Assembly (NCBI RefSeq): GCF_022530855.2
Contig: NZ_CP099567.1
Span: forward strand, 806,001-870,000
From: Candidatus Vondammii sp. HM_W22
Lineage (GTDB): Bacteria > Pseudomonadota > Gammaproteobacteria > Chromatiales > Chromatiaceae
Reading direction: 5' to 3'
Length of the DNA stretch: 64,000 nucleotides
Shown: positions 1-64,000 of the stretch, piece by piece
Layout: each line of letters begins with the position of its first letter
How positions within the stretch are numbered: the stretch's first letter is position 1
Notes under the pieces: model-generated
Databases searched by the model: none
Told to the model about the DNA's origin: nothing
The model's input: only the letters and a program-made list of their open reading frames with translations
Translations under genes and position numbers: made by a program

Positions 1-18
1 GCCAGTAGACACAAACCC

Positions 19-216
19 TAATGGCATTTTATAAGCTATAATTGCTTGTTTTTTTTAAATGAAATTTCTTTCCATTATATCCCGTCTGTTCGTGGAAGAG
101 ACATTTTTTCCCATTACCTAAACGCCCTTCATGATGCACTAGTAGAAGATGAAAAGGCTGGTGTAACTGACGCAACAGCCACACTAATGGGTACTATAAA
201 CCAACGCACTGAGGAC
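19..216 (+). pseudogene. truncated reading frame, possibly the 5' part of the restriction endonuclease-like gene beyond the IS
   Basis: One frame stays open from about base 19 to the IS edge and reads like real protein (…VRGRDIFSHYLNALHD…, then VEDEKAGVTDATATLM). It ends at the IS junction, where the IS terminal TGA supplies the stop codon. No start codon is visible because the frame opens just after a stop near the window edge. The fragment may belong to the same gene as the piece at 1419-1948 on the other side of the IS, but the join is inferred: the two flanks show no target duplication, so bases may be missing between them. Confidence 0.35.
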
Positions 217-264
217 TGACCTTCCCCCCATCTTAATACCAAGACTTGGATGAGATAATTCATT

Positions 265-1084
265 CTAAGCGGCCCTATTCACAAAGGCCACAGGTGACAA
301 ATAATTTAATGCGCTATGAGGCCGCACGTGATTGTAGTGCTCTCGCCATTGATCAATTTCATGTCTAGCGTCATCAATGGACCTGAACCAATGCTGATTT
401 AAGCATTCATTTCTGAATTTACCGTTTAAGCTTTCTACAAACGCATTCTGAGTAGGCTTACCTGGCTGAATAAAACCTAGCTTAACGCCACTTTCTTTTT
501 GCCAGTAGAACATCGCCTTGCTAGTAAACTCAGCGACCGTTGTCGCAGATTATTTGATCCGGAGCGCTCCTTAGCTCAATCACCTGAGTTAAAAAACGAG
601 CGGCCTGGTGACCATTGATCGAGAAGTCAGAGAGCTGGCCAATAACTTCTCTTGAGTAATCATCAATCACATTAAATACTCGAAAGCGGCGACCATTAGC
701 CAACTGATCACTGACAAAATCCATTGACCAGCGTATATTTTTACCAATGGGCATAATCGTTGGCATTCTTGGTCGTATTATCTTCTTGCGTTTTTTAGTC
801 CTCACTTGAAGACCTTCTTCGTTATAGACTCGGTAGGTCCGCTTCTTGTTTTTCACAAGCCCCTCTCCTCTCAGGAGGCCATGTAAAAACAAATAACCAT
901 AACTCGGATGCTTTTTTGCCAGCTCAAGTAACCGTTTGCGTAGAGGCTCATCTTTTCCCCATTGAGTAACGTACCGAAAAGCGGTTCTACTTAAGCCTAC
1001 TAATTGGCAAGCTCTACGCTCACTTAATTTGAACCGCGACTTAAGGTAGCTCACGATTTGTTTTCTATCAGCAGGCTTTACCAC
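265..1084 (-). pseudogene. IS3-family orfB transposase (copy 1), frameshifted
   Basis: DDE integrase-type transposase subunit. Residues 1 to about 184 are open and include the first catalytic Asp region (WSMDFVSDQ) and the second (IICDNG). A one-base insertion near 526-530 (CAGCGACCG against CAGTACCG in the other copies) shifts the frame, and the C-terminal quarter with the final Glu region continues at 265-513 in another frame. It cannot give active transposase unless recoded. Confidence 0.88.
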
Positions 1085-1344
1085 TTTTTTGAGAGCACAT
1101 CCTTCATCGCCTCAGCTTCAAGTATTTTCTCGGCAAGTAACTTCTTAAGCTTGTTGTTTTCGCTTTCAAGCTCTTTGAGCCGTTTGGCTTCTGAGACATC
1201 CATCCCGGCGTATTTGCTTCGCCAGTTATAAAAGCACCCGGTTGAAATGCCGAACTGACGACAAATGTCATCAACTTTTACCCCTGACTCATGCTGCTTG
1301 ATGGCACCAATAATTTACTCTTCTCTGTAACGCTTCTTCTTCAT
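1078..1344 (-). pseudogene. IS3-family orfA (copy 1), nonsense mutation at codon 10
   Basis: Helix-turn-helix plus leucine-zipper protein of the IS3 transposase (88 codons). Compared with the intact copy at 62826-63092, codon 10 CAA (Gln) is TAA here (1315-1317), so only nine residues could be made. Copy 3 carries the same nonsense codon. Confidence 0.85.
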
Positions 1345-1418
1345 CTTGAGATCTCCTAATACACAGACTAATTGGAAATCTCATCCTTGTCATGGCTCTA
1401 TTTCTGGGGGAAAGGTCA

Positions 1419-1948
1419 AAACAAGGATCAATATTTTTCAATTGCAAAAAATTATTTTTGAAAAGTTCGCATAATTCTAATTTTACCAATTCGATTACAG
1501 AAGAAACCTATCTGGCTTATGTGGCGGCAGAATGCAAAACAAACCTCGATAAGACTATGTTTCAGGAAGCATCTGCTACCGCTCATGATTTAAAAATAGC
1601 GGTTGTTGGTGCGAAGTATTATCTTGTTTGTGAATAGCTTGATATGACCCCTGTTAGCACTGCAACCACAGAGATTGATTAAGTTATTGTATTGAGAAAA
1701 TCTAAACGTCTTTGGTCAAATGTGCGCAGCAATTTTTCAAGTGTCGAAGGTAGACGTGAAAGTCGTGAGCACGTAAAGCACAACATAAAGTCATGGCAAC
1801 TCGTAGTGAGCGTTTTGTAAAATGGTTCTTGGATAATAACCAATCCCTTGTTGAATTGGCGGACTTTGAGAAAAAAGTAAAAGGTCGCCGTATGCCTAGT
1901 GAAATGAACAGCGAATGGCAGAACCTTAGCCAGCAACTGTTTAACTGA
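1419..1948 (+). pseudogene. type II restriction endonuclease-like pseudogene (PD-(D/E)XK type)
   Basis: A frame running out of the IS edge encodes ITEETYLAYVAAECKTNLD followed by KTMFQEASATAHDLKIAVVG and KYYLVCE. It then reads through an in-frame TAG (1635-1637) and, after LDMTPVSTATTEID, a TAA, and continues with VIVLRKSKRLWSNVRSNFSS. After a frameshift near 1790 a last piece (51 codons from ATG 1793 to TGA 1946) begins MATRSERFVKWFLDNN. The AECK stretch fits the E-x-K half of a PD-(D/E)XK nuclease site, and the phrasing resembles Bpu10I-type restriction enzymes as I remember them; the family is not certain. Two stops, one frameshift and the upstream IS make it a pseudogene. The 51-codon tail could instead be a separate small gene. 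Confidence 0.5.
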
Positions 1949-2010
1949 TAATTTCCACACAGCGAATCAAATCTAAACAGTTTGGTTGTTATGTCGCTGT
2001 GTGGGAATAG

Positions 2011-2046
2011 CGGGGTGATCTTGTTACAGGGTCACCCCGTTTTTTT
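2011..2046. terminator. Rho-independent terminator
   Basis: Stem CGGGGTGA (2011-2018) pairs with TCACCCCG (2032-2039) and is followed by seven T. It sits between the converging restriction-like pseudogene (+) and integrase pseudogene (-). Confidence 0.8.
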
Positions 2047-3353
2047 AGAATAGCTTATTCATTGCACTATCATGGACCAATTCGGACTTGTCCATTTCTT
2101 GCAATAGCTGTGTGGCGTTAAGTGAAACCTTCATGGGGGCAGGATAATGCTTTTCGATAATATCCACACTGGTTCTACAGTTAGTAGCAATCAAGAATAC
2201 AGAAACACTATTTCGAATCATATTGCAAATGTAGCTATGGCGTAGGGACACAAAATCGCGGCGACTACCTTGCTGGTTTTCTTTCAGCCGTAACCTACGA
2301 AGTAAGGCATTAAAGCTAGTTCGATGATTTTCTAAGAATAATGGTTCGTCACAAAGCTGATGATTCTTTATGCAGCGGCGTTTTTTTATACGCTCAAACG
2401 CTTCAGCAGCTTCAGGGCGGGTTAAACATTCATAAGCTACAACCACGTTTGCCTACAATATTTTTAATGAGTAGGGCGCGTTTTGTGTTGGCTGTTGGTT
2501 CACCGGGTTTAGTCTTGGTGAAAACAATATCCACGTCCCTGAATTCTACGTTTCGACTTTCGCCAACACGTAGCCCACTGAATAGCATGAATTGCACATA
2601 GTCCCTTAGTCCCTTGGCTGACTGGTGGTGCCGGGTCTTTTCTAATTCTTCGATATTTTCATCAAGGGCTTTGAGGAGGCGGGTTTGTTCCTTGGGTTCG
2701 AACCATGCACGACCGGCTGTTACCTTATTTGACCCGCGTGGTTCCCTGAATTCAGGAACTTTGTCTATCCACTCTTTATCTTCGGCAGTCCGTAGGCACA
2801 TATTCAGCGCGTTGCGTATTTGGTGAAAGGTGCGCTTTGCCAGCGGCTTTTCACCTTGGTCTTTGCGTTCCTGCTGAATCTTTCGCTTGAAGTCCTTCCA
2901 CATGGCATTAGTGACTTCATCGCATGGAATATCACCTCAGTAGATTTTCCCCGGTATTACACGGTCCGGATCTTTTGGTTTGATTATGGATATGTGCTTA
3001 CCCATGACCATAACTACACCCCGGTAGTATTCTTTACTATGCCCGTTTTCTTCATCGTATGCGCTGGCGCGAAGGTCATTAACAGCAATGATGGAAGCGT
3101 CCTTGATGGTCGGCTTGCTAACTTTCTTGGTGGGTGTGGGTAGGGTGCCGTCACGAATGTCTAACAGTTTCCCCATGTACCAATCATTAGCAAAGGCTTC
3201 AGCTTTGGCTTGGTCGCTGTGCTTTGTAGACGTTCGGGGGTACTTGCCTTTGTGACGAAAACCGCACCACCAATAAGAACTGCTAGGTCGTTTGAACAGG
3301 TGCAATTTCTTGTGGTCGGGGTGCCGTATTTTGTCTGCCATGATGTGCCGCAC
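2045..3353 (-). pseudogene. tyrosine recombinase (phage/island integrase), broken
   Basis: Three consecutive pieces make one integrase of about 430 codons. The N-terminal part (3353 to 2940) has an Arm/SAM-like start. An in-frame TGA at 2937-2939 (probably from TGG) separates it from the core part, which holds the first catalytic Arg (FSGLRVGES). A frameshift near 2430-2446 leads to the C-terminal part with VSLRHSYI and the tyrosine region (IIEKHYPAP). The usual His three residues before the second Arg is Val here. The gene abuts tRNA-Leu remnants, as expected for an island integrase next to its attachment site. The nonsense codon and frameshift should inactivate it. Confidence 0.85.
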
Positions 3354-3460
3354 TTAGTTTTTAGTGATTCGAATCAATGTGCAGTATAGCGGAAAGTGTG
3401 CAGTTATGTGTGGTGTTTAAATACGTATTAACTGTATATTTTTATTAGTTATTTAAAGTA

Positions 3461-3499
3461 TTTTGAATCCACTGCGTCTAACAACTCCACCATCCCGGC
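3461..3499 (-). other. remnant of tRNA-Leu 5' half (probable att scar), copy 1
   Basis: On the minus strand the bases begin GCCGGGATGGTGGAG and continue TTAGACGCAGTGGATTCA, matching the acceptor strand, D-arm and anticodon region of a tRNA-Leu with a CAA-like anticodon. Similarity stops just after the anticodon loop and no matching 3' half follows. It lies 108 bp from the integrase start, which suggests a site-specific recombination scar. The tRNA identity comes from recalled leucine-tRNA sequences and is not computed. Confidence 0.5.
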
Positions 3500-3550
3500 A
3501 AGGATGAACTTCCTCTGAAATTTGCTCGGTCTACAAAATCAGGTTATGAC

Positions 3551-3589
3551 TTTGGACCCCCTGCGCCTACCAAGTTTCACCACCCCAGC
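3551..3589 (-). other. remnant of tRNA-Leu 5' half (probable att scar), copy 2
   Basis: A second 39-base segment of the same kind on the minus strand begins GCTGGGGTGGTGAAAC and continues TTGGTAGGCGCAGGGG. It also stops after the anticodon stem and has no 3' half with CCCCAGC. Two tandem half-tRNAs of equal length beside an integrase suggest repeated integration and excision. Confidence 0.45.
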
Positions 3590-3686
3590 AGTTGGAGGTG
3601 CATAGTATAGTCTTTCCGCCCCTCAGATCAAACGTAAGTTACAGCCTGCTAACGATTGCGCTGGGCTGTGGTAATATCCCGCCCTG

Positions 3687-4715
3687 ATGAAACGCTCAGA
3701 TTTTAATTATTCCCTGCCTGAAGAGCTTGTTGCCCAGTATCCGACCGAAAAAAGAGGAGGGAGTCGTCTGCTCTGCCTGCAGGGTGGCAGTGATGAAATA
3801 GCAGACCGGTGGTTTTCTGATCTGCCCGACCTGCTTCACCCGGGGGATCTGTTGGTTTTCAACGATACCCGGGTGATGCATGCACGCATGTACGGGGAGA
3901 AAGAGACCGGCGGTAAGGTTGAAATTCTGATTGAACGCGTATTGGAACCTCATCGGGCAGTAGTGCACCTGAGAGCCAGTAAATCCCCGAAAGCAGGGAG
4001 TAAGGTGCTGATATCGGATGTGGCCAAACTAGAAGTGACTGGGCGCCAGGATGACCTGTTTGAGCTTTACTCTCCTGACTTGGATTTTATGGCCCTGATG
4101 CAGCAGATCGGGCATATGCCGCTGCCTCCTTATATCAGCCGGGATGATGAGCTGGTCGATGATGAGCGCTATCAGACTATCTATGCCGATCGTCCAGGTG
4201 CTGTTGCGGCGCCCACTGCGGGGCTGCATTTTGATCAAGCCATGTTGGATCGGCTGTCGGAAAAGGGTGTTGAGCAGGCAAAGGTTACCCTGCATGTCGG
4301 TGCCGGGACTTTTCGCCCGGTGCGGGTCGACCGCCTGGAAGATCATGTGATGCACAGCGAGTATGTGGAGGTGTCGGCCGGGACTTGTGCTCAGGTGCAT
4401 GCCACCCGAGCTCGTGGTGGCAGGGTGGTGGCGGTTGGCACCACCAGTGTGCGCAGTCTGGAGTCGGCATCGGCCGATGGCAGTCTGAAGTCGTTTCAGG
4501 GCGATACCCGGTTGTTTATTACCCCGGGCTACCGCTTTAGGAGTGTGGATCTGTTGATAACCAATTTTCACCTGCCGGAGTCGACCTTGTTGATGCTGGT
4601 TTCAGCCTTCTCCGGCTATGAACAGATCATGGCGGCGTATTGCCACGGGATTGAGCAGAAGTACCGTTTCTTCAGCTATGGTGATGCAATGCTGCTGGAA
4701 AATCGCAGTGGATAA
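3687..4715 (+). CDS. queA: S-adenosylmethionine:tRNA ribosyltransferase-isomerase
   Basis: Transfers and isomerises the ribosyl part of AdoMet onto 7-aminomethyl-7-deazaguanine in tRNA, giving epoxyqueuosine; cytoplasmic. The protein is 342 aa, the usual length, with a standard N-terminus ([19 protein letters not shown]) and the conserved [10 protein letters not shown] (about residues 171-180), [10 protein letters not shown] and [11 protein letters not shown] segments. It is followed by tgt, yajC, secD and secF, the classic gammaproteobacterial order, so it is probably the first gene of that operon. The 206-bp gap before tgt is unusually long and contains a hairpin (AGCGCGG/CCGCGCT, 4740-4763), a possible promoter and a repeat tract. 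Start chosen at the ATG that matches family N-termini. Confidence 0.97.
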
Positions 4716-4852
4716 GCGGGATGGTTGGACAAAAAATAGAGCGCGGGAAGCAAATACCGCGCTTCATAAAGTTCCACCTAAAAGAAGGGTGGAGGAGTGA
4801 GTACTGAAAATATTTTATGAACAGTGAGTATTTTCTAATGTAATGCTGCACT

Positions 4853-4882
4853 GTGTCAAGTAATTAATTTGAGAATTATACT
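4853..4882 (+). promoter_or_regulatory. possible sigma70 promoter for tgt
   Basis: GTGTCA (4853-4858) and TATACT (4877-4882) are spaced 18 bp and match the -35 and -10 consensus in four and five of six positions. If used, transcription would begin close to the first GAATCAT repeat, so the leader would be almost entirely repeat sequence. Confidence 0.3.
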
Positions 4883-4888
4883 GATTTT

Positions 4889-6040
<1,152 letters not shown>

Positions 6041-6172
6041 GAACTAAAAACATATAGAAATACTTAAATTTATCCAAGTTATGTCATAATGCGCCGTTTA
6101 AGCCCTTCTCAGGCATTGTGTCCGGGAGGGAATTTGCAGAATCTTTAAAGTGTATTAACAGGTGAAAACAGC

Positions 6173-6502
6173 ATGAGTTTCTTTATTTCAGACGCTATGG
6201 CCGAGGCCGCCCCTGGAGTGCTTGCAGGTGGTTGGGAAGGTCTGATCTTGCCCATTGGCCTGATCGTAATGCTCTACTTCCTGATGATTCGTCCCCAGAT
6301 GAAGCGTCAGAAAGAGCATGCAAAAGTGGTTGGTGCCCTGGAAAAGGGTGATGAAGTGCAAACTGATGGTGGCTTGATGGGCAAGATCACTGATCTGGGC
6401 GACAATTTTTCCAAGATTGAGATTGCCGATGGTGTTGAGGTCAAGATACGTCGTCAGTCAATCTCTTCAGTGATGCCCAAAGGCACTCTGCAAGAGCTGT
6501 AA
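6173..6502 (+). CDS. yajC: Sec translocon accessory protein YajC
   Basis: Small single-span inner-membrane partner of SecDF. The 109 aa show one hydrophobic segment (about residues 20-40, LILPIGLIVMLYFLMIRPQ) followed by the typical RPQMKRQKEH positive stretch and a cytoplasmic domain with GDEVQTDGGLMGKI. A good ribosome site (AGGTGA) precedes the ATG. It lies 132 bp after tgt and 97 bp before secD. Confidence 0.96.
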   Translation: MSFFISDAMAEAAPGVLAGGWEGLILPIGLIVMLYFLMIRPQMKRQKEHAKVVGALEKGDEVQTDGGLMGKITDLGDNFSKIEIADGVEVKIRRQSISSVMPKGTLQEL

Positions 6503-6599
6503 TCTGCCGGTTGGCCCTATGGGCCTGCCATCCCTGGTGGTTGGTGTTTAGTTTGCGACGCCGGCCTGTTAGTTCGAGCTTCCATACTCAAAAAGAATT

Positions 6600-8453
6600 A
6601 TGAACCGATACCCTATTTGGAAGAACCTTCTTGTCGTATTTGTGGTGCTGATCGGCTTGCTGTATGCCTTGCCTAATATTTTTGATCAGGACCCTGCGAT
6701 CGAGATATCCGGTTCCCGCCGGGCCAAAGTCGATACTGTGACTGAAGCCAAGATCCGGGAGGCTCTCAAGGCGGAAAAGCTGGAAATCAAGGCCATTGAG
6801 CCCGGCATCAATAAGTTGTTGGTTCGATTTACCGATTCCGACACTCAGTTAAGGGCAAAGGAAGCGATGGAGGTGGCGTTGGGTAGTGGTTATACACAGG
6901 CCCTTACTCTGGTGACCGATGTGCCCGGCTGGTTAAGGTCTATGGGTGCGCTGCCCATGTATATGGGGTTGGACCTGAGAGGTGGAACCCATGTCCTGAT
7001 CGATGTGGACATGGATGCCGCTGTCAAACAGGCAGTGGAGCGTTACACTGGCGATATGCGGACTCTGCTGCGAAAGGAGAAATTGCGTTATACCAAGGTC
7101 TCCCAGGATATAGATACAGTCATCATCAAATTTAAGAAAGCAGAGGTTCGCAATAAAGCCCTGAATGTGGTTGATAATGAATTCCGCGACCTGCTGGTGG
7201 AGACCAAGGATGAAGGTGACAGTTACCTGATCACTGCCCGTATGGGGAACAACGAACAACAGACGGTCAAGAAATTTGCCCTGGATCAAAACATCACTAC
7301 ACTGCGTAATCGCGTTAATGCACTAGGTGTCTCCGAGCCGGTTATTCAGCAGCAGGGGGATCGTCGTATCGTCGTGCAGCTTCCTGGTGCATCCGATCCA
7401 GCCAAACTGAAAGAGCTTCTTGGTGCTACAGCGACACTGGAGTATCGTCTTGAAGATACAGAGCATAGTGTCGAAGACGCTGTTGCCGGCAAGATACCCC
7501 CAGGCTCTAAACTCTATAAGACCCGTGGTGGCGGGGACATTCTGCTGAAAAAACGGGTTATTGTTACCGGCAACCAGATTACCAATGCCAGCTCTGGTCT
7601 GGACCAGCGTTCCGGTCAACCGGCGGTATTCGTCAACCTGGATGGCCAGGGTGCGCGCCGTATGCGCAATATGACCACAGAAAATGTCGGTAAACCAATG
7701 GCGGTGGTGTTCATTGAAACCCGCACCGAGACCAAGATGGTGGATGGCAAACGTGTGTTCAGGAAGACACCGGTAGAAGAGGTGATCAGCGTTGCCAATA
7801 TTCTGGAACCCTTCGGACGTCGTTTTCAGACTACGGGACTAGACAGTACAGAAGAGGCCCATGACCTAGCCCTTCTGCTGCGTGCCGGTGCATTGGCCGC
7901 GCCAATTGAGATTGTCGAAGAGCGTACCATTGGTCCCAGCCTGGGACAAGATAATATCGATCAGGGCTCTCTCTCCGTGATGATTGGTCTGGCGCTGGTG
8001 ATGGTTTTCATGGCCGTCTACTATCGAGTATTCGGTCTAGTGGCTAATTTGGCGCTGGCGGTGAATCTGGTGCTGATTGTTGCCGTTCTTTCCATATTGC
8101 AGGCAACGCTGACTCTGCCAGGCATAGCGGGCATCGTGCTCACGGTGGGTATGGCGGTGGATGCCAATGTCCTGATCTTTGAACGTATTCGTGAGGAGAT
8201 CCGGGTGGGCAATACACCTCAGGCAAGCATTTTTTCCGGGTACGAAAAGGCGTTCTCCACCATTGTGGATGCCAATATCACCACCCTGATTGCAGCCGTA
8301 GTGCTGTTCAGCTTTGGAACAGGCCCGATCAAAGGTTTTGCCGTGACTCTGTTTATCGGCATTCTGACTTCCATGTTTACTGCCATCATAGGCACACGCG
8401 CTGTGATCAATCTGATCTATGGCGGAAAGCGTGTCTCCAAGCTGATCATCTAA
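6600..8453 (+). CDS. secD: protein-export membrane protein SecD
   Basis: With SecF, uses the proton gradient to complete protein export at the periplasmic face of SecYEG. The 617 aa start with one membrane span, then a large periplasmic region containing MGLDLRGGTHVLIDVD, and end with five membrane segments that include the GMAVDANVLIFERIREE motif. Length and domain order match E. coli SecD. secF starts 26 bp downstream. Confidence 0.97.
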   Translation: MNRYPIWKNLLVVFVVLIGLLYALPNIFDQDPAIEISGSRRAKVDTVTEAKIREALKAEKLEIKAIEPGINKLLVRFTDSDTQLRAKEAMEVALGSGYTQALTLVTDVPGWLRSMGALPMYMGLDLRGGTHVLIDVDMDAAVKQAVERYTGDMRTLLRKEKLRYTKVSQDIDTVIIKFKKAEVRNKALNVVDNEFRDLLVETKDEGDSYLITARMGNNEQQTVKKFALDQNITTLRNRVNALGVSEPVIQQQGDRRIVVQLPGASDPAKLKELLGATATLEYRLEDTEHSVEDAVAGKIPPGSKLYKTRGGGDILLKKRVIVTGNQITNASSGLDQRSGQPAVFVNLDGQGARRMRNMTTENVGKPMAVVFIETRTETKMVDGKRVFRKTPVEEVISVANILEPFGRRFQTTGLDSTEEAHDLALLLRAGALAAPIEIVEERTIGPSLGQDNIDQGSLSVMIGLALVMVFMAVYYRVFGLVANLALAVNLVLIVAVLSILQATLTLPGIAGIVLTVGMAVDANVLIFERIREEIRVGNTPQASIFSGYEKAFSTIVDANITTLIAAVVLFSFGTGPIKGFAVTLFIGILTSMFTAIIGTRAVINLIYGGKRVSKLII

Positions 8454-8479
8454 GCGGATTTTAAGGAACAGAGCTTCAA

Positions 8480-9418
8480 ATGCAGATCTTAAAAACCAAT
8501 ACAAAAATTGACTTCATGGGCAGGCGCAAGCTGGCCTCGATGTTGTCAGCAGCCATTATTCTGATTTCCCTTATTTCGATCATTACTCAAGGGCTCTCTT
8601 TGGGTATCGATTTTACCGGCGGCACACTGGTAGAAGTGGGTTACGAACAGCCGGCAGAGCTTCCTAAAGTTCGTGATGCCCTGGCGGGTGGAGGCTTTGC
8701 CGATGCGACCGTGCAGCATTTTGGCTCACCTCGGGATGTGCTGGTCAGATTGGCGCCCAGAGACGAAATTGACAGCGCCGAGCTGAGCAATAGGGCATTT
8801 GCGGCCCTGGAGCAGGGGGTTGAAGGTAAGGCTGATCTGCGTCGGGTGGAGTTTGTCGGGCCCCAAGTGGGTGACGAGCTGACCGAGGATGGTGGACTGG
8901 CGATGCTTTACGCCCTGATCGGCATTCTGATCTACGTTGCCCTCCGGTTCGAGTATCGTTTCGCCCTGGGTTCAGTGATTGCACTGATTCATGATGTAGT
9001 GATCACAATAGGTATCTTTTCTCTGTTTCAGATAGAGTTCGATCTGACCGTGCTGGCTGCCTTGCTGGCGGTGATCGGTTACTCGTTGAATGACACTATC
9101 GTGGTCTACGATCGAATTAGGGAAAACTTCCGCAAGATGCGCAAGGGGACATCAGAGGAGATAATCAACACCTCTCTTAACCAGACGCTCACCCGCACCC
9201 TGGTCACCTCTCTGACTACACTGTTGGTACTTCTGGCACTGTTTTTCCTGGGCGGTGAGATTATCCACGGATTTGCATTTGCACTGATTATTGGCGTGGT
9301 GGTCGGTACCTACTCTTCTATCTATGTGGCGAGTTCTGCGGTTCTGACGCTGGGTATCAGCAAGGCGGACCTGATGCCGGTGAAGAAAGAAGGTGCTGAG
9401 CTGGATGTTGAGCCCTGA
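8480..9418 (+). CDS. secF: protein-export membrane protein SecF
   Basis: 312 aa partner of SecD. N-terminal span, then GLSLGIDFTGGTLVEVGY, a periplasmic P4-type domain and the C-terminal membrane block with VIGYSLNDTIVVYDRIREN. It closes the operon: a strong terminator follows 25 bp after the stop. Confidence 0.97.
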   Translation: MQILKTNTKIDFMGRRKLASMLSAAIILISLISIITQGLSLGIDFTGGTLVEVGYEQPAELPKVRDALAGGGFADATVQHFGSPRDVLVRLAPRDEIDSAELSNRAFAALEQGVEGKADLRRVEFVGPQVGDELTEDGGLAMLYALIGILIYVALRFEYRFALGSVIALIHDVVITIGIFSLFQIEFDLTVLAALLAVIGYSLNDTIVVYDRIRENFRKMRKGTSEEIINTSLNQTLTRTLVTSLTTLLVLLALFFLGGEIIHGFAFALIIGVVVGTYSSIYVASSAVLTLGISKADLMPVKKEGAELDVEP

Positions 9419-9443
9419 GTTTCTGCTTTACCTCGAGAATAGA

Positions 9444-9469
9444 AAAAACTGGCTGCATAGCCAGTTTTT
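9444..9469. terminator. terminator of the sec operon (bidirectional stem)
   Basis: AAAAACTGGCT (9444-9454) pairs with AGCCAGTTTTT (9459-9469) around a GCAT loop, with a T-rich end in both directions. The last bases overlap the stop codon of the small minus-strand pseudogene. Confidence 0.85.
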
Positions 9470-9717
9470 ATTTGCTGGAAAGATTAACCCGCAGCTCTTC
9501 TGTCTGTAGGAAATGAATAATCTCTGCTTCAATCTGTGCCTTACCGGACAGATACCTCCCGACTCTGATTCTTGGGCCCCTGTATGATCCGAAAGTAGGA
9601 ACCATTTTGTTGCAATGATGACCCTAGAGAGGCTTCTTGCGAACCTTCGAGTACATCACACATGATCATTTCCAGTGCGGGTTCACTCACTTGAGCCGGA
9701 ATGTTGTTGTTCGACAT
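9468..9717 (-). pseudogene. small unknown gene, frameshifted
   Basis: Starting at ATG 9717 the minus strand reads MSNNNIPAQVSEPALEMIMC and stays open for 58 codons. A one-base shift near GPKNQS joins it to a second open piece, PRIRVGRYLSGKAQIEAEII, which ends NLSSK at TAA 9468. Together they would give about 83 aa. The coherent second piece suggests a recently frameshifted gene. I do not recognise the family. Confidence 0.45.
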
Positions 9718-9909
9718 CTATTTTCTCTGTGCCAAAAGCGTCGTTGAAAAAACGATTTTTTCTCATCCGGTGTTTTGGTGTGTTAAATTGCGCCGAAAAG
9801 TGCCCCACTGTTTGCACTGAAAACTGACTCACCTAATCAAGCCAGATCATGGCTCATTTCTTGGATTCTAGTTTGGTTACCCCCCCCTTAATTACTGGTT
9901 AAGTTTTTA

Positions 9910-11093
9910 GGCTCTTCCCCTAATCAAGAGGGCAAGTATCACCCAACCACTCCCTCAGGATAAAGATTCAGCCCTCCAAGGTGGAGGTAGATTGCATTGG
10001 CAAATCGCTCTTTGTTGCGGAAACCTCTGCTAGGCACCTTGATCATCTTGATTCGGCTGTTGAGACCTCCCGCCGGACCATTACTTACTTCCAAAACAAC
10101 AGCGTCCAATATTCCCCACAGACAATCCTTGATTGTTCCCGCCACTTTCTTGATTGGCTCCAGGCCACTGCGCACTGCCCATGACAACCACCGATCTCAG
10201 CCTTTCCTTGTCCGTGTCTTGAGTGAGAATGACATGGCAAACTCTTTGATCCCCCAGGCACGGGCAGTCTTCAGCGTGCTTTACGTAGCGCCTTGAACCG
10301 CAATTCCTGTCTGCGTATCACATTCTCCGGGTTGTAGAGCCAGTCATACTGGCTGCCTTTAAGGTCCTCATAGCCATCAGCGCTTTGTGCTCTTGGCGGC
10401 GTACCTTGTCCATCGCCTCACGGGGTACTTGGCAACGTGGAATTTATCGAAGACAACCCTCTCTTCAGCCCTAGGGAAGCTTTTCAGTGTGGCATTGATA
10501 AAGGCTTGGCCATATATCCATGGAGGTACTCTCTATCGCTTTTTGTTGCTCCTCTGTCAGACTTTCGTACCATGCTTTGAGCATCGCCTTTTTGCGGTCA
10601 CTACCCACGTGTAACACTGTACCTGCATCCTGGTCTGATAAGACCGTTACATAATCATGGCGTTTCTTGAAGACCGTCTCATCAACACCTATACATGTTG
10701 GGCTGATCTCTTTTCTACGTGCTAGTCCTCGCTTAACCGCTCGCTGTATAATTCCACCAATGGCATTCTAACTCAGCCCCATCAATCGGCAGACTGCCGA
10801 GGTGGATGCCTGTTTCAACCAGTCGGTCACCAGCGCCTCAAACATTGCAGTAAATCCAGAGCCCGGTTCCGCCAGCGGCGCTTGTGTGAGTCATAGCCCG
10901 GTGAGATCTGCCCACAGGTTGAACAACACTACTTGGCGTCTGCATCCTGCTCAACGTATACCGTCACCTCTCCCTCTGACAGAGTCAACTCTACACTGCT
11001 AACCTGCCAAGGGCTCTTGATACCCAGGATCTGGGCGTATAGATCTTTATCTCTCATAGGGGGGCGTTAATCTACCCAATTAGGGGAAGAGCC
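9910..11093 (-). mobile_element. ISL3-family element with 8-bp target duplication
   Basis: Inverted ends GGCTCTTCCCCTAAT (from 9910) and, inverted, GGCTCTTCCCCTAATT (to 11093). Flanking octamers AGTTTTTA (9902-9909) and GGTTTTTA (11094-11101) match in seven of eight bases, as expected for ISL3 (8-bp duplications). It sits in the last codons of istB: removing it and one flank restores RFKNLTSN and a stop. Confidence 0.85.
9939..11057 (-). pseudogene. ISL3-family transposase, degenerate
   Basis: The N-terminus from ATG 11057 reads MRDKDLYAQILGIKSPWQVS and continues to a TAG just before the first zinc-finger Cys pair (CCSTCGQ). The middle is broken into several frames. The C-terminus (10187-9939) contains the family-typical SNGPAGGLNSRIKMIKVPSR. 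Several stops and shifts make it non-functional. Confidence 0.85.
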
Positions 11094-11450
11094 GGTTTTT
11101 AAACCGATAATTGTCATTACCATATCGATGATATGGAAGTGATGAGTCAGCCGATCAAGCAGTACAGTCGTTATTTTTTCGTTACTAAAGACACTCGGCC
11201 ATTCAATGAAACTGAGATTAGTAGTGATAATGATGCTGGTACGCGCATAAAAACTTGCTGAGAAGATGGGGCCGCCCGGCAATAAGGAGAGATAACCAAA
11301 TTTATCCCAGAATTACCAGACCCGTATACATCAATCTATTGGCCGCTTGCCTCTGCCTGCTTATTTGTTTTTCCTGTTCCAGCAGGTTCATCATCAGGAA
11401 GATATTGCTTGATCAAGGCAGTGGATCTGTCAGCACTCCTCGCCCGGATG
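11094..11450 (-). pseudogene. istB-like IS21 helper ATPase, C-terminal half, degenerate
   Basis: Minus-strand pieces in different frames read [51 protein letters not shown] and [12 protein letters not shown]. These are consecutive parts of the IstB ATPase (Walker B to sensor region). The last residues (GNDNYRFKN) abut the ISL3 insertion, and the tail and stop lie at 9888-9909. Confidence 0.75.
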
Positions 11451-11576
11451 TTGTTTAATCGATAGCCATTCTTTCTCTGACCGAACTTGCCTTAGCCCTA
11501 CGAAATACTGAAGGCAGGGAGTTTTCTGGATTTGAAAGACAGTCCCTCTGTTGGAAAAGCAGAGCTTGTGCTTAAA

Positions 11577-11732
11577 GAGCCTCTGATTAATTCTGGATCG
11601 GTGTCTGACGGCTGAAAGCTCTCGGCTCTGCGTTGAAAATCTTGGCAATAGCCGGCTATTACCGGCAATTTTCGCTTTGATCCGGAAGATTTCAACTCGT
11701 CATCCATCCTATCCAGAATTAATCAGAGGCTC
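11577..11732. repeat. 156-bp MITE-like inverted repeat
   Basis: The ends are perfect inverted repeats: GAGCCTCTGATTAATTCTGG at 11577 and its reverse complement ending at 11732. Pairing continues inside, for example GTTGAAAATCTT against AAGATTTCAAC, and a GCCGG/CCGGC tip lies near the middle, so the element could fold into one long hairpin. It has no credible ORF. The remaining bases to 12120 hold nothing I can assign. Confidence 0.75.
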
Positions 11733-12120
11733 CCTAACCTTTATGGCCAAAAGCTCTCCGGTTCCCACAAAATGTGGCTGAGTAATCATTGATTTGTTGC
11801 TGGTTTTAAGCCGTAAGAAGAACGGAAATTAGTGCCTCCCTCGCCCCATCCGCAGGTGAAGGCATGTTGGTCCTGTTCGTGACCATGGAGGCTTTCCCGC
11901 TGGTTATTATCTGGCGTTTGGAACAAGGCTGACGTTAGAGCCGACTAGTCCTGTCCTATTTCCATTCAAGCCAATAGCGCATTATCTGTCTGTCCAATAG
12001 GCGTTTTACTTATGCACCATCCAATTCTGTCGGCTTCATCCGATGTTCACCAGCTTCGTTACATCTCGGCCATACTCATCGATTCTGCCAGACGCATTTT
12101 ATAAACTAACCAATTCAGAC
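11733..12120. other. intergenic stretch without recognisable gene
   Basis: No frame with a plausible start and ribosome site was found on either strand, and I see no RNA gene. It separates the mobile-element remnants from the Fur-regulated locus. Confidence 0.5.
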
Positions 12121-12152
12121 TTGACTTATAAATACAAATGATTATCATTAAT
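12121..12152 (+). promoter_or_regulatory. promoter with Fur box before the DUF2325 locus
   Basis: TTGACT (12121-12126) and TATCAT (12143-12148) are spaced 16 bp. A Fur-box-like palindrome centred on ATGATTATCAT (12138-12148) overlaps the -10; by eye 13 of 19 positions of 12134-12152 match the Fur consensus. Repression under iron-replete conditions is inferred. Confidence 0.6.
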
Positions 12153-12181
12153 ATTCAAAGAAGAGCAAGAGGGTGAACATT

Positions 12182-12406
12182 ATGCATGTGAATATCGATG
12201 CCTAGCTGGAGCTTCGGGACCCGCAGATCCGCCTGATGGATGCCGATACAGGACGGGAGATTATGCGGATCGGAGCAGATCAGGTACGCAAGCTTATGGA
12301 TTGCGGGGATCTCTGTCCCTATGATTTTGATGATCCATCCTGCTCTTGTGGAGACCTGTTGGCGTTGGTGCATATCTCGATAGCCGATGGGAGAGACCTC
12401 ACCTGA
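12182..12406 (+). pseudogene. small Cys-containing unknown gene with in-frame TAG
   Basis: The ATG at 12182, with AAGAGG upstream, opens MHVNIDA, then TAG at codon 8. The same frame continues LELRDPQIRLMDADTGREIM and ends CGDLCPYDFDDPSCSCGDLL plus 15 residues, 74 codons in all. The four Cys in the latter half (C-x4-C, C-x-C) suggest a metal or Fe-S site. It is the first gene after the Fur box. Whether the amber codon kills it or is a recent mutation is unknown; I do not recognise the family. Confidence 0.5.
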
Positions 12407-12490
12407 TAGCGTGTGCCCACCTATATGGGATATTCGCAACCCGATATCTATCGGCACCAGGGAAAGTCGTTTTAAATAAAGGAAATTCTC

Positions 12491-13723
12491 ATGTGTGATC
12501 AATGTGAAAACAGCAACAAGAAATTTGTGGCGATGAAGAGTAACCAGCGTCTGAAATTCTGGGAGATAAAGTCGCATTTCCATTGTGCCATTTTGGGTAC
12601 CTGCCTCTCCATGGATGAGCTGCGCAAGGTCACGCGTCAGTCCAGTATTGTTATGGAAGGGAGGCCTTCAGATTATGAACTCCACGGCATCATGCTGGGG
12701 CAGGTGGATGAGAAGTCGGTAGCGGCGCGCAATCTGCACAAAATGCTGGACCGTAAGTACAAGCGCTGGATTCAGGCGATTCCCCGGTGTTGCGACACAC
12801 GTCAGTTGGGAGAACATTGGAATCGCGCCATGAAGACAGGTGAGATAGCCGGCCCCTTCTGGACGATCATGTCTCATCCTGATGCCGGCCCTGAGTTGAT
12901 CTCGCGTGTTTTTGGTGACGTACACATGCTGTCTCATCTCCAGGGTGCATCGAACCGCGCCAGTCTAAAACGCATGAAGTCGCTGGATATTGAGATAGTG
13001 AAATTTCGGGAGATGCTTGCCAAGACCCGGCAGCATCACAAAGAGCAGATGACGAGACGTGATGCGTTGATTCAACAGCAGGAGCAGGAACTGCTCGTGC
13101 TGATGTCCAGAAGCTCTTACCTGGAAAGAAAAATAAATGCCGAATCCTCTATCGATGGCGAGCAACAAAATGAGTCGCTCACCCGACGTCTGGATTGGGC
13201 GGAAAAGCAACTGGCAGGCCGGGATATCAGAAATGCCGAACTCTATGAAGAGATGCTTGGCCTGAAAGAGTTGCTGAAGGAGACGCAAAATGAGCATCTG
13301 GCGCTGGAGCAGACCATGATGCTGTTATTGGCGGAAGAACATGAAGGGAATTCGGACCCTGCCCGAGATATCGATCTGAATGGGAAAAGGGTGCTCTATG
13401 TTGGCGGACGATCGACTCTTGTACCTCACCTGAGAGCTTTTGTAGAGGCTCATAATGGCCATTTTGACCACCATGACGGTGGGCTTGAAAACAGCCGGGC
13501 CGGCCTGCAATGGAATCTTATGGGTGCGGATATGGTGTTTTGCCCGGTGAGCTGCATCAGTCATGATGCCTGCCTTCGTGTCAAACGACATTGCCAAAAG
13601 CAGGCCAAGCGTTTTGTTCCGTTACGTAGCTCCGGGCTCTCGGCATTTGCTGGCGGCTTGCGGCGATTTTGTGAGGCCGGTGCCGATGTGCAGAGTGACA
13701 GCATTGCAGCTGACACTATCTAG
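12491..13723 (+). CDS. DUF2325-domain protein
   Basis: 410 aa with AAGGA ahead of the ATG. The C-terminal 100 residues have the DUF2325 pattern: KRVLYVGGRSTLVPHLRAFV, HHDGGLENS, ADMVFCPVSCISHDACLRVK and CQKQAKRFVPLRSSGLSAF. The N-terminal 170 residues contain several Cys (MCDQCENSNKK, FHCAILGTC), and residues 170-270 look like a long coiled coil rich in Glu, Gln and Lys. The function of DUF2325 is not established. Its place after a Fur box and before feoAABC points to iron-responsive expression. Intact and well preserved compared with its small neighbours. Confidence 0.85.
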   Translation: MCDQCENSNKKFVAMKSNQRLKFWEIKSHFHCAILGTCLSMDELRKVTRQSSIVMEGRPSDYELHGIMLGQVDEKSVAARNLHKMLDRKYKRWIQAIPRCCDTRQLGEHWNRAMKTGEIAGPFWTIMSHPDAGPELISRVFGDVHMLSHLQGASNRASLKRMKSLDIEIVKFREMLAKTRQHHKEQMTRRDALIQQQEQELLVLMSRSSYLERKINAESSIDGEQQNESLTRRLDWAEKQLAGRDIRNAELYEEMLGLKELLKETQNEHLALEQTMMLLLAEEHEGNSDPARDIDLNGKRVLYVGGRSTLVPHLRAFVEAHNGHFDHHDGGLENSRAGLQWNLMGADMVFCPVSCISHDACLRVKRHCQKQAKRFVPLRSSGLSAFAGGLRRFCEAGADVQSDSIAADTI

Positions 13724-13734
13724 TTTGTTTCAAA

Positions 13735-13884
13735 GACCATGAGCGAATTAAAAAACAACTAGATTACATCCTGTAGGTCGATAGAGCGTATCGGGACATA
13801 GGGCTCCGACTGGAAGTGCCGGATTTTGAAAAAATCGATCGACTGCGTAAAGCCTACCGGGCTAGCCTGGTTCGAGAGCTGTGA
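13735..13884 (+). pseudogene. small unknown gene remnant with in-frame TAG
   Basis: One frame reads DHERIKKQLDYIL, a TAG, then VDRAYRDIGLRLEVPDFEKI and DRLRKAYRASLVREL before TGA at 13882. The stop could derive from TGG. No start codon is evident, so the 5' part is missing or overlaps the DUF2325 gene. No family recognised. Confidence 0.35.
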
Positions 13885-13938
13885 TGATGCTGAGTCGAAG
13901 TGGCGAAAGCGGCAACTGGGAGCGTGCTGACGATATGA

Positions 13939-14217
13939 ATGAAACACTATCAGTCCGCGTATTACGTCAATTGCTCTCCTGTTATTCCAGTATCGGGGAA
14001 GATCACCGCGACCTACCATGTCCTGCCAAGCACGCTCTGCCTGCAGTGCGCCATTCGCGGATTACAGCATATGAAGCTTAGATGCTGCGAGATCGATGCC
14101 AGGCATGTTCGGATGATTTGCAAACTGAGAAAAGAGGGAGTGAGTTGTCAGAAAATATCGGACCGGCTGGATATCAGTCGGCACTTTGTACGGTTGGTGA
14201 TGCAAGAGGTGAATTGA
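13939..14217 (+). CDS. small protein with helix-turn-helix-like C-terminus
   Basis: 92 codons; the last 45 (HVRMICKLRKEGVSCQKISD, then RLDISRHFVRLVMQEVN) look like a homeodomain-like helix-turn-helix of the kind in resolvases. The first half overlaps an equally plausible alternative frame (13881-14081), so a frameshift near 14070 is possible and the start is uncertain. The stop TGA is directly followed by the ATG of the next gene, suggesting coupling. Confidence 0.4.
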   Translation: MKHYQSAYYVNCSPVIPVSGKITATYHVLPSTLCLQCAIRGLQHMKLRCCEIDARHVRMICKLRKEGVSCQKISDRLDISRHFVRLVMQEVN

Positions 14218-14514
14218 ATGAACAGAAAAGATGTGGGCAGGCTTGAAAGAACGAGTGAAGCGATAGGGTATCTGATGAGCCGGTTTGCCGTGTATCGGTC
14301 CCTGTGGATCGCCAGAGCTATCGTTCATCATCTGGAGGAGCTGTTGATACATGCGGATTTACGCCAGCTGAAGAGCTATGAGCAGATGATTATCACTTGG
14401 CAGATGGTGGCAGAGCATATGGAAAAGGAGAAGCCGGGCTCGGATCACGGATGGGGGTTCAGCATCCGATCGCTGTACCGACGGAGAGTGATTGAGAACG
14501 GCTGGGCGGCATAG
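14218..14514 (+). CDS. hypothetical protein (98 aa)
   Basis: AGAGGTG lies eight bases before the ATG, which abuts the preceding stop. The protein is basic and helical with a conserved-looking LKSYEQMIITWQMVAEHME segment. No signal peptide or membrane span. Same direction and tight spacing as the DUF2325 cluster; function unknown. Confidence 0.55.
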   Translation: MNRKDVGRLERTSEAIGYLMSRFAVYRSLWIARAIVHHLEELLIHADLRQLKSYEQMIITWQMVAEHMEKEKPGSDHGWGFSIRSLYRRRVIENGWAA

Positions 14515-14523
14515 GGGAATGAT

Positions 14524-14778
14524 ATGAAAATAAGATCGAAGGGTTACCGGCCCGGTGGTTTTATACTGCCTATCCTCATCACCGGAGTCCTACTCTCTGC
14601 AGGGTTGATGTCGCCTCATGAAAATGTGGGTATTCATAATCCGGCAACGAGAGTGTTGATTGTGGGGCCGGAGGAGTTGTATGGCGATATTGATCGGAAT
14701 GACTATAGGCAGAAGTTGTCAATGGGGGGCTGGAGTAGTGATGCCAATCTGGTAACTGATCAGTCCTCACGCTCATGA
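14524..14778 (+). CDS. hypothetical protein with N-terminal membrane/signal segment
   Basis: AGGGGA precedes the ATG. Residues 10-30 (PGGFILPILITGVLLSAGLM) form one hydrophobic segment, so the protein is probably anchored or secreted. The last 10 residues may be wrong: a one-base shift after TDQ opens PHAHECRQKPEQAGTSFHDF and VQPVWQIVDTQVRCPTRSWW to a stop near 14888, which looks like a better C-terminus. It may therefore be a frameshifted gene of about 120 residues. The rest of the gap to 15110 shows nothing further. Confidence 0.4.
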   Translation: MKIRSKGYRPGGFILPILITGVLLSAGLMSPHENVGIHNPATRVLIVGPEELYGDIDRNDYRQKLSMGGWSSDANLVTDQSSRS

Positions 14779-15113
14779 GTGTCGGCAGAAACCTGAGCAG
14801 GCAGGAACTTCCTTTCATGATTTTGGCGTGCAGCCTGTCTGGCAGATTGTTGATACCCAGGTGCGCTGTCCCACCCGCTCATGGTGGTGAGTGCCTCCAT
14901 AGAGATGGACCTTGTGAAGTTTCGGCCCCCCCAGTGTCATGGTCGGTAGCCCAGAGAGGACGGGCGGTTGATTATTTGCTAAGAATCCATTTGTCCTGAC
15001 GGTTGCTATGCAGCCGCTACTCTTGTCACGGGTGCTCATTTACTCCCTAACTGTAAGTAAAATAAAGGATTAATAGCCTCATTACAGGTTATTACATTTT
15101 TTTAAAAAGATTA

Positions 15114-15157
15114 TTGACTTTTAGCAAACCATTATATGATAATGAGAAACATTATCA
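15114..15157 (+). promoter_or_regulatory. feo promoter with strong Fur box
   Basis: TTGACT (15114-15119) and GATAAT (15138-15143) are spaced 18 bp. The Fur box TGATAATGAGAAACATTATC plus A (15137-15157) agrees with the 21-bp consensus in 19 positions by eye and covers the -10. A further CATTATC follows, so an overlapping second site is possible. It implies iron-dependent repression of feoAABC. Confidence 0.85.
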
Positions 15158-15293
15158 TTATCATTATTCAGAAAGAGAGATTCCGGTGTATTGGCAAGAC
15201 GTGTGGCTTGTCTGCCTTTCAGGCCGCAACAACTGTCCGGTACCGATGGCAGAGCATCAGGTAACAGCAAAATGCGGGCATCGGGAGAGACCA

Positions 15294-15545
15294 ATGCAGG
15301 AAGATGACCGAAACGAGAGGGGGCCGTTTCCCCTCGCCATGGCCGCTGAAGGTGACGAAGTTGAGATTTTTTTACTGCGCGGTGGCAAGGGTTTAGAGAT
15401 GCGGCTGACTTCTCTGGGGCTGAATGTCGGCAGTGAGCTGAGGGTTTCCCAGCGTCAGGGAGGCAGTTTGGTGGTGATCCGCGGTGAGACTCGATTGGCC
15501 CTGGGTGCGGGTATGGCGCAGAAGATTATGGTGGTACGGCGTTAA
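15294..15545 (+). CDS. feoA: ferrous iron transport protein A (first copy)
   Basis: 83 aa SH3-like accessory protein of the FeoB transporter, cytoplasmic. After a short acidic N-terminus it reads PLAMAAEGDEVEIFLLRGGK, then MRLTSLGLNVGSELRVSQRQ and ALGAGMAQKIMVV, the FeoA fold signature. The frame is open further upstream into the Fur box, but GGGAGAG before ATG 15294 and the operator position decide the start. A 149-bp gap precedes the second feoA. Confidence 0.9.
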   Translation: MQEDDRNERGPFPLAMAAEGDEVEIFLLRGGKGLEMRLTSLGLNVGSELRVSQRQGGSLVVIRGETRLALGAGMAQKIMVVRR

Positions 15546-15694
15546 TAACAGACAAGGTATTTGGGCGACTTTCAACGATTTCCGGAGCATTTTGGATTTC
15601 GGCTATGTGGGTTGGTGAGGTCTGGTCCAATCAGTGTGACAGCTCCCTATGAAGGGAGAGTGGAATTTATCAGTATTGCTCGGGAGGCAAAACG

Positions 15695-15928
15695 ATGTTG
15701 GAAAGTTTGAAAGAGATGGCCGTGGGAGATGCTGGCCGGGTGCTTGGATTTGGCGAAGGCAGCAAGGCCTACCGCAAGAAGCTGTTGTCCATGGGGTTGA
15801 CGCCTGGAGTGGAGTTTAGCGTTACCCGTTACGCTCCGATGGGGGACCCGATGGAGATCCAGGTACGTGGGTTCCGTCTGAGCCTGCGCAAGGATGAAGC
15901 GGCCGCTGTGTTGATTGAGAGGCGATAG
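15695..15928 (+). CDS. feoA: ferrous iron transport protein A (second copy)
   Basis: 77 aa FeoA with LKEMAVGDAGRVLGFGEG, KLLSMGLTPGVEFSV and DPMEIQVRGFRLSLRKDEAA. It is clearly diverged from the first copy, so the pair is not a recent duplication. The stop lies three bases before the feoB ATG, implying translational coupling and a direct partnership with FeoB. Two FeoA proteins before FeoB are known from several gammaproteobacteria. Confidence 0.95.
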   Translation: MLESLKEMAVGDAGRVLGFGEGSKAYRKKLLSMGLTPGVEFSVTRYAPMGDPMEIQVRGFRLSLRKDEAAAVLIERR

Positions 15929-15931
15929 ATT

Positions 15932-18280
15932 ATGGATACCAAATACACTATCGGTGTCGTGGGCAATCCCAACTGTGGCAAGACCACGCTGTTCAATGCG
16001 CTGACCGGTGCCAAACAACGGGTTGGTAACTGGCCTGGTGTGACTGTCGAGCGCAAGACAGGTCGCTACCGTTTTCAAACTGCTGAGTTTGAACTGGTGG
16101 ATCTGCCCGGTACCTACTCGCTGGATGCCTCGGAAGAGAATATTTCCATCGACGAACAGATTGCCCGGGATTATGTGGCTGGACGTGAAGCGGACTTGAT
16201 CGTCAATATTGTTGATGCCTCGAATCTGGAGCGGAATCTCTATCTGACATCACAGCTGTTGGAGATGAAGGTACCGATGCTGGTGGCCTTGAACATGATG
16301 GACATGGCCCGGGAGAGTGGTTATGAGATCGATGTGGATGGGCTTGCCAAGCGCCTGGGTTGCCCGGTGGTCCCAGTTGTTGCGGCAGCAGGGGAGGGGG
16401 TTACCAAACTGAAGAGCGTCATCATCGAGGCTGCAGAAGAGAAGCCTGTCCCAGAGCAGAATATTGCCTATAACACGGCGATAGAGCGGTCAATCGAACA
16501 ATTGTTGCCGGAGATCGAGGTCAAGGCGCGTGAGTATAAGGCTGACCCGCGCTGGTTGGCGGTCCGCTTGCTGGAGGGTGACTCCCTGGCCCTGAGTATT
16601 GTCGATGAGAGTTTGCGAGAGCGACTGATCGGGATACAGGCAGAGACCGAGGAAAAACTGGGTGATTATATCGACATCAGCCTAGCTGATGCCCGCTATG
16701 GATTCGTCAACCAGGTAACCGGCGATACCGTTCACAAAAAGAGCCAGATCAAGCGCAGCATCTCTGACAAAATCGATCGTGTTGTGCTCAACCGGATGGT
16801 GGGTATCCCCATCTTTCTTCTGGCGATGTACCTGATGTTCATGTTCACCATCAACATCGGCGGCGCCTTTATCGATTTCTTCGATATCTTCACCGGCACC
16901 ATCCTGGTGGATGGTCTGAGTCAGTGGATGACTAACTTGGGATTGCCGCAGTGGCTGACGTTGCTGGTGGCCAATGGCATCGGCGGGGGTATCCAGGTGG
17001 TGGCCACATTTATCCCGATCATTGCCTTTCTCTATCTGTTTCTCTCTGCGCTCGAGGATTCCGGTTATATGGCCCGTGCCGCATTCGTCATGGATCGCGC
17101 CATGCGTGCTATTGGTCTGCCGGGCAAGGCCTTCGTGCCGCTGATTGTCGGTTTCGGCTGCAATGTGCCGGCTATTATGGCGACCCGCACCATGGAGCAG
17201 GAGAGGGATCGCATCATGACCATCGTCATGTCGCCGTTCATGTCTTGCGGAGCGCGGTTGCCGGTTTATGCTTTGTTTGCGGCGGCTTTTTTCCCCACCA
17301 GTGGCCAGAACATTGTCTTCGGTCTCTATCTGATCGGCATTGCCGTCGCCGTGCTGACCGGGTTGATCATGAAGAACACGCTTCTGCAGGGGCAGACCAC
17401 GCCCTTTGTGATGGAATTGCCTCCCTACCATGTGCCAACGGTTAAAGGCGTTCTGCTGCGTACCTGGGAACGGACCAAAAGCTTCATATTCCGTGCCGGC
17501 AAGATCATCGTTCCGATGGTTCTGGTGCTCAACGTACTCAACGCTATTGGTACCGATGGTACCTATGGCAATGAAGACAGTGACAAGTCGGTGTTGAGTG
17601 AGATTGGCCGAACCATCGCACCGATGTTTTCACCCATGGGCATGACGGAAGAGAACTGGCCGGCGGCTGTGGGTATCTTTACCGGCGTGCTTGCCAAAGA
17701 GGCGGTGGTTGGCACTCTGGATGCACTCTATAGCTCACTGGGCGAGGCGGATGATGTGGCAGCGGGTATTGAAGCGGAAGCAGACACCAGCTTCGATTTC
17801 CAGGCTGGCATCAATGAGGCATTTGCAACAATTCCTGCCAATCTGGCCGATGCCATGGGCACCTGGAGCGATCCGCTCGGGCTGGATGTCGGTGATGTGA
17901 GCAGTACCGAACTTGCCGCCGAGGAGCAGGAGGTCTCTACCGGTACCTTTGGCGCCATGGTCAGCCGCTTTGATGGTGCTGCCGGGGCCTTCGCCTATCT
18001 GTTGCTGGTCCTGCTCTACTTCCCCTGTACGGCGGCGGTTGCCGCCGTTTACCGGGAGACCAACATGGGATGGACCCTATTCGTTGCCGGCTGGACCACC
18101 GGTCTGGCCTATATCGCTTCGACCATCTTCTATCAAACCGCGATATTCACTCGTCATCCCGGTTTTTCCCTGGCCTGGATAGTCGGCATGTTGGCGATCT
18201 TTCTGGTTGTCGTAATGGGCTTCCGTTACTGGGGATACCGTCAGTCGGCTGCACCATTGGGGCAGGCAGAGCGCGTCTGA
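15932..18280 (+). CDS. feoB: ferrous iron transporter FeoB
   Basis: 782 aa inner-membrane Fe2+ transporter with an N-terminal G domain: GNPNCGKTTLFNALTG (P-loop, about residue 10), VTVERKTG (switch), DLPGTYSL and NMMD. A GDI-like helical domain follows, then the membrane part with two Gate motifs, including GFGCNVPAIMATRTMEQERD and SPFMSCGARLPVYALF. The insertion between the last membrane blocks (about residues 585-680) is Asp/Glu-rich, as in other gammaproteobacterial FeoB. Frame intact throughout. Confidence 0.97.
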   Translation: MDTKYTIGVVGNPNCGKTTLFNALTGAKQRVGNWPGVTVERKTGRYRFQTAEFELVDLPGTYSLDASEENISIDEQIARDYVAGREADLIVNIVDASNLERNLYLTSQLLEMKVPMLVALNMMDMARESGYEIDVDGLAKRLGCPVVPVVAAAGEGVTKLKSVIIEAAEEKPVPEQNIAYNTAIERSIEQLLPEIEVKAREYKADPRWLAVRLLEGDSLALSIVDESLRERLIGIQAETEEKLGDYIDISLADARYGFVNQVTGDTVHKKSQIKRSISDKIDRVVLNRMVGIPIFLLAMYLMFMFTINIGGAFIDFFDIFTGTILVDGLSQWMTNLGLPQWLTLLVANGIGGGIQVVATFIPIIAFLYLFLSALEDSGYMARAAFVMDRAMRAIGLPGKAFVPLIVGFGCNVPAIMATRTMEQERDRIMTIVMSPFMSCGARLPVYALFAAAFFPTSGQNIVFGLYLIGIAVAVLTGLIMKNTLLQGQTTPFVMELPPYHVPTVKGVLLRTWERTKSFIFRAGKIIVPMVLVLNVLNAIGTDGTYGNEDSDKSVLSEIGRTIAPMFSPMGMTEENWPAAVGIFTGVLAKEAVVGTLDALYSSLGEADDVAAGIEAEADTSFDFQAGINEAFATIPANLADAMGTWSDPLGLDVGDVSSTELAAEEQEVSTGTFGAMVSRFDGAAGAFAYLLLVLLYFPCTAAVAAVYRETNMGWTLFVAGWTTGLAYIASTIFYQTAIFTRHPGFSLAWIVGMLAIFLVVVMGFRYWGYRQSAAPLGQAERV

Positions 18281-18325
18281 TCCTTTCGGTCCGATAATCA
18301 GCAACTATTCAATGGGGGGAGCCTG

Positions 18326-18547
18326 ATGATTCTTTCTGAACTGCGTGACTATTTAAAGACCAACCGGCGTGCCGCACTGATCGATATGGCGCACCGTTTC
18401 GATACCGACCCGGATGCTCTGCGCGGTATGTTGAACAAATGGGTGGCCAAGGGGCGTGTGGAAAAGCTGCCCCAGGGGAGTGAGTGCGGTGGCGGTTGTT
18501 GTAAATGCGATCCTGCCACGACCGAGGTCTATGCGTGGAAGGAATGA
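18326..18547 (+). CDS. feoC: FeoC-like winged-helix protein
   Basis: 73 aa. A winged-helix fold (LRDYLKTNRRAALIDMAHRF, ALRGMLNKWVAKGRVEKL) is followed by a Cys cluster, CGGGCCKC, fitting the FeoC Fe-S/oxygen-sensing loop. It ends the feo operon 45 bp after feoB, with GGGGGAG before the ATG. Function (FeoB stabilisation or control) is inferred from the family. Confidence 0.85.
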   Translation: MILSELRDYLKTNRRAALIDMAHRFDTDPDALRGMLNKWVAKGRVEKLPQGSECGGGCCKCDPATTEVYAWKE

Positions 18548-18799
18548 TGCAGGCTCGTCTCTGATGGTGGCATCATTGTTGGTGACCGGCATCCACCGGT
18601 AGGTCCCTCGGTGTAGCGGTGGGGCCGGCTTTTTACCCATCGTGCGATAGCGCAAGAGAGGGAGCAGCAGGGCTTCCGAACATGGCATCCAGCCATTTGA
18701 GGGAGTGCTGCGTAGTCTGCGCCGGGTGAAACGATGATGTGGCGAAGCGGCATGTACGCAGGGCGGTCGGGGCAATAACAGGCTCCCGAAGATTGGGTG

Positions 18800-19443
18800 C
18801 GTTTTTGGGATTGGGGTGTCCCAACGGACCCATTGGACTCATCGCTCTGCGTGACACGCTACGCAAAGAGACACCAGAGGTGCTGCAGCGACTCCGCGAT
18901 CTGGGGATAAAATCCCTGGTGATGATTACCGGTGACCGGAAACATAAGGCGGAAGTGCTCGGAGCAGAATTGGGCATCGACGAGGTCTATGCCGAGATGG
19001 CATCAGAGGAGAACGGGCGTTATAGAACAGATGCAGGAAGCGGGCCGTAAGGTGGCTTTTGTGGGAGACGGAGTCAACGATGGTCCAGCTCTTCTTTCGG
19101 CCGATGTTGGCATCGGTATGCCCGGGGGGCCGATGTGGCTCGCGCCACCGCGGATATTGTCTTGCTGAACGATAATCCCTACACCATCGCCGATGCTAGA
19201 GAGATCGCACAGAAAACCATGAAACTGATCCACGATAATTTCAATCTGGCGGTTGGCATCAATACCGGCATTCTGGGTGGCGCCATCATGGGCTGGCTCT
19301 CTCCCGTCGCCAGTGCCGTACTCCACAATGGTACGACGATCGGTGTTCTACTCAATTCATTGGCGGGCGTGAGCCTATCGAGCGAGAAAGGCCCGGCAGT
19401 CTCCCGAAAACTGGAGCACTTAAAAGAAGCGTTTGATCAATAA
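18800..19443 (+). pseudogene. P1B-type heavy-metal ATPase, C-terminal remnant
   Basis: Three frames in succession read [40 protein letters not shown] (hinge TGD), then [20 protein letters not shown] (GDGxND), and finally [20 protein letters not shown] with the last two membrane segments to TAA 19441. The N-terminal metal-binding domain, phosphorylation motif (DKTGT) and most membrane segments are missing, and at least two frameshifts occur (near 19015 and 19125). The 250 bp before it (18548-18800) show nothing I can assign. Confidence 0.85.
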
Positions 19444-19594
19444 CCATTTGTTGGCATTTGTATAGGCTAGGGCTCTTTTGAGTCGCTTGAGAAATGTTTA
19501 TTGGGGGCCTGATTTTTATAAAAGACAGCTTAGATTCAGTAACCAATCCACAGAGTAATAATGAAATTGAATTTCAGATAAGGGAAAGATAAAT

Positions 19595-19738
19595 ATGTCG
19601 ATCAATCTGGTTGTTGGTTACGATTTTGGTAATTTGCTGGAAAACCTGAGCCTTGAATTTGTCTTTGCAGATATCAATGCTAATGCGTCCAGTGATGATT
19701 ACGAGAAATACAAGCTACTGCTCACCTACGAATTCTGA
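19595..19738 (+). CDS. short ORF resembling an outer-membrane barrel C-terminus
   Basis: 47 codons after AGGGA. The alternating sequence (LNLVVGYDF-like start, NLSLEFVFADINA, KYKLLLTYEF) ends in Phe, as outer-membrane beta-barrel proteins do. It is either a fragment of a porin that lost its 5' part or a chance short ORF. A terminator follows directly. Confidence 0.4.
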   Translation: MSINLVVGYDFGNLLENLSLEFVFADINANASSDDYEKYKLLLTYEF

Positions 19739-19758
19739 ACTATCGGCGCTCGCTGAAA

Positions 19759-19795
19759 AAACCGGCCTTTTCGATTGAAAAGAGGCCGGTTTAGT
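19759..19795. terminator. terminator hairpin
   Basis: AAACCGGCC (19759-19767) pairs with GGCCGGTTT (19784-19792), and the stem extends inward through TTTTC/GAAAA-type pairs. A run of A precedes it and a short T run follows, so it could act in both directions. Confidence 0.7.
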
Positions 19796-19819
19796 GGCGC
19801 AGGAGCATTCCAAAGCCAG

Positions 19820-19910
19820 GACACCCGACCACGGGCAAGAAGAAAAAACTGCACAAGGTGCTGAATTTTGCCTGTGGTTCCGGCTCCTTGCTATTGAATG
19901 TGCGTAATTA
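19820..19910 (+). pseudogene. hsdM: hsdM (type I DNA methylase) fragment, left part
   Basis: The frame reads KKKKLHKVLNFACGSGSLLL and NVRN, the AdoMet-binding motif I of type I modification subunits, then a TAG that is part of the IS target. The N-terminal domain is missing. Continues at 21360 after the IS5-like insertion. Confidence 0.75.
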
Positions 19911-21359
19911 GTCGACCCTGAAATATTCATAACGTAATGATTTATATAAAATAAGCGTCCGGAAAGGGGTAAAAGCAGAGAAAAACTGGACGAAACAGAG
20001 GTAGATAATTGAGCAAATCCAAGACAGCCAATCCCAACCAGCAAAGTTTCCTGCACCAGAACTTACTGGATCAGCTGAACCCCAAGCATCCACTTTTGCT
20101 ATTGGCCAGACAGATAGACTGGTCATATTTTGATGCTAAATTTGCCCCGCTTTATTCTCATCTTGGAAAGCTCTCAAAACCGATCCGCCTAATGGTGGGC
20201 CTCTCGATACTCAAGCATCTGGAAGACCTCAGTGACGAGGTTCTGATTCAACGCTGGATACAAAATCCCTACTACCAGAGTTTTACGGGTGAGATCGAAT
20301 TCCAGTGGCAACTTCCTTGTGACCCCTCCGACCTGACTTACTTCAGAAAGCGTATTGGCAACGAAGGTTTTGAAAAGGTCCTGGCTACCTCTATCGCCTT
20401 ACATCAAGAAAAGGCGATCGAAGATGAAATGTGTATCGACACTACCGTACAAGAGAAAAACATTACCTTTCCAACTGATGCAAAGCAGTACCGAAAGATA
20501 CACGGGCAGTTACTCAAGATGGCCCGAGCAGAAGGTATCGTGCTCAGTCGAAGCCATGAGAAGGAAGTGAAAATTCTCAAGCTCCCCACCCGATTTGCCA
20601 CACATCCGAGGAATCGTAAAAAGGCACGTAAGGCTGTAAAGCGATTAAAGACCATCAGCGGCCGATTACTGCGTGAAATACAGCGTAAGATGACCGCAGA
20701 ACAACAGAAATTCTATGCAGAAAAGTTCGCCCTGTGCCAGCGCATGCTGAATCAGAAGCGTGCTGATAAAAACAAGTTGTACAGCCTACATGAACCTCAT
20801 GTTTACTGTATGAACAAAGGCAAGGCCCAGCAGCGTTATGAGTTTGGCACCAAGGCATCAATCACCACCACAAGGGACGCGGGCATTGTGATTGGTGCCC
20901 TGGCTTTTGAGAAGAATGTATTTGATGGTCACACCGTACCTGAGGTCTTGGCACAGGTGAAACGTCTCATCAATCGAGTACCCAAAGTGGGTATTGCTGA
21001 TCGAGGTTATCGGGGCAAATCAAAGGTTAATGACACCCAGATAGTAACGCCAAAGCCTGCTAGGAAGAATCCCTCAGGAGAAGCCATGTGGCATTAGCCA
21101 GAAAACGTTTCAGAAGACGAGCTGGCATTGAGCCTGTGGTCACTTAAAGAGTGACCACAGGCTAAAAAGGAACTTTCTTAAAGGTTTTTCCGGGGATCAG
21201 ATTAACTTGTCTTATGGCGGCGGCTGCCTTCAACTTCAGAAAATGGATGAGGGAGGTTCTTTTTGTGCTGAAAAATATCATGTCCATACTGTTGTTCCTG
21301 TTTGCAAAACAGAAACAACAGTATTATTAAGTGCCTGGAATGAATATTTTAGGATCGAC
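19911..21359 (+). mobile_element. IS5-like element (full length, dead) with TAATTA duplication
   Basis: Inverted ends GTCGACCCTGAAATATTCAT (left) and, inverted, GTCGATCCTAAAATATTCAT (right); flanks TAATTA at 19905-19910 and 21360-21365. It splits hsdM. A truncated second copy lies at 62482-62751, inserted at the same AATTAG-type site. Confidence 0.85.
20009..21330 (+). pseudogene. IS5-family DDE transposase with C-terminal frameshifts
   Basis: Starts at TTG 20009 after GAGGTAG. Residues 1-362 are open and contain the DUF772-type N-terminal domain (LIRLMVGLSILKHLEDLSDE-like), the first Asp (CIDTTVQEKNI) and the second (GIADRGYRGKSK). The third catalytic region is broken: RRRAGIEP, then GHLKSDHRLKRNFLKGFSGD in another frame, then AAAAFNFRKWMREVLF in a third, ending at TAA 21328. 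At least three shifts between 21060 and 21215 inactivate it. Confidence 0.85.
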
Positions 21360-21681
21360 TAATTAGCTGGGAAAGTACGGCGTTGGCAAGATTTTCGGCC
21401 AGGAAAAAAACATCACCACCTACAACCTGGCACGGATGAATATGCTGCTGCACGGGGTCAAGGATTCGGAGTTTGAGATACACCACGGCGATTCACTGCT
21501 GAATGACTGGGCTATGCTTGCCGAAGAAAATCCCGCCAAAAAAATGGAATTTGATGCGGTGGTCGCCAACCCGCCCTTTAGTTATCGTTGGGAGCCGACC
21601 GCTGCGCTGGCTGAGAATTTTCGCTTCAAGAGTTATGGGCTTGCGCCCAAGTCGGCGGCGGATTTTGCCTTTCTGCTGCAC
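21360..21681 (+). pseudogene. hsdM: hsdM fragment, right part, truncated by IS3 copy 2
   Basis: Reads LGKYGVGKIFGQEKNITTYN, LARMNMLLHGVKDSEFEIHH and FDAVVANPPFSYRWEPTAAL. The NPPF motif IV is the catalytic loop of N6-adenine methylases. The gene stops at the IS edge after FAFLLH, so the C-terminal third and hsdS/hsdR are not in the window. Confidence 0.9.
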
Positions 21682-21729
21682 TGACCTTCCCCCCATCTTA
21701 ATACCAAGACTTGGATGAGATAATTCATT

Positions 21730-22547
21730 CTAAGCGGCCCTATTCACAAAGGCCACAGGTGACAAATAATTTAATGCGCTATGAGGCCGCACGTGATTGT
21801 AGTGCTCTCGCCATTGATCAATTTCATGTCTAGCGTCATCAATGGACCTGAACCAATGCTGATTTAAGCATTCATTTCTGAATTTACCGTTTAAGCTTTC
21901 TACAAACGCATTCTGAGTAGGCTTACCTGGCTGAATAAAACCTAGCTTAACGCCACTTTTTTTTGCCAGTAGAACATCGCCTTGCTAGTAAACTCAGTAC
22001 CGTTGTTGCAGATTATTTGATCCGGAGCGCTCCTTAGCTCAATCAGCTGAGTTAAAAAACGAGCGACCTGGTGACCATTGATCGAGAAGTCAGAGAGCTG
22101 GCCAATAACTTCTCTTGAGTAATCATCAATCACATTAAATACTCGAAAGCGGCGACCATTAACCAACTGATCACTGACAAAATCCACTGACCAGCGTATG
22201 TTTTTACCAATGGGCACAATCATCGGTATTCTTGGTCGTATTATCTTCTTGCGTTTTTTAGTCCTCACTTGAAGACCTTCTTCGTTATAGACTCGGTAGG
22301 TCCGCTTCTTGTTTTTCACAAGCCCCTCTCCTCTCAGGAGGCCATGTAAAAACAAATAACCACAACTCGGATGCTTTTTTGCCAGCTCAAGTAACCGTTT
22401 GCGTGGAGGCTCATCTTTTCCCCATTGAGTAACGTACCGAAAAGCGGTTCTACTTAAGCCTACTAATTGGCAAGCTCTACGCTCACTTAATTTGAACCGC
22501 GACTTAAGGTAGCTCACGATTTGTTTTCTATCAGCAGGCTTTACCAC
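21730..22547 (-). pseudogene. IS3-family orfB (copy 2), frameshifted
   Basis: Open for 201 codons through both Asp regions (WSVDFVSDQ; ICNNGTEFTS, where the usual CDNG Asp is Asn). One base is lost from the run near 21960, so the frame leaves after FYWQKK. The Asp-to-Asn change in the second catalytic position would be an independent defect. Confidence 0.88.
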
Positions 22548-22807
22548 TTTTTTGAGAGCACATCCTTCATCGCCTCAGCTTCAAGCATTTTCTCGGCAAG
22601 TAACTTCTTAAGCTTGTTGTTTTCGCTTTCAAGCTCTTTGAGCCGTTTGGCTTCTGAGACATCCATCCCGGCGTACTTGCTTCGCCAATTATAAAAGCAC
22701 CCGGTTGAAATGCCGAACTGACGACAAATGTCATCAACTTTTACCCCTGACTCATGCTGCTTGATGGCACCAATAATTTGCTCTTCTCTGTAACGCTTCT
22801 TCTTCAT
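22541..22807 (-). CDS. IS3-family orfA (copy 2), intact
   Basis: 88 aa identical in layout to the copy 4 orfA: helix-turn-helix (VDDICRQFGISTGCFYNWRS) then a leucine zipper rich in Glu and Lys. Ends in the A6G slippery region shared with orfB. Confidence 0.9.
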   Translation of the reverse strand: MKKKRYREEQIIGAIKQHESGVKVDDICRQFGISTGCFYNWRSKYAGMDVSEAKRLKELESENNKLKKLLAEKMLEAEAMKDVLSKKW

Positions 22808-22984
22808 GTTGAGATCTCCTAATACACAGACTAATTGGAAATCTCATCCTTGTCATGGCTCTATTTCTGGGGGAAAGGTCACTAAAACAGGAGAGTTTAC
22901 AGAGCGCCAGCAGAGGTTTTCTTCGCTTTGTCTTTCGATGGGCATACTCCGCAGGGCAGGGCACTGTTACTTTCCATTAAGGAT

Positions 22985-23163
22985 TTAAAGCCGGTGGCCA
23001 ACAAATCGCTTCAGTGGACGGCTAATCGCTGTCGGTGCCGCCCGGTGGCTGTGGCCGGAGAAGGTGTAGTGGATTTTGCCGGGGAGCCGATACGTTTCGT
23101 AGAGTGCCTCGTGGTGGTGGCTGTCATTACGCTCTGCGCCGGTTGTCGGGTGCAGAGCGGTGG
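22985..23163 (-). pseudogene. displaced fragment of a second metallophosphoesterase
   Basis: Minus strand encodes EALYETYRLPGKIHYTFSGH followed by SHRA, which is motif V (GHSHR) and its lead-in from the large phosphoesterase upstream (ALYETYLLPGKIHYTFSGHS). Similarity ends on both sides. It lies just downstream of the repeat-protein gene, as an orphan tip of another, deleted phosphoesterase gene. Confidence 0.6.
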
Positions 23164-25048
23164 TCATGCCATCTCCCAGGGTGGCGGCTCCAGGGGAGGA
23201 TATCCTGCCGGTTTTTCATCCCAGCACGGGCCGATGACAAGGGGGTGTCTCTCCTGATGCCGGGTTTTTCCCTCGGGAACGGCCGCTCTGACCTCGACCA
23301 TCCAGGGATCGGTGGTGTCGTAGTGCAGGGGGGCACCGGGGGGGGTTGAACCAGAGACAGATGAACGGGCGGCTGTTGCCGGTGTGGTTGAGGGTCTCGG
23401 GGATAAAGAACTGATGGGCCGGTTTGATGGCGCTCAGCTCGAGCAGCTGGCGAGATTCCCCGTAGGGTCCGGTGACGGCGCGCCAGACGGGGTTGCGGTA
23501 GTGTACTCGACCCTCACAGCCCTCGCCGATGACCGCCTCCAGTCGCCCGTCGAAGAGCAGTAGGCTGACACCGCGTAAGGGGGTGGCAGCAGATCGGCGC
23601 CGAGGCCGTAGTGGTTGTGGTAGCGCTCTATCCACTCATGGCGAAACGGGAGCTGGCACTGCAGGTGGTCGAACAGAGCTTCATGAAAAGGGGGATTGGC
23701 ACGGGGAACCGATGTCTTGTAGTCGGCGATCAGGCGATCCTGGAGCTCAACGGCCAGGGAAAGTGGCGGGTCATCGGAGAGGGCTTCGCGCTTGAGGCGT
23801 TCGGTATCGGGCAGGGGCGGACAGGCCGCCAGAGGGCTTTGCTGTCTGGCGGCGTCCCGGAGCTTTTCAGGGAGCGTGCTCTGTCCGCTTTGGAGGTGGC
23901 CGATCTTGAGTCCGGTGGCGGGGAGGAATGCACCCTGGAACTGGACGTTGTGGAGTTGGAGGTGGCGGATGGAGGTGTTGTTCCAGGCATCGATGTTTAT
24001 ATCACCATCAGCTGGATCATTTATATTCAGTGAGAGCTGGACATTGCAAAGTTGCAGTTGCCCGATACGAACATCTTCAAAGAAAGGGGCATGCAGTTGG
24101 CAGTTACGGATGAATAAGTTATCCACTTTCGATTCCCAGAATGATATTCCAAGCGGATTTTGGCAGCCGTCTATGATGATATTTTCAGCCAGCCCGGCGC
24201 CCCAGTGGCGGTTGTTATGATTAATCTGTGTGATGTTTTTCATATGGACAAAACGCACTTTCTTCAAACCGATGTAGATAGCCGAATCCTCCACCAGCAC
24301 ATAGTCCGCCCGCTGTGGTCCGTCGCCGTCGAAATGGCTATTGCGGATGATCAGGCTTTTGAGTTCGCCACCCACCCCGCCGATGACGCGGCTGTTTTCG
24401 ATAAGGACGTTGGAGGGGTATTCTAGGCCAGCTATGAGCGAAGACTCGATGTCCGAGTCTCGAATAAACAGATCCAGTTGTGAGAGACTCAGACTCCCCG
24501 ATCTTTGTTGATGAGATTCATTCACCCCCGTTCTCAGTTTGCTGTGCTCAAAAAAACAGCCGGCTGGGCCTGAGTTTGTCTATGTTTACTTCGATCAGTT
24601 CAGATTCGACAAAATGCACATTATGCAGTCGGCTTTTGACAAAATCCGTCGAGCCCCAGTAAACCGCCTCATCCAGGTTAAAGTAGACCCGGTTGAAGGC
24701 GACATTATCCAGTTCGCTCTCTTTCATCTTTACCCCGATCCAGGTGGCTCCCTCGATGGTGACGTTGGACCAGTCTGCCCGGGTGAGCTTGACGTTGCGC
24801 CAATGGAGGTTGCTCAGCGTCACATTTTTCAGCACCAGACCGGTCAGTTCCAGGTCTTTCAGCCGGGTATCGCTGAGCAGGTCGGGGTTTTGCTCCAGGG
24901 CCGCGTTGAGGCGTTCGACATCTTGCAGCAGTGCTTTCAGTTCACTGCCGGGGGGTAGCGGGGGTATGAGGCTCATAGCGTTTCCTGGGGTTAACGAGAC
25001 AAAAAACAGGCTTCCGATGAGGATGAGTCGGTGGGGCAGGGTGATCAT
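23164..25048 (-). pseudogene. secreted pentapeptide-like repeat protein, copy A
   Basis: Signal peptide (LILIGSLFFVSLTPGNA, cleavage near residue 24). About residues 60-350 are pentapeptide-like repeats (LTGLVLKNVTLSNLHWRNVK, WSNVTIEGATWIGVKMKESE). A Pro-rich linker and a C-terminal domain with Trp and aromatic residues follow. Start ATG 25048 has GAGGAG seven bases upstream, overlapping the phosphoesterase stop, so the genes are coupled. Lesions: seven A instead of six near 24550 shifts the frame after PSRLFF. A second shift near 23590, shared with copy B, moves the C-terminal domain into the frame reading VSLLLFDGRLEAVIGEGCEG, and a third near 23340 leads to DPWMVEVRAAVPEGK and a stop at 23164. 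No named family recognised beyond the repeats. Confidence 0.75.
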
Positions 25049-25057
25049 GTTTTCTCC

Positions 25058-28000
25058 TCAGTAGTCATATATTTCACCGAGTAGTTGTTGTTTTTTAGAT
25101 ATTTCCTTAAAATCCGGCACATCGCTTCTCCCGCCTCCCTTGCGCCGGATAACCACGAGCCTGTTCTCACCCTTCCCAGACTCAGACACACTTGCGGGAA
25201 AACACCAGGGCGAGTCGTAGTCGTAATGGTTATGCAGGAGGCCGTGTTCGATCTGTTTGAGGTGGATGGAGAGGAAGTACATATATTCAGTCGGGCCTGA
25301 TTCTTTTTGCCTTAATTGACGTTTCTTGTGCTCCCCCCACGACATCCCCCCTTCCCCTTCAGCAACCTCATACTCCACATCGACCCCACGAACCGGCACG
25401 AGCGCCGACCGGCTACCGAGGCTTACTCGCTCTGTCCATTGGCTTGCTTCGCAGGCGGTCTGCTTCAGTTGGATATACCCCTGATAGCCTGCTTTGCCGC
25501 CGCTGTGCAGGTGTAGGTGGATCTCATCGAGCATCTTGCCGCCGTGTTCGCTGGCCTTGATCCAGCGCTGATCGAGGCGCAGCCGGAACTGCCTGCCATC
25601 GCCTTTCAGGCCGTATTGCAGCGCCTTGTGCTCGCCTTCGTACCAGAGGTAGTCCAGCAACACCGCCATGCGCGGTCTGGTTTGTGCGTCGCGCACGATG
25701 TTGACCTTGCCGCTTTCGGTATCGAGCTTCGGCCCCTGAGGGGCCTCCATGCCGTAACCGGCGTGCTCTCCCTCGCGGTTCTGCCGGGTGATGGGACCGC
25801 CGGAACCCGCCACCAGCAGGCAGGCGGTGCCGTCCGGGTGGGTGTAGCCATCGGGGTAGTCGCCCCGGGTGGTGATTTTGCGGGTGAGATAGCCGGGCTC
25901 GCCGGTGAGCCGGTAAACCCCCGCCCGGTGGCTGTGGCCGGAGAAGGTGTAGTGGATTTTGCCGGGGAGCAGGTAGGTTTCATAGAGCGCTTTGCGGTTG
26001 TCGTGGAAACTGCCTTCGTCGAGGTTATCCCGGTCCCCCGGGCCGATATCGCCCGGCGACACGTCATCGGCGTCTATTTTGCTGTTGCCGGTCGTCAGCG
26101 GGATATCGGTGGCGTAGTTAACGTAGGTGAAGTGGCTGAGCAGCAGCTTTTCTGCGGACGGGTCTTTTTCAACGGCATTTTGCACCAGGGCCCATTGATC
26201 GTCGGTGCAGGCTTGGTTGGCCCGGGGCAAGGAGCCGCCACCGGTGGCTGTGGAGCCGGCATACTCCTCGTCGTCGCCCCAGCCGAGGCCGATCCAGGTC
26301 TGTTGCTTGCCGTGGGCGGTGAGCCAGTCACGCCAGGGGGTGATCAGGTGGTGCAGCCAGCAGAGGTTGTCGGCTTTGAAGTTGTCCAGGGTGTGGTAGT
26401 GGCCGTAACCGGGACCGTAGAGCAGTGCCGCTTCGTAGATGGTCAGGCCGTGATCGGCGGGGATGCCGGCGTTGGCCGTGGAGGAACATGAACATCCCGT
26501 TCCCTTTGTCAAGGCGCGGGCTGATGCCATAGGGCATTTCGTAGGCCTCGTGGTTGCCGTCGATGTAGCAGACCGGCTTTTGGTAGCGGTCGATGAAGTG
26601 GTGGATCAGGCTGACGGCGTAAAGGGCGTCGATGTGCCGGGGGTAGCGGTCACGGTCGTTATGGTGCGCCTGGTCCATGGCCCGCCAGAGATCACCGGGG
26701 GTGTTGAGGGATTGATGGGCCTCGTGGGCCGGGTCGGCGTTGATGGCGTGGTCGTAGAGATCGCCGGTGAGCAGCAGCAGGTCGATCTCCGGGTCTTTGC
26801 CCATGGCGTCGAGCAGGCGTTTCAGGGCGGCGGCGTTGTGGTGGGACTGGGGGCCGAGTGGGGGCGAGGTGGCGGTGTCGGCGCCGGGGATGAGTTGCGC
26901 CGGGCTGTCTGGGTAGAGGGCCTGGCGGGATGAGAGGTGCAGGTCGCTGAGGTGGCCGGGGTTGAGCTTGGGTTTGTTACTGATGTAGACAGGGTGACGG
27001 CTCTCCAGCCAGAGGCCGCTCTCTGCGGCACCCTCGCTGAAAGGGGTGCCGCCGGTGTAGCGCCCGTCGCCGGTGAGTTCGGGCTGCTTGCGCTGCCGCC
27101 GGTCGCAGGGGTTGAGGCGGCTGCGATCGATCTGCTTGCCGCCCTGCTTTTTTGCCTGACTGAAGTAGTCGGCCTGGAGGCGGTCCTGGGGTTCGTGTGA
27201 ACAGCCGTGGTGTGACTCTTTATCAATGGGTGAGGGGTTCTCCTCTTCGTCGTCGGGGTAGTGCCATACCAAGTTGTAGAGACCCGGGGAGGGGGGCAGT
27301 TTATTGAGGTTGACCTGATAGAGCCGGGTGTAGCCGTGTTTCCGGTAGAAGTCGATGATGTCAGGGTGGAGTATGCCGATGCATTTGCCGTTGTTATCAC
27401 TGACCGGCAGGCCGGTCTCTGAGCTGTTTTTCAGTTCGCCGCGGGGGTATAGGCGGATGTTCTCCTGGGCGGTTTGCCAGTTTTCGTAGATGCGGCCGAG
27501 GTCGGGGTGGTGTTTGTCGCTCTCACCCCAGGGTTTGAGGCGGAATTGGGCGTGCAGCCGCCGCAGGGTCATCGGGCCGATGCTTTTTGCCGGGTTGGTT
27601 TGGCGCTCGGCGTTGATCGCCTGGTGAAAGGCATCGCTCACCGCGAGGATGATCTTTAGCTGTTTTCCCTGCCCGCAGAGCAATGCCGGGGTGCCCAGGG
27701 CGGGGAAGAGGATCAGTGCCTTGTGGGCACGGGATCTGAGGGTGATATCGAGCTTGTCGCGACAGACATTGGCCTGCGCCCAGCCCAGCTCTTCGACGCG
27801 GTCGCCATCGAAGGTCACGGCCGGTGCGCCGTCGCCGGTGCGGATGGTCTGGGTGTGGTTGCGATCGGGTCCCTGGCCGTGGAAGAATTGCAGGGTCAGC
27901 TTCTTCTCCTCCGGCTGCTGGAATGTCGGGAGATACCCCTGGTAGTTGAGGGCCCCCTGTTTGCCGGATGCCTGCACGATCGCCAGCCCCGGGTAGTCGG

Positions 28001-28417
28001 CGAACCAGAGTTCGTCGCGGTACTGCACGCGCCAGATGGGGTCCTCCGGGATGTACTCCTGCGGTAGGGGGGGTTGTAGAAGGGCAGTTCGTTGGGATGC
28101 TTCTGTTTGATCACCCGGCCGTGGTGCCGCAGGTAGGGTATGGCTTCGAGCAACCGGCAGGCGGGGGCGGTGTAGGTGTTGGCGGCGGGGTTGGGAATCC
28201 ATTTTTTTTCGTACCAGACAAGGAGGGGTTGCTCGGGTTGTGGATTGAGGTAGGCCCATCGGCCCTGTTTCAGCCAGGCGGCGATCTCTTCGGTACTGTG
28301 GCGGTGTGGGGCATGGATCAGGAGGCCGGTGAGTGTCAGGCGGTTGATGGCCAGGTCGATGAAGGGCGCCTGTTCACACATGACGTCTTTGATCGGTAGC
28401 AGTTGGCTGTCGTGCAT
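25058..28417 (-). pseudogene. large calcineurin-like metallophosphoesterase, copy A
   Basis: About 1,120 codons from ATG 28417 (GGAG upstream; MHDSQLLPIKDV) to TGA 25058. The first 520 residues have no family I recognise. The phosphoesterase core then shows all five metal motifs: HLSDLHLS (DxH), LTGDLYDHA, IDGNHEAY, LLSHFTYVNY and FSGHSHRAGVYRL, and a C-terminal 200 residues follow. No signal peptide or membrane span. Two copy-specific lesions: an 11-bp loss near 28060 and an 8-bp loss near 26475 (a GTTGGCGC-type slip). Copy B is intact at both places, so the gene was whole when duplicated. Confidence 0.85.
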
Positions 28418-28674
28418 GGTGCGCTCCGGCTGGACGGAGGTTCGGGAAGGGGGCTGTGCCCTTGATTGACCGTCCGTTGGTGAGAATATAATTCCCGTTG
28501 ACTGGTCGGAAATTACAAAGCCCGGGGGGGCTGTCAAGGCATTTATATCCTTTTCTTCCGACACTGCGGTTGAAGTAGGTTGTGGTCTCAATTAAATATG
28601 GCTCAAAATGAGCGAGTCAACTAGTTTCCTCTGGATTGATTTATTCTTTTTTTTCAGATAGATAGGAACCTGAA

Positions 28675-29053
28675 GTGACGTTGTTAATCAGAAGAGTTCA
28701 TCGTGTAGGTTTTATTGTGGTTAATATTGAGACTGCTCTTGATTTTTGTCGGAGTCTGTTGGGGTTGAAGGTCCTGGACAACCGGCCTGATCTCGGTTAT
28801 CCGGGAGCCTAGCTGGAAGCAGAGGCGTTGCAGATACACCTTCTGGAACTGCCGAATCCTGACCCGGTAACCGGACGACCGCTTCATGGCGGGTGGGACC
28901 GTCATCTGGCACCGGGAATCTGGTCGAATGCCTCGATGCTGCCGGCCTCTCTTTTGCCCTCAGCCGTTCCGGCCGCCGTGCGCTCTTCTGCTGTGATCCA
29001 GACGGGCATGCTCTGGAGTTTATCGAAATTTGATCGTTGTATCAGTGACAGAA
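28675..29053 (+). pseudogene. VOC-superfamily (glyoxalase/dioxygenase-like) protein, broken
   Basis: From GTG 28675 (AGGA upstream) the frame reads RRVHRVGFIVVNIETALDFC and LLGLKVLDNRPDLGYPGA, an in-frame TAG (probably from TGG), then LEAEALQIHLLELPNPDP. After a frameshift near 28910 the end is SGRRALFCCDPDGHALEFIE with a final TGA. His, Glu and the DPDGHALEFIE C-terminus are the VOC signature. Metal ligands look conserved, so loss is recent. Confidence 0.8.
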
Positions 29054-29120
29054 TTATGTTCTGTTACCTAGAGAATATTTTGTTAAAGGCGTTTATATAA
29101 TCCAAAGTTACGGCGATAAG

Positions 29121-29161
29121 AAAATGGTGCGCCAGATCATCATTTTGAACGCACCATTTTT
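29121..29161. terminator. bidirectional terminator after the cytochrome c peroxidase gene
   Basis: AAAATGGTGCG (29121-29131) pairs with CGCACCATTTT (29150-29160), with T runs on both sides. It serves the peroxidase gene on the minus strand and the VOC pseudogene on the plus strand. Confidence 0.8.
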
Positions 29162-29186
29162 AGAGCCTTCCGGCTCAGAAGAACGC

Positions 29187-30182
29187 CTAATCAAATGGTT
29201 TTGGGGGCGGCGTCATAGCTGTAGAAGCTGGTAGAATAGGCATCAAAAATGATGGCTGATCACCCGTAAGTGTCTTCAGAAAAGCGACAATACTTGCATT
29301 CTCTTTCTCGGTGTAATTCTTACCAAGCTGCAATCTGCCCATGATATCCACGGCTTCAGTGAGATTAGCGCCCTCTCCATCATGAAAATAGGGATAGGTC
29401 ATCTCCACATTGCGCAGGGTTGGCACCTTAAACACGAATCTGTCGGCATCTTTTCCGGTTACAGCAGAAAGGCCTACTGCACTGTTGGATGTCTTGTAAG
29501 GCTCAACCACGCCCATTTTCTGGAAAGACGAACCACCTACCGCAGGACCATTGTGGCAGGCAACACAGCCACTTTCTTTAAACAATGTGTAGCCGGCCAA
29601 CTCAGTGGCAGTGATGGCATCCTTATCACCCAAGAGCCACTGGTCGAACCGTGAGTTGGGTGTGACCAGCGTTTTCTCAAATTCGGCGATAGCCTGGGTT
29701 ACCATATCGATGTTAACTTTTTCGCTGCCAAATACCTGTTTGAACTCAGTTACATAGGCGGGGATTGAAGTCAAGACATCAATTGCCAATCCATGGGTGA
29801 ATGCCATCTCACCAGGATTCGCAATGGGGCCTCCGGCCTGTTCTTTCAGGTCTTTTGCCCGGCCATCCCAGAACTGGGCCAGATTCATGCTTGAATTGAG
29901 AACGGTTGGTGAATTGATTGGACCCTGTTGCCACTTGTGCCCAATGGAAGTTTTGAGATTGTCGGTACCCCCCATACTGAGGTTGTGACAAGAGTTGCAG
30001 GAGATAAAGCCCGACTTGGATAGCCGGGGATCAAAATAGAGTTTCTTACCCAGTTCCACTTGAGCAAGATTAATCTCCTTGATTGGAGGGATGGGTTGGA
30101 TTGGCTCACTGGCAAAAACTGCTGCAGAAGAGAGTGATGCAGCAACAAGAACAAACGGAATGACAGATGACATCGGTTTCAT
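29187..30182 (-). CDS. ccp: di-heme cytochrome c peroxidase
   Basis: Periplasmic enzyme reducing H2O2 with electrons from small cytochromes. A signal peptide (PMSSVIPFVLVAASLSSAAVFA) precedes two heme-binding motifs, CNSCH and CVACH, about 150 residues apart, with the MauG/CcpA-type FWDGRAKDLKEQAGGPI and PTLRNVEMTYPYFHDG segments. The mature length fits the family. The frame also opens at GTG 30191, but AGGTGG five bases before ATG 30182 favours MKPMSSV. An FNR-type site lies 130 bp upstream. Confidence 0.93.
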   Translation of the reverse strand: MKPMSSVIPFVLVAASLSSAAVFASEPIQPIPPIKEINLAQVELGKKLYFDPRLSKSGFISCNSCHNLSMGGTDNLKTSIGHKWQQGPINSPTVLNSSMNLAQFWDGRAKDLKEQAGGPIANPGEMAFTHGLAIDVLTSIPAYVTEFKQVFGSEKVNIDMVTQAIAEFEKTLVTPNSRFDQWLLGDKDAITATELAGYTLFKESGCVACHNGPAVGGSSFQKMGVVEPYKTSNSAVGLSAVTGKDADRFVFKVPTLRNVEMTYPYFHDGEGANLTEAVDIMGRLQLGKNYTEKENASIVAFLKTLTGDQPSFLMPILPASTAMTPPPKPFD

Positions 30183-30314
30183 ATTCCCCACCTACCGCTA
30201 TGGAAAAGAGATGCGACCTTGTGTGCAGGGGAAACAACCGGCAAACAAGGGAGGGCTTTGGATAAACCCCTATTACAACAAGGTGAAAGCTAGAATTATA
30301 CTAATTCTATGTCA

Positions 30315-30328
30315 TTGACAATTATCAA
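30315..30328. promoter_or_regulatory. FNR/ANR-like site upstream of ccp
   Basis: TTGACAATTATCAA matches TTGAT-N4-ATCAA in nine of ten positions. Next to it lies an AT-rich palindrome, GATAATAAAATTATTATC (30330-30347), which is one base short of a Fur box. Oxygen-dependent control of ccp is known in relatives; here it is inferred. The site could also serve the divergent exporter gene. Confidence 0.5.
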
Positions 30329-30504
30329 TGATAATAAAATTATTATCCTAATGAGATTGTTCACGAATTTTCAGGGGCGGCGCTGACTTTGTCAGCCCAA
30401 GGTAAAGATCTGGCATTAACTGCAAGTCATGTACAATCAGTGTCAAATCCATAATTCTATAGCTTTTATAATTCTCCACTCACAAACAATTTTTAGATCC
30501 CTGT

Positions 30505-32313
30505 ATGGTACATAATCGTCAAGCCGAGTCTCGCCCCCACACTGACCGCCGGGACTGGCATAATCTGCATAAAATGCTGCCTTATCTTTGGAATTACCGG
30601 GGTCGGGCGCTGTTGGCTCTTGGCTGCCTGGTATTCGCCAAGATGGCCAATGTCGGCATTCCCATGATACTCAAAGAGATTGTCGATCTGCTGGACCGCC
30701 AGGACAGTCTGGAGCTGGTGTTACCGGTTTCACTGTTGTTGGCCTATGGCGTGCTGCGGCTGAGCAGCTCACTGTTCAATGAGCTGCGGGATATCGTCTT
30801 TGCGCGGGTTCGCTATCATGCCATGCGTCGCCTCTCGACCGAGGTCCTGACTCACCTGCATCAGCTCTCACTGCGTTTCCACCTCGAACGCCGGACCGGG
30901 GCGATCAGCAGAGACCTGGAGCGGGGGACCCGCAGCGTCAGCTCGATTCTCAACTATATGGTTTTCAGCATCATTCCGATGCTGGTGGAGTTTACGCTGG
31001 TCGCCGCTATCTTGCTTGTTAACTATGATCTGGTGTTCACACTGATCACTTTTACAACGATTGGGATATTTATTGCCTTTACTTTTGTGGTGACAGAGTG
31101 GCGGATGGATTTCCGCCACACTATGAACCGCCTTGAATCCGAGTCGAATTCCCAGGCCCTGGATAGCCTGATCAACTACGAAACAGTGAAGTACTTCGGC
31201 AATGAGCAGCTGGAGTTGGATCGTTTTGACAATACCCTGAACGGGTGGGAGGAGGCGGCGGTGATGAGCCAGACCTCCATGTCTCTGCTCAACTTTGGCC
31301 AGGGGGCGATTATTGGCCTGGGCGTTACCGTCATTATGTTTTTTGCTACCCAAGGGGTGGTCGATGATTCCATGACCATTGGCGATCTGGTGCTGGTCAA
31401 CGCCTTCCTGTTGCAACTTTTTATTCCGCTCAGCTTCCTTGGCATGGTCTACCGTCAGATCAAATATTCACTGGCGGATATGGATTTGATTTTCAAACTG
31501 ATGGAGCGGTCGCCAGAGATCGTTGATCGCCCGGATGCTTCAGCGTTGCAGCTGAATGGCGGTGAAATACGCTTTGAGTCGGTTAACTTCTCCTATCAGC
31601 CGGATCGGAAGATTTTGCACGGTGTCGATTTCACCATCCGTCCGGGAGAGAAGGTGGCAGTGGTGGGTCATAGTGGCGCCGGTAAATCGACGCTTTCGCG
31701 GCTTCTGTTTCGCTTTTATGATGTCAGCGCGGGGAGACTGCTGATCGATAGCCAGGATATCCGGGATGTGACTCAGGAGAGTCTGCGCGAGGCTATAGGT
31801 ATAGTTCCCCAGGATACCGTGCTGTTCAACGATACTATCTACTACAACCTTGCCTATGGTCGATTGGACGCGACCCGTGAAGAGATCGAGATGGCTGCCG
31901 AGATGGCCCATATCCGTGAGTTCATCGACTCTCTACCCCTGGGGTATGAGACGCTGGTGGGCGAGCGTGGCCTCAAACTCTCGGGTGGCGAGAAGCAGCG
32001 CATTGCCATTGCCCGGGCTATTCTCAAGCGTCCCCGCATTCTGGTATTTGATGAGGCAACTTCGTCACTCGATACCAAGACTGAACAGGCGATTCAGGAG
32101 ACCATGGGCCAGGTGGCCGAGAATCACACCACGCTGGTAATTGCCCACCGCCTCTCAACGGTAGTGGATGCAGATCGTATTCTTGTGATGGAGAAAGGGC
32201 AGATTGTCGAGCAGGGGACCCATCGCCAGCTACTCGATATCGGCGGTATCTACCGCGATATGTGGTTGCTTCAGCAGGAAGAGCGTGATGCTTTGTTGCA
32301 GGAGACAGAGTGA
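30505..32313 (+). CDS. Atm1/HMT1-type ABC exporter (fused permease and ATPase)
   Basis: 602 aa half-transporter of the mitochondrial Atm1 class (exports glutathione persulfide or metal-thiol conjugates). Six membrane segments span about residues 35-310 with the characteristic LRFHLERRTGAISRDLERGT and DSLINYETVKYFGNE stretches. The ATPase has GHSGAGKST (Walker A), LSGGEKQRIAIARAI (signature) and ILVFDEATSSLD (Walker B). No strong ribosome site at ATG 30505, so the true start may be slightly downstream. The stop overlaps the cca start. Confidence 0.92.
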   Translation: MVHNRQAESRPHTDRRDWHNLHKMLPYLWNYRGRALLALGCLVFAKMANVGIPMILKEIVDLLDRQDSLELVLPVSLLLAYGVLRLSSSLFNELRDIVFARVRYHAMRRLSTEVLTHLHQLSLRFHLERRTGAISRDLERGTRSVSSILNYMVFSIIPMLVEFTLVAAILLVNYDLVFTLITFTTIGIFIAFTFVVTEWRMDFRHTMNRLESESNSQALDSLINYETVKYFGNEQLELDRFDNTLNGWEEAAVMSQTSMSLLNFGQGAIIGLGVTVIMFFATQGVVDDSMTIGDLVLVNAFLLQLFIPLSFLGMVYRQIKYSLADMDLIFKLMERSPEIVDRPDASALQLNGGEIRFESVNFSYQPDRKILHGVDFTIRPGEKVAVVGHSGAGKSTLSRLLFRFYDVSAGRLLIDSQDIRDVTQESLREAIGIVPQDTVLFNDTIYYNLAYGRLDATREEIEMAAEMAHIREFIDSLPLGYETLVGERGLKLSGGEKQRIAIARAILKRPRILVFDEATSSLDTKTEQAIQETMGQVAENHTTLVIAHRLSTVVDADRILVMEKGQIVEQGTHRQLLDIGGIYRDMWLLQQEERDALLQETE

Positions 32314-33443
32314 AGATCTACCTGGTCGGCGGCGCGGTCCGTGACGAACTGCTGGATATCCCGGTTAAGGACCGGGACTGGGTTGTCGTCGGGTCGACCG
32401 AAGATGCGATGCTGGAACAAGGTTTTACCCGGGTTGATGCCGATTTTCCGGTGTTCCTGCATCCTGAAACAGGTGAAGAGTACGCCTTGGCCAGAAGAGA
32501 GACTAAGTGTGGACCCGGCTATAAGGGATTCGATATCCATGCAGGGCCGGATGTCACACTGGAACAGGACCTGGAACGGCGGGATCTCACTGTTAATGCG
32601 ATGGCCATGGATGGCGATGGAACGATTGTTGACCCTTTTCATGGCAGGGATGACCTGGATGAAGGTTTTTTACGTCATGTCTCCCCCGCATTTGTTGAAG
32701 ATCCGGTTCGCTTGTTGCGGATTGCCAGGTTTGCCGCAAAACTGGGGCGCTGGGGCTTCCGGGTGGCCCACGGCACTCAGGGTCTGATGAAAAAAATAGC
32801 GTTATCCGATGATCTCAAGGCGCTGAAGCCGGAGCGGCTCTGGCAGGAGATGAAACGGGCTTTGGCGGAAGATCAGCCATGGCAGTTTTTTCAGGTGTTG
32901 CATCGCTGTGGTACTCTTGGTCGGCTGATACCGGAGTTGCTGGAGGCGATGGGTGATCCGTCAGGTCATGGTAAAAACCGGCAGATTCCTGCCATTGACG
33001 CATTGACCCGGGCCGCCGGTGCCACCGCTGATCCCCGCGTTCGCTTTGCCGTACTCTTCTACCATGCCGCAGCTGCTCCAGAGGGTGATGCCGTTGTTCA
33101 GCGACTGAGGGCTGAGCGGGAGTTCTCTGATCCCCTGGCGATGCTGCGTGCTCTGAATAACTGTTACCGGATGCTCCCCGAAGGTGGGGCTGAAGCTATT
33201 TTTGACCTGCTGATAAAAGGACGGGCCTTGCAGCAGTCTGAGCGCTTCTGGCGGTTTATCACCGCTTGCACCGCTGTCTGGCCTGATGAGGCAGATAGGC
33301 TAAAAGTAAAACTGGAGGCGGCACTGCATGCTGCTGCCAGCGTTTCTGCCGCCGACCTTCAGGCTGAGGGGTTGCAAGGGCGGGCGTTTGGCAGTTTACT
33401 GGCGCAGCGAAGGCTGGAGGCGGTGCGGGCGACAGTGACATGA
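32310..33443 (+). CDS. cca: CCA tRNA nucleotidyltransferase
   Basis: Adds or repairs the 3' CCA of tRNAs. 377 aa; the N-terminal nucleotidyltransferase has GGAVRDELL, the metal motif DRDW, then RRDLTVNAMAMD and the neck helix VRLLRIARFAAKLG. A GTG start overlaps the exporter stop (GTGA), giving translational coupling. The C-terminal HD region is shortened compared with E. coli Cca. Confidence 0.95.
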   Translation: MKIYLVGGAVRDELLDIPVKDRDWVVVGSTEDAMLEQGFTRVDADFPVFLHPETGEEYALARRETKCGPGYKGFDIHAGPDVTLEQDLERRDLTVNAMAMDGDGTIVDPFHGRDDLDEGFLRHVSPAFVEDPVRLLRIARFAAKLGRWGFRVAHGTQGLMKKIALSDDLKALKPERLWQEMKRALAEDQPWQFFQVLHRCGTLGRLIPELLEAMGDPSGHGKNRQIPAIDALTRAAGATADPRVRFAVLFYHAAAAPEGDAVVQRLRAEREFSDPLAMLRALNNCYRMLPEGGAEAIFDLLIKGRALQQSERFWRFITACTAVWPDEADRLKVKLEAALHAAASVSAADLQAEGLQGRAFGSLLAQRRLEAVRATVT

Positions 33444-33569
33444 TAGAGTATTCAACGGTGAATGTAACGGTGTAAGTCCTAATTAAAGCTTGTGGATACT
33501 CCATGCCCTCTTGTTAATCTCGGCGAGAAGTTACCTGAATCCCTGCTAACCGTTTGAGCGCAATCAACT

Positions 33570-35216
33570 ATGGCTGTAGCGACCGATGACCATCTGAAGC
33601 GTCCCGAGTATCCAGGCGAAGGCCTGCTGACCTCGCTGATGAACCGCTCTTCAGTACTGCGCATTCTGGTGGCTGGCCGTCTGCTGGTGCCCTTGGGCGC
33701 ATTGGCTGCTTCTCTGGTTATTCATCTGTTTATCTCGATATTGATCTTCTTAGGTGTGGGTGCCGATTATGGCATTGCAGCCCTGGACCTTATGACGGGA
33801 CTTTTCTCCTTTGGTGCCATGCTGGTGGGGGCTGTCCGGTTGCGCACTCAGTTACTCAAGCCATTGGCTCAGCTGGAGAAATCGGTGGCTGACGTCTGTG
33901 AAGGCGAGCCATGGTCTACCTTGCCGATGGATTACGCCGGTGTTTTGGGGCCGGTAACCAGAGACCTGGACAGTCTCAGTGGTGAGTTGATCGATCTGTA
34001 TGAAGATATGGACAACCGGGTTGCAAGGCAGACCAAGCGGCTCTCCCAGCAGACCGTTTCACTGAAGTTTCTTTACGATGTCGCCTCCAGTATCAATAAA
34101 TTTGAAGATGTGGATGAATTGTTGCTGCGTTACCTGCCCGTACTTAAGGAGATCCTCCATGGAAAGGCGGTGACGGTACAACTGACTACCACTGATGGAA
34201 AAATGCGTCTGGTGGGCAGTCTTGGGGCTGATGATATTTTGTTGACCGAGGCGGATCAGTTGCCGATTGCGCTTTGCCAATGCGGCAAGGCGCTCTCCAG
34301 CGGTGAGCTGCTGTGTGAGCACGATGCAAAGGAGTGCTCTGTTCGCAATAAGCGCCGAATGTATGGTCACGATGAGATGGAGGTGGTGAGTATTCCACTG
34401 GAATATCATGGTGACATTCTGGGTATCTACCGTATCTACGTGAAGCTGGACGCCCTAGAAGGGCGTGAAGATCTGCTGGACTTGCTCTCTACCATCGGCA
34501 GTCATCTGGGTATTGCCATTGTCAAGCAGCGTTCCGATGAAGAAGCCCGCTGGCTCTCCATTATCCAGGAGCGTACCGCCCTGGCTCACGAACTGCATGA
34601 CTCCCTGGCCCAGACCCTGGCCAGCCTGCGGTTTCAGGTGCGGATGCTGGATGAGACCCTGGAGCAGGGGCAGGAGGGTGCCCAGGCACGGAGGGAACTC
34701 GAACGTATTGGCAACGGCCTGGATGAGGCCCATGCCGAGTTGAGAGAGCTCCTCAACAGTTTCCGTGCGCCAGTGGATCAGCGAGGCCTTGAACCTGCTT
34801 TGGAAAAGCTGACGGAGCGTTTCCGCCAGGAGACCGATACATCGATCTTTTTTCAGCGGAGTTGCCGCCAGGCGAATCTGGATGCCAGTGAAGAGATGCA
34901 GCTGTTGCGTATTGTTCAGGAGTGTCTGGCCAATATACGCAAACACGCCAAAGCCCATACCGTACGCGTCCTGCTCAACTGTAAGCCAGAAGGAGAGTAT
35001 TTGCTGCTGGTGGAAGATGACGGTGTCGGCTTCGACAATGTTCAGGTTGATGGCCGCCCCGGAGAGCATATCGGACTTTCGATTATGGAAGAGCGAGCAC
35101 GGAGGCTGGGTGCCAATCTGAAGATTGAGAGTGAACCGGGAGAGGGTACGCGGGTGGAGCTGACCTATATTACCGGCACTGTGAATAGTGCTGTTGAAAA
35201 CCCGGAGAGTCACTGA
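33570..35216 (+). CDS. narX: NarX-like nitrate/nitrite sensor histidine kinase without the periplasmic domain
   Basis: 548 aa. Two hydrophobic segments lie next to each other (about residues 30-90), so the periplasmic nitrate-binding loop of NarX is missing or only a few residues long. HAMP and GAF-like regions follow, with the NarX-type Cys cluster (LCQCGKALSSGELLCEHDAK, then CSVRNKRR). The HisKA_3 phosphoacceptor is AHELHDSLAQTL (His about 343), followed by HATPase motifs HAKAHTVRVLL and VEDDGVGFD. The stop overlaps the narL-like ATG (TGATG). Ligand sensing may be cytoplasmic. A later start (ATG 33639) is possible. Confidence 0.85.
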   Translation: MAVATDDHLKRPEYPGEGLLTSLMNRSSVLRILVAGRLLVPLGALAASLVIHLFISILIFLGVGADYGIAALDLMTGLFSFGAMLVGAVRLRTQLLKPLAQLEKSVADVCEGEPWSTLPMDYAGVLGPVTRDLDSLSGELIDLYEDMDNRVARQTKRLSQQTVSLKFLYDVASSINKFEDVDELLLRYLPVLKEILHGKAVTVQLTTTDGKMRLVGSLGADDILLTEADQLPIALCQCGKALSSGELLCEHDAKECSVRNKRRMYGHDEMEVVSIPLEYHGDILGIYRIYVKLDALEGREDLLDLLSTIGSHLGIAIVKQRSDEEARWLSIIQERTALAHELHDSLAQTLASLRFQVRMLDETLEQGQEGAQARRELERIGNGLDEAHAELRELLNSFRAPVDQRGLEPALEKLTERFRQETDTSIFFQRSCRQANLDASEEMQLLRIVQECLANIRKHAKAHTVRVLLNCKPEGEYLLLVEDDGVGFDNVQVDGRPGEHIGLSIMEERARRLGANLKIESEPGEGTRVELTYITGTVNSAVENPESH

Positions 35217-35863
35217 TGCGAATACTGCTGATCGATGATCACGCCCTGTTTCGGGTTGGACTTCAGGAGCTGTTGCAACGACGTGGGATCGATGTCGTTG
35301 CTGCGCTTGGTGATTGCCGGGAGGGGATCGACCTGGCAACGGAGGCAAAGCCGGATGTGGTGTTGCTGGACATGCGCATGCCCGATATGAACGGCATAGA
35401 GGTGCTTCGTGAGCTGAGGAAGCGAGAACTCTTGATGCCTATTGCCATGTTGACCACCAGCCGTGACGAAACAGATGTGATCAACTCCCTGCAAGAGGGA
35501 GCTCAGGGGTATCTGCTGAAAGATATGGAACCGGATGATCTTATCGCTGCATTGGAGAATATTGTCAGTGGCAACGCTGTTGTGGCAAATGAGCTGACCA
35601 GTGTTTTAGCCAAGGCGGTGAAGGGCGAATTCCATGAGTCATCCGCCCAGGCGGCGTTTGCCAACCTGACCCCCCGTGAGCGGGAGATCCTCTGTCATCT
35701 GGCGGATGGCCAGAGCAACAAGGTGATCGCCAGAAACCTGGGTATTTCCGACGGCACGGTGAAACTCCACGTCAAGGCGATCCTGCGAAAGCTCGATGTC
35801 CACTCCAGAGTGGAAGCGGCAGTGATCGCCGTTGAGCAGAGCCTCTGTCCGCGTGATGGCTGA
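35216..35863 (+). CDS. narL: NarL-family response regulator
   Basis: 215 aa: receiver with DDHALFRVG and phospho-acceptor DVVLLDMRMPDMNG (Asp about 52), linker, then a LuxR-type helix-turn-helix (LTPREREILCHLADGQSNKV, GTVKLHVKAILRKL). Cognate partner of the preceding kinase by overlap and family. Confidence 0.93.
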   Translation: MRILLIDDHALFRVGLQELLQRRGIDVVAALGDCREGIDLATEAKPDVVLLDMRMPDMNGIEVLRELRKRELLMPIAMLTTSRDETDVINSLQEGAQGYLLKDMEPDDLIAALENIVSGNAVVANELTSVLAKAVKGEFHESSAQAAFANLTPREREILCHLADGQSNKVIARNLGISDGTVKLHVKAILRKLDVHSRVEAAVIAVEQSLCPRDG

Positions 35864-35914
35864 AGTTGGTCTCTTCCTTCTTGCGTGCTCATGCGCCCCT
35901 TTTTTTAACGGGTG

Positions 35915-37042
35915 CTACCTATACTGCCGCAGATACCACCACTCGAAATACCGCTTCAGCCAGTGAAAGGCGCGCATCTGGGGCAGCACGATATTGTGTT
36001 TCAAGGTGCGCACCACCAGACTGCCGGTAGTCTGGCTGTCAACGATGCAGATCAATTCGACCTTGAAGGTTTCCGAGGGTGCTTCGCCGTTTAATTCCGC
36101 AACAAGATTGGCTGCCGCCGCCGCGGCTTGCAGGTCGGCCATATGCGCCTGCTTCGGCATCCAATCCGGGCCGGGGAAGCTGCCTGAGTCTCCGGCGACA
36201 TAAACGCCCTTCATACCTTCGACACGGCAAAATTTATCTGCCCGGATCAGGCCGCCTTCAGAACGGGGGAGGTCAGTGTTATCAAACCACTTGTTGCCTG
36301 TCATACCCGGCATAAAGAGGATCAGGTGGGCATCAAATTCACCGCCTTCGGTGATGATTTTGCTCTCGGTGAACCCTTTGATCTTGTTTCCCAGGTGAGT
36401 ATCTATATCCCTTTTTTTCATCTCGTTGAGCAGGCCTTTTACCGCCCTGGGCCCCAATCGGTTGCCGGGACTAGGGGCCGGGGTGAAGAACACCAACCTG
36501 AAGTTGTCACGTTTACCATCGAGACGCAGTTTACGGTCGATGCCAAAGAGAAATTCGAACATCGGGCCACCACGCATGGCGGATGGCTCCTTGGGGTTTC
36601 CGGAGAAGCCGACGGCAATGGTGCCACTTTCCAGCTGATTCAGCCGGTCACGGATTTTTACCGCTGCCGGAATGCCTTCGCAGGGGGTAATGGTATGCTC
36701 TATGCCCGGCAGTTTTTTGATGAACTGTCCGCCAGAACAGATGATCAGTCCGTCATTGGTTATTTCACCGTTATCGGTGAGCAGGGTGCGTCCATTGTCT
36801 TTGAGACCCGTGGCAGAACCCTTGTGATATTGCACCTTCATGCGCTGGAAAAAGTTGTCCAGTGAGATTAGCAGGTCTTCCGGCTGGCGCAGGCCGGACG
36901 GAATCCAGATGGTCCCCGGCAGATAGGTGAATTCAGGTCTTGGTGCCACCAGGGTGATTTCCATCCCGGGATCTGCTGCACGCAGTTTTTGCACGGCAGT
37001 CAAGGCTGCAAAACCAGCACCGACAATTGTTACTCTATTCAT
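35915..37042 (-). CDS. sqr: sulfide:quinone oxidoreductase (SQR-family flavoprotein)
   Basis: Peripheral membrane FAD enzyme oxidising sulfide with reduction of quinone. Start ATG 37042 (AGGA seven bases upstream) gives NRVTIVGAGFAALTAVQKLR, the FAD dinucleotide fold. Further marks are TYLPGTIWIPSG, LIICSGGQFIKKLPG, ITPCEGIPAAVKI, KGVYVAGDSGSF and the C-terminal amphipathic RAFHWLKRYFEWWYLR. Cys residues in TPCEG and ELICIVD could be the two persulfide-carrying cysteines. The exact SQR type is not settled. Convergent with the narL-like gene. Confidence 0.9.
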   Translation of the reverse strand: MNRVTIVGAGFAALTAVQKLRAADPGMEITLVAPRPEFTYLPGTIWIPSGLRQPEDLLISLDNFFQRMKVQYHKGSATGLKDNGRTLLTDNGEITNDGLIICSGGQFIKKLPGIEHTITPCEGIPAAVKIRDRLNQLESGTIAVGFSGNPKEPSAMRGGPMFEFLFGIDRKLRLDGKRDNFRLVFFTPAPSPGNRLGPRAVKGLLNEMKKRDIDTHLGNKIKGFTESKIITEGGEFDAHLILFMPGMTGNKWFDNTDLPRSEGGLIRADKFCRVEGMKGVYVAGDSGSFPGPDWMPKQAHMADLQAAAAAANLVAELNGEAPSETFKVELICIVDSQTTGSLVVRTLKHNIVLPQMRAFHWLKRYFEWWYLRQYR

Positions 37043-37179
37043 TTCATTCCTCACCATATTCTTGTTATTGACCGGTCTGTGCCGGATGTTGTTTTCTGGC
37101 ATAGATCATATAGCAGGCGCTACAGCTATACGAATCCATATCTGAGGAAATTACCGTTCATCAGCTATAACTATGCACT

Positions 37180-38398
37180 ATGACAATCTCAGTTTTTGAT
37201 CTCTTTACCATCGGTATAGGACCTTCCAGTTCACACATGGTGGGCCCCATGCGGGCAGCACGGCGATTTGTTGAAACCCCGGGCAGAGAGGGGCTGGCTC
37301 CCCCGGGAGGAACAGATTCATATCGAGCTTTTGGCTCTTTGAGGGCGACGGGGAAGGGTCATGGCAGTGATAAGGCGATTTTACTGGGGCTTGAGGGAGC
37401 AACACCGGAGTTAGTGGATATAGAGGCTATTGAACAATGCCTCGTGACGATTCGCTGTAACTAGAAAATCATGCTGTTGGGTGATCGACCGATCAATTTT
37501 GATGAGTCCACTCAACTGCTGTTGCATAAGCGAAAAGCTCTCCCGGGACATGCCCATGGCATGGTTTTTACCGCTGATGACGGGAGGGAAATGAACTCTG
37601 CAGCCGGGTTTACTATTCTGTTGGGGGCGGTGCCGTGATGGCGTCATCAGAGCGTCAGGATGATGTGTTGGTGGCGTTGGCCTACCCCTGTAATAGTGGA
37701 GATGGGATCCATCGCCGGTTACTGGGGATGCGTGACTGCGTGGAACGCGGTTGCAGAACCGAAGGCATACTGCCCGGTGGCATGAAAGTAAAGCGCAGGG
37801 CGGGGGCCATTCTATCGAAGGCTGGTTGCCGAATCCCCTGGTAGCTTGGTCCCATTGGGCACCATGGGCTAGGTCAACCTGTTCGCGCTGGCAGTGAATG
37901 AGGGAAATGCGGCCGGTGGACGGGTGGTGATGGCGCCGACGAATGGCGCGGCGGGGATGATGAAGCTGTGGTGCGCTTTCTGCTGCCGGCGGGTGCTATT
38001 GGCATACTCTACAAAATGAACGCCTCCATATCGGGGGCGGAAGTGGGCTGTCAGGGGGAGGTGGGGGCTGCCTGTTCTATGGTTGCCGGGGCATTGACCG
38101 AAGTACAGGATGGGACGCCGGAGCAGGTAGAGAATGCCGCCGAAATAGGTATGGAGCGCAATCTTTGGCTCACTTGCGATCCGGTTGGCGGATTGGTTCA
38201 GATTCCCTGTATCGAACGCAATACCATGGGTGCCGTAAAAGCGATCAATGCCTCCAGGCTGGCTCTGCGGAGGGATGGCCAACACTACGTCTCACTGGAT
38301 AAGGTGATCAAGATCATGCGCGAGACCGGTAGAGATATGAAGACCAAATATAAAGAGACGGCCGGGGTGGTCTGGCCGTTAACGTCACTGAATGCTGA
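37180..38398 (+). pseudogene. sdaA: L-serine dehydratase (single-chain SdaA type), broken
   Basis: Starts TISVFDLFTIGIGPSSSHMV with the expected glutamate-family N-terminus and runs 94 codons. It is then scattered over frames: [56 protein letters not shown], then [20 protein letters not shown] with Fe-S cysteines, [20 protein letters not shown] and a final GLAVNVTEC before TGA 38396. Several shifts and stops. Confidence 0.9.
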
Positions 38399-38610
38399 GT
38401 GGTTTGCACTTTTTTCTTCTTGTCATCACGCTCAACTTGGAAGCACGTCCTTATTTCGTATGGGTCGCCGAGCGTTAAAATCCGCTAAAAGGCGATTAAT
38501 ATTGCCTTGTATACACTGATATCAGTCACCATATCCTCCCAATGGGATGAATCCTTGTTTTATCCCCGATATGATAGGCATCCCTGAGCCTTTTAGCAGC
38601 TGAATCCGAA

Positions 38611-39540
38611 ATGACCGCACTCTCCATAAAAAACCTGAAAAAGGTCTATAAAAATGGCTTTGAAGCCCTAAAAGGTATTGATCTTGAAGTGGAGAGAGGA
38701 GACTTCTTTGCCCTGCTGGGACCGAATGGTGCCGGTAAATCCACCGCTATCGGCATTATCAGTTCCCTGGTAACCAAGAGTGCCGGCACGGTCAAGGTTT
38801 TCGGCCATGATCTGGACGCTGACCCGGAAGGTGTAAAATCCTGCATTGGCCTTGTTCCCCAGGAGTTTAACTTTAACCAGTGGGATCCGGTGGCAGAGGT
38901 TGTGGTCAATCAGGCTGGATATTATGGCATTGCCCGCAAAGAGGCATGGCGGCGGGCGGAAGAGAGCCTGCGGCAACTGGATCTTTGGGACAACCGTAAC
39001 CTGATGTCGCGAAACCTCTCCGGTGGCATGAAGCGGCGGCTGATGATTGCAAGGGCACTGGTTCATCGCCCTGAGCTGCTGATTCTGGATGAGCCAACAG
39101 CAGGAGTGGATATTGAGATTCGCCGTTCGATGTGGGAGTTCATGAGGGAGCTGAATCGTCAGGGTACGACGATTATTCTGACCACCCACTATCTCGAAGA
39201 GGCCGAAAGCCTCTGTCGCAATATCGCCATTATCAACCAGGGAAAGATTGTTGAGCATAGCCGGATGGACGCACTGCTCAATCAATTGCACAATCAAACC
39301 ATTGTGCTCAATCTGAAACAATCATTGGATACATTGCCGGAACTGGACGGCTATGGTTTGACGCAACCGGATGGAAATATTCTTGAAGTCGAGATTGGCC
39401 GGGGTCAGAGTATCAATGAGATGTTTCAGCTTCTTTCACAGCAAGGCATCGAAGTAACCAGCATGCGCAACAAGCAGAACCGTCTGGAGCAGCTGTTCAT
39501 CAATATGCTAAAGAATAGCCGCAATGGGGGTGTCCAGTGA
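38611..39540 (+). CDS. yadG: ABC transporter ATP-binding protein (YadG type)
   Basis: 309 aa with GPNGAGKST (Walker A, about residue 38), LSGGMKRRLMIARAL and LLILDEPTAGVD, plus the C-terminal extension of ABC-2-type ATPases. The stop overlaps the GTG start of the permease gene. Substrate unknown. The 210 bp between sdaA and this gene hold no other gene. Confidence 0.9.
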   Translation: MTALSIKNLKKVYKNGFEALKGIDLEVERGDFFALLGPNGAGKSTAIGIISSLVTKSAGTVKVFGHDLDADPEGVKSCIGLVPQEFNFNQWDPVAEVVVNQAGYYGIARKEAWRRAEESLRQLDLWDNRNLMSRNLSGGMKRRLMIARALVHRPELLILDEPTAGVDIEIRRSMWEFMRELNRQGTTIILTTHYLEEAESLCRNIAIINQGKIVEHSRMDALLNQLHNQTIVLNLKQSLDTLPELDGYGLTQPDGNILEVEIGRGQSINEMFQLLSQQGIEVTSMRNKQNRLEQLFINMLKNSRNGGVQ

Positions 39541-40313
39541 ACCGCTACAGTCGCTACTGGGTCGCTTTCAAGGCCATTCTCGTCAAAGAGATTCTGCGCT
39601 TTATCAGAATCTGGATTCAGACGGTGCTGCCTCCGGCAATCACAACAATTCTTTACTTTATTATTTTTGGGAACCTGATTGGCCAGCGTATCGGCGAAAT
39701 GGATGGGGTGCGCTATATCGACTTCATTGTGCCGGGGTTGATTCTGATGGCGGTGATAACCAACTCTTACTCCAATGTGGTCTCCTCCTTCTTCAGCAGT
39801 AAATACCAGCGCCATGTGGAGGAGTTGCTGATATCGCCTGTTCCCAACTGGGTGATTCTCGGTGGCTTTGTGGGTGGGGGTGTTGCCCGTGGCATGGTGG
39901 TGGGCCTTACGGTAACGGTTGTCTCCCTGCTATTTACCGACCTGCACATTCTGAGCTATGGCTGGACCCTGACTGTCGTTGTTCTTACCTCGACACTTTT
40001 TGCCTTGGCAGGCTTCATTAACGCAATTTACGCCAACAGTTTTGATGACATCTCTATTGTGCCCTCATTTATTCTCACGCCGCTGACCTATCTCGGCGGT
40101 GTCTTCTACTCTATCCACATGCTTCCGGAGTTCTGGCAAAATGTCTCACTGGCCAATCCAATCTTTTATATGGTGAATGCGTTCCGGTACGGCCTGCTTG
40201 GTATGTCAGACACCCATATCGGGGCAGCCCTGGGTATTATTTTACTGTTCATTGTCGGGCTAACCGGTTTCAGTCTTTATTTGCTGAAACGGGGTATAGG
40301 GATTAAGAGTTGA
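39537..40313 (+). CDS. yadH: ABC-2 type permease (YadH type)
   Basis: 258 aa with six hydrophobic segments. It has the ABC-2 signature region LTPLTYLGGVFYSIHMLPEF and a short N-terminal helix followed by LRFIRIWIQTVLPPAITTIL. Forms an exporter with the preceding ATPase; start GTG inside the GTGA overlap. Confidence 0.9.
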   Translation: MNRYSRYWVAFKAILVKEILRFIRIWIQTVLPPAITTILYFIIFGNLIGQRIGEMDGVRYIDFIVPGLILMAVITNSYSNVVSSFFSSKYQRHVEELLISPVPNWVILGGFVGGGVARGMVVGLTVTVVSLLFTDLHILSYGWTLTVVVLTSTLFALAGFINAIYANSFDDISIVPSFILTPLTYLGGVFYSIHMLPEFWQNVSLANPIFYMVNAFRYGLLGMSDTHIGAALGIILLFIVGLTGFSLYLLKRGIGIKS

Positions 40314-40409
40314 ACAGGGCCTGACGGATTTTGGAGTGTTTTAAGAGTCCATCCCCTCTTGCAAATATCCACGGCAATTAATCGACATTCAACATGAATT
40401 TTGAATATA

Positions 40410-40688
40410 TCAGCCCTTATCATGTGATATCAAGTGGACTGTATCCCCCACAACACCGGGGCGATTGAGTACATGGGTATAGATCATTATCTCACTCGTA
40501 AAGCGCACGAGAAGGGAATGGTGTGTGGTACGGACATGATTGAGAGGCTCCTCACTTTTGCGTTTTTTGATACAGCTCAACTCATCAGGTGTCAGCTGAC
40601 GTGCAGTAGTGGGGTGATCGACCTCGAGTTGCTTGGCAGAGTCCAGCCAGTATTGCCAGTCAACATCATTACAGACGTTGGTTAACAA
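40410..40688 (-). pseudogene. possible tyrosine-recombinase tail in an unassigned ORF
   Basis: A 92-codon frame from TTG 40688 contains IMIYTHVLNRPGVVG, reminiscent of the catalytic-Tyr end of XerC/integron integrases (MIYTHVLNRGG). The rest (DWQYWLDSAKQLEVDHPTTA) shows no family. It may be a junction of remnants. Very uncertain; the rest of the gap from 40314 shows nothing. Confidence 0.25.
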
Positions 40689-40736
40689 TTGTTCACAATA
40701 TAAAATCCGTATAGCTACTATACACGGATGAAATTG
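40682..40736. repeat. 55-bp dispersed repeat, copy R1
   Basis: Shares 50 of 55 positions with 50325-50379. The core CCGTATAGCTACTATACACGG is nearly palindromic. It lies at the edge of IS4 remnants, while R2 lies upstream of the ATP-grasp gene. Confidence 0.8.
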
Positions 40737-40878
40737 CCGGCCTGCGAGGAATGCTACTTACTTAAGTTTTTTGGGTGCCGTTTCCCCGAATATTCTCTCG
40801 CGCAATAGCCCTGGGTTTGGTAAGTAGCGGGAATTGCCTGGGTCTTCGTTTTATAGCTCGCGGCTCCATACGTCCCGG

Positions 40879-41460
40879 TTATTTTCCAACCTGCTGCTGT
40901 GCAATGAGGATAAAAAGGCCATCAATTTTGTCAATGTCGTAACGACCGCTTTTTTGCCACACAACCCATAGCTGCAAAGTATGCTTGAAGCTAGGTTGTC
41001 GAGGAATGATGTCAGCCAGTAATGCCGGCTGAGCCATCAGTAAACGGATCAAGTTGTAAGCCAAAAGATAGACCCACAGCTCTTTTTCCGCCATTTCCGG
41101 TGTGCGACAACTTAATGTTTCCATTCCCAGAGTGGTCTTGATGTTGCGTATATCTAACTCTACCTGCCAACGGTTCCGATAGAGTGCCTTTAGGGCGGCT
41201 TTGCTCGTACTTTTTGAGCAAAGTAGTGTTGTCACCAGGATCTTACCGCCAGCACGCAACTCCCGCACTTTCAATCTATCGGGGGTTTGATCATACTCTG
41301 CCTGACTCATCCAGGCGGGTTTGACTTTTGGCTTGTCTATTTCGATAAGATGATCTCGCGGGCCCAGACGCTCTCCTTGGCGAAAATCCGTGCTGCGCTG
41401 CCGTGCCGTGAACCATATTGCTCGAAAACGCCATCCACAGCACTGCTGTTCCACTTATTT
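40879..41460 (-). pseudogene. IS4-family transposase remnant 1
   Basis: Minus strand reads RSTDFRQGERLGPRDHLIEI, RELRAGGKILVTTLL and YRNRWQVELDIRNIKTTLGM, then PSFKHTLQLWVVW. The last shows the IS4 signature Y-x2-R-x3-E-x6-K. The N-terminal half is missing: the frame enters from the adjoining IS4 remnant at about 41460, and one frameshift near 41400 separates it from VFEQYGSR. Confidence 0.85.
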
Positions 41461-42130
41461 TCAGCGAAAACAATAACCCCAATTGAGGCGAGGCTATCTG
41501 CAGATCCGGCGGAGGCCTAAACAGCTGTATCAAGTCTCGCTTAGCAAATAAATCCAGATGGATCAGTCGACTCATCTGCTGAAGACTTTGGCTGATTCTT
41601 GCCTGAAATTTTAAGTACGCCAGTATCAGGTAAACACATAGTACCACCCAAACCTGCGTCATGACAGCATTATCCGTGTTACCCATAAAGGCTTTGATCT
41701 TGAGATTCTGCTTAATCCATTTAAAGAACAACTCAACCTGCCAGCGTTGCTTGTAAATATCGGCAATAGTCTTTTCTGACCAGTCAAGGTGGTTGGTAAT
41801 GAAGACATAATACTTATTGGTTTTGGCATCATAAAAACCGACTCGTCTGACCGCCATCGGGTTGTTTTTTCTAGACTGATCAGAAGTGTACTATAATTTG
41901 GTCGCTGGTAATTCCCTGTGATTTATTCACTGTTCGTCGTTCCAGTACACGGGTATTTTGCATTGCTTCGAATTCGTGTGACAAAAAATATTCCTTTTTC
42001 AGTCAACTGGTTATGCTAGGTGTAGTCGGCATACCCCTTGTCGAAGACGAGCACACTGCCTTTAGGCAAACTCATGAGTTTAGCCTGTGTTTGGTCACCA
42101 GTTTTATCCAAAGTAGCGGCCAGCAAATGC
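41461..42130 (-). pseudogene. IS4-family transposase remnant 2 (different subgroup)
   Basis: Pieces in two frames: SLPKGSVLVFDKGYADYT with a TAG, KGIFFVTRIRSNAKYPC, a TGA and a shift, then KYYVFITNHLDWSEKTIADI and YKQRWQVELFFKWIKQNLKI, again Y-x2-R-x3-E-x6-K. Truncated at both ends; the C-terminal side runs directly into remnant 1. Confidence 0.85.
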
Positions 42131-43013
42131 TGGAATCAAACCGGTACGGGTGATCGGAATGACCAGAATGCACCGTCCAAATAGGAATGACGTCTCCGCC
42201 TGTTATAGAAGATTTCGATGAACCTGAACAGGCTTTTCTTGGCCTCGTTTTTTGTTCGGTAGTCCTCGTGATCAACTAGATCAAAGTGACGTTTAAGCCT
42301 GTCTGTCGCTGGTTGCAGAGTATTCTTTGGGTCGGTTGTAATGACGAACTTTTTGGCCATCTTTGACTGAATACTGTGCTTGCTCATCAGCCTGGCAACA
42401 CGATTAACACCGACCTGTTCACCGGCATCAACCAGATCTTGATGTATCATAGGTGAGCCGTAGATCTTACGACTGGCTTTATGAAACAGGCTGATTTTGC
42501 TCACGAGTTGACGATTGCACTTAGCTCGGGTGCTTTCCAGTCTGTCTCGCCATGCGTAGTACCCGCTGGGTGATACCTCCAGTGCCTAGCAGAGTCGGGT
42601 AACGTTACACTCCATACTGTTAGCTTGGATAAAAGGTGTACTTCACTTCCGCTCCTTTGCAAAGTACACCGGCTTTTTTTAGTATTTCAAGCTCCTCCTT
42701 TAGCCGCTCGTTTTCCTGTCGTAGCGTGGTAAGCTCTCTTTGATCTTCTTTAACTTTGGCCTGCCTAGTTTACCAGGAAATGCCTGCTCTCCTTTGCTTT
42801 GCAACTGCTCCTTCCATTTATAGAGTTGGTTTCTTCGGATCCCAAGCTCCAGGGCTATCTCTGAGGCAGGCTTGTCAGACTCATCCATCAGTCTCAGCCT
42901 CCTGCTTGAACTCTCCTGTATAGGTTTTATATGGCTTGCGCTTTCTAGTCATTTGAACACTCCTTAAGCGACATTGTCGCTGATTAAAAGTGTCCGTTAA
43001 ACTGGGGGAGGTT
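42131..43013 (-). pseudogene. IS3-family remnant (IS51-like), orfA frameshifted and orfB internally deleted
   Basis: The right end TGAACCTCCCCCAGTTTAAC (inverted, at 43013) is IS51-like. orfA starts MTRKRKPYKTYTGEFKQEAE, breaks, and continues MDESDKPASEIALELGIRRN. orfB reads SRKIYGSPMIHQDLVDAGEQ, RVARLMSKHSIQSKMAKKF, then jumps from LKRHFDL straight to HEDYRTKNEAKKSLFRFIEI, so the DDE core is deleted. Confidence 0.8.
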
Positions 43014-43183
43014 CAGTATGACCCCTGTGGTATTCGCAAATAGAGCTTAGAATGAGAATCTCATCAAAGTTGTGGTGTTATTCTAGGGGAAAGGTCACTA
43101 AAACAGGAGAGTTTACAGAGCGCCAGCAGAGGTTTTCTTCGCTTTGTCTTTCGATGGGCATACTCCGCAGGGCAGGGCACTGT

Positions 43184-43362
43184 TTAAAACCGGTGGCCAA
43201 CAAATCGCTTCAGTGGACGGCTAATCGCTGTCGGTGCCGCCCGGTGGCTGTGGCCGGAGAAGGTGTAGTGGATTTTGCCGGGGAGCCGATACGTTTCGTA
43301 GAGTGCCTCGTGGTGGTGGCTGTCATTACGCTCTGCGCCGGTTGTCGGGTGCAGAGCGGTGG
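43184..43362 (-). pseudogene. displaced fragment of a second metallophosphoesterase, copy B
   Basis: Same EALYETYRLPGKIHYTFSGH fragment as in copy A, with nearly identical bases. Its presence in both copies shows that the orphan tip predates the duplication. Confidence 0.6.
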
Positions 43363-45234
43363 TCATGCCATCTCCCAGGGTGGCGGCTCCAGGGGAGGAT
43401 ATCCTGCCGGTTTTTCATCCCAGCACGGGCCGATGACAAGGGGGTGTCTCTCCTGATGCCGGGTTTTTCCCTCGGGAACGGCCGCTCTGACCTCGACCAT
43501 CCAGGGATCGGTGGTGTTCGTAGTGCAGGGGGGCACCGGGGGGGGTGAACCAGAGACAGATGAACGGGCGGCTGTTGCCGGTGTGGTTGAGGGTCTCGGG
43601 GATAAAGAACTGATGGGCCGGTTTGATGGCGCTCAGCTCGAGCAGCTGGCGGGATTCCCCGTAGGGTCCGGTGACGGCGTGCCAGACGGGGTTGCGGTAG
43701 TGTACTCGACCCTCACAGCCCTCGCCGATGACCGCCTCCAGTCGCCCGTCGAAGAGCAGTAGGCTGACACCGCGTACAGGGGTGGCAGCAGATCGGCGCC
43801 GAGGCCGTAGTGGTTGTGGTAGTGCTCTATCCACTCATGGCGAAACGGGAGCTGGCACTGCAGGTGGTCGAACAGAGCTTCATGAAAAGGGGGATTGGCA
43901 CGGGGAACCGATGCCTTGTAGTCGGCGATCAGGCGATCCTGGAGCTCAACGGCCAGAGAAAGCGGCGGATCATCGGAGAGGGCTTCGCGCTTGAGGCGTT
44001 CGGTATCGGGCAGGGGCGGACAGGCCGCCAGAGGGCTTTGCTGTCTGGCGGCGTCCCGGAGCTTTTCAGGGAGCGTGCTCTGTCCGCTTTGGAGGTGGCC
44101 GATCTTGAGTCCGGTGGCGGGGGGGAATGCACCCTGGAACCGGACGTTGTGGAGTTGGAGGTGGCGGATGGAGGCGTTGTTCCAAGCTCGTGGGTAGCTG
44201 ATAGCTGACTTTTCCGATTCGAGTTCCACTTTCACATCGCATAGCTGGAAAAGCTCCACTTGCGCTCTTTTCAGGTAGGGCTCCGAGAGTACGCAATTAC
44301 GAATATGGAAATTCTGAATACGCGTTTTTTTGCCGATAGTCAGAGAGGAGGAGGCTTTACAACCATCGATAATCACTGTCTCTACTTTGCCAAGCCCAAT
44401 ACCACTGCCTAGGAGCCCGTCATGGAGGTATTCGTTATTCTTCAGATGGATAAAACGTGCGCGGGGGAAGCCGGTGCTTATTTTGGAATCTTCCACCAGC
44501 ACATAGTCCGCCCGCTGTGGTCCGTTGCCGTCGAAATGGCTGTTGCGGATGATCAGGCTCTTGAGTTCGCCACCCACTCCGCCGATGACGCGGCTGTTTT
44601 CGATAAGGACGTTGGAGGGGTATTTCAGCGGGCCTATGATCGAAGACGCAATGTCCGAGTCTCGAATAAACAGATCCAGTTGTGAATGGCCCAGACCCCC
44701 CGATCTTTGTTGATGAGATTCATTCACCCTCGTTCTCAGTTTGCTGTGCTCAAAAAACAGCCGGCTGGGCTTGAGTTTTTTGATACGTACTTCGATCAGT
44801 TCAGATTCGACAAAATGCACATTGTGCAGACGGCTTTTGACAAAATCCGTCGAGCCCCAGTAAACCGCCTCATCCAGGTTAAAGTAGACCCGGTTGAAGG
44901 TGACATTATCCAGTTCGCTCTCTTTCATCTTTACCCCGATCCAGGTGGCCCCCTCGATGGTGACGTTGGACCAGTCTGCCCGAGTGAGCTTGAGGTTGCT
45001 CAGCGTTACATTTTTCAGCACCAGGCCGGTCAGCTCCAGGTCTTTCAGCCGGGTATCGCTGAGCAGATCGGGGTTTTGCTCCAGGGCCGTGTTGAGGCGT
45101 TCGACATCTTGCAGCAGCGCTTTCAGTTCACTGCCGGGGGGTAGCGGGGGTATGAGGCTCATAGCGTTTCCTGGGGTTAATGAGACAAAAAACAGGCTTC
45201 CGATGAGGATGAGTCGGTGGCGCAGGGTGATCAT
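43363..45234 (-). pseudogene. secreted pentapeptide-like repeat protein, copy B (N-terminal 533 aa open)
   Basis: Open from ATG 45234 through the signal peptide, repeat region and linker. A frame change near 43790 (shared with copy A) leaves the C-terminal domain (LLLFDGRLEAVIGEGCEGRV, NPVWHAVTGPYGESRQLLEL) in the next frame. Within the repeats a block of about 100 residues differs completely from copy A: it reads GFPRARFIHLKNNEYLHD and VETVIIDGCKASSSLTIGKK instead of GLKKVRFVHMKNITQ and AENIIIDGCQNPLGISFWES. Flanks on both sides are almost identical. Ribosome site GAGGAG overlaps the phosphoesterase stop. Confidence 0.75.
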
Positions 45235-45243
45235 GTTTTCTCC

Positions 45244-48200
45244 TCAGTAGTCATATATTTCACCGAGTAGTTTTGGGTTATCAAATATATCTTCAAAATC
45301 CGGCACATCGCTTCTCCCGCCTCCCTTGCGCCGGATGGTCACGAGCCTGTTCTCACCCTTCTCAGACTCAGACACACTTGCCGGAAAACACCAGGGCGAG
45401 TCGTAGTCGTAGTGTTTATGCCGGTGGCCGTGTTCGATCTGTTTGAGGTGGATGGAGAGGAAGTACATTGGAGAGCCACCATTAATGATAATCTCTTTCT
45501 TTTCGTTATCAAGATCCCCCCACGACATCCCCCTTCCCCTTCAGCAACCTCATACTCCACATCGACCCCACGAACCGGCACGAGCGCCGACCGGCTACCG
45601 AGGCTTACTCGCTCTGTCCATTGGCTTGCTTCGCAGGCGGTCTGCTTCAGCCGGATATATCCCTGATAGCCTGCTTTACCACCGCTGTGCAGGTGCAGGC
45701 GGATCTCATCGAGCATCTCACCGCCGTGTTCGCTGGCCTTGAGCCAGCGCTCGTCGAGGCGTAGCTGGAACCGCCTGCCATCGCCTTTCAGGCCGTATTG
45801 CAGCGCCTTATGCCCGCCTTCGTACCAGAGGTAGTCCAGCAACACCGCCATGCGCGGTCTTGTTTGTGCGTCGCGCACGATGTTGACCTTGCCGCTTTCG
45901 GTATCGAGCTTCAGCCCCTGAGGGGCCTCCATGCCGTAACCGGCGTACTCTCCCTCGCGGTTCTGCCGGGTGATGGGACCGCCGGAACCCGCCACCAGCA
46001 GGCAGGCGGTGCCGTCCGGGTGGGTGTAGCCATCGGGGTAGTCGCCCCGGGTGGTGATTTTGCGGGTGACATAGCCGGGCTCGCCGGTGAGCCGGTAAAC
46101 CCCCGCCCGGTGGCTGTGGCCGGAGAAGGTGTAGTGGATTTTGCCGGGGAGCAGGTAGGTTTCATAGAGCGCTTTGCGGTTGTCGTGGAAACTGCCTTCG
46201 TCGAGGTTATCCCGGTCCCCCGGGCCGATATCGCCCGGCGACACGTCATCGGCGTCTATTTTGCTGTTGCCGGTCGTCAGCGGGATATCGGTGGCGTAGT
46301 TAACGTAGGTGAAGTGGCTGAGCAGCAGCTTTTCTGCGGCCGGGTCTTTTTCAACGGCATTTTGCACCAGGGCCCATTGATCGTCGGTGCAGGCTTGGTT
46401 GGCCCGGGGCAAGGAGCCGCCACCGGTGGCTGTGGAGCCGGCATACTCCTCGTCGTCGCCCCAGCCGAGGCCGATCCAGGTCTGTTGCTTGCCGTGGGCG
46501 GTGAGCCAGTCACGCCAGGGGGTGATCAGGTGGTGCAGCCAGCAGAGGTTGTCGGCTTTGAAGTTGTCCAGGGTGTGGTAGTGGCCGTAACCGGGACCGT
46601 AGAGCAGTGCCGCTTCGTAGATGGTCAGGCCGTGATCGGCGGGGATGCCGGCGTTGGCGCGTTGGCCGTGGAGGAACATGAACATCCCGTTCCCTTTGTC
46701 AAGGCGCGGGCTGATGCCATAGGGCATTTCGTAGGCCTCGTGGTTGCCGTCGATGTAGCAGACCGGCTTTTGGTAGCGGTCGATGAAGTGGTGGATCAGG
46801 CTGACGGCGTAAAGGGCGTCGATGTGCCGGGGGTAGCGGTCGCGGTCGTTATGGTGCGCCTGGTCCATGGCCCGCCAGAGATCACCGGGGGTGTTGAGGG
46901 ATTGATGGGCCTCGTGGGCCGGGTCGACGTTGATGGCGTGGTCGTAGAGATCGCCGGTGAGCAGCAGCAGGTCGATCTCCGGGTCTTTGCCCATGGCGTC
47001 GAGCAGGCGTTTCAGGGCGGCGGCGTTGTGGTGGGACTGGGGGCCGAGTGGGGGCGAGGTGGCGGTGTCGGCGCCGGGGATGAGTTGCGCCGGGCTGTCT
47101 GGGTAGAGGGCCTGGCGGGATGAGAGGTGCAGGTCGCTGAGGTGGCCGGGGTTGAGCTTGGGTTTGTCGCTGATGTAGACAGGGTGACGGCTCTCCAGCC
47201 AGAGGCGCTCTCTGCGGTACCCTCGCTGAAGGGGGTGTCGCCGGTGTAGCGCCCGTCGCCGGTGAGTTCGGGCTGCTTGCGCCGCCGCCGGTCGCAGGGG
47301 TTGAGGCGGCTGCGATCGATCTGCTTGCCGCCCTGCTTTTTTGCCTGACTGAAGTAGTCGGCCTGGAGGCGGTCCTGGGGTTCGTGTGAACAGCCGTGGT
47401 GTGACTCTTTATCAATGGGTGAGGGGTTCTCCTCTTCGTCGTCGGGGTAGTGCCATACCAAGTTGTAGAGACCCGGGGAGGGGGGCAGTTTATTGAGGTT
47501 GACCTGATAGAGCCGGGTGTAGCCGTGTTTCCGGTAGAAGTCGATGATGTCAGGGTTGGAGTATGCCGATGCACTTGCCGTTGTTATCACTGACCGGCAG
47601 GCCGGTCTCTGAGCTATTTTTCAGTTCGCCGCGGGGGTATAGGCGGATGTTCTCCTGGGCGGTTTGCCAGTTTTCGTAGATGCGGTCGAGGTCGGGGTGG
47701 TGTTTGTCGCTGGTGCCCCAGGGTTTGAGGCGGAATTGGGCGTGCAGCCGCCGCAGGGTCATCGGGCCGATGCTTTTTGCCGGGTTGGGTTGGCGCTCGG
47801 CGTTGATCCCCTGGTGAAAGGCATCGCTCACCGCGAGGATGACCTTTAGCTGTTTTCCCTGCCCGCAGAGCAATGCCGGGGTGCCCAGGGCGGGGAAGAG
47901 GATCAGCGCCTTGTGGGCACGGGATCTGAGGGTGATATCGAGCTTGTCGCGACAGACATTGGCCTGCGCCCAGCCCAGCCCAGCTCTTCGACGCGGTCGC
48001 CATCGAAGGTCACGGCCGGTGCGCCGTCGCCGGTGCGGATGGTCTGGGTGTGGTTGCGATCGGGTCCCTGGCCGGGGAAGAATTGCAGGGTCAGCTTCTT
48101 CTCCTCCGGCTGCTGGAATGTCGGGAGATACCCCTGGTAGTTGAGGGCCCCCTGTTTGCCGGATGCCCGCATGATCGCCAGCCCCGGGTAGTCGGCGAAC

Positions 48201-48621
48201 CAGAGTTCGTCGCGGTACTGCACGCGCCAGATGGGGTCCTCCGGGATGTACTCCTGCGGCCTAGCCCGGTAGGGGGGGGTGTAGAAGGGCAGTTCGTTGG
48301 GACGCTTCTGTTTGATCACCCGGCCGTGGCGCCGCAGGTAGGGTATGGCTTCGAGCAACCGGCAGGCGGGGGCGGTGTAGGTGTTGGCGGCGGGGTTGGG
48401 AATCCATTTTTTTCGTACCAGACAAGGAGGGGTTGCTCGGGTTGTGGGTTGAGGTAGGCCCATCGGCCTTGTTTCAGCCAGGCGGCGATCTCTTCGGTAC
48501 TGTGGCGGTGTGGGGCATGGATCAGGAGGCCTGTGAGTGTCAGGCGGTTGATGGCCAGGTCGATGAAGGGCGCCTGTTCATACATGACGTCTTTGATCGG
48601 TAGCAGTTGGCTGTCGTGCAT
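45244..48621 (-). pseudogene. large calcineurin-like metallophosphoesterase, copy B
   Basis: Same protein as copy A with start ATG 48621. The longest open part (551 codons, from 46994 down) spans the core from LLLLTGDLYDHA to FSGHSHRAG. Copy-specific lesions: one T fewer in the T run near 48410, a 5-bp CCAGC-type duplication near 47980, one extra T near 47558, one C lost near 47207 and one C lost near 45528. The C-terminal 30 residues after the last lesion begin MSWGDLDNEKKEIIINGGSP, unlike copy A (MSWGEHKKRQLRQKESGPTE), before returning to the shared end LLGEIYDY. Confidence 0.85.
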
Positions 48622-48781
48622 GGTGCGCTCCGGCTGGACGGAGGGTCGGGAAGGGGGCTGTGTCCTTGATTGACCGTCCGTTGGTGAGAATATCATTCCC
48701 GTTGACTGGCCAGAAATTACAAAGCCCGGGGGGCGCTGTCAAGGCATTTATATCCTTTTCTTTGTTGGTCTCTGTTTTGAC

Positions 48782-50166
48782 GAGTTATAACTGAAAGTGG
48801 TGTTTGAAAGGAATTGAAAAAGAGCGGGGTATCTGGTTGATTTGTTGTTGCGAGACATCAAAATAACCATTGGAGATACGCCACCATGAGTAAGAATAAC
48901 GTTGTTAAGCTGGCAGGTCTCGATACGATTATCGATCCGCTGACAGAGTTGCTGAGAAGCGGTGCAGAGCAGTTGATCTACCAGGTGGTGGAGGCCGAGC
49001 TGCTGGAGCTGTTGGCGGAGCACGTCGAGCGACGGGCAGAGGATGGCAAGGCGGGTGTGGTGCGTAATGGTCACCTGCCAGCTCGTAAACTGCAGACAGG
49101 ATTGGGGCCGGTCACGGTCAATATCCCCAAAGTTCGCGCGAAGACCGGCGAGCCGGTAACGTTCCGATCAGCTCTGGTGCCGCCGTATGTACACAAGACG
49201 AAGTCACTGGAAGCGGCGCTGGCGTGGCTCTACCTGAAGGGGATTTCCAGTGGAGAGATGGGTGAAGCCCTGAAAGTGCTGGTGGTTCCGGATGCAACAG
49301 GCTTGTCGGCCGGCAGGGTATCGCATCTGAAGCAGGTCTCGGCAGAAGAATATCGGAGCGGGTGCGAGGAGCGCCTGGATAAGGGCCATTGGGTGTATGT
49401 GTGGGCAGACGGTGTCTACAGCGGACAGAGAGCAGAGCAGACGAAGCTGTGTGCCCTGGTGGTGATCGGCATGAATGAGCGTGGTGAGAAGCATTTTCTG
49501 GCAATTGAAGATGGTGTGCGGGAATCCACACAGCTGGCGGGAGGTACTGTTGAAACTGAAGTCACGCGGACTGACCCCGCCAAAATTGGCGATCAGTGAC
49601 GGTGCCATGGTATTCCGGGCTGCGCTGTAGGAAGTGTATCCGGAGACGCGTCAGCAGCGCTGCTGGATGCACAAGACCATGAACGTGCTGAACTGCCTGC
49701 CAAGGTCAGCTCAGCCGAAAGCGAAGCAGATACTGCATAACATCTGGCAGTCGGAGACCCAGGCCGATGCGGAAAAGGCCTTTGATCTATTTATCAAAAC
49801 GTATGAGCCAAAGTATCCGAAGGCTGCCATCTCTCTGCACAAAGACCGAGAGGAACTGATGGCTTTCTATCAATTTCCTGCGCAGCACTGGCAGAGCATT
49901 CGGACCAGCAATCCGATTGAATCCACCTTCGGGACAATCCGCCATCGAACCAGGCGTTCCAAGGGCTGCCTATCGCGTGACGGCATGCTACACATGATGT
50001 TCAAACTCGGCCTGTGTGCCGAGAAGAAGTGGGGACGATTACGGGGTTTCGATTACCTGGCGAAGGTGATAACCGGAATCAAATTTAAAGAGGGTGTTGA
50101 GGTAGCAGGAGTCGATCAGGTCGACGCTTGATTCAACTGGCTAAACACCAGATTTGACTATAACTC
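48782..50166 (+). mobile_element. IS256-family element with perfect 9-bp target duplication
   Basis: Inverted ends GAGTTATAACTGAAAGTGGT (left) and, inverted, GAGTTATAGTCAAATCTGGT (right). TGTTTTGAC flanks both sides (48773-48781 and 50167-50175). The intact duplication points to a fairly recent insertion. Confidence 0.9.
48886..50131 (+). pseudogene. IS256-family transposase, frameshifted with in-frame TAG
   Basis: Residues 1-220 are open (GVVRNGHLPARKLQTGLGPV, IPKVRAKTGEP, WVYVWADGVYSG with the first Asp). A one-base shift near 49530 is followed in the new frame by WREVLLKLKSRGLTPPKLAI, SDGAMVFRAAL and a TAG at 49628, then QQRCWMHKTMNVLNCLPRS to the end, including the Glu region. Dead by two lesions. 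Confidence 0.9.
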
Positions 50167-50175
50167 TGTTTTGAC

Positions 50176-50784
50176 GGGGGGCGGTGTGTCGATCGAGAAA
50201 CGGCTCCTTGCGTTCTTTTTACGGTATTTCTCTAAATCCGTTGGCTTCCAAGCCCTGCTGTTTCATCGACTTTCTTGACATTGGTGATCAACAGGACAAT
50301 GGTATACGTAATTCAGAAGATGCCTTGACAGTTGTTCACAGTATAAAACCCGTATAGCTACTATGCACGGATGAAATTGTAGTTTGCGAGGCAATTTTGG
50401 CGGTCTGTTGTTTCAAAGTATAGGTAATGTTGGTAGCAAAACCTCCCTAGTCCTGTGGCTATTTTTCGCCTTAATGAACACCTTGACACGTTTTACATAC
50501 TAACGTCTCTGCTTCTCAGGAATCGACGGTTTAATAAGATATTTCAATTATCAAAAAAGCGTGGAGCGGAGTCAGGGACGACAGGATCGAATATCAGATA
50601 TGTGAACCTTTCTTGTTATCGAAAAATAGGCATCCGACCCGGATAGGGATGTTGGCCGATTGATTCCAGGCCGAATCGGTTAATCGTACACTAGGCCGCT
50701 TACGTGCGATTACCAATACTGCGTGAGCAGTCGAATATATTGTATGCCCTATAAAATTAACCCTTTTAGAATAAATACCTCATT
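50176..50784. other. intergenic stretch with repeat R2
   Basis: Holds the 55-bp repeat at 50325-50379 and no frame I would call a gene. It changes from GC-rich to AT-rich towards the ATP-grasp gene. Confidence 0.5.
50325..50379. repeat. 55-bp dispersed repeat, copy R2
   Basis: Begins TTGACAGTTGTTCACAG and continues TATAAAACCCGTATAGCT; 50 of 55 bases equal R1. The two copies are 9.6 kb apart in different contexts. Confidence 0.8.
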
Positions 50785-51765
50785 ATGAAAATACCAAAAT
50801 ATATCGAAATTGTGACTTCGCCAATTGGAGGGCTCAACCTTATGCCCCAGAAAACATTGATTACTATGCACGAAGCATTAAGTAGCTATTATACTAATAT
50901 TCGTATAACAATAATTAAAACAGAACAAGAAATAAGCGAGCTCATCAAAAGAGCCCCAGACTTGGTTATTTCTGGTATTAAATATTTAGGATTTGATCAT
51001 GATTCTATAGAAAGAAGCTCGAAAAGAAAAATATGGTTCACTGACATATTAGATAAGTATGGTATAAAATATACAGGATCATCAAGAAATGCTTTAGAAC
51101 TTGAATTTGATAAAAGTGAAGCGAAAAAAAAGATACAAGAACATGGTCTTGTTACAGCTCCATTTTTTGTCACCGATTCAGATAAACATAAATCATTAGA
51201 AATGCCTCTTGAATATCCATTGTTTATAAAGCCCTTATTTGAAGGAGATTCTCGTGGAATAGATTTAAAGTCTCTTGCCTATACATTTCAGGAGTACCAA
51301 GAGAAGGTTGCCTCCATATTTAGAAACCAAAATACTGTTTCACTTGTCGAAAAATTTCTAAGTGGAAAAGAGTATACTGTTGCTATTATTGAAGATTTTA
51401 GAAAAAATAATTTTCAAATTTACCCCATAGAACTCCTTGCAGAGGAGAATAAAAAAAATATTCGAATTCTAGGCTATGATGATAAAATTGCAGACAAAGA
51501 GCTTGCATTGCTCATCAGTGATCCGGAGATAAAAAAGATAGTTTCAAGTTTAGCACTGAACTCTTTTAAAGCATTAGGCGCAAAGGGTTATGGTCGCATT
51601 GATATAAAAATGGACGAAAATGGAATCCCTAATTTTATTGAAGCAAACTTGATCCCTGGATTTGGGTTTGGATATTTTTATAGATGCTACAAACTGAATG
51701 GAGGAATTAGTCATAGACAGATGATCATCGATATTGCGAAGAACTCATTTGATGCATTTGACTGA
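50785..51765 (+). CDS. ATP-grasp protein, D-alanine-D-alanine ligase-like
   Basis: 326 aa, cytoplasmic. Order of motifs fits the ATP-grasp fold: GIKYTGSSRNALELEFDKSE (substrate/ATP lid), YPLFIKPLFEGDSRGID (ATP-binding Lys), LVEKFLSGKEYTVAIIED, then GYGRIDIKMDENGIPNFIEA with metal-binding Asp and Glu, and NLIPGFGFG. The closest well-known relatives are Ddl-type ligases, but the N-terminal 60 residues (PIGGLNLMPQKTLITMHEAL) are not those of cell-wall Ddl. The gene is markedly AT-rich compared with the operons around it and stands alone between mobile elements, so horizontal acquisition is likely. Substrate unknown. Confidence 0.8.
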   Translation: MKIPKYIEIVTSPIGGLNLMPQKTLITMHEALSSYYTNIRITIIKTEQEISELIKRAPDLVISGIKYLGFDHDSIERSSKRKIWFTDILDKYGIKYTGSSRNALELEFDKSEAKKKIQEHGLVTAPFFVTDSDKHKSLEMPLEYPLFIKPLFEGDSRGIDLKSLAYTFQEYQEKVASIFRNQNTVSLVEKFLSGKEYTVAIIEDFRKNNFQIYPIELLAEENKKNIRILGYDDKIADKELALLISDPEIKKIVSSLALNSFKALGAKGYGRIDIKMDENGIPNFIEANLIPGFGFGYFYRCYKLNGGISHRQMIIDIAKNSFDAFD

Positions 51766-51863
51766 AGGCATAACAAAGCAATGAACACGGATTTTAAAAG
51801 CTCTGGTCACTTCGTTCCCTACATGTTTCGGTTATTGCAGACGTTATAATTAAAAAGTAGATC

Positions 51864-52198
51864 GTGTATCATTTAACTAAATATTTTTTGTTCTTACTGT
51901 ACCTTCTTCATTCAAGCAGTTTGTTTGCGAATAATGTCGAAAACAAATTTATCTTGGCGGGATTGATCGACGTTATCACTGTAGATAGATCCATAGCAGG
52001 TCGACCTTGTCAATTCCGATCCTGAAAAGAACTTCTTTGAGCAGGACTTTTACGATGGATTGAACAAGGCGTATCTTTAGGAAGCACATTGCTGTGATGC
52101 TTTCGAACGCCTAACGCGTCTTGAAGAAAGAGAAAACTACCTATTCACTTCAGGTGCTCGATGCGGCGCGCCCCAGGTTTATTCCTCGCGCCACGTAC
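51864..52198 (+). pseudogene. secreted unknown protein, frameshifted and truncated by IS3 copy 3
   Basis: From GTG 51864 a signal peptide (YFLFLLYLLHSSSLFA) leads into NNVENKFILAGLIDVITVDR, then a TGA at 52023. One base away the next frame reads DPEKNFFEQDFYDGLNKAYL, a TAG, then EAHCCDAFERLTRLEERENY up to the IS edge. AT-rich like the ATP-grasp gene. No family recognised. Confidence 0.45.
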
Positions 52199-52246
52199 TG
52201 ACCTTCCCCCCATCTTAATACCAAGACTTGGATGAGATAATTCATT

Positions 52247-53066
52247 CTAAGCGGCCCTATTCACAAAGGCCACAGGTGACAAATAATTTAATGCGCTATG
52301 AGGCCGCACGTGATTGTAGTGCTCTCGCCATTGATCAATTTCATGTCTAGCGTCATCAATGGACCTGAACCAATGCTGATTTAAGCATTCATTTCTGAAT
52401 TTACCGTTTAAGCTTTCTACAAACGCATTCTGAGTAGGCTTACCTGGCTGAATAAAACCTAGCTTAACGCCACTTTCTTTTTGCCAGTAGAACATCGCCT
52501 TGCTAGTAAACTCAGTACCGTTGTCGCAGATTATTTGATCCGGAGCGCTCCTTAGCTCAATCAGCTGAGTTAAAAAACGAGCGACCTGGTGACCATTGAT
52601 CGAGAAGTCAGAGAGCTGGCCAATAACTTCTCTTGAGTAATCATCAATCACATTAAATACTCGAAAGCGGCGACCATTAGCCAACTGATCACTGACAAAA
52701 TCCATTGACCAGCGTATATTTTTACCAATGGGCATAATCGTTGGCATTCTTGGTCGTATTATCTTCTTGCGTTTTTTAGTCCTCACTTGAAGACCTTCTT
52801 CGTTATAGACTCGGTAGGTCCGCTTCTTGTTTTTCACAGGCCCCTCTCCTCTCAGGAGGCCATGTAAAAACAAATAACCATAACTCGGATGCTTTTTTGC
52901 CAGCTCAAGTAACCGTTTGCGTAGAGGCTCATCTTTTCCCCATTGAGTAACGTACCGAAAAGCGGTTCTACTTAAGCCTACTAATTGGCAAGCTCTACGC
53001 TCACTTAATTTGAACCGCGACTTAAAGGTAGCTCACGATTTGTTTTCTATCAGCAGGCTTTACCAC
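52247..53066 (-). pseudogene. IS3-family orfB (copy 3), early frameshift
   Basis: One extra A near 53024 (TTAAAGG against TTAAGG) shifts the frame after about 14 codons. From 52873 on, 208 codons are open and include both Asp regions (WSMDFVSDQ, IICDNGTEF) and the C-terminal Glu region (NAFVESLNGKF). Confidence 0.88.
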
Positions 53067-53326
53067 TTTTTTGAGAGCACATCCTTCATCGCCTCAGCTT
53101 CAAGCATTTTCTCGGCAAGTAACTTCTTAAGCTTGTTGTTTTCGCTTTCAAGCTCTTTGAGCCGTTTGGCTTCTGAGACATCCATCCCGGCGTACTTGCT
53201 TCGCCAGTTATAAAAGCACCCGGTTGAAATGCCGAACTGACGACAAATGTCATCAACTTTTACCCCTGACTCATGCTGCTTGATGGCACCAATAATTTAC
53301 TCTTCTCTGTAACGCTTCTTCTTCAT
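53060..53326 (-). pseudogene. IS3-family orfA (copy 3), nonsense at codon 10
   Basis: Carries the same CAA-to-TAA change at codon 10 as copy 1, otherwise the full 88 codons. Copies 2 and 4 have CAA. Confidence 0.85.
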
Positions 53327-53400
53327 CTTGAGATCTCCTAATACACAGACTAATTGGAAATCTCATCCTTGTCATGGCTCTATTTCTGGGGGAAAGGTCA

Positions 53401-54402
53401 CCAGTGTTCCGCAGGAAAATCATAAAAAGTCAGCATCTTGTCTCGGTATTTTTGTAAGCAATGCATCGCTTTCGGGTACTTAGCCTCATATTTTCGCAAG
53501 CATAAATAAAAGGCTTTTTCGGCATGGGTTCGAGAGTCAGACATCCAAATATCATGCAGATTCTCTTTGACTTTAGGCTGTATCGCCCTAGGCACTTTGT
53601 TGAGCACATTGGCGGTCTTGTGCACCCAACAACGCTGGTGCTTCGTCGTTGGCCAATGCTTGGTAATGGCCTTCCAGAAGCCTAGTGCACCGTCACCAAC
53701 GGCCACCTCTGGCGGCACCGTAAAACCTTGTTCTGTGAGCTGCTCTAACAACTCTAACCAGCTCGCTTCTGACTCACGGTAGCCATCCGTAAGCCCAATG
53801 ACTTCCTTACGACCTGTGCTGTCGGAACCCATGATCACCAGCAAGCAAAGCTTGTCGTCTTGCCTTACGTTGCAATAAACACCGTCGGCCCAAATGTACA
53901 CATAGCGCCGCTTTGATAAATCGCGCTTACGCCACTGACCATATTCGCCTTCCCAAGTTTGCTTGAGGCGGCTTATGGTATTGGAGGACAAACCTTCGGC
54001 ATCAGCGCCAAGCAAACCTGCCAGTGCGTCCTTGAAGTCGCCTGTAGAGATGCCTTTCAAGTACAACCAGGGCAGCAGCTCTTCAATGGTCTTCGCTCGC
54101 TTCAAGTACGGTGGCACCAAACCGCTGTTGAACTTGATGCCTTGCCCGGTACGATCTCTTACTTTGGGAACCTTGACCCCAACATCACCAAGCCCTGTTT
54201 GGATCATACGTTCCGGCAGGTGCCCATTGCGCACAACACCTTGTAAGCCTGATTCTCTCAGCAACCCTTGGTATTGTGCCAACAGGGTGGCGACTTCCGC
54301 CTCTATGGCTTGGGCTAATAGTTGCTGGGATCCGGTATGTAAAAGCTCAGAAAGGACATCTCGCGCTGGCCTATTCAGCCCGACAATATTATCATCCTTC
54401 AT
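53401..54402 (-). pseudogene. IS256-family transposase, C-terminally truncated
   Basis: 334 open residues from ATG 54402: LQGVVRNGHLPERMIQTGLG, VPKVRDRTGQG, VYIWADGVYCNVRQDD, VAVGDGALGFWKAI and HQRCWVHKTANVLNKVP. The frame runs into the IS3 end after FYDFPAEHW, before the catalytic Glu region, so it is inactive. Confidence 0.88.
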
Positions 54403-54468
54403 GTAGCGTACTCTTGTTGGTTGGTGATCGGCTAGGATCTTTTCCTTCCAACAGGATATACTGCTTTA
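53401..54468 (-). mobile_element. second IS256-family element, truncated by IS3 copy 3
   Basis: The transposase gene and the upstream end remain; the 3' end was lost at the IS3 boundary. Its upstream end lies near 54468, where it interrupts another IS3-family orfB. Clearly a different IS256 type from the one at 48782. Confidence 0.75.
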
Positions 54469-54473
54469 ATTCC

Positions 54474-54749
54474 TCATACGCCAGAAATGACTATACCTCG
54501 TGTGACGCGCAGCCCTAGCTTACGCATCACAGTTTTCGTTCGATAGCGGCCAATAGAGAAGCCTTCTTCGCGCAGTTTTTTCATTAGCTCTCTGGAGCCC
54601 AGACTTTGGCGGCTTGCTGCAAACAAGGCTTTAGCTCGGCGATAAAGCTGTAACTCTTCAGCGCTGATTAACAGGGTAGGCCGCTTAACCCACGCGTAGT
54701 AGCTTGATCGACTCAATCCAACAATTTGGCATAAGCGGTTAACCGGCAA
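54474..54749 (-). pseudogene. IS3-family orfB N-terminal fragment (third IS3 type)
   Basis: Reads VNRLCQIVGLSRSSYYAWVK and SRELMKKLREEGFSIGRYRT, TVMRKLGLRV, the HTH_21 domain before the integrase core; cut off by the IS256 element. Confidence 0.8.
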
Positions 54750-54781
54750 CTGGGCTGAGTGACACTGAATAAACTGATGCT

Positions 54782-55072
54782 TTATTTCATTTCTTTGGCG
54801 AACAAGGCTGAAGCCTTTTTTAATATGTCCTTTTCGATACGTAGGTGCTTATTCTCTCTGCGTAATCGGTGAAGCTCCGTCCGCTCATCGGCTGATAACG
54901 CACCGTCTTGTTTTGAGGCTTCAATCTTTGTTTTACAACCATAGAGTTGATTAGCTCGAATACCCAGTGATTTAGCCGCCTCAGCGACCGAATAACCTTG
55001 ATCTGTCACCAATCCAACCGCTTCTTCTTTAAAGGCTTGAGGGCAACTCTTGTAAACTCGTTTTTGATTCAT
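54782..55072 (-). CDS. IS3-family orfA (third IS3 type)
   Basis: About 96 aa from ATG 55072 (NQKRVYKSCPQAFKEEAVGL): helix-turn-helix (YSVAEAAKSLGIRANQLYGC) and leucine zipper ending ILKKASALFAKEMK. The IS end (GTGTCCAGATCA, inverted) lies at about 55122. The frame is open upstream to 55090, but the family start is MNQKR. Confidence 0.8.
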   Translation of the reverse strand: MNQKRVYKSCPQAFKEEAVGLVTDQGYSVAEAAKSLGIRANQLYGCKTKIEASKQDGALSADERTELHRLRRENKHLRIEKDILKKASALFAKEMK

Positions 55073-55173
55073 ATCCGCTACGATAATCAACGGTATTGTC
55101 TTTTATTCAAGTGTCCAGATCAATTAAACCAGAACAACCTTTTATCAATGCAGAATACGTACTGGGCCCCTAG

Positions 55174-55347
55174 GTGACGATACTGCTTACAATTATTCTG
55201 GTTATTGAGTTTCTCTGCCTGATGGCTTATGCAACGGGTGGCCGTACACTGAGCCGTTTCTTACAGAAGAGTGGCAATGTCAGGATTATGAATCGCGTTG
55301 CCGGTTCCCTGGTGATCGGTGTCGGAATCTGGTTAGCCATAGGCTAA
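55174..55347 (+). pseudogene. LysE/RhtB-family exporter, C-terminal fragment
   Basis: TILLTIILVIEFLCLMAYAT and GNVRIMNRVAGSLVIGVGIW then LAIG are the last two membrane segments of a LysE-type amino-acid exporter. The 5' three quarters are missing at the IS3 boundary. Confidence 0.75.
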
Positions 55348-55452
55348 GCAGGCCATAGTGTAAGGTGCTTGGCAGTCTGATAGATCACTCGTTAGAAGGG
55401 ATAGGGACACCCGGCTTTTTCATTCACCGCTATTTTCATTTCGGGATAAACT

Positions 55453-55794
55453 ATGCCTAAATTTATCACTTCATTGACTAACTGGGGATCGGACTCCTTT
55501 TCACGGGTATTGAAAAGTGAAATCGAGAATCTGGAAACGAGCGTGTTGCCTTTGCATAAAGGTACCACTCAAGGTGGGCTTGTCGATGATAGTAATATCA
55601 GTGCGACTATTATAAATTTTGCTGAGGAAGAGGGTTATATTCGGGCTAAAGTTGGCATTTTTTTTAATGAAATTATCGGTGGTTGTAGCTGTGGGGACGA
55701 TCCATTGTCAGAAAATGCCTATTGTGAGATACAGGTCTCGATCGATAAGGTAACAGCTGAAGCTAATTTTTTAGTCGAATCAGAAGCTTCTTAA
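55453..55794 (+). CDS. hypothetical protein with CSCGDDP motif
   Basis: 113 aa, no signal peptide. The middle carries GGCSCGDDPLSENAYCEIQV, a Cys pair followed by an acidic turn, preceded by FAEEEGYIRAKVGIFFNEII. Length and spacing suggest a small single-domain protein, and codon use looks normal. I have seen this type of protein as an uncharacterised conserved family but cannot name it. Confidence 0.6.
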   Translation: MPKFITSLTNWGSDSFSRVLKSEIENLETSVLPLHKGTTQGGLVDDSNISATIINFAEEEGYIRAKVGIFFNEIIGGCSCGDDPLSENAYCEIQVSIDKVTAEANFLVESEAS

Positions 55795-55902
55795 GTATAG
55801 CGGTTGGCAATCAAACGGCAGTTTCTGCTATCCAATTAAAAACCCGCGTGGACCCCGTTCTTTGGTAATCCCCCCATTTTTAGCTGCGCACAAAAGTAGA
55901 GC

Positions 55903-56729
55903 TTATGCGGCTTGCGCCAACTTTTGATACGGGGTTATTCCTCCAATGGCCATGTTTGGCGGCTCTGTATTGTAGCGCCACAACCATTGAGTGGCGGTGT
56001 GCTGGGCATACTCGATCGACTCAAAGAGATGCTGGTTCAGCCATTCATGTCGAACTGTTCTGTTAAAACGCTCCACGTACGCGTTCTGTTGCGGGTTGCC
56101 GGGCTGGATATAGTGTAACTTAATCCATTGTTTCTCTGCCCACTCCATCAGTTGACCACTGATTAGTTCGGGGCCATTGTCGCAGCGAATGGAATTTGGC
56201 TTGCCTCGCCACTCGATGATCTGTTCCAGTGCACGAATGACACGCACTGCCGGTAACAAGAAGTCCACCTCAATACCCAGCCCCTCACGATTGTAGTCGT
56301 TGATGACATTGAACGTCCTGAAGCTACGGCCATCGGCCAGGCTGTCATGCATAAAATCCATCGACCACATGATGTTAATTTGACGAGGTACAGCTAGCGC
56401 ATCCGGCACGTCGCGCTTCAATCGACGTTTGGGCTTGATTCGCAAGTTCAGCTCAAACTCCCTGTATATGCGGTATACACGTTTATGATTGTAGGGGTAA
56501 CCCTTCAATTGCGCAGGTACAAATAGCACAACCCGAAACCCCAGGTTCGATTGGTCATCGTCAATCGGAGTAACCAATCTGCAACCAGTGCGTTGTCGCT
56601 CGAATGCTTGGCCTGATAGCGATAGCTGGTCTCGCTGATACAGAATGCACGACAAGCCAGGCGTACCGACACGCCATCCTGCATAGCTGCGATCTTGGCC
56701 ATCTCCTTGCGACGAGATGGCCTTACCAC
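55903..56729 (-). pseudogene. IS3-family orfB (fourth type), frameshifted
   Basis: First piece from 56729: [20 protein letters not shown] to [13 protein letters not shown]. After a one-base shift near 56520 the rest is open: [54 protein letters not shown] and [19 protein letters not shown]. All three catalytic positions (D, D, E) are present, so a single indel disables it. Confidence 0.88.
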
Positions 56730-56989
56730 TTTTTTGCCAGGGCCTCCTTGACGATCTCCGCCTCTAATTTGGTCTCGGCGTACATCTTCTTGAGTCGCCG
56801 GTTCTCATCCTCGAGTTCCTTCATACGCTTCATGAGAGAGGCGTCCATGCCGCCGTATTTGGCGCGCCACTTGTAGAAGGTGGCACTGCTCATGCCATGC
56901 TCCCGGCACAGATCGGAAACTGGTGTGACAGTCTCAGCCTGCTTGAGAATAGCAATGATCTGGCTGTCCTTGAATCTTGATGTCTTCAT
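56723..56989 (-). CDS. IS3-family orfA (fourth type), intact
   Basis: 88 aa: [20 protein letters not shown], then a zipper ([20 protein letters not shown]). It ends AKKW in an A-rich stretch overlapping orfB by seven bases, the -1 frameshift arrangement of IS3 elements. Confidence 0.88.
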
Positions 56990-57230
56990 GCAGAATCTCC
57001 TGCGTTCATATTACGAGAAAATTCTACTTTTGGCGTCAGCTACTTCCCGGGGGGATTGCCCTTTTACTTCCGGTGGCGCAGATTATTTCTGAGGGAGGCT
57101 GTACCTCGCCTCATGGTTAATACACTAGCTTGTTCGGCAATGATCCAGATCATGTTAGTGAGATATCAGAATTTAAGATAGTGAAAAACGTATTATTTTC
57201 CGATTACTCACCAAAGCAATAAACTCAGGT

Positions 57231-57263
57231 GTTATCCGTTATCCGTTATCCGTTATCCGTTAT
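57231..57263. repeat. four GTTATCC tandem repeats plus partial unit
   Basis: Units at 57231, 57238, 57245 and 57252, then GTTAT. They lie 185 bp upstream of the tetR promoter. No convincing gene spans them. Nothing else is recognisable between 57061 and 57415. Confidence 0.92.
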
Positions 57264-57415
57264 GCTGAATATCTGTGATAGATCTAGATGTTGTTCAGCA
57301 GAGGAATCTGAAGCTATGCCCATGTGGGTCTCATCGCTGCAAACAGCCGCCTACTCCCATATCAGTTGGTCTTCAAAACCGTCCTCATATCTCTTCTTAT
57401 TCATAGCTGAAAATA

Positions 57416-57470
57416 TTGACATCACAATGAATACGGCATAATCTAACTGGTGGCCGATCGGTCGGTCAGT
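57416..57470 (+). promoter_or_regulatory. promoter and probable TetR operator
   Basis: TTGACA (57416-57421) and CATAAT (57437-57442) are spaced 15 bp. Just downstream, CCGATCGG (57454-57461) is the centre of a wider imperfect palindrome with ACTG on one side and CAGT on the other, and GGTC is doubled. Position between promoter and the tetR ATG suggests autoregulation. Confidence 0.55.
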
Positions 57471-57496
57471 ATTGCGTGGCGTGAGGAAAAATCAAA

Positions 57497-58126
57497 ATGA
57501 TCCAGGCGGAACAATCATCACCACCCTCCGAGTTGTCTCCGGGCGCTCAAGGGATTCTTAAGATAGCCGAGGCTTTGTTTGCAGAAAAAGGCTTTGATGC
57601 GGTTTCACTCAATCAGATTGCCATGCATGCACAAGTCAGTAAGGCGAATATATTCCATCATTTCAAATCAAAGGAAGCGCTTTATTTATCGGTGCTAAAG
57701 GGTGCCTGTACTCGGTCTGCAGCAGCTCTTGATGTGGGAAAAACACGATCAACTGATAATCCGCTTGAGCAGATGGAGCAATTTTACCTCAGCCATCTGC
57801 AAACAATATTGTCGGAGTCTCTATCGACCCAATTAATTCAGCGGGAGCTGATGGAAAACAGTGAGCAGAGAGGTAAGCAGCTTGCGGAAGAGGTGTTTGC
57901 AGATACTTTTTCCAAAGTCGTAAGCTTAGTGAATCGGGCGAAAGCCAAGGGGATGGTCAGAGAAGAAATAGATCCATCTTTACTTGCTTTCCTCTTGTTG
58001 GGTTCAAGTGGTATTTTCTTTGAAATGCGCTCTGTATTAAAGCATCTGCCAGATGTTCACTTTGCTGAATCTCCGGAAGATTACAGCGCAGCTGTTATTG
58101 ACATATTGAAAAATGGATTTAAATAG
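57497..58126 (+). CDS. TetR/AcrR-family transcriptional repressor
   Basis: 209 aa. The N-terminal helix-turn-helix reads FAEKGFDAVSLNQIAMHAQV and SKANIFHHFKSKEALYLSVL; the C-terminal domain resembles TetR_C_33-type ligand domains. GAGGAAAA precedes the ATG by nine bases. It probably controls itself and the efflux genes 100 bp downstream, all on the same strand. Confidence 0.92.
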   Translation: MIQAEQSSPPSELSPGAQGILKIAEALFAEKGFDAVSLNQIAMHAQVSKANIFHHFKSKEALYLSVLKGACTRSAAALDVGKTRSTDNPLEQMEQFYLSHLQTILSESLSTQLIQRELMENSEQRGKQLAEEVFADTFSKVVSLVNRAKAKGMVREEIDPSLLAFLLLGSSGIFFEMRSVLKHLPDVHFAESPEDYSAAVIDILKNGFK

Positions 58127-58225
58127 ACATACGCATATTTTATTTGTCCCTTGAAGATATCGAAATATACTAATTGATTGATAGATTGCATATGATGCAA
58201 TCAGAAATAGGCAGGAAGGACAGAG

Positions 58226-59362
58226 ATGACACAATTTATACAAAAAATAGTATTGGCAACAGCAACTTTACTGCTTTTACCGATGTTATCTTTCGCTGGA
58301 GGCCCAGGTGGTAAGCCTAATATGCCTGTACCTAAAGCAGATGTTTTTATTATTGAAGTTCAAAAAGACCTGCCAATAATATTGAAATATCCAGCACAGA
58401 TTAAACCATTTGAAAAAGTGAATGTGGTGGCAAGAGCGTCTGGTGTTTTAGAGAAAAAATATTTTAGGGAAGGAGAGAAGGTAGTCAGAGGCGACTTGCT
58501 CTATTCAATCGAAGATGATGTTTATGTAGCGAGAGTCAACGTCGCGAAATCATCCTTGAAAATAAGTCAGGCAGTTTTTAACAATGCCTTAAGAAGTTGG
58601 AATAGAATTAAAAATCTTTTTAAAGATAAAATCGTCAGTGAAGACAAAAGAGATACAGCGCTCTCTGTTTATGAGCAAGCATTAGCCTCTCTTTCTCTGT
58701 CGAAAGCAAATTTAGAGCAAGCGCAAATAGATCTGGATTACTCAAAAGTAAAAGCACCTATTAGCGGCGTTATCGGATTGAAAAAAGTTGATATTGGTGA
58801 TTTTGTGAGTGCAAGTCCACCAACTAACCTTATTGAAATCACTCATAACAATAGAGTGTACGTGGAATTCTCTATGCCACTTCGTGACTATTCAAATATA
58901 AAGAATGATCTTTGGATAACACCGGAAAATGGCCATATTTCTGTTGAACTTGAAATAGATAATAATGCAACGAATAGAACAGGGATGGTTGATTTTGTGG
59001 ATGTAAATATTCAAAAGTCGACCTCCACGGTAAAGATGAGAGCCGTTGTTGAAAATGGTGATGGTTATTTGATGCCTGGTGGATTCGTTAGAGTGATTAT
59101 TCATGATATTGTGCAAAAAAATGTTATTACCATACCTCAAAAGGCCGTTACACAAAGCTCGCTTGGAACAACTGTATTTGTTGCTGAAAATGGTCGTGTT
59201 AGTGTCAAGTCCGTTATATTAGGTCGTCAAACGGGGGATAAATATATTGTTGCCGGAGGGCCTTTAACAAGTGGTGATCAAGTTATCATTAATAACTTCT
59301 TCAGATTAAAACCCGATGCTGAAGTCCAGATAGATAAAATAATTAATGCAGAAGGCAACTAG
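58226..59362 (+). CDS. RND efflux periplasmic adaptor (membrane fusion protein)
   Basis: 378 aa. Signal peptide ending LLPMLSFA before GGPGG, with no lipobox Cys. Then the lipoyl half-motifs (VNVVARASGVLEKKYFREGE and LDYSKVKAPISGVIGLKKVD) flanking a coiled coil rich in Ala, Ser and Lys, and beta-barrel and membrane-proximal domains (VITIPQKAVTQSSLGTTVFV). Start ATG with AGGAAGGACAG upstream. Strongly AT-rich. The next gene starts directly at the stop. Confidence 0.93.
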   Translation: MTQFIQKIVLATATLLLLPMLSFAGGPGGKPNMPVPKADVFIIEVQKDLPIILKYPAQIKPFEKVNVVARASGVLEKKYFREGEKVVRGDLLYSIEDDVYVARVNVAKSSLKISQAVFNNALRSWNRIKNLFKDKIVSEDKRDTALSVYEQALASLSLSKANLEQAQIDLDYSKVKAPISGVIGLKKVDIGDFVSASPPTNLIEITHNNRVYVEFSMPLRDYSNIKNDLWITPENGHISVELEIDNNATNRTGMVDFVDVNIQKSTSTVKMRAVVENGDGYLMPGGFVRVIIHDIVQKNVITIPQKAVTQSSLGTTVFVAENGRVSVKSVILGRQTGDKYIVAGGPLTSGDQVIINNFFRLKPDAEVQIDKIINAEGN

Positions 59363-62300
59363 ATGTTTTCACGATTTTTCATAAATAGACCAATTTTTGC
59401 AACCGTAGTATCGATACTGATCATTATCGCTGGCGTCATATCCATTAATATACTCCCTATTAAAGAGTATCCAGCCGTTGTTCCTCCTCAAGTCATGGTG
59501 CAGGCAATTTATCCTGGTGCAGACGCCAAAACCTTATCTACAACTGTTGCGACGATGCTTGAAGAGTCTCTTAATGGTGTGGATAACATGACGTATATGA
59601 CCTCAACCGCATCACCCAGCGGGATACTTTCGCTGAGTGTATTTTTTGAGGTTGGAACTAATGTTTCGCAAGCAAAAGTTGATGTTAATAACCGGGTTCA
59701 ATTAGCCTTGAGTAAATTACCGGAAGAGGTGAGAAGACAAGGTATTAGTGTTAAAGAAAGATCGCCCGATATGCTGAAGGTGATTGCGTTTACTTCAAAA
59801 GACCAAAAGCACGATACGATTTTCATCTCTAACTATTTAACGATTAATGTGATGGATGACCTTAAAAGGATTAAGGGAGTCGGTGATGCAATGATCTTTG
59901 GTGCGAAAGATTATGCAATCAGAGTGTGGATTGATCCGGATAAATTAGCTTTTTATGAACTGACTTCAAGCGATATTAAGGAGGCAGTCAGAAGCCAAAA
60001 TGGCCAGTATGCAGCTGGCTCTATTGGTGCTGAGCCTGTCAAAAAGGCTCAGCCGTTTACTTATTCAGTGACAACGGAAGGTCGATTAAAAAGTGTTGGA
60101 GAGTTTGAAAATATTATTGTTCGATCCAATCCTGATGGTTCGACATTAAGAATTAAAGATATCGCTACAGTTGAGCTGGGGGCAGATGGATATGACACCT
60201 CGGCAAAATATAACAATCAACCCATGATGCCGGTAGCTATATTTTTATCACCGGGTGCCAATGCATTAGAAGTTTCAACAGCAGTCGATGAAAAACTAAA
60301 AATGCTGTCGGATAAATTTCCCGGAGATTTGGAATATAGTTTTCCTTATGATGCAACAATTTTTGTGCAATCATCGATAGATGAGGTTATTAAGACATTC
60401 ATTGAAGCGATTTTATTTGTCATTATTCTGATTTATCTTTTTTTGGGAAATTTGCGGGTAACCATTATCCCTATTCTTGCTATTCCTGTTTCGGTTATTG
60501 GTACGTTTGCAGGGCTTTATGTGGCAGGATTTTCTATCAATCTGTTAACACTGTTTGGCTTGATATTGGCTATTGGACTGGTGGTGGATGATGCCATTAT
60601 TGTGATAGAAAATGTTGAGCGAATTATCAGGACAAAGAATATCAGTGTAAAAGATGCAACTATTGAAGCAATGCATGAGCTTACAACGCCATTGATTGCC
60701 ATTGTGTTGGTTCTATCCGCTGTATTTGTGCCTGCGGCACTGAGCGGCGGATTCAGTGGTGTGATGTATCAGCAGTTTGCAATGACTATCGTTATTGCTG
60801 TTGTTATTTCCGGTATTGTTGCCCTGACTTTAACTCCCGCTTTGTGTGCCATATTCCTCAAAGAACATGAAGAGCAAGCGATATGGCCAATAAGAAAATT
60901 TAATCAATTCTTTGATTTGTTAACCAAGCTGTTTATAGGTTTTACCCGGCAAACCATCAAATTATGGTTTTTCTCACTGATCTTATTTGGCGGGCTCATC
61001 TATGCAACCTATTCCATCATGGAAAAAATACCATCTGGGTTAGTGCCTGCTCAAGATAAGGGTGTTTTGATGGTGCTTACTTATATGATGCCGGCCACGT
61101 CTCTGGGGGAATCAGCCAAAATAACGAACGATATAGAAAATGAACTATTGACCAACCCCAATATTATTTCTACGGGAGCTATAACAGGGATAGACTTGGT
61201 CACATTTGCCTATAAAACAGATGCTGCCATTATGTTTGCGATGCTGAAACCCTGGAGTGAGAGAACAGAACCTGAGCAAAATTCACAAGCTTTAGCCGGG
61301 CAGTTGATGATGCAATTTATGCAGGGTAAAGATGCGATGGTTATCCCTGTCAATCCACCGCCAATTATGGGTATGAGTGCGACTGGTGGATTTGAGATGT
61401 GGATTCAAGATAGAACCGGTGGTGATATACAGCAACTTGATAAGTATATCAACGAGATAGTGGAGAAGGCAGGTCAAGATCCAAGGCTTATGATGGTAAG
61501 AACCACATTGAATACCAATGTGCCACAATATAATTTGAAAGTTGATCGGGAAAAAGCAAAATCAATGAATGTTGATGTCAGTACTATTTTTGACACACTT
61601 CAGAGTACCTTTGGCAAGAGCTATATCAATGATTTCAACTTATATGGCCGGTCATTTCATGTCAATATCCAATCAGATACACAATTTAGAGATACAAAAG
61701 AGAGTTACAAAGACGTCTATGTCCGATCGGAATCGGGTGAACTCATCCCTGTAAGTGAACTGATAGAGATAACAAGAGTGATTGGTGCCAGCATTATTCA
61801 ACGGTTTAATATGTTTACCGCAGCCAAAATCACCGGAAACCCTACACTGGGCTATGCATCGAGTGATGCGATGAAAGCCATTGAAGAAATATCAGCTGAA
61901 GTGTTACCGGAGGGCTATGCGATTGCCTGGTCTGGAACCTCATTTCAAGAGAAAAAATTAGCAAGCAGCGGTAGTAATGCAACACTCTATGCCATTGTAT
62001 TTATATTTTTAATTCTTGCTGCCTTATATGAGAATTGGAGTATTCCTCTGGCGGTTATTATTTCTATCCCCTTTGCTATTTTTGGCGCCGCATTGGCGGT
62101 TTCCATGAGACATTTGGAAGCGGATATTTATTTTCAAGTGGGTCTCGTTACTTTAGTCGGTCTATCCGCTAAAAATGCTATTCTGATAGTAGAGTTTGCA
62201 ATGAAAAAACTGAGAGCGGGCATGTCTTTGATGGATGCGACCATTGAAGCCGCAAGACTTAGGTTCAGGCCGATTATTATGACCTCTTTAGCGTTCATCG

Positions 62301-62482
62301 TAGGGACATTACCGTTAGCGATAAGTAGCGGTGCAGGATCGAGTAGTCGTCATATTATAGGTACAACAGTTGTTGGCGGAATGGTTAGTGCAACGGTTAT
62401 TGGTGTCTTGTTTATTCCGATGTTTTTCTATTTTATTGTCAGAGTTAAGCAAAGATTCAGTAAAGCCAAGAAGGATAATTAG
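59363..62482 (+). CDS. RND multidrug efflux transporter (HAE1/AcrB type)
   Basis: 1,039 aa inner-membrane proton/drug antiporter. Starts FSRFFINRPIFATVVSILII; periplasmic porter domains; TM4 with GLVVDDAIIVIENVERI (two proton-relay Asp) and TM10 with GLSAKNAILIVEFAMKKL (relay Lys). All 12 membrane segments appear present. No outer-membrane channel gene follows: an IS5-like element begins at the last base of the TAG stop. A TolC from elsewhere would be needed. AT-rich and intact, unlike the surrounding pseudogenes. Confidence 0.95.
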   Translation: MFSRFFINRPIFATVVSILIIIAGVISINILPIKEYPAVVPPQVMVQAIYPGADAKTLSTTVATMLEESLNGVDNMTYMTSTASPSGILSLSVFFEVGTNVSQAKVDVNNRVQLALSKLPEEVRRQGISVKERSPDMLKVIAFTSKDQKHDTIFISNYLTINVMDDLKRIKGVGDAMIFGAKDYAIRVWIDPDKLAFYELTSSDIKEAVRSQNGQYAAGSIGAEPVKKAQPFTYSVTTEGRLKSVGEFENIIVRSNPDGSTLRIKDIATVELGADGYDTSAKYNNQPMMPVAIFLSPGANALEVSTAVDEKLKMLSDKFPGDLEYSFPYDATIFVQSSIDEVIKTFIEAILFVIILIYLFLGNLRVTIIPILAIPVSVIGTFAGLYVAGFSINLLTLFGLILAIGLVVDDAIIVIENVERIIRTKNISVKDATIEAMHELTTPLIAIVLVLSAVFVPAALSGGFSGVMYQQFAMTIVIAVVISGIVALTLTPALCAIFLKEHEEQAIWPIRKFNQFFDLLTKLFIGFTRQTIKLWFFSLILFGGLIYATYSIMEKIPSGLVPAQDKGVLMVLTYMMPATSLGESAKITNDIENELLTNPNIISTGAITGIDLVTFAYKTDAAIMFAMLKPWSERTEPEQNSQALAGQLMMQFMQGKDAMVIPVNPPPIMGMSATGGFEMWIQDRTGGDIQQLDKYINEIVEKAGQDPRLMMVRTTLNTNVPQYNLKVDREKAKSMNVDVSTIFDTLQSTFGKSYINDFNLYGRSFHVNIQSDTQFRDTKESYKDVYVRSESGELIPVSELIEITRVIGASIIQRFNMFTAAKITGNPTLGYASSDAMKAIEEISAEVLPEGYAIAWSGTSFQEKKLASSGSNATLYAIVFIFLILAALYENWSIPLAVIISIPFAIFGAALAVSMRHLEADIYFQVGLVTLVGLSAKNAILIVEFAMKKLRAGMSLMDATIEAARLRFRPIIMTSLAFIVGTLPLAISSGAGSSSRHIIGTTVVGGMVSATVIGVLFIPMFFYFIVRVKQRFSKAKKDN

Positions 62483-62751
62483 TCGACCCTGAAATATTCA
62501 TAACGCAATGATTTATATAAAATAAGCGTCCGTGAAAGGGGTAAAAGCAGAGAAAAACTGGACGAAACAGAGGTGGATAATTGAGCAAAGCCAAGACAGC
62601 CAATCCCAACCAGAAAAGTTTCCTGCACCAGAACTTACTGGATCAGCTGAACCCCAAGCATCCACTTTTGCTACTGGCCAGACAGATAGACTGGTCATAT
62701 TTTGATGCTGAGTTTGCCCGCTTTATTCTCATCGTGGAAAGCCCTCAAAAC
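62482..62751 (+). mobile_element. IS5-like element, 5' fragment, cut by IS3 copy 4
   Basis: Begins GTCGACCCTGAAATATTCAT exactly at the G of the RND stop codon. It includes the start of the transposase (TTG 62581, KAKTANPNQKSFLHQNLL-type sequence) up to about residue 55, where the IS3 end begins. Compared with the full copy it has a base change at AEFARFIL, a frame slip. Confidence 0.88.
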
Positions 62752-62825
62752 TGGCCTTTCCCCCAGAAATAGAGCCATGACAAGGATGAGATTTCCAATT
62801 AGTCTGTGTATTAGGAGATCTCAAG

Positions 62826-63092
62826 ATGAAGAAGAAGCGTTACAGAGAAGAGCAAATTATTGGTGCCATCAAGCAGCATGAGTCAGGGGTAAAAGTTGAT
62901 GACATTTGTCGTCAGTTCGGCATTTCAACCGGGTGCTTTTATAACTGGCGAAGCAAATACGCCGGGATGGATGTCTCAGAAGCCAAACGGCTCAAAGAGC
63001 TTGAAAGCGAAAATAACAAGCTTAAGAAGTTACTTGCCGAGAAAATGCTTGAAGCTGAGGCGATGAAGGATGTGCTCTCAAAAAAGTGGTAA
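62826..63092 (+). CDS. IS3-family orfA (copy 4)
   Basis: 88 aa DNA-binding subunit: EEQIIGAIKQHESGVKVDDI, CRQFGISTGCFYNWRSKYAG and a zipper, ending KDVLSKKW. The slippery heptamer A AAA AAG at 63080-63086 precedes the stop, so ribosomes can shift -1 into orfB to give the fused transposase. Confidence 0.93.
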   Translation: MKKKRYREEQIIGAIKQHESGVKVDDICRQFGISTGCFYNWRSKYAGMDVSEAKRLKELESENNKLKKLLAEKMLEAEAMKDVLSKKW

Positions 63093-63904
63093 AGCCTGCT
63101 GATAGAAAACAAATCGTGAGCTACCTTAAGTCGCGGTTCAAATTAAGTGAGCGTAGAGCTTACCAATTAGTAGGCTTAAGTAGAACCGCTTTTCGGTACG
63201 TTACTCAATGGGGAAAAGATGAGCCTCTACGCAAACGGTTACTTGAGCTGGCAAAAAAGCATCCGAGTTATGGTTATTTGTTTTTACATGGCCTCCTGAG
63301 AGGAGAGGGGCTTGTGAAAAACAAGAAGCGGACCTACCGAGTCTATAACGAAGAAGGTCTTCAAGTGAGGACTAAAAAACGCAAGAAGATAATACGACCA
63401 AGAATGCCAACGATTATGCCCATTGGTAAAAATATACGCTGGTCAATGGATTTTGTCAGTGATCAGTTGGCTAATGGTCGCCGCTTTCGAGTATTTAATG
63501 TGATTGATGATTACTCAAGAGAAGTTATTGGCCAGCTCTCTGACTTCTCGATCAATGGTCACCAGGTCGCTCGTTTTTTAACTCAGGTGATTGAGCTAAG
63601 GAGCGCTCCGGATCAAATAATCTGCGACAACGGTACTGAGTTTACTAGCAAGGCGATGTTCTACTGGCAAAAAGAAAGTGGCGTTAAGCTAGGTTTTATT
63701 CAGCCAGGTAAGCCTACTCAGAATGCGTTTGTAGAAAGCTTAAACGGTAAATTCAGAAATGAATGCTTAAATCAGCATTGGTTCAGGTCCATTGATGACG
63801 CTAGACATGAAATTGATCAATGGCGAGAGCACTACAATCACGTGCGGCCTCATAGCGCATTAAATTATTTGTCACCTGTGGCCTTTGTGAATAGGGCCGC
63901 TTAG
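63086..63904 (+). CDS. IS3-family orfB transposase (copy 4)
   Basis: 272 aa integrase-type DDE transposase: RACQ-type HTH_21 start, RVYNEEGLQVRTKKRKKIIR, then WSMDFVSDQLANGRRFRVFN (first Asp), IICDNGTEFTSKAM (second Asp) and TQNAFVESLNGKFRNECLNQ (Glu). Overlaps orfA by seven bases in the -1 frame. It is the likely source of trans-acting transposase for the three defective copies. Confidence 0.93.
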   Translation: MVKPADRKQIVSYLKSRFKLSERRAYQLVGLSRTAFRYVTQWGKDEPLRKRLLELAKKHPSYGYLFLHGLLRGEGLVKNKKRTYRVYNEEGLQVRTKKRKKIIRPRMPTIMPIGKNIRWSMDFVSDQLANGRRFRVFNVIDDYSREVIGQLSDFSINGHQVARFLTQVIELRSAPDQIICDNGTEFTSKAMFYWQKESGVKLGFIQPGKPTQNAFVESLNGKFRNECLNQHWFRSIDDARHEIDQWREHYNHVRPHSALNYLSPVAFVNRAA

Positions 63905-64000
63905 AATGAATTATCTCATCCAAGTCTTGGTATTAAGATGGGGGGAAGGTCAATCTGATTGAGGTGAACATCAAATTTCTCTGATTGTTCCGCCATAGTC

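Follow-up and report, generated by a model that had tools for sequence, protein, structure and literature searches.

Apparent segment exchange among paralogous pentapeptide-repeat genes, putative T6SS immunity genes paired with metallophosphoesterase genes, in Candidatus Vondammii

The closest described systems are found among immunity genes of bacterial secretion systems. For the T7SS, the accessible part of one report describes paralogous immunity genes, esaG of Staphylococcus aureus and tipC of Streptococcus, in which recombination at conserved blocks exchanges variable segments, so that the nearest relative changes from one part of a gene to another (PMC9484751). For the T6SS of Vibrio cholerae, immunity genes are reported, in the portion of the text available, to be retained in arrays after displacement of their effectors (PMC5361080). 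We analyzed two copies, A and B, of a gene pair encoding a calcineurin-like metallophosphoesterase (MPP) and a pentapeptide-repeat protein (PPR) in a 64,000-nucleotide stretch of the genome of Candidatus Vondammii sp. HM_W22, hereafter called the window. Like esaG and tipC, as far as the accessible text of PMC9484751 describes them, the PPR genes of the window combine a conserved anchor, a variable segment and a conserved end, and the relationships of their segments conflict. However, the secretion system and the proteins are different, and the esaG/tipC copies are described there at one locus, whereas the units studied here are dispersed (PPR genes outside this genome stand in tandem at three loci).

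The genome is a single contig of 3.35 Mb and contains five units, each consisting of an MPP gene and then a PPR gene. Units A and B are located in the window (Table 1), unit C at ~734-739 kb, unit D at ~2375-2380 kb and unit E at ~377-382 kb. The PPR of copy C (L009:5618-7501) is the sole full-length PPR of the five, with 627 aa and a score of 48.6 bits against the Pfam pentapeptide cut-off of 38, and MPP is disrupted in all five copies as assembled; for these reasons, the units may be decaying. Many one-base indels were observed between copies, and because some lie in homopolymers and others elsewhere, the frame breaks fit sequencing error and real decay alike. The PF00149 domain scored 32.7 bits in MPP copy A and 35.8 and 31.9 bits in the MPPs of two outside loci (L054 and L043), compared with the cut-off of 21.5, and the copy B frame alone scored below it (14.9 bits). 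In the MPP alignment, the GDL and GHSHR residues and the H of GNH were invariant; we take GDL, GNH and GHSH to be the metal-binding motifs of calcineurin-like metallophosphoesterases. In MPP copy E, a 174-bp in-frame deletion near L011:9750 removes the stretch with the GN of GNH; in copy A, the short repeats CACGAGGC flank both ends of the corresponding stretch. The AlphaFold model of an intact outside MPP had a mean pLDDT of 31.8 and was set aside, and since the sole match of the MPP profile to solved structures was meaningless (E 0.9), we propose no substrate. The end of a second MPP is present in a frame of 167 aa located 3' of PPR copy D (L010:12438-12941), which suggests that the units formerly stood in tandem. 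The C-terminal 270 residues of PPR copy C (~357-627) have no Pfam match of their own; full-length PPRs of outside loci are shorter (387-482 aa).

Table 1. Positions of the features of units A and B in the window
Feature	Position	Strand	Remark
Second-MPP remnant 3' of PPR copy A	23038..23118	-	longer in copy D (L010:12438-12941)
PPR gene, copy A	23164..25048	-	frame broken (split); extent from comparison with intact copy C (L009:5618-7501)
Divergent block, copy A	23989..24283	-	PPR segment common to copies C and D; 97.4% identical to C and D, 48.8% to B
Conserved anchor preceding the block, copy A	24286..24409	-	encodes VLIENS...DYVLVEDS
MPP gene, copy A	25058..28417	-	frame broken; PF00149 32.7 bits against cut-off 21.5; start read from sequence
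Second divergent patch, C-terminal tip of MPP copy A	25270..25339	-	three versions: A, B/C/D, E
Second-MPP remnant 3' of PPR copy B	43237..43317	-	same remnant as beside A
PPR gene, copy B	43363..45234	-	open for 533 aa, last part out of frame; signal-peptide-like start; low end from full-length match and stop codon
Divergent block, copy B	44188..44485	-	residues 251-352 of the 533-aa frame; apparently imported, unique version
Conserved anchor, copy B	44488..44611	-	same anchor, placed by the A/B offset
MPP gene, copy B	45244..48620	-	frame broken; start approximate

The original prediction, which had been made from the window alone, described a sharp-edged divergent block within the PPR gene of two near-identical copies, and the comparison of A and B confirmed it. 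DNA identity was 48.8% in the block (rounded, 49%, against 92-98% in the flanking gene parts): the N-terminal, middle and C-terminal parts of PPR outside the block were 95.9, 92.0 and 98.4% identical, respectively, and the MPP core 99.4%. A BLAST comparison of the window with itself returned two homologous stretches, 22840-23988/43057-44187 (96.3%) and 24284-28557/44486-48762 (95.7%), both of which end at the block, and a plot of identity in sliding windows, proposed together with the prediction, agreed with it. The block is also AT-richer than its surroundings, as had been stated, with GC contents of 0.44 (A) and 0.48 (B) compared with 0.54 upstream and 0.64 downstream. The two versions had been called almost unrelated; this holds for their DNA but not for the encoded segments of 101 and 102 aa, which are homologous (local alignment score of 130, compared with a maximum of 41 over 1000 shuffles). 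Between C and B, protein identity in the block was 31% across 99 codons. The second divergent patch, toward the end of the MPP gene, was 68% identical between A and B, and positions 25058-25269 were 91.5% identical.

We compared the five units to determine which copy had changed. In the block, A, C and D agree at 97.4-100%, B alone differs (47.6-48.8%), and E presents a third version that is 68-69% identical to A, C and D. Upstream of the block the copies group the other way: identity among B, C and D is 98.5-100% per segment and A stands apart, being closest to E in the first MPP segment (99.0%). Among sites informative for A, B and C, 120 join B with C upstream of the block, 9 join A with C and 13 join A with B, whereas inside the block the corresponding counts are 2, 146 and 2; in PPR downstream of the block, they are 7, 6 and 10, without clear grouping. 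The reversal between block and upstream part is strong (Fisher's test, 7e-62), with the reservation that the sites of one imported tract are non-independent. The synonymous divergence between C and A is even (dS of 0.12-0.15 in both the N-terminal part and the block), whereas that between C and B is low on both sides (0.03 N-terminal, 0.04 C-terminal) and reaches saturation within the block. The reversed site patterns (146:2 in the block and 9:120 upstream) and the contrast in dS argue that the block of B was imported by recombination after B split from C and D, and that A inherited its block together with its own upstream part. The original prediction had considered a cassette received by one copy through gene conversion, under a heading that pointed to copy A (23985-24285); the comparison supports an import, but the recipient is B (44188-44485), as the block of A is common to C and D. 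A search with the protein of B found no second copy of its block version in the same genome, so no donor was found there; the donor would be a unit of another strain, or one lost since. Copy B is mosaic at more than one place, because 3' of the PPR gene the similarity of A and B continues as far as ~22884, over a stretch in which C, D and E are different.

Relatives of MPP were searched for in the class (3 of 369 genomes, E 1e-10), in the phylum (3 of 398, 1e-12) and in the family of genome G727 (8 of 294, 1e-30), the own or centre genome being counted in, and among genome contigs, where 168 stretches matched and four were confirmed (two of them, L041 and L042, repeat the loci L039 and L038). 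The outside MPP loci number 13 in total. In five genomes of one genus, MPP is conserved over the first 400 alignment columns (74-100% protein identity per 50-column window), and beyond column 400 it is of type a (L054, L064) or type b (L065, L066, L067), with identities of 11-82% between types, 51-93% within a and 71-100% within b. In L054, the type-a MPP is accompanied by a PPR gene of its own and by a second one, PPR2, that is 89.6% identical to the PPR of the type-b locus L066. This fits the retention model of the V. cholerae arrays as given in the available portion of PMC5361080; however, whole immunity genes are added there, whereas segments within genes are exchanged here. The sole PPR gene of L064 is a chimera, similar to the L054 gene beside the type-a MPP up to about codon 267 (222:63 sites) and to that of L066 thereafter (23:170), with p values uncorrected for the scan.

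Mosaic PPR genes were observed in two further genomes (G1093 and G811), and their junctions fall close to the V-L-[IVM]-E motif that also marks the junction in the window. In the window, six pairs of the copies A, B, C and E were compared over the 124-bp anchor (24286-24409) and gave identities of 93-98%, although just upstream of it E was 49-51% identical; the block of B starts immediately after the motif DYVLVEDS. In L064 the switch is gradual, over ~60-90 nt around and past the motif, and the crossover is known only to that range. In the tandem array of three PPR genes in L055, an identical 403-nt tract is common to PPR1 and PPR3 and absent from PPR2; it starts 48 nt ahead of DVLIED. In one multiple-alignment mode, the window, g348 and L055 genes have the V-L pair of the motif at the same place, and in the other mode the window genes are one column off. 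The PPR pair of L068 has neither the V-L motif nor a clear mosaic.

The original prediction further suggested that the block marks a partner-binding surface. A version of this idea, namely that the block binds the resident effector and was swapped to match an effector that had changed, is in our view doubtful. The block does lie inside a predicted solenoid, and polymorphism is expected at binding faces, but its variation does not follow that of the resident MPP, so a role as partner-binding surface is unproven. Between B and C/D, the tip and end of the putative effector are 98.5-100% identical (B-C: tip 100%, end 99.5%) but the block is 49% identical; between A and C/D, the tip is 67-68% identical but the block 97%. 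The N-terminal part of PPR, in contrast, does covary with the end of the resident MPP, which may reflect linkage, or hitch-hiking, of the closer neighbour. Moreover, L064 combines a type-a MPP with a PPR that is of type a in its 5' half only and of type b in its 3' half. Nor were hydrophobic positions protected from the exchange, with identity at 16 of 45 of them compared with 15 of 54 elsewhere (p = 0.5); 34 of the 45 stayed hydrophobic across the exchange and 8 of the 54 others turned hydrophobic. The structural model of PPR had a mean pLDDT of 62 (blocks of residues 40-390 mostly 58-89, with dips to 42), and its Foldseek matches were HetL, MfpA and QnrB1 (PDB 3du1, 2bm5 and 2xtw; E 1e-3 to 5e-3, with low TM-scores). 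PPR is accordingly modelled as a solenoid fold, too coarsely to place a binding face. It resembles these three proteins in the predicted solenoid and in matching Pfam pentapeptide models, and differs from them in its export-like start and in the T6SS-type effector gene beside it; DNA gyrase is named as the target of QnrB1 and MfpA in the accessible part of PMC8747328. Across these few copies, the pattern suggests that the N-terminal half handles the resident effector, and that exchange of the later block proceeds separately from this, perhaps against variants of other strains.

Another reading is that copy B is an assembly or strain chimera, its block being misjoined or taken from another strain. 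The original prediction had named an assembly chimera as an explanation that would undo it. Assembly is difficult for near-identical repeats longer than 5 kb, the copies differ by many one-base indels, several of which fall in homopolymers, and no second source of the block of B was found in the assembly. However, the replacing segment is a homologue of the replaced one, keeps the reading frame, fits in length (101 vs 102 aa) and starts at the conserved anchor, and comparable mosaics are present in G1093 and G811; these observations make a chimera unlikely. A strain chimera, moreover, would still place both alleles in nature.

We examined the genes around the outside MPP loci using Pfam, and found T6SS genes adjoining or near MPP at 8 of the 13. 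At six loci (L054, L064, L066, L067, L068 and L070), VgrG and DUF4123 genes lie upstream of MPP (in L068, only the C-terminal part of VgrG); L039, which ends within MPP, has a VgrG tail upstream; and in L043, genes for TssC, a ClpB-type ATPase and a GPD protein lie downstream. L044 resembles L043, and L065 resembles L064 and L066, by gene order and protein starts or similarity alone. Among the ORFs around L055 and L069, no T6SS gene was seen by eye, and L038 is cut at a contig end. PPR directly follows MPP at all 12 loci with a visible next gene, as assigned by Pfam at nine and by blastp to those nine at three (L044, L066 and L069). Of 13 outside PPR proteins scanned against the Pfam pentapeptide cut-offs, eight scored above, four below all and one at the cut-off, and the window-type PPR shares 22-26% identity with the outside PPR families (best E 2e-5). 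PPR starts look export-like by eye, with basic residues and a hydrophobic stretch, and 11 of 18 contain a loose lipoprotein-like Cys pattern. Peak hydrophobicity near the start was 1.17-2.92 in PPRs and 0.77-1.76, further in, in 12 MPPs, and these ranges overlap.

In the own genome, matches to TssC/VipB (419.5 bits) and to the VgrG GPD domain (241.3 bits) were found, a count that concerns these genes and not the completeness of the whole system. Unlike at the outside loci, no VgrG lies near the five units, and the four VgrG-domain matches of the own genome are all elsewhere. PPR was detected in 1 of 55 genomes of relatives, namely the own genome, and in 4 of 210 genomes of the order, three of these being marginal partial matches of 18-19 bits. 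A plasmid collection gave no match to the intact PPR or to the MPP of copy E, and among viral contigs three stretches fitted the pattern and none encodes a relative.

Because T6SS genes occur at 8 of the 13 loci and PPR stands next to MPP at all 12 that could be judged, the pair is best read as a T6SS effector and its exported immunity protein. We consider it likely that the units are paralogous effector-immunity units of T6SS type, with MPP as the effector and the exported PPR as the immunity protein, and that their PPR segments have been exchanged by recombination; toxicity of MPP and protection by PPR are inferred. According to this model, the T6SS spike would deliver MPP, which would act outside the cytoplasm of the rival, and the exported beta-helical PPR protein would neutralise it. 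Homologous recombination, with the anchor and the 3' part as its conserved ends, would swap solenoid coils among immunity genes, and immunity variants would arise by the exchange of segments and not by point mutation. A more specific version is possible and is offered tentatively: the antidote would be a modular coil whose first half tracks its own effector and whose second part is swapped at a junction that is both fixed and conserved and extends the protection to other variants, in an undescribed T6SS pair scattered over several lineages.

It is also conceivable, and to our judgement rather improbable, that PPR is not an immunity protein and instead serves as a T6SS accessory or spike-assembly protein of the DUF2169/TvpB kind. 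Pentapeptide proteins are reported to contribute to virulence in a T6SS cluster of Burkholderia glumae (PMC8747328, text available in part), and the accessible portions of two further reports describe the pentapeptide protein as a C-terminal extension of DUF2169/TvpA or as the separate protein TvpB (PMC11883445, PMC13373197). However, PPR is placed after the effector gene and has an export-like start, and no DUF2169 match was obtained in the subset of neighbours of MPP and PPR genes that was scanned, the upstream neighbour of PPR being MPP. Tandem PPR genes, in two or three diverged copies, were observed at three loci (L054, L055 and L068), which would be expected of immunity genes and less of assembly factors.

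We further analyzed substitution rates, since strong diversifying selection on the block had been proposed as an alternative origin of its divergence. In the block, dN and dS were 0.004 and 0.12 between C and A, and 0.30 and 1.04 between C and E; between C and B, dN was 0.70 and dS was saturated and not computable. For C and E, the N-terminal part gave dN of 0.25-0.32 and dS of 0.62-0.82, so that dN/dS was 0.29 in the block compared with 0.39-0.41 in that part. In every computable non-identical comparison dN was lower than dS, and the rates (0.004/0.12 for C-A and 0.30/1.04 for C-E) thus lend no support to that proposal. Divergence of the block in place, through strong positive selection on point mutations and without import, would account for its being the most divergent part of the gene, with three versions (A/C/D, B and E), but is highly improbable, because dS is low on either side and saturated in the block between B and C, which would demand an extreme local rate, silent sites included, and because the sharp edges, the reversed site patterns, dN below dS for C-A and C-E, and a C-E dN/dS no higher than in the N-terminal part all speak against it. 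The pattern appears to be a swap of long-diverged versions, with no visible point-wise positive selection, and long-term balancing selection on the block versions is possible.

As regards known T6SS loci, the order VgrG, DUF4123, effector and immunity-like gene at the six outside loci is that of VgrG-DUF4123 loci in general, and differs in that the effector has a PF00149 domain and its neighbour encodes a PPR protein. No description of an MPP-PPR pair of the T6SS was found in the literature searched, which included the accessible parts of PMC11481896, PMC12419801 and PMC13373197 (for PMC3482391, a term search in part of the text) and had most subscription papers and bioRxiv preprints outside its scope. 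From the sequence comparisons, the recombination block is judged to be real; mosaic and retained immunity genes are already known, and the pairing of MPP with PPR was not found described. If the model is correct, T6SS competition would gain a further class of enzymes together with a novel kind of antidote, and solenoid immunity proteins could change by swapping entire coils at a preferred junction. Which half sets specificity could be tested directly with natural chimeras such as the L064 gene, both of whose parents have known relatives.

Other genes were observed beside the units. In L038, positions 3559-6228, after the MPP-PPR pair, encode a secreted-looking protein of 889 aa, named ankyrin-like repeat protein by eye. 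Four copies of a 1.2-kb insertion sequence, presumably IS3-like, are present in the window at 215-1418, 21680-22882, 52197-53400 and 62752-63955 and are 98-99% identical; one of them abuts the downstream end of unit A, and the copy beside that unit matches HTH_Tnp_1. An insertion-sequence end seemingly retained downstream of copy B was dropped as a candidate, the overlap being weak on reading. A transposase of the Mutator family, named by Pfam on the first part of the window copy and by similarity for the copy beside D, adjoins units B (48886-50131) and D (L010 4239-5486), in two frames in the window and as a 415-aa open frame beside D.
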